Shown: piece after piece, positions 1-22,229 of the stretch
How positions within the stretch are numbered: the stretch's first letter is position 1
Layout: every line of letters starts with the position of its first letter
IMG/VR virus record: IMGVR_UViG_3300003691_000060
Location: 1-22,229 of that record
Length of the DNA stretch: 22,229 bases
DNA from: a virus
Direction: 5' to 3' (one strand)
Notes under the pieces: model-generated
Told to the model about the DNA's origin: nothing
Seen by the model: only the letters and a program-made list of their open reading frames with translations
Database searches by the model: none
Made by a program: the position numbers and the translations under genes

Positions 1-47
1 CATACAAGAACACGCAATATTTATTTTAATCAATTAATTTACACAAG

Positions 48-440
48 ATGGAAACACTATTACAACAACAAAATTTAACAGCATTATTAATAGGTAAAGA
101 TGGCTTTGCAGCATTGTTTGCGTTTATATTATTCACGCTTTTTGGAATGGTATGGGTAAAAATATTTCGTTATAATAAAAAGAAAAAAGCAGCTTTACGA
201 GCAACTCCACCAGAAGAATTCGTTTTTAACATGAAAATTTGGTTAAAAGATAATTTACTAGATTTTGTTTTAGCTTTAATGAGTAGCTATTTTGTGTACA
301 TTTTATTTCCAGACATTTTTAGTTATATCAATACATTTTTTAAACTCCCAGAATTTAGCAGTAAACTAACATATGGTCTGTTTTTAGGTGTCTTTTTTCA
401 ATATGTAACTCACAAGCTCCTTAATAAAGTTAATTTATAA
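48..440 (+). CDS. putative holin-like membrane protein
   Basis: A 130-residue protein with about three hydrophobic stretches (roughly residues 17-40, 70-90 and 105-122) and a basic KKKK cluster after the first. It opens a compact same-strand cassette in which the third gene is a cell-wall peptidase without a signal peptide and the fourth looks like a spanin. A small multi-span membrane protein in that position is the natural candidate for the holin, which would let the endolysin cross the inner membrane. The next gene begins five bases after its end. I do not recognise a named holin family; the call rests on topology and context. It could also be a tail-associated membrane protein. Confidence 0.55.
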   Translation: METLLQQQNLTALLIGKDGFAALFAFILFTLFGMVWVKIFRYNKKKKAALRATPPEEFVFNMKIWLKDNLLDFVLALMSSYFVYILFPDIFSYINTFFKLPEFSSKLTYGLFLGVFFQYVTHKLLNKVNL

Positions 441-444
441 ACCA

Positions 445-720
445 ATGACAATACAAACAAACTACTTTAAAAATAATTGGATTTCCTTCTCAACACTTGT
501 TGTTTTGATAGGTTTTGTAATCCATCAAGCAAAATGGCAAGAACAAGTAGATAACCATATCAAAAATTTTGATATACATAAAGTTGATGAAACTTTACAC
601 ATGCCTTTTCAACAGAAAATAAAAGTATTTGTACCAAGAGTTGAGTTAGAAGGTCGATTAAAAGGTATTGAACTTTTACTAAAAGAAATTAGGACAGATA
701 TTAAAAACATCAATAGATAG
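445..720 (+). CDS. small membrane-anchored protein of lysis cassette
   Basis: A 91-residue protein with one N-terminal hydrophobic segment (about residues 13-27, ISFSTLVVLIGFVIH) and a charged, helical C-terminal half rich in Lys and Glu, possibly coiled coil near residues 65-90. It lies between the holin-like gene and the endolysin with spacers of only 2-5 bases, so it is probably co-translated with them. One membrane segment followed by a periplasmic helix would suit an inner-membrane spanin subunit, an antiholin or a holin regulator. I do not recognise the family and cannot choose among these. Confidence 0.6.
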   Translation: MTIQTNYFKNNWISFSTLVVLIGFVIHQAKWQEQVDNHIKNFDIHKVDETLHMPFQQKIKVFVPRVELEGRLKGIELLLKEIRTDIKNINR

Positions 721-722
721 AT

Positions 723-1148
723 ATGTATTTACATTCACCAACAAAATGTACACAATTAAGAGGTAATGATCCAACAGGAAATGGTTGGTTTGGAGCAAAA
801 CGTGGAAAGAAGCTCCATAGAGGTGTAGATTATTTGACAATTCCTGGAGAAAATATTTTTGCGGTTGCTTCTGGAAGAATTAGGGTAGGAAATGTTTATG
901 AAAATTCTACTGAAATGAAGTTAGTAGAAATAAAAGGAAAGCAAGATGTGCATAATGTTAAAGCAAAACAAATGTATGTTTTACCCTATGTAAAAACAGG
1001 GGATTATGTGAAAAAAGGTCAGATTATTGGTGTTGCTCAAGACATAGCAAATTTTCATAATTCTGAGGAAATGGAAAATCATATGCATCTTACTGTTTGG
1101 AAAAATGGATTATTAACAGATCCAGAACCTATTGTAATTAGTAATTAA
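723..1148 (+). CDS. M23-family peptidase, phage endolysin
   Basis: A 141-residue zinc metallopeptidase of the LytM/M23 type. The two diagnostic motifs are present: HRGVD (zinc ligands His32 and Asp36) and HMH near residues 120-122 (catalytic and zinc-binding His). The order GxxxHxGxD, then a beta-rich core with the VKKGQIIG turn at about residues 97-104, then HxH, is the standard M23 layout; the protein is close to the catalytic domain alone. Such enzymes cut the peptide cross-links of peptidoglycan. There is no signal peptide, which fits an endolysin that waits in the cytoplasm for a holin, and a holin-like gene lies just upstream. A tail-associated lysin is possible but less likely in this context. 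Confidence 0.82.
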   Translation: MYLHSPTKCTQLRGNDPTGNGWFGAKRGKKLHRGVDYLTIPGENIFAVASGRIRVGNVYENSTEMKLVEIKGKQDVHNVKAKQMYVLPYVKTGDYVKKGQIIGVAQDIANFHNSEEMENHMHLTVWKNGLLTDPEPIVISN

Positions 1149-1155
1149 ATTCATC

Positions 1156-1704
1156 ATGAAAAACACAATATACTTAGCAATAATTCTATTTTTCTTTTAT
1201 TCTTGTTTAGGAAGTAAAAAAATTATAGAAAACAATACTTCAAAAAAATCTACAGAAAAGATTGAAATAACAAAAGATAGTTCTAATGTCATCGAAAAGA
1301 ATGGAGCTATAAAAGACAAAATAATAACAACAGTTGTTTCTTCTGGAGATGTTGAAACAGATAAAAAGATAGATGAAATTTTATCTAAATTAAATACTCA
1401 AAAACAGAGTGGTTCTAATTCTTATAAGCAATATTATGATAAGGAAACACGTCAATTAATTACCAATTTCTTTTTAGCACAAACAAAGAACCAAACAACA
1501 GCCACAAATAATGAAGAAATTACAAAGATTTCTACTGAAGAAATAATTGACACTTATATATCTAAAAAAATAACAGCCATTCCTTGGTGGGTTTGGTTCT
1601 TTGCTATTTTATATTTTCTACCAACTATTATAGATAGGGTTTCTTTATTAATAAATCCGTTAAAAGGATTAGTTAAGTTAATACCAAAATCTAAACATAT
1701 TTAA
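1156..1704 (+). CDS. lipoprotein with C-terminal membrane segment, candidate unimolecular spanin
   Basis: A 182-residue protein with a lipoprotein signal at the N-terminus: a hydrophobic run at residues 5-15 ending in FYSC, with Cys17 as the lipidated residue. A hydrophilic middle (about 20-138) rich in Lys, Thr, Glu and Asn follows. Near the C-terminus is one strong membrane segment, about residues 142-158 (IPWWVWFFAILYFLP), followed by a basic tail. An outer-membrane lipid anchor plus a C-terminal inner-membrane anchor in one chain is the architecture of unimolecular spanins such as T1 gp11, which disrupt the outer membrane in the last step of lysis. It comes eight bases after the endolysin, where spanins are expected. 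A generic phage lipoprotein is the alternative. Confidence 0.6.
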   Translation: MKNTIYLAIILFFFYSCLGSKKIIENNTSKKSTEKIEITKDSSNVIEKNGAIKDKIITTVVSSGDVETDKKIDEILSKLNTQKQSGSNSYKQYYDKETRQLITNFFLAQTKNQTTATNNEEITKISTEEIIDTYISKKITAIPWWVWFFAILYFLPTIIDRVSLLINPLKGLVKLIPKSKHI

Positions 1705-1727
1705 AATAAATTACTTATATTTACTAA

Positions 1728-1790
1728 GTGCAAAAATGCACATTCTTTTTCATAGCAATTTTACCAGTCTTTAATTAGACTGGTTTTTTT
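1728..1790 (+). terminator. hairpin plus rho-independent terminator closing the lysis cassette
   Basis: A small hairpin (GTGCA 1728-1732 with TGCAC 1737-1741) is followed by the spacer TTTTTCATAGCAATTTT (1746-1762). Then comes a terminator stem, ACCAGTCT (1763-1770) with AGACTGGT (1777-1784), and a run of T (1785-1790). It ends the operon 48-1704. The same order, with an identical 17-base spacer but different stems, recurs at 13242-13317. Confidence 0.85.
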
Positions 1791-1837
1791 ATGTTCTTAT
1801 TTATTTTAATGTACTTATAGTTACTAATAAATTAAAG

Positions 1838-1854
1838 TCCCTAAATGCGTCCCT
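1838..1854 (+). repeat. left pair of GTCCCT repeats, putative integrase arm sites
   Basis: GTCCCT occurs at 1838-1843 and again at 1849-1854, 11 bp apart in the same orientation. A matching pair lies right of the tRNA fragment at 2064-2081, and the string GTCCCTAAAT is shared between the two flanks. Paired repeats on both sides of an attachment core are what arm-type binding sites of lambda-like integrases look like. The role is inferred. Confidence 0.5.
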
Positions 1855-1939
1855 TTTTTATTTTTTCTGCCTATTTTTGATACCTTTACAGAAATTAACT
1901 AAAAGATTGTCAGATTGTTACGTTTCAAAAATAATACTA

Positions 1940-1988
1940 TTGAGGTTTGTGGTACCGAGTGTCGCGGGTTCGAGTCCCGTCTTCCACC
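1940..1988 (+). other. attachment-site core: 3' half of a tRNA-Leu(GAG) gene
   Basis: The stretch reads as the 3' part of a tRNA. An anticodon loop TTGAGGT (1940-1946, anticodon GAG) and the 3' anticodon stem TTGTG are followed by a 12-base variable arm consistent with a class II tRNA. The T arm is GCGGG-TTCGAGT-CCCGT (1964-1980), then the 3' acceptor strand CTTCCAC (1981-1987) and one more base. The 5' half is absent: no GTGGAAG acceptor strand occurs upstream, and the bases before 1940 do not pair properly as an anticodon stem. It is therefore not a functional tRNA gene but the identity segment of an attachment site beside an integrase gene. The exact limits of identity with the host gene cannot be seen from here. 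Confidence 0.8.
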
Positions 1989-1992
1989 CAAA

Positions 1993-2030
1993 AAGCAACC
2001 CCTTTATCATAAAGGGTTTGCTTCTTTTTT
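1993..2030 (+). terminator. rho-independent terminator after the tRNA fragment
   Basis: AAGCAA (1993-1998) pairs with TTGCTT (2018-2023), and CCCTTT (2000-2005) pairs with AAAGGG (2011-2016), with one mismatch between the two stems and a T-rich tail to 2030. It would end transcription of the tRNA once the phage has integrated and would shield the integrase gene from tRNA read-through. Confidence 0.8.
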
Positions 2031-2063
2031 TAAGCCTTACAAGATTTGTATTATTGACGATTC

Positions 2064-2081
2064 GTCCCTTGAATCGTCCCT
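2064..2081 (+). repeat. right pair of GTCCCT repeats, putative integrase arm sites
   Basis: GTCCCT at 2064-2069 and 2076-2081, 12 bp apart, both within the context ATTCGTCCCT / AATCGTCCCT. They lie about 75 bp right of the tRNA core; the left pair lies about 85 bp to its left. They end 18 bp before the integrase start, so they could also let the integrase repress its own gene. The role is inferred. Confidence 0.5.
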
Positions 2082-2099
2082 AAATTAATACAAATTATC

Positions 2100-3347
2100 A
2101 TGAAGAAAAGACTGCAATTAGCTAATGGTTGTGAATGCACTCCTTTGGCAGTAACTCCTCAAAATTGGAAAACAGGACCTAAAGAATTATTAGAAAAAGA
2201 TTGGAGAATTCAATGCTATTTTTTTGACCCAAAATCTGAAAAATATTCTAAAGGTTATCAGTGGAGAATTAAAAGAATGAATGAATTTAAAACTCTTTAT
2301 GAAAGGAGGGAAGCAACTCAATTGATTCTTGATGAAATGAATAAAATGCTTACTCAAGAGCATTACAATCCAATTTATAAAACATTTACTAATATCATTT
2401 CTGAAATAAATGAGCACACTCCATTATTGGATGCTATGTTGTATTATTATAAGTCAAGGCCAGTAACTCATAAATACAAACTTGATATTAAATCTATGCT
2501 TAAATATGTTGAAATTTCTATTTCATCTATTGGTTTTAGATTTACACCAGTAAAGGATATAACCAGGAAAAATATAAAAGCTATTCTAAAACATCAACAA
2601 CAAACCAGGGGGATTTCTAATGATAGATATAATCGTTATAAAACCATGATGAGTAGCTTGTTTGATGAAATGATAGAAGATGAGGTTATAGAGCACAATC
2701 CTACTTATAAGATAAAAAAACTATCTGTAGAAAGAAGAATGAGAGAAGTTCTAACTAAAAAAGAAATGAAAGTTGTTAGTGATTATCTTTTAGAAACTAA
2801 TTACAATTTTTGGAGGTTCATAAATATTTGGGGTTCTTCAGGATCTAGAATATCAGAAATAATGACTGTTAAGATTAAATATATTGATCTGGCAAATCTT
2901 GAATACAAAGTGCTTGTGAAAAAGGGACGACAAAACAGAGAAGTAATAAAACCAATCAATAAAAATTATGTTGATCTATGGAAAGAATTGATAAATGAAA
3001 AAATTAATGATGAATTAATTGTAAACGGTGATTATTATTTATTTGCTAAAAATCTAAAGAAAGGGCCTGAAAAAATAGATCCTTCACAAATTACCAGAAG
3101 ATGGAGAGTGCATGTTAAAGACAAGTTAAAAATAACAAAAGATATATACTGTTACAAGCACATATATTCAGATGAAATAAGTAAACAATTAGATATAAAA
3201 CATGCTCAAAGACTTAACTCTCATACAACAGATAGAATGATGAAAGTGCACTATGCTGTGAATGAGAAGCAAAGAGTTTTAGAACGATTAAAAAATATTG
3301 ATGTTAACTTAACTGGAGAAAATGATGGTGTGTTGGAAGTGGTTTGA
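2100..3347 (+). CDS. int: tyrosine recombinase, phage integrase
   Basis: A 415-residue site-specific recombinase of the Bacteroidetes phage/mobile element type. The N-terminus (about 1-85) looks like the arm-DNA-binding region, residues about 105-205 like the SAM-like core-binding domain, and the rest like the catalytic domain. Candidate catalytic residues are Arg250 (SGSRISEI), Lys274/275 (VKKGRQNRE), His375 (NSHTTDRM) and Tyr385 (KVHY). The usual HxLR box is replaced by YCYKH (351-354), a departure I recall from other Bacteroidetes members with YSLKH. It should insert and excise the genome at the tRNA-Leu fragment just upstream. The start follows an A+T-rich leader without a Shine-Dalgarno sequence. 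Its end faces the leftward cargo genes. Confidence 0.93.
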   Translation: MKKRLQLANGCECTPLAVTPQNWKTGPKELLEKDWRIQCYFFDPKSEKYSKGYQWRIKRMNEFKTLYERREATQLILDEMNKMLTQEHYNPIYKTFTNIISEINEHTPLLDAMLYYYKSRPVTHKYKLDIKSMLKYVEISISSIGFRFTPVKDITRKNIKAILKHQQQTRGISNDRYNRYKTMMSSLFDEMIEDEVIEHNPTYKIKKLSVERRMREVLTKKEMKVVSDYLLETNYNFWRFINIWGSSGSRISEIMTVKIKYIDLANLEYKVLVKKGRQNREVIKPINKNYVDLWKELINEKINDELIVNGDYYLFAKNLKKGPEKIDPSQITRRWRVHVKDKLKITKDIYCYKHIYSDEISKQLDIKHAQRLNSHTTDRMMKVHYAVNEKQRVLERLKNIDVNLTGENDGVLEVV

Positions 3348-3363
3348 TAAGTTTATTAAAAAT

Positions 3364-3394
3364 ATTAAAACCACTTGGGTAAAGTGGTTTTAAT
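3364..3394. terminator. bidirectional hairpin terminator between integrase and cargo genes
   Basis: A perfect 13-bp stem (3364-3376 with 3382-3394) and a five-base loop. It has A-rich sequence to its left and a T-run a few bases to its right, so it can serve the rightward integrase gene and the leftward gene ending at 3517. Confidence 0.75.
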
Positions 3395-3477
3395 GGGTTA
3401 ATGTTTTTTTGGGTGTTTAATCCCAGTTTTCTCCTAATTTGTTTTTTGAGTGTGTCATAAACTTGAGTTTAATAATC

Positions 3478-3507
3478 AAATATAGTAAAACTTCGCTAAC
3501 TATATTT
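3478..3507. terminator. hairpin downstream of leftward cargo gene
   Basis: AAATATAGT (3478-3486) and ACTATATTT (3499-3507) form a 9-bp stem with a 12-base loop, ten bases beyond the stop of the leftward gene ending at 3517. There is no clean T-run on the leftward strand, so it may be a weak terminator or a 3'-end-protecting hairpin. Confidence 0.4.
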
Positions 3508-3516
3508 AAAAATTCG

Positions 3517-4656
3517 TTAATTTTTATTGTCTTTTTTTATTATAAAAAGTTTGAACTTATCTCCAGGTAAAAGCAACTTTCTGTTTTCATATGAAAATTC
3601 ATTCTCTTTATCAGATAACGGCTTATAGATGTTTTTATTAGAACTAGAAAAGAAAATACTTAAATTTTCACAATATTTCACATTAATAATTAAATCGTCA
3701 ATAATCCTATTAGAGCCAAAAGCTAAAACTCTATCATTATTAAGACATTGCTTGTATTTATGTACTTTTTCAATATGGTATTCTGTTTTGCCTTTTAAAT
3801 TATGTTCAAAATTTATTATAATATCATCACCTTTCTCTTGAGGTCTTAACTTATCTTTCTCAAATACTATGCCATCATCATCATCTTCAATGATAACATT
3901 TATATCTGAAAACCCATTTTCATAATCATATTTATTTAGTTTTTTAGAGAAAGACCAATTAAACTCATCTACAGAATTACGCACAATTGTATATATGGTT
4001 TTATAAATGATATCAACGAAATTGTTGTCGTCTTCATTTAACTCTATATCATAATTAACATGAAAGTGTTTATAATAAAAAGATGTGTTTGCTTTTATAA
4101 ATAGCTCATTATGAAGATTATACTCTAACTTATCATATATTGCAGGAAAATTGTTTCTATATTTACTAAGTGTTACGTCTTTCCATAGTTTATTTCTTTG
4201 TTCTTCACCAATCTTGTCAATCATTTCAGGAGAATAAGCGAAAACTTCTAATTTTTCACTAATAACATCCTTAAAATCATCTGAGATTATCATCTTTTTA
4301 AATTGTTTCTTAAAAATAGTTAGAGAACTTACAAATTTAAAAGTAGCAGAAACAGCACCAGTAGAAAATAATATATATGATAAAGTGGCAAGAATAGAAG
4401 CATATTTTTTAGACACAAAAAAAGAATCTGAAATTTCTCCATCAATTGTGGAGGAGTGATAGCTAACCAGATACAAACCACCAACAATAAGCAAAACAAT
4501 AAAAAAGTAATCAAAAATTAATTTAACAGAGTTTCTTATGAATGGTATTGATTTGGAAATAAAATTGATTATTAGTGCAACCAGTAGTATTGAAAATATC
4601 AATATTACGAATAACGTAAGGATGTTGAAAAAATTATTATCTATTATTCTGAACAT
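3517..4656 (-). CDS. membrane protein with large soluble C-terminal domain, unknown function
   Basis: A 379-residue protein with three predicted membrane segments near the N-terminus (about residues 11-33, 45-66 and 86-110) and a soluble region of about 260 residues. The soluble part is rich in Asp, Asn, Lys and Tyr and has an acidic patch EDDDDG near the middle. I do not recognise the domain. The gene runs opposite to the integrase, in the stretch between integrase and repressor where temperate phages carry genes expressed in the lysogen. Membrane-anchored proteins in that position often act in superinfection exclusion or anti-phage defence; that is inference from position and topology only. 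Confidence 0.75.
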   Translation of the reverse strand: MFRIIDNNFFNILTLFVILIFSILLVALIINFISKSIPFIRNSVKLIFDYFFIVLLIVGGLYLVSYHSSTIDGEISDSFFVSKKYASILATLSYILFSTGAVSATFKFVSSLTIFKKQFKKMIISDDFKDVISEKLEVFAYSPEMIDKIGEEQRNKLWKDVTLSKYRNNFPAIYDKLEYNLHNELFIKANTSFYYKHFHVNYDIELNEDDNNFVDIIYKTIYTIVRNSVDEFNWSFSKKLNKYDYENGFSDINVIIEDDDDGIVFEKDKLRPQEKGDDIIINFEHNLKGKTEYHIEKVHKYKQCLNNDRVLAFGSNRIIDDLIINVKYCENLSIFFSSSNKNIYKPLSDKENEFSYENRKLLLPGDKFKLFIIKKDNKN

Positions 4657-4686
4657 AGTTTTTCTTTTTTTAGCAATTTATTTTAA

Positions 4687-4716
4687 AGAAAACCACTCAA
4701 TTAAGAATGGTTTTCT
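4687..4716 (-). terminator. hairpin between two leftward cargo genes
   Basis: AGAAAACCA (4687-4695) pairs with TGGTTTTCT (4708-4716). Read leftward it follows the gene ending at 4751 and is succeeded by a short T-rich stretch, so it may end that transcript before the gene starting at 4656. Confidence 0.55.
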
Positions 4717-4750
4717 AATTTCAAGTCTGTATTATTTTCAATTCTCTAAT

Positions 4751-5305
4751 TTACCAATCTTCTTTATTTTTTTCTAAAACACTATTTTTTAATAAATTTA
4801 TGTATCCATTAAAATAATTTTCAAGTCCTTCTTTAGCTCTTTTGGATTTTAATTTATTTCTTTTGCCAAATATTCCTAAATTAGATCCTGTTAAATTCAT
4901 TTTGGTCCAAACCAAGTGTAATGTTTGCTTTTTCCCATTAAATGCAGTTAAATCAAATGTTGGAGCATCTATTCTTAATTTATTTTCTTTAAATCTAAAA
5001 ACTATAGTATAATTCATATCAAAAACATGACCCATTCCATTTCTTTTAATAGAGTTTGGAGTATATCCATTAACAGTTATTGTTTCGTTTTCTACTTTGC
5101 TAATAACATCTTTAGGCGATTTATACAAAGTGTTTAAATAAACTAAAGTCTTTTGATATATTTTTTCTTTAGAAGTACTATCAACTTTTATTACTAAAAA
5201 TTTCTTTCCTACTTTGCTTTCAAACCCTTCAGGAGTTAATTTTAAATCTTGAGAATAATTAGTTAATGTTGTAATTAATGCAATAATTGAAATAATCTTT
5301 TTCAT
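4751..5305 (-). CDS. exported protein, DUF4468-like
   Basis: A 184-residue protein with a clear signal peptide (MKKIISIIALITTLTNYSQ, cut near residue 19) and no lipobox. The rest, including the part reading TITVNGY and the later FKENKLRIDAPTF, resembles the Bacteroidetes DUF4468 family, beta-rich exported proteins of unknown role. The similarity is from memory. It lies in the lysogeny cargo region, separated from its neighbours by about 95 bp downstream (with a hairpin) and 70 bp upstream, so it is probably its own transcription unit. A chromosomal-type exported protein carried by a phage suggests a cell-envelope effect on the lysogen. Confidence 0.72.
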   Translation of the reverse strand: MKKIISIIALITTLTNYSQDLKLTPEGFESKVGKKFLVIKVDSTSKEKIYQKTLVYLNTLYKSPKDVISKVENETITVNGYTPNSIKRNGMGHVFDMNYTIVFRFKENKLRIDAPTFDLTAFNGKKQTLHLVWTKMNLTGSNLGIFGKRNKLKSKRAKEGLENYFNGYINLLKNSVLEKNKEDW

Positions 5306-5360
5306 TTTTCTTTTTTTAACAGTTTGTAAACTTTAACTTTTCAAGGTTTATTTTTAATTG

Positions 5361-5368
5361 TACATTTG
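5361..5368 (+). promoter_or_regulatory. Bacteroidetes-type -7 element (TACATTTG)
   Basis: TACATTTG matches TAnnTTTG exactly and ends seven bases before the ATG at 5376. No good -33 TTG is seen at the usual distance. If used, transcription would begin at or within a few bases of the start codon. Confidence 0.5.
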
Positions 5369-5375
5369 TAGTGTT

Positions 5376-5591
5376 ATGGAAACTAAAATACTTTTATACC
5401 TTATTGCTATATTTTTAGTAGAGCTATTTGTATTCTATTCTCCTGCATATTATTTATGTTATGGTGTTTTTAAATTAGATAAGAAAGTAAAAGATTTACA
5501 TTTAGCAATTCTTTTATTTATTATTTCTATAGTTTTATCTCTAATTTTCTTCCCCTTCTTCTTCAACATTATTACCGATTTCGCTATCTAG
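5376..5591 (+). CDS. small two-span membrane protein
   Basis: A 71-residue very hydrophobic protein with two membrane segments (about residues 5-27 and 45-66) joined by a short basic loop (KLDKKVKDLH). An in-frame upstream start at 5358 exists, but it lies before the -7-like element TACATTTG, so 5376 fits better; the mRNA would be leaderless or nearly so. It is the only rightward gene in the leftward cargo region, and its last 51 bases overlap the 3' end of the gene on the other strand. Two-span peptides of this size can be toxins, exclusion proteins or phage membrane proteins. I do not recognise it. Confidence 0.5.
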   Translation: METKILLYLIAIFLVELFVFYSPAYYLCYGVFKLDKKVKDLHLAILLFIISIVLSLIFFPFFFNIITDFAI

Positions 5592-6566
5592 TGTATGAAC
5601 TTTAAGTTTAGCCATACTGTCTTTAAATTTAATCATCTCCATTTCTCTTCTCTGATTTGCATCTAAAAACTCAGTCAAACTCCTACCAAAACCAGTAGTT
5701 TTAAATTTAGCTTTCATAGGTCCTATTTCACCTTCAAATTCACTATCACTTGACATTGCAACAATATATGCTAATCCAAAGGCAGCGGCATATTTAACAC
5801 TCTTCAACAACAATTTACCTGGGGATTGAAGCTTTATCTTAATAAATAGCTCTTCATCAGTTTCTACACCGTTTTCAATATTTAGTTCTTGATAAAAAAA
5901 TATTAATCCATTTAAAAAACGATTAAATTCAAAAGCATTAATATCTTCATTTTGATCTATGTTAATTATAACATGCATCTGATTTTCTTTAATAAAAACA
6001 TCTGATATCAATCCTTCTATTTTCTCAGAAACATGATTAATTTTAGAAATTGTCGACCTTATATTTAATGGACCTCCTAAATCATTTTGAAGTTCTTTTT
6101 TTGTAACAGATTCAATCCATTCTACATTTCTTCTTTTCTCAGGAAAACGAATGTTTTTATTATCATGTTCAAAAGTTCTATTGTCATTTTCAATTAATAA
6201 TACATCACTCTTTATTATTCCAATTTGATAATAATCAGAATTTTTATTTGGAATTATTATAACATCACCTATTTTTATTTGATGATGAAATTGAATCAAT
6301 TGGTTTGTATATTTAGTAGCTGTTTGAGAAACTACATTTTCTTTTATTTCTATAAATTCCTTAAGTCTTTTATATGCTTCAACATCTTTTCTGCTTTCTG
6401 CTGCTTCAATATATTTTATTGGGACTTGATTTAATCCAAAACCAATGTAATCATTCCTTATAAAATCAGAATATGTCATTCCTCCATAAGTTCTAAGGAA
6501 CCAATAATTTCTTTTAGAGTCAATTACTCTTACATTTTCTTCTACAAATTCATTTTCTATAATCAT
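5541..6566 (-). CDS. PUA/EVE-like N-terminal domain fused to membrane-anchored domain, possible defence protein
   Basis: A 341-residue protein in at least three parts. Residues about 18-125 (NYWFLRTYGG, FIGFG-like IGFGL, then GDVIIIPNKNSDYYQIG) look like the PUA/EVE-type fold found at the N-termini of some restriction and defence proteins, where it reads modified bases or nucleotides. Residues about 190-255 form an alpha/beta segment ending in KIKLQSPGKLLL. Next come a hydrophobic stretch (about 257-272) and a charged, acidic tail (EEEGEE). The arrangement suggests a sensor domain tied to the inner membrane. It sits in the lysogeny cargo region beside other membrane and exported genes. The defence role is inferred, and the domain match is by eye. 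Confidence 0.72.
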   Translation of the reverse strand: MIIENEFVEENVRVIDSKRNYWFLRTYGGMTYSDFIRNDYIGFGLNQVPIKYIEAAESRKDVEAYKRLKEFIEIKENVVSQTATKYTNQLIQFHHQIKIGDVIIIPNKNSDYYQIGIIKSDVLLIENDNRTFEHDNKNIRFPEKRRNVEWIESVTKKELQNDLGGPLNIRSTISKINHVSEKIEGLISDVFIKENQMHVIINIDQNEDINAFEFNRFLNGLIFFYQELNIENGVETDEELFIKIKLQSPGKLLLKSVKYAAAFGLAYIVAMSSDSEFEGEIGPMKAKFKTTGFGRSLTEFLDANQRREMEMIKFKDSMAKLKVHTLDSEIGNNVEEEGEEN

Positions 6567-6640
6567 TCTTTAACATTTTTTTTATCTTCTACTTCTTTTT
6601 CTTTTTAAATCAACGACATTAAATATAGCTTGAACATCAT

Positions 6641-6982
6641 TTAAAAATACTTTTTATCTTTCATACATTTATAAGCAATTTCATTAGCTTTTAATCCTCT
6701 CAAGTTGTTATTGCTTTTAAATTTATTAATCCTGTTATTGGTGCATTTTCTAATTTCTTTAGCTTTTTCTTTAATATCATTTAATGTACCTAAAGGAATT
6801 CTTTTTTTATTAAATAGAGCTACAATCCAATCTCCAGATGTTGCTAGTTTATTTTTTTCAGATGCATTTTTCCATTCTAACAAGTTTTTATTATGTAATG
6901 TTCCTCCTTTGTGCCATTCTTGAGCAATTGTATTGCTTGATATTAAGAATAATAAAATAAAGATTGTAACAGGTTTTCTCAT
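6641..6982 (-). CDS. small exported protein, unknown function
   Basis: A 113-residue protein with a signal peptide (MRKPVTIFILLFLISSNTIAQ, cut after about residue 20). The mature part begins EWHKGGTLHNKNLLEWKNAS and continues with NKLATSGDW. I recall this GGTLH...W..A...NKLAT pattern from small exported hypothetical proteins in Proteobacteria, but know no function. Two Cys residues in the mature part could form a disulphide. It starts 13 bases after the end of the repressor gene on the same strand, so it is probably co-transcribed with the repressor and expressed in the lysogen, as expected for a lysogenic conversion gene. Confidence 0.68.
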   Translation of the reverse strand: MRKPVTIFILLFLISSNTIAQEWHKGGTLHNKNLLEWKNASEKNKLATSGDWIVALFNKKRIPLGTLNDIKEKAKEIRKCTNNRINKFKSNNNLRGLKANEIAYKCMKDKKYF

Positions 6983-6995
6983 AATAATGTTGTTT

Positions 6996-7676
6996 TTAAA
7001 ATTTTGGCTTTCTACTCACTATTTTTTGTACGGTAAAAATGCTAAAAACATCTTCCATTGAAATATCATAATCTTCCCAAGATGAATTAAATGACCTACA
7101 AATAATAATTCCATTTATATTATCATGTTTTATTATCTGTTTAACTACATCTCCTTGATTTGAACTTATCACAAATAAATTGTTTCTAAATGGGAGTTTA
7201 TCACCATTATTTAAAAGGTATTCTTTAATTAATATTTCATCTCCATCACATAAAGATCTGTTTGTATTGTCGTCCATGCTGCTACCATCAACTCTTACAA
7301 CTAAATATTTTTCACCATTAGCATATTCTTTTGGTACCAGTCTTTTGTTGGTTTCTGGTAATTGTTCAATAGAAATTGCCCCCAAGCTTCCTGCACTTGT
7401 TCTCAAATCAGCATACTCAACCATCATATAATCATCTTCAGGAACTTGAGTAACTTCTGTTTTGTATTCTAAAGGCTCGTTTATTTTGCTTTTATTATTT
7501 TTATACATATCAAATACATATTCAATATGTTTTATTTTAGTTTTTGGTATTTTTTTAGTTCTATACTCCCAATTATTTAATGTATCGATAGTGATTTCAA
7601 GCATACTTGCTTGCGAATCTCTATCGATATTATATTTTTCTCTAAACTCTTTTAAATATAAAACATTCATAATCAA
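6996..7676 (-). CDS. CI/LexA-like phage repressor with S24 peptidase domain
   Basis: A 226-residue repressor. The N-terminal part (about 1-60) is a helix-turn-helix of XRE type (SQASMLEITIDTLNNWEYRT). The C-terminal part is an S24 self-cleavage domain: cleavage site Ala95-Gly96 (TSAGSL), nucleophile Ser133 (DGSSMDD) and Lys179 (GDVVKQI). It should hold the lytic operon off and be inactivated through RecA-stimulated self-cleavage after DNA damage. It is transcribed away from the early operon, with repeated TATGTAA half-sites between them. A second start at Met3 (7670) is possible. Confidence 0.93.
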   Translation of the reverse strand: MIMNVLYLKEFREKYNIDRDSQASMLEITIDTLNNWEYRTKKIPKTKIKHIEYVFDMYKNNKSKINEPLEYKTEVTQVPEDDYMMVEYADLRTSAGSLGAISIEQLPETNKRLVPKEYANGEKYLVVRVDGSSMDDNTNRSLCDGDEILIKEYLLNNGDKLPFRNNLFVISSNQGDVVKQIIKHDNINGIIICRSFNSSWEDYDISMEDVFSIFTVQKIVSRKPKF

Positions 7677-7690
7677 TTATTCATGAAAAA

Positions 7691-7769
7691 TATGTAAATT
7701 AAATGTATTTATTACATATCAATATTTGCATACTATGTAAATGATATGTATATTTGTAATGTGTTACAA
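7691..7769. promoter_or_regulatory. divergent control region with repressor operator half-sites
   Basis: Between the repressor and the early operon lie TATGTAA (7691-7697), TTACATA (7712-7718), TATGTAA (7734-7740), the related TATGTAT (7745-7751) and the palindrome TTGTAA-TGTG-TTACAA (7754-7769). The first two form an inverted repeat, and the palindrome overlaps the -7 element of the rightward promoter. This is the layout expected of CI operators. Which sites are bound cannot be told from sequence alone. Confidence 0.65.
7726..7756 (+). promoter_or_regulatory. rightward early promoter (PR-like)
   Basis: TTG at 7726-7728, a 20-bp spacer and TATATTTG at 7749-7756 match the Bacteroidetes sigma-A consensus. 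The next gene starts about 75 bp downstream, and operator-like repeats overlap the element. Confidence 0.75.
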
Positions 7770-7832
7770 CAAAGCTAAGTAAAATTAGCAGCAGCACAAA
7801 ATATAAGATTGAAAATACCAAATATTAGGGAT

Positions 7833-8078
7833 ATGAGATTCAACATTGTTAAACACATCAACTTAAACTTTCCAAAAACAGTATTTGTCTATAGATATAT
7901 GCAAAATGAATGGAGTAATGTAGAAACATTAGAAGAAGCATTAGAATTTTATCACAAATGGCATGATAACATGCTTACATCTGTAAACCCTGCAAGGATT
8001 AAAGCTATTAAAAGTATTGTTTACCCTTTGTATGCAATGCTTACAGGAACATCTTTTGAAAGTAAAATAGCTGTTTAA
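7833..8078 (+). CDS. first gene of early operon, unknown function
   Basis: An 81-residue protein (MRFNIVKHIN...). A longer reading from a TTG at 7809 adds eight residues, but the ATG at 7833 is preferred. I see no known domain; a short segment (LEEALEFYHKWHDN) is helical and mildly acidic. It is the first gene after the PR-like promoter and is followed two bases later by a LuxR-type HTH gene. Position suggests an early regulator, but nothing in the sequence proves it. Confidence 0.65.
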   Translation: MRFNIVKHINLNFPKTVFVYRYMQNEWSNVETLEEALEFYHKWHDNMLTSVNPARIKAIKSIVYPLYAMLTGTSFESKIAV

Positions 8079-8080
8079 TT

Positions 8081-8407
8081 ATGGAACTTTCAAAAACAGA
8101 ATTTAGAGTTTCAGCACACATATCTGCTGGATATGATGTTAAAGAAATTGCATTAAAATTTCATAGATCATATCATACAATAGCAAGTCAAATAAAAACA
8201 ATCAGATTAAAGAATAAGCTCAAAAATTTGGCTGAAATATCGAGGGAATTTGTTTTAGAATTTGGAGACCCAAGACATTATATAGCAATAGTTTTTTTAA
8301 TAATTCAAGTAGGATTGTTTTTTAATATTGAAGATGATGAATATAAAAAGTCAAGACGAACAAAAATATCAAGAACAAAAACTGTATCAAGAAAACACAA
8401 TGGATAA
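8081..8407 (+). CDS. LuxR/GerE-type HTH protein with membrane segment
   Basis: A 108-residue protein whose first 60 residues fit the LuxR/GerE helix-turn-helix: LSKTEFRVSAHISAGYDV, then KEIALKFHRSYHTIASQ and KTIRLKNKLKN. After it comes a hydrophobic stretch (about residues 67-81, HYIAIVFLIIQVGLFF), then a basic tail. An isolated HTH tied to the membrane is unusual for a phage regulator. It lies in the early operon, where Cro- or CII-like regulators are found, and its end overlaps the next start by eight bases. Confidence 0.72.
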   Translation: MELSKTEFRVSAHISAGYDVKEIALKFHRSYHTIASQIKTIRLKNKLKNLAEISREFVLEFGDPRHYIAIVFLIIQVGLFFNIEDDEYKKSRRTKISRTKTVSRKHNG

Positions 8408-8624
8408 AATAGATAATATCAAATTTTTATTTCAGCAAGTCAATAAAGAAAACAGGAATGATTTGTATGAAAAAGTTGCAAATGAATTCGGGATGAAAGT
8501 ACCATCAGTTAGAGTTGGATGGTTTAATCGTTTTGAAATACCAGAGAAATACAAAGTTCAAGAAAACTTGATTTCTTACATGCAAAACTATGTTGCAAAT
8601 CAGAGTACAAAAAAATTAGCATAA
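8400..8624 (+). CDS. small early phage protein, possible DNA-binding regulator
   Basis: A 74-residue protein (MDKIDNIKFLFQQ...). Longer in-frame starts exist inside the previous gene, but the ATG at 8400, which overlaps that gene's stop, is the natural coupled start. The part LYEKVANEFGMKVPSVRVGWFNRFEIPEKY reads like helix-turn-helix followed by a wing or third helix, as in small phage regulators. I do not recognise a named family; the DNA-binding idea is tentative. Confidence 0.6.
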   Translation: MDKIDNIKFLFQQVNKENRNDLYEKVANEFGMKVPSVRVGWFNRFEIPEKYKVQENLISYMQNYVANQSTKKLA

Positions 8625-8629
8625 GAATT

Positions 8630-8827
8630 ATGACACCAGAAGAAATTACAGAAATAACAACAGCCAACTCTATGATTAAGAAAGGTAAGGAATTAATTTC
8701 TAGAGGTGAAGCAAAAATAGAAAGCATAATTAACAAGTCTTGTAAGGCTGTTAAATCTCCGAAAACAATAAGCATAAAAAAGCGAATGAGTATTGCTTCA
8801 AATTTAAGGAGTGCTGTTCCTAATTAG
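8630..8827 (+). CDS. small basic early protein, unknown function
   Basis: A 65-residue Lys- and Ser-rich protein (MTPEEITEITTANS...), helical at the N-terminus (KKGKELISRGEAKIESI) with a basic C-terminal half. It follows the previous gene by five bases. Its last codons and stop form the left arm and loop of a perfect 12-bp hairpin (8813-8841), so its 3' end may be regulated or protected. No family recognised. Confidence 0.55.
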   Translation: MTPEEITEITTANSMIKKGKELISRGEAKIESIINKSCKAVKSPKTISIKKRMSIASNLRSAVPN

Positions 8828-8841
8828 GGATTAGGAACAGC
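8813..8841. repeat. perfect 12-bp inverted repeat across a stop codon
   Basis: GCTGTTCCTAAT (8813-8824) and ATTAGGAACAGC (8830-8841) are exact complements around a five-base loop that contains the TAG stop of the upstream gene. Neither strand has a T-run after it, so it is not an ordinary terminator. It could be a protein-binding site, an RNA-stability hairpin or a translational control element. Confidence 0.8.
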
Positions 8842-8863
8842 AAAAATATAAGTTTAAAAAATC

Positions 8864-9004
8864 ATGATAAAAACAGAAATCAAAATCAAAATTAAAACCC
8901 TTTTTGCTAAAGCTGTAAATCATGGAATGACATCTAAAGAAGCGAATGAATTCTTTTTAAACACAATGAGAGAATTTCAAGGTAAACAACCAATAAACAA
9001 TTAA
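8864..9004 (+). CDS. 46-residue early protein, unknown function
   Basis: A short reading frame MIKTEIKIKIKTLFAKAVNH... of 46 residues. It starts 22 bases after the perfect hairpin and ends three bases before the next start. It reads as one helix-rich module with the pattern GMTSKEANEFFLN, which looks protein-like rather than random. Tight packing between same-strand genes supports it. No family recognised. Confidence 0.5.
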   Translation: MIKTEIKIKIKTLFAKAVNHGMTSKEANEFFLNTMREFQGKQPINN

Positions 9005-9007
9005 AAA

Positions 9008-9163
9008 ATGATGCAACTAATAGATATAAGTGATAAAAATTTAAATGATGTTTTAAGCGAACTTCATGAAGAAATAAAAAAAGAAATAGTAGTAGTAAAT
9101 ATATCTATTTTCTTTAGTAGAATTGATGAAAAGCATCATGCAATAGTATCATTTTATGAATAA
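9008..9163 (+). CDS. 51-residue early protein, unknown function
   Basis: A short reading frame (MMQLIDISDKNLNDVLSELH...) of 51 residues, acidic, predicted helix then strand (IVVVNISIFF, HHAIVSFYE). It begins three bases after the previous small gene and ends just before a hairpin at 9169-9190. Packing and a sensible composition support it. No family recognised. Confidence 0.5.
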   Translation: MMQLIDISDKNLNDVLSELHEEIKKEIVVVNISIFFSRIDEKHHAIVSFYE

Positions 9164-9190
9164 AAAAACCTCGCTATTCGAGTAACGAGG
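9162..9190 (-). terminator. leftward-facing terminator-like hairpin in a rightward operon
   Basis: CCTCG (9169-9173) pairs with CGAGG (9186-9190), with further pairs inside. A run of seven A (9162-9168) lies on its left, so read leftward it is a GC stem followed by a T-run. No leftward gene is seen to its right. The rightward strand lacks a T-run after the stem. Confidence 0.5.
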
Positions 9191-9233
9191 GTAACCATTA
9201 ATAAAAATAGTTTAATTAAATCATTGCAATATT

Positions 9234-11246
9234 ATGGAAAATTCAATTGCCATTAAAGAAATCAACCTTATAAATTTTAAAGGGTTGAAAAATGAAACAA
9301 TCAAGTTTAATCATGTAACAAACATTTTCGGAGATAATGGAGTTGGTAAAACAACAATATTTGATGCTTTTACATGGTTGCTTTTCGGAAAAGATTCTAC
9401 AGATCGAAAAGATTTTGAAATCAAAACTTTAGATAAAAATAACAAAGTGATTCCTCAAATAGAACATGAGGTTTCTGCAATCATTGATGTGAATGGAGAA
9501 GAAATACTTGTTAAAAGAGTATTACGTGAAAAGTGGGTAAAAAAAAGAGGTTCATTAGATTCTGAATTTAGCGGAAATGAAACTGTTTATTTTTGGAATG
9601 AGGTTCCTAAATCTCAAAGAGAATTCCAGGAGAAAATATCATCAATCTTAAATGAATCAGTATTTAAGATGATTACAAATCCTTTGGCATTCAATTCAAT
9701 GAAATGGCAGGATAAAAGAACTGCTTTAATTGACATTGTTGGTAATGTTTCTGATACTGATATTGCTGGTAATAATAAATCATTTATTGCTTTGTTGAAT
9801 AAATTATCTAATAAATCATTAGATGAATATAAAAAGCAAATAGCGGCTCAACGTAAAAAAATGAATGATGAAATTAAATCTATTCCTACAAGAATTGATG
9901 AAGTTTCAAGAAATACATCAGATGCTTTAGATTTTCCAAAATTGAAATCAGAAAAAAGCACTTTAGAAAAATCAGTTGAGAATATTCAATCTCAAATAGA
10001 TGATAAAAACAAGGCTTATGATGCTGTTTTATTAAAAAGGCAAGAAGCATCAAATAAGATATTTGAATTAAAATCTAAACTTCAAAATGTAGAGTTTGAA
10101 ACTACAAGTAAAATTCAATCTGAACAAAATACTGGTAATTCTGAATTAGAAAACATAACAAAACAGTTAGATGTAAAACAGTTAGAATTACAATCTATTG
10201 ATAATGGAATTGTAACATTAAAATCTCAATTAACTTCTTTAGAAAATCAAGTTTCATCTTTAGAAAATCAAGTTTCATCTAAAAGGGATTCATGGGGAAT
10301 TGAAAATGCAAAGGAGTTGAATTTTGATGATAATGATTTTTCTTGTCCTACTTGTAAAAGAGGTTTTGAAGCTCAAGATGTTCAAAATAAAAAAGCGCAA
10401 TTAGAGAAAAGTTTTATTGATAATAAAAATGTAAAGCTAATTGAAATCAATGAGCAAGGTAAATCATTAGCAAAACAAAAAACTTCTGTTGAAAACTCTA
10501 TTATAACTCTAAAAGAGAGAATAGAAAAAGGGGATAATTCATCTAAAGAATTAACACTTGAAATTGTAAACATTGAATCATTAATTGAAAATGCTTCAAA
10601 ACACAAATCTGAAACACCTTTAGAAGATTTCTCAAAATTGGTAGAAAATGCACTTTTAGAAAATGTAGAATATCAAAACATCAAAAAAGAAATTGCAGTT
10701 TTTGAAGTAGTCAATACAACTGTAAACCCTGTAAATGTAGATTCTTTAAAAACAGAAAGAACAAATATTGATAATCAGATAATAGAAATCAATAAACAAC
10801 TTGCTATTGAAACTCAAATTACTTTATCCAACAAAAGAGTTGGTGAATTAGAAAAGCAAGAACAAACATTGGCACAATCTATTTCTGATTTAGAATGCGA
10901 ACAATTTACTATTGAAAACTTCATCAAAAAGAAAATTGACACTTTAGAATCTATGATTAATGAAAAGTTTAGTTATGTGAAATTTAAGCTTTTTGAAACT
11001 CAAATTAATGGAGCTGAAGTAGAATGTTGTCATGCATTAATTGATGGTGTTCCTTTTTCTGATGCAAATACTGCATCAAAAATAAATACAGGTTTAGACA
11101 TCATTAATACACTTTGTGAATTTTATAAAATAACAGCACCAATTTTTATTGATAATAGAGAAAGCATTATAAACATCATTGATTGCAAATCTCAAATAGT
11201 CAATTTGATTGTTTCTAAACCAGATAAAAGACTAAGAGTAGCATAA
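9234..11246 (+). CDS. SMC/Rad50-like AAA ATPase, phage recombination
   Basis: A 670-residue ATPase of the RecF/SbcC type. Walker A is GDNGVGKTT at residues 33-41. A long coiled coil spans about 215-590, with a zinc-hook-like CPTC (Cys371, Cys374) at its centre. The C-terminal ATPase half carries NTGLDIINTLCEFYKI and APIFIDN, where Asp640 is the Walker B acid. This short phage form, which I recall sitting next to RecT in many temperate phages, lacks an obvious ABC signature. It probably remodels or processes DNA ends for RecT annealing. Two exact 21-bp tandem copies (10236-10277) duplicate a coiled-coil heptad (SLENQVS). It starts the block that also holds RecT and a metallo-beta-lactamase-fold protein. 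Confidence 0.9.
   Translation: MENSIAIKEINLINFKGLKNETIKFNHVTNIFGDNGVGKTTIFDAFTWLLFGKDSTDRKDFEIKTLDKNNKVIPQIEHEVSAIIDVNGEEILVKRVLREKWVKKRGSLDSEFSGNETVYFWNEVPKSQREFQEKISSILNESVFKMITNPLAFNSMKWQDKRTALIDIVGNVSDTDIAGNNKSFIALLNKLSNKSLDEYKKQIAAQRKKMNDEIKSIPTRIDEVSRNTSDALDFPKLKSEKSTLEKSVENIQSQIDDKNKAYDAVLLKRQEASNKIFELKSKLQNVEFETTSKIQSEQNTGNSELENITKQLDVKQLELQSIDNGIVTLKSQLTSLENQVSSLENQVSSKRDSWGIENAKELNFDDNDFSCPTCKRGFEAQDVQNKKAQLEKSFIDNKNVKLIEINEQGKSLAKQKTSVENSIITLKERIEKGDNSSKELTLEIVNIESLIENASKHKSETPLEDFSKLVENALLENVEYQNIKKEIAVFEVVNTTVNPVNVDSLKTERTNIDNQIIEINKQLAIETQITLSNKRVGELEKQEQTLAQSISDLECEQFTIENFIKKKIDTLESMINEKFSYVKFKLFETQINGAEVECCHALIDGVPFSDANTASKINTGLDIINTLCEFYKITAPIFIDNRESIINIIDCKSQIVNLIVSKPDKRLRVA
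10236..10277 (+). repeat. two exact tandem 21-bp copies inside the ATPase gene
   Basis: The 21-bp unit at 10236-10256 is repeated exactly at 10257-10277. In protein it doubles the heptad SLENQVS in the coiled coil just before the CxxC hook, so it keeps both the frame and the coil register. Confidence 0.9.
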
Positions 11247-11274
11247 TTAATAATAACTATAAATAATTGAAAAA

Positions 11275-12159
11275 ATGAGTACAGAAAACACACAAGTAGC
11301 AATAATTAAAAAAGATATATCTGCACAGGTATTAAATAAGATTGACTCTTTCCAAAAATCAGGAGAATTAACATTACCAAAGGATTATAAAGTAGAAAAT
11401 GCATTAAAATCTGCATACATAATTTTATCAGACCCAAAGAATAACATTTTGGAAAAATGTGATAAATCATCAGTTGCTGAAGCATTATTAAAAATGGTAG
11501 TTTATGGAGTTTCTCCAATTAAAAAGCAATGTTATTTTATTCCTTATGGTGATAAATTAGAATGTTCAATTTCTTATGCAGGTAATATTGCAATTGCTAA
11601 AAGATATGGAAATCTTAAAAGCATAAAAGGAAATGCAGTTTTTGAAGGAGATACTTTTGAATTTGAAGTTGACCAAACTACAGGTAGAAGAAAAATCACG
11701 AAACACATTCAAACTTTAGATAGTGTTGGTTCTGGAATTGTAAAAGGGGCTTATTCAGTAATTGAATTGAAAGATGGAACTACAGATGTAGAGATTATGA
11801 ACATCAAACAAATTGAGGCTTCTTGGAAACAAGGTGGTGCAAAAGGAAATTCTCCAGCACATAAAAATTTTCCAGATCAAATGGCTATTAAAACTGTATC
11901 AAACAGAGCATGTAAATTATTAATAAGTACATCTGATGATTCTGTTTTATATGATTCTATTGAAGATGAACCTAAAGTGATTGATGTTACTGATGCAAAT
12001 GTTAAACATGAAATCAAACAAAATGCCAACAAAGAAATGTTAGACATTGAAGATGCAGATGTAATTGAAGCTGAAGAAATTCAAGAATTAGTTAATGAAA
12101 CTAAAGATAAAATAGCTCAAGAGGTATTTCAACCAGAAACTGAAGGACCAGGATTTTAA
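11275..12159 (+). CDS. recT: RecT-family single-strand annealing protein
   Basis: A 294-residue protein of the RecT family, which coats single-stranded DNA and anneals complementary strands. Recognisable parts are NALKSAYIILSD, the core ALLKMVVYGVSPIKKQCYFIPYG, the strand region LECSISYAGNIAIAKRYG, and later MAIKTVSNRACKLLIS. The C-terminal 55 residues are acidic (DVTDAN..., EDADVIEAEEIQE), as is common for this family. It lies between the SMC-like ATPase and a metallo-beta-lactamase-fold gene whose start comes one base after its stop, so the three probably act together in phage recombination. Confidence 0.93.
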   Translation: MSTENTQVAIIKKDISAQVLNKIDSFQKSGELTLPKDYKVENALKSAYIILSDPKNNILEKCDKSSVAEALLKMVVYGVSPIKKQCYFIPYGDKLECSISYAGNIAIAKRYGNLKSIKGNAVFEGDTFEFEVDQTTGRRKITKHIQTLDSVGSGIVKGAYSVIELKDGTTDVEIMNIKQIEASWKQGGAKGNSPAHKNFPDQMAIKTVSNRACKLLISTSDDSVLYDSIEDEPKVIDVTDANVKHEIKQNANKEMLDIEDADVIEAEEIQELVNETKDKIAQEVFQPETEGPGF

Positions 12160-12160
12160 A

Positions 12161-12904
12161 ATGAAATTAAAAGTAATAGGTACAGGAAGTAAAGGTAATT
12201 GCTATATTTTAGAAAATGAGCAAGAGGCAATCATCATTGAATGTGGTGTGAATGTAAATTCTATAAAACAAGCATTGAATTTCAATATTTCAAAAGTGGT
12301 TGGTTGCATTGTAACACATGAACATTTAGATCATGCAAAAAGCATTAATGAGTTGATAAAATCAGGAATTAATGTACATGCAACCAAAGAAACATTCAAT
12401 GCTTTAAAAATAGAGTCTGGTTACAATAAAAGAGCAAAACCAATCAATCAAAAAGATAGTTTCAAAATTGGAGGTTTTAAAATTATGTCTTTTGATGTAA
12501 ATCATGATGCAGCAGCACCAGTTGGTTTTTTAATCAATCATAAAGAAACTGGTAATGTGCTTTTCTTAACTGATACTTTTTATTGTGCCTACACTTTTAA
12601 AAACCTACACAACATCATTATTGAAGCTAATTATTCAAATCAAATCATTAAAGATAGATTAGATAATGGTCTTCCTGTTTTTTTAAGAAATAGAATTCTA
12701 AAATCTCATATGAGTTTAGAAACTTGTAATGAAACTTTAAAAGCAAATGACCTTTCAAAAGTAAATAACATTGTTTTAATCCATTTATCTGATGGTAATA
12801 GTAATGAGGTTGAATTTAAAAAATCAGTAGAAAAAGCAACAGGAAAAACAGTTACAGTTGCAAATAATGGAATTAGTATAAATTTTAATAAGACACCTTT
12901 TTAA
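12161..12904 (+). CDS. metallo-beta-lactamase-fold hydrolase, YycJ-like, probable phage nuclease
   Basis: A 247-residue metallo-beta-lactamase-fold protein. The hallmark HEHLDH motif is present (His53, His55, Asp57, His58), with His115 (DVNHD), Asp138 (LTDTFY), His183 (KSHMSLET) and His208 (LIHLSDGNS) as further metal-site candidates. The HMSLET and HLSDGN boxes match the YycJ/WalJ branch, known for 5' exonuclease activity. Its start is one base after the recT stop, so the two are translationally coupled. In phages without RecE or lambda Exo, such a protein beside RecT is a plausible source of the single strands RecT needs; that role is inferred. Confidence 0.86.
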   Translation: MKLKVIGTGSKGNCYILENEQEAIIIECGVNVNSIKQALNFNISKVVGCIVTHEHLDHAKSINELIKSGINVHATKETFNALKIESGYNKRAKPINQKDSFKIGGFKIMSFDVNHDAAAPVGFLINHKETGNVLFLTDTFYCAYTFKNLHNIIIEANYSNQIIKDRLDNGLPVFLRNRILKSHMSLETCNETLKANDLSKVNNIVLIHLSDGNSNEVEFKKSVEKATGKTVTVANNGISINFNKTPF

Positions 12905-12906
12905 AA

Positions 12907-13233
12907 ATGGCAAAACAAGAAACAAATTTTAATTGGAGAGAATTTAAAGGAACAAAAGGACCTTGGAAATTTAGACCAGATGTAGCTGAAGAAAGTTTTT
13001 ACATAGAAACAGAAGATGATGATAGATTTGATTCATTCATTGGTGATATAGGTGGAGTACTTCAACTAAAAAATGAAATTCAAGCCAATGCAAAACTAAT
13101 AGCTGCTGCACCGCAAATGCATCAATTATTGAATGAATTCATTTGTCAAGGAATGAAAGACAAACCTAATCAGGAATCAGTTTTTGAAATAACAGCAAAA
13201 GCACAACGATTGTTGATAGATATAAATGATTAA
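12907..13233 (+). CDS. phage protein with NAKLIAAAP motif, unknown function
   Basis: A 108-residue protein starting three bases after the preceding stop. It contains the segment GPWKF near residue 18 and EIQANAKLIAAAPQMHQLLNEF at about 57-78. Variants of the second (NARLIAAAPDLLEAL) are common in small phage proteins from many hosts. I know of no established function. It is the last gene before a terminator, closing the RecT operon. Confidence 0.72.
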   Translation: MAKQETNFNWREFKGTKGPWKFRPDVAEESFYIETEDDDRFDSFIGDIGGVLQLKNEIQANAKLIAAAPQMHQLLNEFICQGMKDKPNQESVFEITAKAQRLLIDIND

Positions 13234-13241
13234 AAATACTT

Positions 13242-13317
13242 GATAGTAGGATGGTTAAACTATCACTTTTTTCATAGCAATTTTTCCCACCTCTTTTAAT
13301 AGTGGAGGTGGGTTTTT
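13242..13317 (+). terminator. hairpin plus rho-independent terminator, second copy of the 1728-1790 layout
   Basis: A first hairpin (GATAGT 13242-13247 with ACTATC 13259-13264) is followed by the spacer containing TTTTTCATAGCAATTTT and a terminator stem CCCACCTC (13286-13293) with GAGGTGGG (13305-13312), then five T. The spacer is identical to that of the lysis terminator over 17 bases although the stems differ. Confidence 0.85.
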
Positions 13318-13327
13318 AAAACAATAA

Positions 13328-13768
13328 ATGATTTACAATCCAGAAAAAGAAATAGATGTGCAAAGAGCTGTTGAGAAAATTAAGTATTTCGTCAACAAGA
13401 AAAAAATGTTTGAATTGATCCAAAAAAGAGAAACTAAAACATATCCTCAAATAAAATATGCACATTTAATTATGGGTTGGTTTGCTTTAGAATATGGAGA
13501 AACAACAGAATATATAAAATTAGAGTTTTTTAAAAGAATAGTGAATCCAGCAATATTTGAATTTGAATTCATAAACAGAAAAACAGGAGAAATTAGAATA
13601 TCATATAAAAGTTTAGCAAACCTTAGAAAAGATGAATTAAGACTAGCTATTACAAGATTTAGAGATTATTCAAGTAAAGAAGCTGGAATTTATTTACCAA
13701 GTTCAGAAGATTTGCCATTGTTGAAACAAATAGAGATTGAAATTAATAACAACAAACAATATTTATAA
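13328..13768 (+). CDS. NinB-like recombination protein
   Basis: A 146-residue protein. The region KRETKTYPQIKYAHLIMGWF at about 33-52, a middle with TEYIKLEFFKR, then SYKSLANLRKDEL and a C-terminal end AGIYLPSSEDLPLL fit the NinB (lambda Orf-like) plan, which in lambda assists recombination by acting on single-strand-bound DNA. I recall close relatives in Bacteroides phages; the assignment is by pattern and could be wrong. It starts the operon after the 13242-13317 terminator, and its stop is one base from the next start. Confidence 0.6.
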   Translation: MIYNPEKEIDVQRAVEKIKYFVNKKKMFELIQKRETKTYPQIKYAHLIMGWFALEYGETTEYIKLEFFKRIVNPAIFEFEFINRKTGEIRISYKSLANLRKDELRLAITRFRDYSSKEAGIYLPSSEDLPLLKQIEIEINNNKQYL

Positions 13769-13769
13769 A

Positions 13770-14102
13770 ATGAACACTAGCAAACAACTAGATTTATTTA
13801 AAGATTTAGATTATTTAATTACAGATAAGTTTACTTCTTATCATGAACAAAATCCATCAACTTATCAAACTTTTAAAAAATTAGCTGTTAAATCTAAAAA
13901 AATTGGGCACACTAGATTTTCTGCAAGAGGTTTATTTCAAGTAATGCGTTGGAAGATGGGAGGAAAAATTAAGAATGATGGTTTTAAATATAATAATAAT
14001 TACACTCCATATTATGTGAGACTGTTAGAAAAAGAGCATCCTGAATTTATTGGTTTTTTTGAAAAAAGGAGAGTGAAAAAAGAATTAATCATCGCAAATT
14101 AG
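13770..14102 (+). CDS. conserved phage protein, unknown function
   Basis: A 110-residue protein (MNTSKQLDLFKDL...). A longer in-frame reading from 13737 overlaps the previous gene; the ATG at 13770, one base after that stop, is chosen. It carries the patterns FTSYHEQNPSTYQTFKKLA and GHTRFSARGLFQVMRWKM, then NNNYTPYYVRLLEKEHPEF, which I recall as a common small phage protein in several phyla. The role is unknown; the basic, aromatic pattern may mean nucleic acid binding. It lies between a NinB-like gene and an OB-like gene. Confidence 0.75.
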   Translation: MNTSKQLDLFKDLDYLITDKFTSYHEQNPSTYQTFKKLAVKSKKIGHTRFSARGLFQVMRWKMGGKIKNDGFKYNNNYTPYYVRLLEKEHPEFIGFFEKRRVKKELIIAN

Positions 14103-14111
14103 GATATAATA

Positions 14112-14363
14112 ATGGGAGTTGTAACAGGAAAAATCACAGAAATAGAAGATCTATCTATAGGTGTACATATCAAAAATAAATTATCAATCAAAACCAATTA
14201 TGGCTATGCATACATTGAATGTAGAGGTCCTTTAAAAAGGTTAAGTGATGATATGATTGTTGGTGATGAAATCATTGTAGAACATGGATATGATGGGAGA
14301 ATTTCTAAAAAATCAGGAATAAAACATAATAATTTACCAGCAATTAGTATTCAAAAAATATAA
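14112..14363 (+). CDS. small beta-rich protein, OB-fold-like
   Basis: An 83-residue protein with alternating beta strands (VVTGKITEIEDL, LSIKTNYGYAYIECRG, VGDEIIVEHGYDGRI). The GKITEI opening and the VGDEIIV strand are typical of OB folds. In a phage recombination and replication block a small OB-like protein could bind single-stranded DNA, but no known family is recognised. It starts nine bases after the preceding stop. Confidence 0.6.
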   Translation: MGVVTGKITEIEDLSIGVHIKNKLSIKTNYGYAYIECRGPLKRLSDDMIVGDEIIVEHGYDGRISKKSGIKHNNLPAISIQKI

Positions 14364-14383
14364 TAATCAATTAAAGTTTAAAC

Positions 14384-15007
14384 ATGAGCACAATAACTAT
14401 TAAATCAGGAAAAATATCAAATGGAATGTTTTTAAATTATTCATTTGAAGAAAAGAAAGAGGAATCTACAGATACTGTAAATAAGAAATCAGATTTACCA
14501 ATTCATGCTGATTGTCAAGTAGCATATAATAATCTAATTCCTCATTTAATGTTGTTATGTGAACAAGAACCAATATCTGATGAAATAATTAATGCTATTA
14601 ATAATGGTGTAAGTGATATTCATGAAGAAGAATCTTATTTTAAAAGTTATAGAGTAACAGAATTTAAGATTACTGGATCTGCAAATTCTGAAGGTGTTGT
14701 TTTATCTGGCACCAGGTATTTATCAACTGGAAAAACAATCAGTTTAGCAGCTCCTTTTATTCGTTGGGATAATGAAGATTATAAACACATTTCTGAATTA
14801 GCTGAAGCTGTTGAAAATGTAAGAGAAGAAGTTTATCAATATTACAATGGAAAGCATGCCCCATTACCAAAACAAGAATCATTTGATTTTGATGAAGAAT
14901 TTGAAGATGAACCTATTGATTCATTAAAAGCAATTGGTGAAAACTTACAAAAAAGCTTAAAGAAAGAAGGTATAACAATGGAAGTAGTTAATTCTAAAGA
15001 TGCATAG
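14384..15007 (+). CDS. conserved phage protein, unknown function
   Basis: A 207-residue protein. The N-terminus (ITIKSGKISNGMFLNYSFEE) is beta-rich, the middle (CQVAYNNLIPHLMLLCEQ, FKITGSANSEGVVLSGTRYL) is mixed, and about residues 165-178 form an acidic stretch (DFDEEFEDEP). I recall similar proteins in Bacteroidetes phages near RecT and ParB-like genes, without a known function. The acidic stretch resembles protein-docking tails of single-strand-binding proteins but is not at the very end. The next small gene overlaps its last eight bases. Confidence 0.65.
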   Translation: MSTITIKSGKISNGMFLNYSFEEKKEESTDTVNKKSDLPIHADCQVAYNNLIPHLMLLCEQEPISDEIINAINNGVSDIHEEESYFKSYRVTEFKITGSANSEGVVLSGTRYLSTGKTISLAAPFIRWDNEDYKHISELAEAVENVREEVYQYYNGKHAPLPKQESFDFDEEFEDEPIDSLKAIGENLQKSLKKEGITMEVVNSKDA

Positions 15008-15182
15008 AAAATATAGGCTGATGTGTGGCTTTTTAGATCAAAATGGACTCATGTTTAACATTAATAGAATTCATGCTAAAAGGTTTGAGTTACATCAAAA
15101 TGGTATCATCATAAAAGTCTATAAACAAAGGCAAAACTGTAACAAAATAATTGAGGAAAAATATACTGCATTAAGAACGTAG
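15000..15182 (+). CDS. small basic protein, unknown function
   Basis: A 60-residue basic protein (MHRKYRLMCGFLDQNGLMF...) whose start overlaps the preceding gene by eight bases. It looks beta-rich with a Lys/Arg-rich C-terminus. Overlap and same-strand packing are the main support. No family recognised, and it could be a chance frame. Confidence 0.45.
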   Translation: MHRKYRLMCGFLDQNGLMFNINRIHAKRFELHQNGIIIKVYKQRQNCNKIIEEKYTALRT

Positions 15183-15237
15183 TGGATTCAGAAACATCTA
15201 TTAAGTTCCATAAATAAACATAATAATTGAAAAAATA

Positions 15238-16875
15238 ATGGAAACAATCATTGAAAACAAATTACAAATTTTAGATGTAAAAAACATCTTCATTTCAAAA
15301 ACAAATCCAAGAAAAACTATTGATGAAAAAGCATTAAATGAACTTTCTGAAAGCATTAAACAAAAAGGTGTAATTCAACCAATTTTGGTTAGGCCAATAC
15401 TTGATGGTTTTGATAAAAAAATGAATCAAGAATATGAATTGGTTTGTGGAGAAAGAAGATATAGAGCCTCTTTATTAGCAAAATTAAAAGTGATTCCTGC
15501 AAACATTAGAATGTTAGATGATGATGAAGCTTTTGAATTACAAATCATTGAGAATTTAGAACGTAAAGATGTGCATCCACTAGATGAAGCTGATGCTTTT
15601 AAAAAGATGTTGGATAGTGGTAAATACACTATTCAAGATGTAGCTGCTAAAATGGCAAAAACAGAACCATTCATTGCAGGAAGATTAAAATTAGTTGATT
15701 TGATAGAACCAATTAGAATTGATTTTGTCAAAGGTTTTTTAGGAATTGGTCATGCTACATTAATTGCTAAATGTGATGTTGAAAAACAAGAATCAATTCA
15801 TTCTAATGCTAAACCTTGGCGGGGTGGTGATGAATCAAATTATGGAACATACCAGGAATTAAAAGAAGATATTGAAGATGATTTATTAGATCTTACAGAA
15901 GCTCCATTCAGTTTGACAGAATGTTCTTTGCATTCTGGTGGTTCTGGAGCATGTAGTGTTTGTCCTAAACGTTCAAAAGCAAACCCTATTTTATTTGATG
16001 AATTCCAAGATGGAGATAATTGTTTTGATGAAAAGTGTTTTGAGAATAAAACAGAATCATTCACTCAAAAGGAATTAGCAAAAATCATCAATGAAAATTT
16101 AGATGTATGTATTGTTGCTGGAGGTAAACCAAGTGATTTTATTATTGATATGTGCAAACAATTCAATGTGAAAATTCTAAAGCATTGGGATGATTATAAA
16201 AATTATGATGGTCATGGTTATGTTGAGAAAAAAGCATTTAATGTTTCAGGATCTGAAGCTGGTACATATGAAAAGGTTTTTGTTAAGATTAATTCATCTA
16301 ATAGTGGAGAAGCATCAACTGAAAATTCTGGTAATGAAAGTATCAAACAAGATATTGATAAAATAGAAACTAGAGCAAAACGTGCTTTAGAATTAGATGC
16401 AGAAAAAGTTTGGGCTAACATTTTGAATGTTGATAATAAAACATTTAAAAACAACTCTGAAGAGCTTTCAAATCATGAAAAAAGAGCATTAGTTTCTGCT
16501 ATGCATAATCATTGTTATCAAGTGCATAATGAATTAGAATTTGTAAAGAATACAACTATAGAAACTATTTTAACTGAAGCTATTCCAGATCAATTAGTAA
16601 ATCTTGCTGTTAGAAGTTTTATAGCAAACACTTTAAACCATTCATATGGTTCTCATAAAACTTCAGCTTATGCAGCAGCTTACAAACAAGTTTTAGAAGA
16701 TTATTCACTAAAAGAAATAAAAGCTTTTGAAGCTGACCAAAAAGAAGTTGCAGACAAACGTATTGAAAGGACCAATAAAAGAATTGAAGATTTGAAATCG
16801 AAATTGATTACTGAAAAACCTAAAAAAGTTACTAAAAAGGCAACAAAAAAGAAAGTTGTTGCAAAAAAGAAATAA
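15238..16875 (+). CDS. ParB/Srx-fold protein with cysteine cluster and Lys-rich tail
   Basis: A 545-residue protein. Residues 12-120 form a ParB-like nuclease/CTPase domain, with GERRYRAS (71-78) and ENLERKDVHPLDEA (105-118) matching the conserved ParB boxes. A helix-turn-helix follows (about 131-155, TIQDVAAKMAKTEPFIAGRL). Next is a Cys cluster (C229, C239, C242, C262, C267) that may hold zinc, then a long middle, then a Lys-rich tail (KKVTKKATKKKVVAKKK) like histone H1-type tails. No ParA partner is in the window. Large ParB-like proteins occur in Bacteroidetes phages, with unclear roles in partition, replication or DNA packaging. The start follows a 55-bp gap with an A-rich leader. Confidence 0.82.
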   Translation: METIIENKLQILDVKNIFISKTNPRKTIDEKALNELSESIKQKGVIQPILVRPILDGFDKKMNQEYELVCGERRYRASLLAKLKVIPANIRMLDDDEAFELQIIENLERKDVHPLDEADAFKKMLDSGKYTIQDVAAKMAKTEPFIAGRLKLVDLIEPIRIDFVKGFLGIGHATLIAKCDVEKQESIHSNAKPWRGGDESNYGTYQELKEDIEDDLLDLTEAPFSLTECSLHSGGSGACSVCPKRSKANPILFDEFQDGDNCFDEKCFENKTESFTQKELAKIINENLDVCIVAGGKPSDFIIDMCKQFNVKILKHWDDYKNYDGHGYVEKKAFNVSGSEAGTYEKVFVKINSSNSGEASTENSGNESIKQDIDKIETRAKRALELDAEKVWANILNVDNKTFKNNSEELSNHEKRALVSAMHNHCYQVHNELEFVKNTTIETILTEAIPDQLVNLAVRSFIANTLNHSYGSHKTSAYAAAYKQVLEDYSLKEIKAFEADQKEVADKRIERTNKRIEDLKSKLITEKPKKVTKKATKKKVVAKKK

Positions 16876-16882
16876 TATCAGT

Positions 16883-17272
16883 ATGAAATTAGAATTAAAA
16901 CACTTAGCACCTTATTTGCCATATGAACTAAAATGTTGGGTAAAAGATTATCCTAGTGAAATAGGAGAACCACCAACAGATTCTATATTCATTTTAGATG
17001 CTTTATATAGAGTTGGAGAATTAGAATGTGTATTTCATGATTTAGTTGAAACTGAAAAAGGATTTAAAGATATTAAACCAATACTAAGACCATTATCAGA
17101 TTTAAAAGAAAGCATCATTGTTTATTATGGTTATCCAAATAGAGAAATGTTCATTGAAGATATTAATAATGAAACTGTGATTTATAAAATTATGGGAGAA
17201 TTATTTTCTAAACACTATGATGTATTTGGACTGATTGAAAAAGGATTGGCAATTGATATAAATACTATTTAA
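16883..17272 (+). CDS. conserved Bacteroidetes phage protein, unknown function
   Basis: A 129-residue protein starting MKLELKHLAPYLPYELKCW. A longer reading from 16856 overlaps the ParB-like gene by 20 bases, but the ATG at 16883 gives the N-terminus I recall from other Bacteroidetes phages (MKL..DHLAPYLPYGLK). The rest is mixed alpha/beta with a C-terminal helix (KIMGELFSKHYDVFGLIEKG). The role is unknown. It lies between the ParB-like and helicase genes with two- to seven-base gaps. Confidence 0.72.
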   Translation: MKLELKHLAPYLPYELKCWVKDYPSEIGEPPTDSIFILDALYRVGELECVFHDLVETEKGFKDIKPILRPLSDLKESIIVYYGYPNREMFIEDINNETVIYKIMGELFSKHYDVFGLIEKGLAIDINTI

Positions 17273-17274
17273 AA

Positions 17275-18948
17275 ATGCAGATCATTCAACACCCAAATGA
17301 ATTTCACATTCGCATACCATTCAACAGTTGGAGAGTAAGAAATTTAGATGCAGTAAAAAGTTTATCAAAAAGGCGCTTTGATCCAGTAAAAAAAATGTGG
17401 GTTGCACCAAATTACATTTCTGTTGAAGTTTTGAAATTAGTGCAAACACATAGAGCTGAATTATTGGTAGTAGAAAAACAACAGGCAATTAAAATAGAAG
17501 AATTGCCTGAATTACCAACATTAGATTTTGAAATTCCATTATCTCATCCAGATGGTTTTGGTTTTAGGCCATATCAAAATAAAGGAGTTGCAAGAGGTAT
17601 TCAAATGAAAAGATTTATCAATGGTGATGAACAAGGTTTAGGAAAAACTTTACAATCTATAGGTACAATTCATGGTGCAGATTTAAAAGGAGAAAAAACA
17701 TTTCCTTGTTTAGTTGTTTGTCCATCATCTACCAAAATAAATTGGCAAAGAGAATGGAAACAATGGGCTGGCAGAACTGCAATTGTTTTAGATAATAAAA
17801 ATAAAAACACCTGGCACCGATTTTATGAAATGGGAATGGCAGATGTTTTTATTACTAATTATGAAAGCATGAAGAAATTCTTTGTTGATTCAATGCCTCC
17901 AAAAGGTAAAATGAGGAATTCAATGGATATAAAATTAAATGAAAGGACCAATTTATTTAAGTCAATAATTATTGATGAATCTCATAGATGTAAAGACACT
18001 AAAACTCAACAAACAAAATTTGCTTTGAGAATTGCAATGGGTAAAGACTGGAGAATTTTATTAACAGGAACCCCAGTTGTAAATAAACCAATGGATCTAT
18101 ATCCACAATTAGCAATAATGGGGCATCTAAATAAATTTGGAGGTAGTAAAGGTTTTAAAATGCGCTATTGTGAGGGTGGAAGTGGAGCTGCAAACCTTAA
18201 AGAATTGAATTTTTTATTGAACAAACATTGTTTTTTTAGAAGAGAAAAAATTGATGTAGCTCAAGATTTACCAGACAAACAAAGGCAAACCATTCTTTGT
18301 GATATTACCACTAGAAATGAATACAATAAAGCTAAAAATCAATTTGTAAAATATCTTGAAGAAAAAGGGTGGGATGATAAAGAAATAGCCAAAAAATTAC
18401 GTGGTGAAATAATGGTGAAAATGGGAGAATTGAAACGTATTTCAGCATTAGGAAAATTGGCAGAAGTAAGAGAATTTGTTAAAGAAGTAATGGATTCTGG
18501 AGAAAAACTAATTGTGTTTTGTTCTCTTCATGCAATAGTAGATGCAATGCTAAAAGAATTTCCTGAAGCAGTAACTGTAACTGGTAGAGATTCTATGGAT
18601 CAAAAACAAGAAAGTATTGATGCATTTCAAAATAATCCTGATGTAAAATTAATTGTTTGCAATATTAAAGCTGCTGGAGTAGGAATTACACTTACAGCTT
18701 CATCAAGAGTAGCTTTTATTGAATATCCATGGACATATTCAGATTGTGTTCAATGTGAGGATAGAGCACATAGAATTGGACAAAAAAACAATGTGATGTG
18801 CACTTACTTTTTAGGGCAAAATACTATTGATGAAAAAATGTTTGAAATGATACAAGCTAAAGCATCTACAGCAAATGCAATTACAGGTGCCACAGATGAA
18901 ATGAAAACTGATTTCATAGACAATGTAATGGATTTATTTAAAAGTTAA
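17275..18948 (+). CDS. SNF2-family DNA helicase/translocase
   Basis: A 557-residue SNF2-type helicase. Residues 1-60 resemble the small N-terminal DNA-binding (HARP-like) module of SMARCAL1-type proteins. Motif I is GDEQGLGKT (117-125), motif II DESH (234-237), motif III LTGTP (263-267), and motif VI the box QCEDRAHRIGQ near residue 480. The fork-remodelling SMARCAL1 branch is the nearest analogue I recall; phage relatives probably help restart or remodel replication forks. Its last base overlaps the start of a zinc-ribbon microprotein. Confidence 0.92.
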   Translation: MQIIQHPNEFHIRIPFNSWRVRNLDAVKSLSKRRFDPVKKMWVAPNYISVEVLKLVQTHRAELLVVEKQQAIKIEELPELPTLDFEIPLSHPDGFGFRPYQNKGVARGIQMKRFINGDEQGLGKTLQSIGTIHGADLKGEKTFPCLVVCPSSTKINWQREWKQWAGRTAIVLDNKNKNTWHRFYEMGMADVFITNYESMKKFFVDSMPPKGKMRNSMDIKLNERTNLFKSIIIDESHRCKDTKTQQTKFALRIAMGKDWRILLTGTPVVNKPMDLYPQLAIMGHLNKFGGSKGFKMRYCEGGSGAANLKELNFLLNKHCFFRREKIDVAQDLPDKQRQTILCDITTRNEYNKAKNQFVKYLEEKGWDDKEIAKKLRGEIMVKMGELKRISALGKLAEVREFVKEVMDSGEKLIVFCSLHAIVDAMLKEFPEAVTVTGRDSMDQKQESIDAFQNNPDVKLIVCNIKAAGVGITLTASSRVAFIEYPWTYSDCVQCEDRAHRIGQKNNVMCTYFLGQNTIDEKMFEMIQAKASTANAITGATDEMKTDFIDNVMDLFKS

Positions 18949-19079
18949 TGAAATGCCCTAACACATCATGTAAAAGTAAAAAAGTAAAGTATAAATATAG
19001 TTTTATTGAAGAACATGTTTATGAATGTAAAAAGTGTGGTAAAAAAATCATTATTGAACGAAAAAAAATAGAAAATTAA
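18948..19079 (+). CDS. 43-residue zinc-ribbon protein
   Basis: A 43-residue frame MKCPNTSCKSKKVKYKY... with Cys3, Cys8, Cys27 and Cys30 (CPNTSC and CKKC), the four-Cys plan of a zinc ribbon with a basic core. Its ATG overlaps the helicase stop (TAATG), and its stop overlaps the next start (TAATG again), so all three genes are translationally coupled. Small zinc ribbons in phages are often accessory subunits or DNA/RNA binding factors. Confidence 0.75.
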   Translation: MKCPNTSCKSKKVKYKYSFIEEHVYECKKCGKKIIIERKKIEN

Positions 19080-19774
19080 TGTCAAAATTAGGATATACTT
19101 TTTACCCAAAAGATTGGGGAAATGATGATGAAGTTTTTGAATTGACTTTATCTCAAAGAGGATTTTATAGAGAGCTTATTGATATGGCTATGTTAAATGA
19201 TAATAAGACTGTTTTAAATGTAAAAACATGGGCTAGGAAATTGAATTCTACCATTAAAGAAGTTCAAGATATTCTTGATGTTTTAGGTCACTTAAAATTG
19301 ATAATAATCAATAGTAAAAATGTAATGGTTCCAAGTTGTGAAAAACGTTTAAATCTTATTCGTGGAGGAAGAAAAGGAGGTAGTAAAAAGAAGCCTACCA
19401 CAAAGCCTATTATTAAGCCTATCCCAAAGCCTACCTCTAACCAAATAGAAACAGAAATAGAAACTAAAGATAAAGTAAATAAAAAAAAAGACATACATAA
19501 TTTTGCATATGATATTATAAAAAAAGAAAAACAAAGTGAATTAGAAATTTTTGAAATGCAAAACAAAAAATCATTTCCGGATTATGAAAAATTTATTGAG
19601 AATTTCAACAACAGAGTTGTGATAGAAAAATTAGCATTTGAACCCAATATTTTACTTGCAAGATTACGAATGTTAAACACAAATTGGGATAAAAAACCAA
19701 AATCAGAAAAGAAGGAAATTACAAGTGATAAAGTAATATCAAAATTAGCAGAATATGGAACTAGACCAAATTAA
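19079..19774 (+). CDS. phage replication initiator (O/DnaD-like) with embedded iterons
   Basis: A 231-residue protein with a winged-helix N-terminus (YTFYPKDWGNDDEVFELTLSQ, FYRELIDMAML, VLGHLKLI), the pattern of phage O/DnaD-type initiators. A Lys/Pro linker follows at about residues 105-120 (KPTT-KPII-KPIP-KPTS), then a helical C-terminal part. In the DNA that linker is four exact AAGCCTA repeats with 12-bp period, followed by A-rich sequence. This resembles lambda, where the origin sits inside gene O. The next gene, a DnaC-like loader, overlaps its last 20 bases, giving an O/P-type pair. The sequence pattern is seen; the origin role is inferred. Confidence 0.85.
   Translation: MSKLGYTFYPKDWGNDDEVFELTLSQRGFYRELIDMAMLNDNKTVLNVKTWARKLNSTIKEVQDILDVLGHLKLIIINSKNVMVPSCEKRLNLIRGGRKGGSKKKPTTKPIIKPIPKPTSNQIETEIETKDKVNKKKDIHNFAYDIIKKEKQSELEIFEMQNKKSFPDYEKFIENFNNRVVIEKLAFEPNILLARLRMLNTNWDKKPKSEKKEITSDKVISKLAEYGTRPN
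19391..19433 (+). repeat. four 12-bp iterons, putative replication origin
   Basis: AAGCCTA begins at 19391, 19403, 19415 and 19427, exactly 12 bp apart. In all four, Lys is AAG and Pro is CCT, although AAA dominates for Lys in this region, and the following codon starts with A each time. That is more sameness than the protein needs. Downstream (about 19440-19540) is A-rich, like a DNA-unwinding element. Confidence 0.65.
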
Positions 19775-20429
19775 TAAAGCAGTATATGGTTCAAAGAATA
19801 AAGTTGTTGAACATTTTATTCCTGTAAATGATTATTTCAGGCTTTTTAAAAAATATGCCGGAGAAGATTTTATTTACAATGATGATAATGAAAAAACAAT
19901 TAAAACAATTGGAAGGTATTTCTGTGGTTTATCAAATATCAATGAATTTGGTAAAATTTTAAATATAAAAGATGAAGAGGATAATGATTCAATCTTAAAA
20001 AAAGGGTTGTTTGTTTTTGGTGAAAATGGAGTTGGGAAATCTAAATTATTTGAAATAATAAACAAAATCGGAAAAGAGTATCATTTAGAAAAAAGAATTT
20101 TAACCAGGTGTTATTTCCAAAAAATAAATGCAAAACACTTTGTAAATCATTTCATGAAAGAAGTAACTAAATGGCAATCAGATTTTGATTTAGAAAGGTA
20201 TTACAAAGGAAATTTATACATAGGAGATTTAGGTCAAGAGGGTCTAGCTTTTAATAAAAAAGAACTATTAGGAGATGTTTTGTATGAAAGAAATAGAAGA
20301 AAAGGACACTCTTTTTGCTCAAGTAATCTATATCCAAATGAAGTTGGAATTAGATATGGAAATGCAATTGGAGATCGGTTAACACAAGATTTTAATATCA
20401 TTCAATGGAATGGGAATTCTTTTAGATAA
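19755..20429 (+). CDS. DnaC-like helicase loader ATPase
   Basis: A 224-residue AAA+ ATPase. Walker A is GENGVGKS (89-96), and Walker B is near Asp158 (LYIGDLGQE). The C-terminal end DRLTQDFNIIQWNGNSFR matches the end of DnaC/IstB-type proteins (R....FN.I.W.G.S.R). Such proteins load the replicative helicase at the origin. Overlap by 20 bases with the initiator makes an O/P-like pair. A DnaB helicase gene is not present here, so the host helicase would be used. Confidence 0.86.
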   Translation: MELDQINKAVYGSKNKVVEHFIPVNDYFRLFKKYAGEDFIYNDDNEKTIKTIGRYFCGLSNINEFGKILNIKDEEDNDSILKKGLFVFGENGVGKSKLFEIINKIGKEYHLEKRILTRCYFQKINAKHFVNHFMKEVTKWQSDFDLERYYKGNLYIGDLGQEGLAFNKKELLGDVLYERNRRKGHSFCSSNLYPNEVGIRYGNAIGDRLTQDFNIIQWNGNSFR

Positions 20430-20473
20430 AAACAAACTTTACTAAACTATTTAAAAATTAAAAGCAGGTTATT

Positions 20474-20755
20474 ATGAGAATACTAAAAATTGATAGCTTA
20501 CCAAATGCAAAAAAATGGGTTGATAGAGACCACATAATGTTACATGCTTGCTTTCAAATATTACAAGATTGCGTTGAAAAGGAAAATGTTGACACCCATT
20601 GTAATTACGAAGTACATAAAGATTTTGTGGATGAAGTGCGACTACTTTATAATTGGTGGTTAAAACGAAAAAACGATGATTCATTTGATAATGACAATGA
20701 AGATAATGAGATGCTTAATAGATTGATGGAGATTAGAACAGCATTATGGATTTAG
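20474..20755 (+). CDS. conserved small phage protein, unknown function
   Basis: A 93-residue protein. The segment WVDRDHIMLHACFQILQDCVEKE (about 15-37) and the later EVRLLYNWW recall small phage proteins with the pattern HA.FQ.LVD.VEKE, of unknown function. A Asp/Asn-rich acidic stretch (DDSFDNDNEDNE) lies near the end. It follows the helicase loader by 44 bp. Confidence 0.72.
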   Translation: MRILKIDSLPNAKKWVDRDHIMLHACFQILQDCVEKENVDTHCNYEVHKDFVDEVRLLYNWWLKRKNDDSFDNDNEDNEMLNRLMEIRTALWI

Positions 20756-20757
20756 GT

Positions 20758-20847
20758 ATGATTAGATTAATAGTAAATAAAAAACAATGTACTATCGGTT
20801 TAACCGATACAAATAAGCACAAAAAAATAGTTAAAACACTGCCTTAG
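20758..20847 (+). CDS. possible 29-residue microprotein
   Basis: A short frame MIRLIVNKKQCTIGLTDTNK... beginning three bases after the preceding stop. It is basic and looks beta-like. Packing is the only support. The palindrome ATCGGTTTAACCGAT lies inside it, so the stretch may instead be regulatory. Confidence 0.3.
   Translation: MIRLIVNKKQCTIGLTDTNKHKKIVKTLP
20794..20808. repeat. 15-bp palindrome ATCGGTTTAACCGAT
   Basis: Seven-base arms around one central base, exact complements, in an A+T-rich region just upstream of the exported-protein gene at 20893. It has the size of an operator for a dimeric HTH protein. A second, looser inverted repeat (ACTGCC 20838-20843, GGCAGT 20869-20874) follows it. 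Confidence 0.55.
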
Positions 20848-20892
20848 CTATTAATTATACAAGTTGTTGGCAGTAGTTATTAAAGAAAAAAC

Positions 20893-21276
20893 ATGAAGAC
20901 AATTATTTTAATACTGATAATCAATTTATCAATTTACGGACAAGGACAAAAAATTGACACAACAACCACATCAGGCACTTTACAAATAAACTCTGATTGG
21001 TTTTCTATTAAACCCCTTTCTACCAGCAGTATTTTAAATATACAAAACTTTGAACCAACACTGCTTACTATTAGCTTTGGTGATAATAATAAGTATTTGA
21101 GCTTTGAAGTGAAAGGGGATTCTTTAATTACATCAGGTGATTTAAAACCTGATTTAGCTGCTAAAATATTTATTAGATTCACTCAATTTTTCTACACTAA
21201 AAGATTTGATAGCTTAAGATCGGAAGTTGCTAAATACAAAATGAAGTTAGATAGTATTACGGAATTGAACGAGTAA
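20893..21276 (+). CDS. small exported protein, unknown function
   Basis: A 127-residue protein with a signal peptide (MKTIILILIINLSIYGQGQ, cut near residue 16-19) and a beta-rich middle (FEPTLLTISFG, YLSFEVKGDSLITSGD). The C-terminal part is a helix that may coil (FDSLRSEVAKYKMKLDSI). No lipobox. It starts a new group of small genes after a gap that holds inverted repeats. No family recognised. Confidence 0.65.
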   Translation: MKTIILILIINLSIYGQGQKIDTTTTSGTLQINSDWFSIKPLSTSSILNIQNFEPTLLTISFGDNNKYLSFEVKGDSLITSGDLKPDLAAKIFIRFTQFFYTKRFDSLRSEVAKYKMKLDSITELNE

Positions 21277-21299
21277 ATTAATAATTAAATTTTATAAAT

Positions 21300-21503
21300 A
21301 TGAATTTTGAAACAAAACAAATAGGTTCTCACGGAGGACGACCAGCGACAATAATAGAAGTAACTGTTAATGGATTTGACTACACTGCAACAGAAGATGT
21401 AACAGACCGAAATGGTAAAGTAGATGAAAATTTAATTATGGAATTAAGAGAACTAGCTGATGAATTAGAAGAACAAAATAGGTTAGTAGCAGAAATCGAG
21501 TAA
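21300..21503 (+). CDS. small acidic protein, unknown function
   Basis: A 67-residue protein: a beta-rich start (MNFETKQIGSHGGRPATIIEVTVNGFDYTA), then an acidic helix (LIMELRELADELEEQNRLVAEIE), probably coiled coil. It follows the exported-protein gene by 23 bases. No family recognised. Confidence 0.55.
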   Translation: MNFETKQIGSHGGRPATIIEVTVNGFDYTATEDVTDRNGKVDENLIMELRELADELEEQNRLVAEIE

Positions 21504-21529
21504 TAATATTAATTTTAAATATAAATAAA

Positions 21530-21631
21530 ATGTTTACAGTAAAACCCATTATAGTAGGAGTAGTAATTGCACTAATAGTTGGATTAGTTGTATGGCTATT
21601 AATAAAAATTAGAAATGCTTTCAAGCGTTAA
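21530..21631 (+). CDS. 33-residue single-span membrane microprotein
   Basis: A short frame MFTVKPIIVGVVIALIVGLV... with one membrane segment (about residues 7-25) and a basic end (KIRNAFKR), so the C-terminus should face the cytoplasm. It is packed between two same-strand small genes (26 and 12 bp gaps). The composition is typical of real membrane microproteins. No function can be given. Confidence 0.6.
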   Translation: MFTVKPIIVGVVIALIVGLVVWLLIKIRNAFKR

Positions 21632-21643
21632 AAAAGAAAATAT

Positions 21644-21835
21644 ATGAGTAAAATAACCGAAAAAATAATTACTGAAAAGTATATACCTTTTTTAGTTGAT
21701 AATATGAAAGATTTATTGATAGAAGCTTTAGAAAGCTCTGATAAACAACATTTATTTGACTTTTTCATAGCATTTGAAAATGAGGTTAAAATGAAAAGAG
21801 AACGATTAAAAATCGGAGAAATAAATAGTAATTAA
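21644..21835 (+). CDS. small helical protein, unknown function
   Basis: A 63-residue helical, charged protein (MSKITEKIITEKYIPFLVDN...) with a second helix (LFDFFIAFENEVKMKRERL). It is the last gene before the terminator at 21842-21877. No family recognised. Confidence 0.55.
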   Translation: MSKITEKIITEKYIPFLVDNMKDLLIEALESSDKQHLFDFFIAFENEVKMKRERLKIGEINSN

Positions 21836-21841
21836 ATTTTC

Positions 21842-21877
21842 AGGGCGTAACACCGCAACAGTGAGCGCCCTTTTTTT
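21842..21877 (+). terminator. rho-independent terminator
   Basis: GGGCG (21843-21847) pairs with CGCCC near 21866-21870, with CAC/GTG pairs further in, followed by a T-run. It closes the small-gene operon. The 86 bp after it hold no gene I can see, only a weak GTGG/CCAC hairpin (21913-21930). Confidence 0.85.
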
Positions 21878-21963
21878 AAATATTTTACTCTAACGGCATC
21901 TTGTATGGTGTCGTGGCGAAATGAAACCACTAATTAATAAATATACTAAAAACTTAAATAAGG

Positions 21964-22173
21964 ATGAACACTAATAAAGAAAACGAAACTAAGCCATGCA
22001 CTATACAAAATGTTAGTAGCTGTCTGACTATAAAAGAAGTTGCTGCAAGGTATGGCGAAAAAGTAAAATGTATGTTCTATGATTACGATGATAATTGGAA
22101 GAAGAAAACGATGGTTGTAAACTCTAGTTTCTTAAAAGACATGGAGCAAGGTGCAATTAAAGATTGCTACTAA
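21964..22173 (+). CDS. small protein, unknown function
   Basis: A 69-residue protein (MNTNKENETKPCTIQNVSSC...) with a helical middle (LTIKEVAARYGEKVKCMFYDYDD). The segment LTIKEVAARYG has a faint excisionase/MerR-like helix-turn-helix look, but the remainder does not follow that fold well and the call is left open. It lies beyond a terminator, so it starts a new transcription unit. The 56 bases after it to the window edge stay open in one frame from 22177 but are too short to call. Confidence 0.5.
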   Translation: MNTNKENETKPCTIQNVSSCLTIKEVAARYGEKVKCMFYDYDDNWKKKTMVVNSSFLKDMEQGAIKDCY

Positions 22174-22229
22174 CGTATGCAGATGATGATTTGTGCTTTT
22201 GGGCATAAATTATATCTGGTGTTCTACGC

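Follow-up and report, generated by a model that had tools for sequence, protein, structure and literature searches.

A probable replication origin inside a phage initiator gene, marked by short iterons conserved across reading frames

RESULTS

The window, the whole stretch of DNA that we analyzed, is one whole virus record of 22,229 bases. Its replication initiator gene contains an array of four AAGCCTA heptamers, and we conclude that this array is very probably the initiator-binding part of a theta origin located inside the initiator's own gene. Among relatives, the core of the heptamer is kept when both the reading frame and the encoded peptide change. Therefore, the DNA itself appears to be preserved, which would make this a gene segment where the protein sequence yields to the function of the DNA, even when the reading frame differs. 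Such a DNA-level signature would make it possible to locate replication origins in uncultivated phages with nothing but their sequence.

19079 to 19774, + strand: replication initiator gene, 231 aa (phrog_270 match, AlphaFold2 model, and family alignment)
19391 to 19397, + strand: iteron 1, AAGCCTA (sequence match)
19403 to 19409, + strand: iteron 2, AAGCCTA (sequence match)
19415 to 19421, + strand: iteron 3, AAGCCTA (sequence match)
19427 to 19433, + strand: iteron 4, AAGCCTA (sequence match)
19439 to 19445, + strand: AACCAAA in 12-bp register with the array, a possible degenerate half-copy (relatives have AAGCAAA or AACCAAA)
19440 to 19520, + strand: purine-rich, low-stability tract adjoining the array, a proposed DNA unwinding element (stability and purine percentiles)
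19755 to 20429, + strand: gene for a DnaC-like helicase loader, whose start overlaps the 3' end of the initiator gene (phrog_3277 match)

The array is distinguished by its phasing and codon choice

The initial annotation of this DNA had described AAGCCTA as recurring four times at 12-bp steps in the initiator gene. We confirmed the copies at 19391, 19403, 19415, and 19427; the steps are exactly 12 bp, and a scan of both strands found no other copy in the window. Four copies are unremarkable as a count (the chance mean is 2.05, and 20 of 100 shuffles had at least four). The annotation had also proposed that the Lys and Pro codons of the array depart from the habit of the gene, and this was borne out. 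Lys is encoded by AAA 27 times and by AAG 8 times in the whole gene, whereas all four Lys codons of the array are AAG. All four core Pro codons are CCT, the only CCT codons in the gene, whose seven other Pro codons are CCA, CCG, or CCC; the one Pro in a spacer is CCA. The joint hypergeometric probability of this bias is approximately 4e-6. What sets the array apart from chance is phasing and codon choice, not the number of heptamers.

When the window gene was analyzed alone, its self-match at a lag of 12 was not significant against synonymous permutation (p 0.5), because the encoded KPxx peptide itself repeats. Therefore, the window alone leaves conservation of DNA versus peptide unsettled, and the evidence for constraint on the array DNA comes from sequence comparison with relatives. 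GC skew, suggested in the annotation as a check, marked no origin in the window.

The initiator is predicted to have a winged helix followed by a disordered linker

The window protein matched phrog_270 (replication initiation protein; E 6.4e-5) over residues 2-138, which are the N-terminal half and linker only. The same PHROG was matched by 6 of the 38 family members. The window protein could not be placed confidently in any Pfam family. An AlphaFold2 model predicts a confident winged helix at approximately residues 20-85, a low-confidence (disordered) linker at approximately residues 90-119, and then a long helix and a helical C-terminal part. The iterons encode residues 105-118, which agrees with the earlier placement of the array in the linker between domains. 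In a fold search with the model, the RepA_N domains 4pql, 4pt7, 4pta, and 5kbj scored Z 7.7-8.1 over residues 1-86, but CRP and LexA scored equally high. Therefore, this indicates a shared fold and no family assignment. The nearest replication-related solved folds were the RepA_N initiator domains and ORC2 winged helices.

The gene that follows had been called a DnaC-like loader, and its product matched phrog_3277 (E 5.3e-11) and shares 29% identity with its DnaC-like counterpart in Polaribacter phage Freya. The annotation's flavobacterial host was not confirmed; there are indirect hints of Bacteroidota. Elsewhere in the window, positions 1940-1990 have a sequence (GCGGGTTCGAGTCCCGTCTTCCACCC) like that at the 3' end of tRNA genes and lie just before an integrase gene (2100-3347). 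No whole tRNA was found, and the segment looks like a phage attachment site.

Relatives carry the array in every distinct linker

With the whole window protein as the query, no relative was found in viral, genome, or phage collections. The first relatives were found by the iteron pattern (three iterons), which matched at least 119 contigs. These included 25 initiators sharing the N-terminal domain and approximately 90 KP-repeat proteins that are unrelated to the initiator and were set aside. We also set aside L020, L031, L062, L066, and L088, whose AAGCCT arrays lie in other frames and which fall outside the initiator family of the window. The bias of an array-based search was removed by using an alignment of the N-terminal domain alone as the query. 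This search found 102 relatives in viral contigs, of which 80 were kept, and one distant homologue in Sphingobacterium, the sole homologue in 395 sampled Bacteroidia genomes. The domain was in no named phage or plasmid of the collections searched. All 61 distinct linkers (window included) carry at least two iterons, 52 of the AAGCCT type and 9 of a variant CGRAACCT type, although these homologues share ancestry and their counts are not phylogenetically independent. In the 13 larger contigs, the array site is unique and always in the initiator gene.

The AAGCCT core is conserved across reading frames

We redrew the codons of 59 distinct linkers with the peptide held fixed. AAGCCT was expected 15.0 +/- 3.7 times but was observed 236 times. 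The excess was in all three frames (192 observed versus 13.2 expected, 16 versus 0.9, and 28 versus 0.9). A linker KP was encoded as AAGCCT in 192 of 218 cases. The annotation had held that its suspicion of constrained DNA would fail if relatives kept the KP-rich linker with varied codons, and we found the opposite. Furthermore, the six or seven AAGCCT copies of L189 and L190 are read in the two remaining frames, giving peptides such as KALPKAYSKALPEALPEAYSEA, and L207 has three copies encoding KASPKASPKASP. Approximately half of the distinct AAGCCT arrays have an extra copy at +11 bp in another frame, mostly GAAAGCCTT (Glu-Ser-Leu), and these arrays have one further copy 22 bp beyond. AAGCCT is followed by A or T in 95% of copies. 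Iteron steps are 12 bp (120 cases), 11 bp (27 cases), and 22 bp (24 cases), all near whole helical turns. The frame changes cannot stem from selection on the peptide.

A purine-rich, low-stability tract adjoins the array

The array itself is among the most stable DNA of the window (2-3 percentile). The annotation had pointed to an A-rich tract following it, and indeed no other 50 bp within 18400-20400 are less stable than those from 19470, which rank at the 99.3 percentile when compared with the whole window. For + strand purine content, the segment of 60 bp that starts at 19440 reaches the 99.9 percentile. At 58 distinct loci, the 50 bp immediately beyond the final iteron had median percentiles of 99.7 for purines and 85 for instability. 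The peptides encoded by the tract differ among relatives (REIEREIE, KKEKEKRKE, and KEKKVNRKES).

The winged helix and its iterons behave as a unit

The CGRAACCT variant occurs at 12-bp steps in L165, L171, L172, L175, L179, L196, L198, L200, L203, and L208. The N-terminal domain of L165 and L172 is nearly identical to that of L182, which has AAGCCT-type iterons. This suggests that the linker-iteron segment has been exchanged between the two types. C-terminal parts are mosaic across the family, with matches to DnaD-like, O-like, replisome-organiser, and primosomal PHROGs. The downstream genes of relatives also vary, being DnaB-like, primase-like, or RecA-like as read from translations. Therefore, the winged helix with its iterons behaves as a unit.

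The residue before an RGG motif is Ser in every CGRAACCT lineage; AAGCCT lineages, with a single exception, have Val, Ala, or Ile there. The tree is poorly resolved and implies as many as five switches. The residue lies near the array, so linkage accounts for the pattern no less well than specificity. In the linkers of L158, L167, L205, and L206, AAGGGT (Lys-Gly) replaces AAGCCT at some register positions. These positions may be weak sites, a second class of site, or lost sites.

A model for the array and alternative explanations

We propose that the initiator uses its predicted N-terminal winged helix to bind AAGCCTW iterons, which follow one another at approximately one helical turn (11-12 bp). 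The bound DNA would be the segment that encodes the disordered linker between the initiator's own two domains. The assembled array would then melt the neighboring purine-rich tract, and the C-terminal part of the initiator, together with the DnaC-like loader, would recruit the replicative helicase.

The array might instead be a coding minisatellite, in which a flexible Lys-Pro linker was expanded by 12-bp duplication and identical codons reflect recent copying, with no function of the DNA. Low-complexity KP-rich repeats of the same pattern do occur in the approximately 90 unrelated viral proteins, and the window gene alone was not above the synonymous-permutation null at lag 12. However, the core is invariant while spacers have diverged to 45% identity within arrays, it is retained where a shifted reading frame gives a different peptide, and in-frame 12-bp duplication cannot produce 11- and 22-bp steps. 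The sequences of the relatives thus appear to contradict this explanation already, and we regard it as very unlikely.

A second alternative is an autoregulatory operator, at which the bound initiator would repress or roadblock its operon and would not initiate replication. DNA-level conservation and a single array per genome would likewise be predicted. But the site is approximately 310 bp into the coding sequence, it adjoins the conserved purine-rich, low-stability tract with replication genes downstream, and known in-gene arrays with such anatomy are origins (PMC7466680, PMC5703833). An operator in place of an origin is therefore highly improbable in our judgment, although one array could have both roles. 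We give still less credence to a parS-like partition site, which we consider extremely unlikely. The window does encode a candidate partner, a ParB-like protein at 15238-16875 with ParB_N and HTH domains (PF02195, E 1e-26). However, among 14 other initiator contigs, which may be incomplete, ParB_N was above the cut-off in two and weak in one, whereas no relative has the initiator N-terminal domain without the array. ParB co-occurrence does not track the array, and therefore this explanation is weakened. The ParB-like gene sits in a replication and recombination cluster, with genes for RecT (11275-12159) and an SNF2-type helicase (17275-18948) adjoining.

Comparison with known in-gene origins

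Lambda has four to six iterons, which are longer (about 18-20 bp). The core in the window family is a heptamer every 11-12 bp and lies in other frames in some relatives. The annotation had recognized the lambda ori/O/P plan here. The anatomy does match, with repeats between the domain-coding parts in the middle of the initiator gene, an easily melted AT-rich tract beside them, and a helicase loader gene next. Two relatives in the window family also match O-like PHROGs. The phrog_270 match of the window protein stops short of the mosaic C-terminal parts. In lambda and Stx phages, iterons and an AT-rich tract are in the middle of gene O, and additional iterons alter the O protein linker (PMC7466680).

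On plasmid pSK41, four Rep boxes lie in a segment of rep that encodes a dispensable linker. The winged-helix N-terminal domain of Rep binds these centrally placed boxes, and the C-terminal domain is exchangeable between hosts (PMC5703833). The window array is similarly placed in the linker-coding part of a gene for a protein with a predicted winged-helix N-terminal domain. Residues 1-86 of the model can be superposed on the solved N-terminal domains of RepA_N initiators, although CRP and LexA fit equally well. The differences are that RepA_N (PF06970) was absent from the window protein's matches up to E 1 and from the families listed for the 38 members, and that the window belongs to a phage, which encodes a DnaC-like loader of its own. 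By analogy, lambda is a fair comparison, but the pSK41 RepA_N origin appears to be at least as close. The layout of an origin within a gene is therefore already known from lambda and pSK41; the short core, the 11- to 12-bp spacing, and the crossing of frames differ here.

Similar arrays in other phages

Phages whose SNF2 helicase gene is closely related to the window's have unrelated initiators, as judged by BLAST of the L009 protein against the window protein. In L009, AAAGCA recurs at steps of 12, 12, 11, 12, 11, 12, and 12 bp, with three, two, and three copies in the three frames. L008 has a similar array, and that of L006 is in two frames. Synonymous recoding of L006, L008, and L009 gave a mean of 1.6-2.5 AAAGCA copies, compared with the 7-9 observed. 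Two cultured phages also have 12-bp arrays. In Polaribacter phage Freya_1, an array of AATAGTAGTGAT is in Freya1_55, a gene annotated as a transcriptional regulator that precedes the DnaC-like gene, and Bacteroides phage BS-TP3 has an array of TTAAGTAAACCC in gp42. Their position and layout suggest that both genes encode initiators, and these phages therefore offer candidate origins of like layout that are testable.

A lag of 12 was the top or tied-top period in 13 of 19 genes tested, and the six others peaked elsewhere. The lag-12 signal reached p 0.005, the floor of the test, in Freya_1, BS-TP3, L007, L009, L190, and L207. No clear 12-bp array was found in L004, L005, L011, L013, or L015, which have other or no clear periods. 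Therefore, 12-bp arrays are not universal. In L004 and L005, the linker of the initiator-like gene after the SNF2 helicase gene has top lags of 10, 15, and 20, that is, a 5-bp period.

A broader proposal, which we hold to be about evenly balanced between right and wrong, is that phages of Bacteroidota commonly use in-gene origins with a core word every 11-12 bp. Several unrelated initiator families would each have their own word (AAGCCTW, CGRAACCT, AAAGCA, TTAAGTAA, or AATAGTAGTGAT). The word would be free across all three frames, the protein linker would be a by-product of the DNA, and the winged helix and linker-encoded iterons would be exchanged as one specificity module. We found no papers on such origins in phages of Bacteroidota in the open literature, subscription papers being outside the scope of the search, and the word AAGCCTA returned only noise there.

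The distant Sphingobacterium homologue was also inspected. At L139:2803-2867, three copies of AACCCAAA are spaced 11 bp apart, one per reading frame, and a fourth lies 35 bp farther on. The lag-12 signal of L139 was rejected as evidence of iterons; it comes from a purine tract and not from the AACCCAAA copies. The AACCCAAA copies are possibly L139's own iterons.
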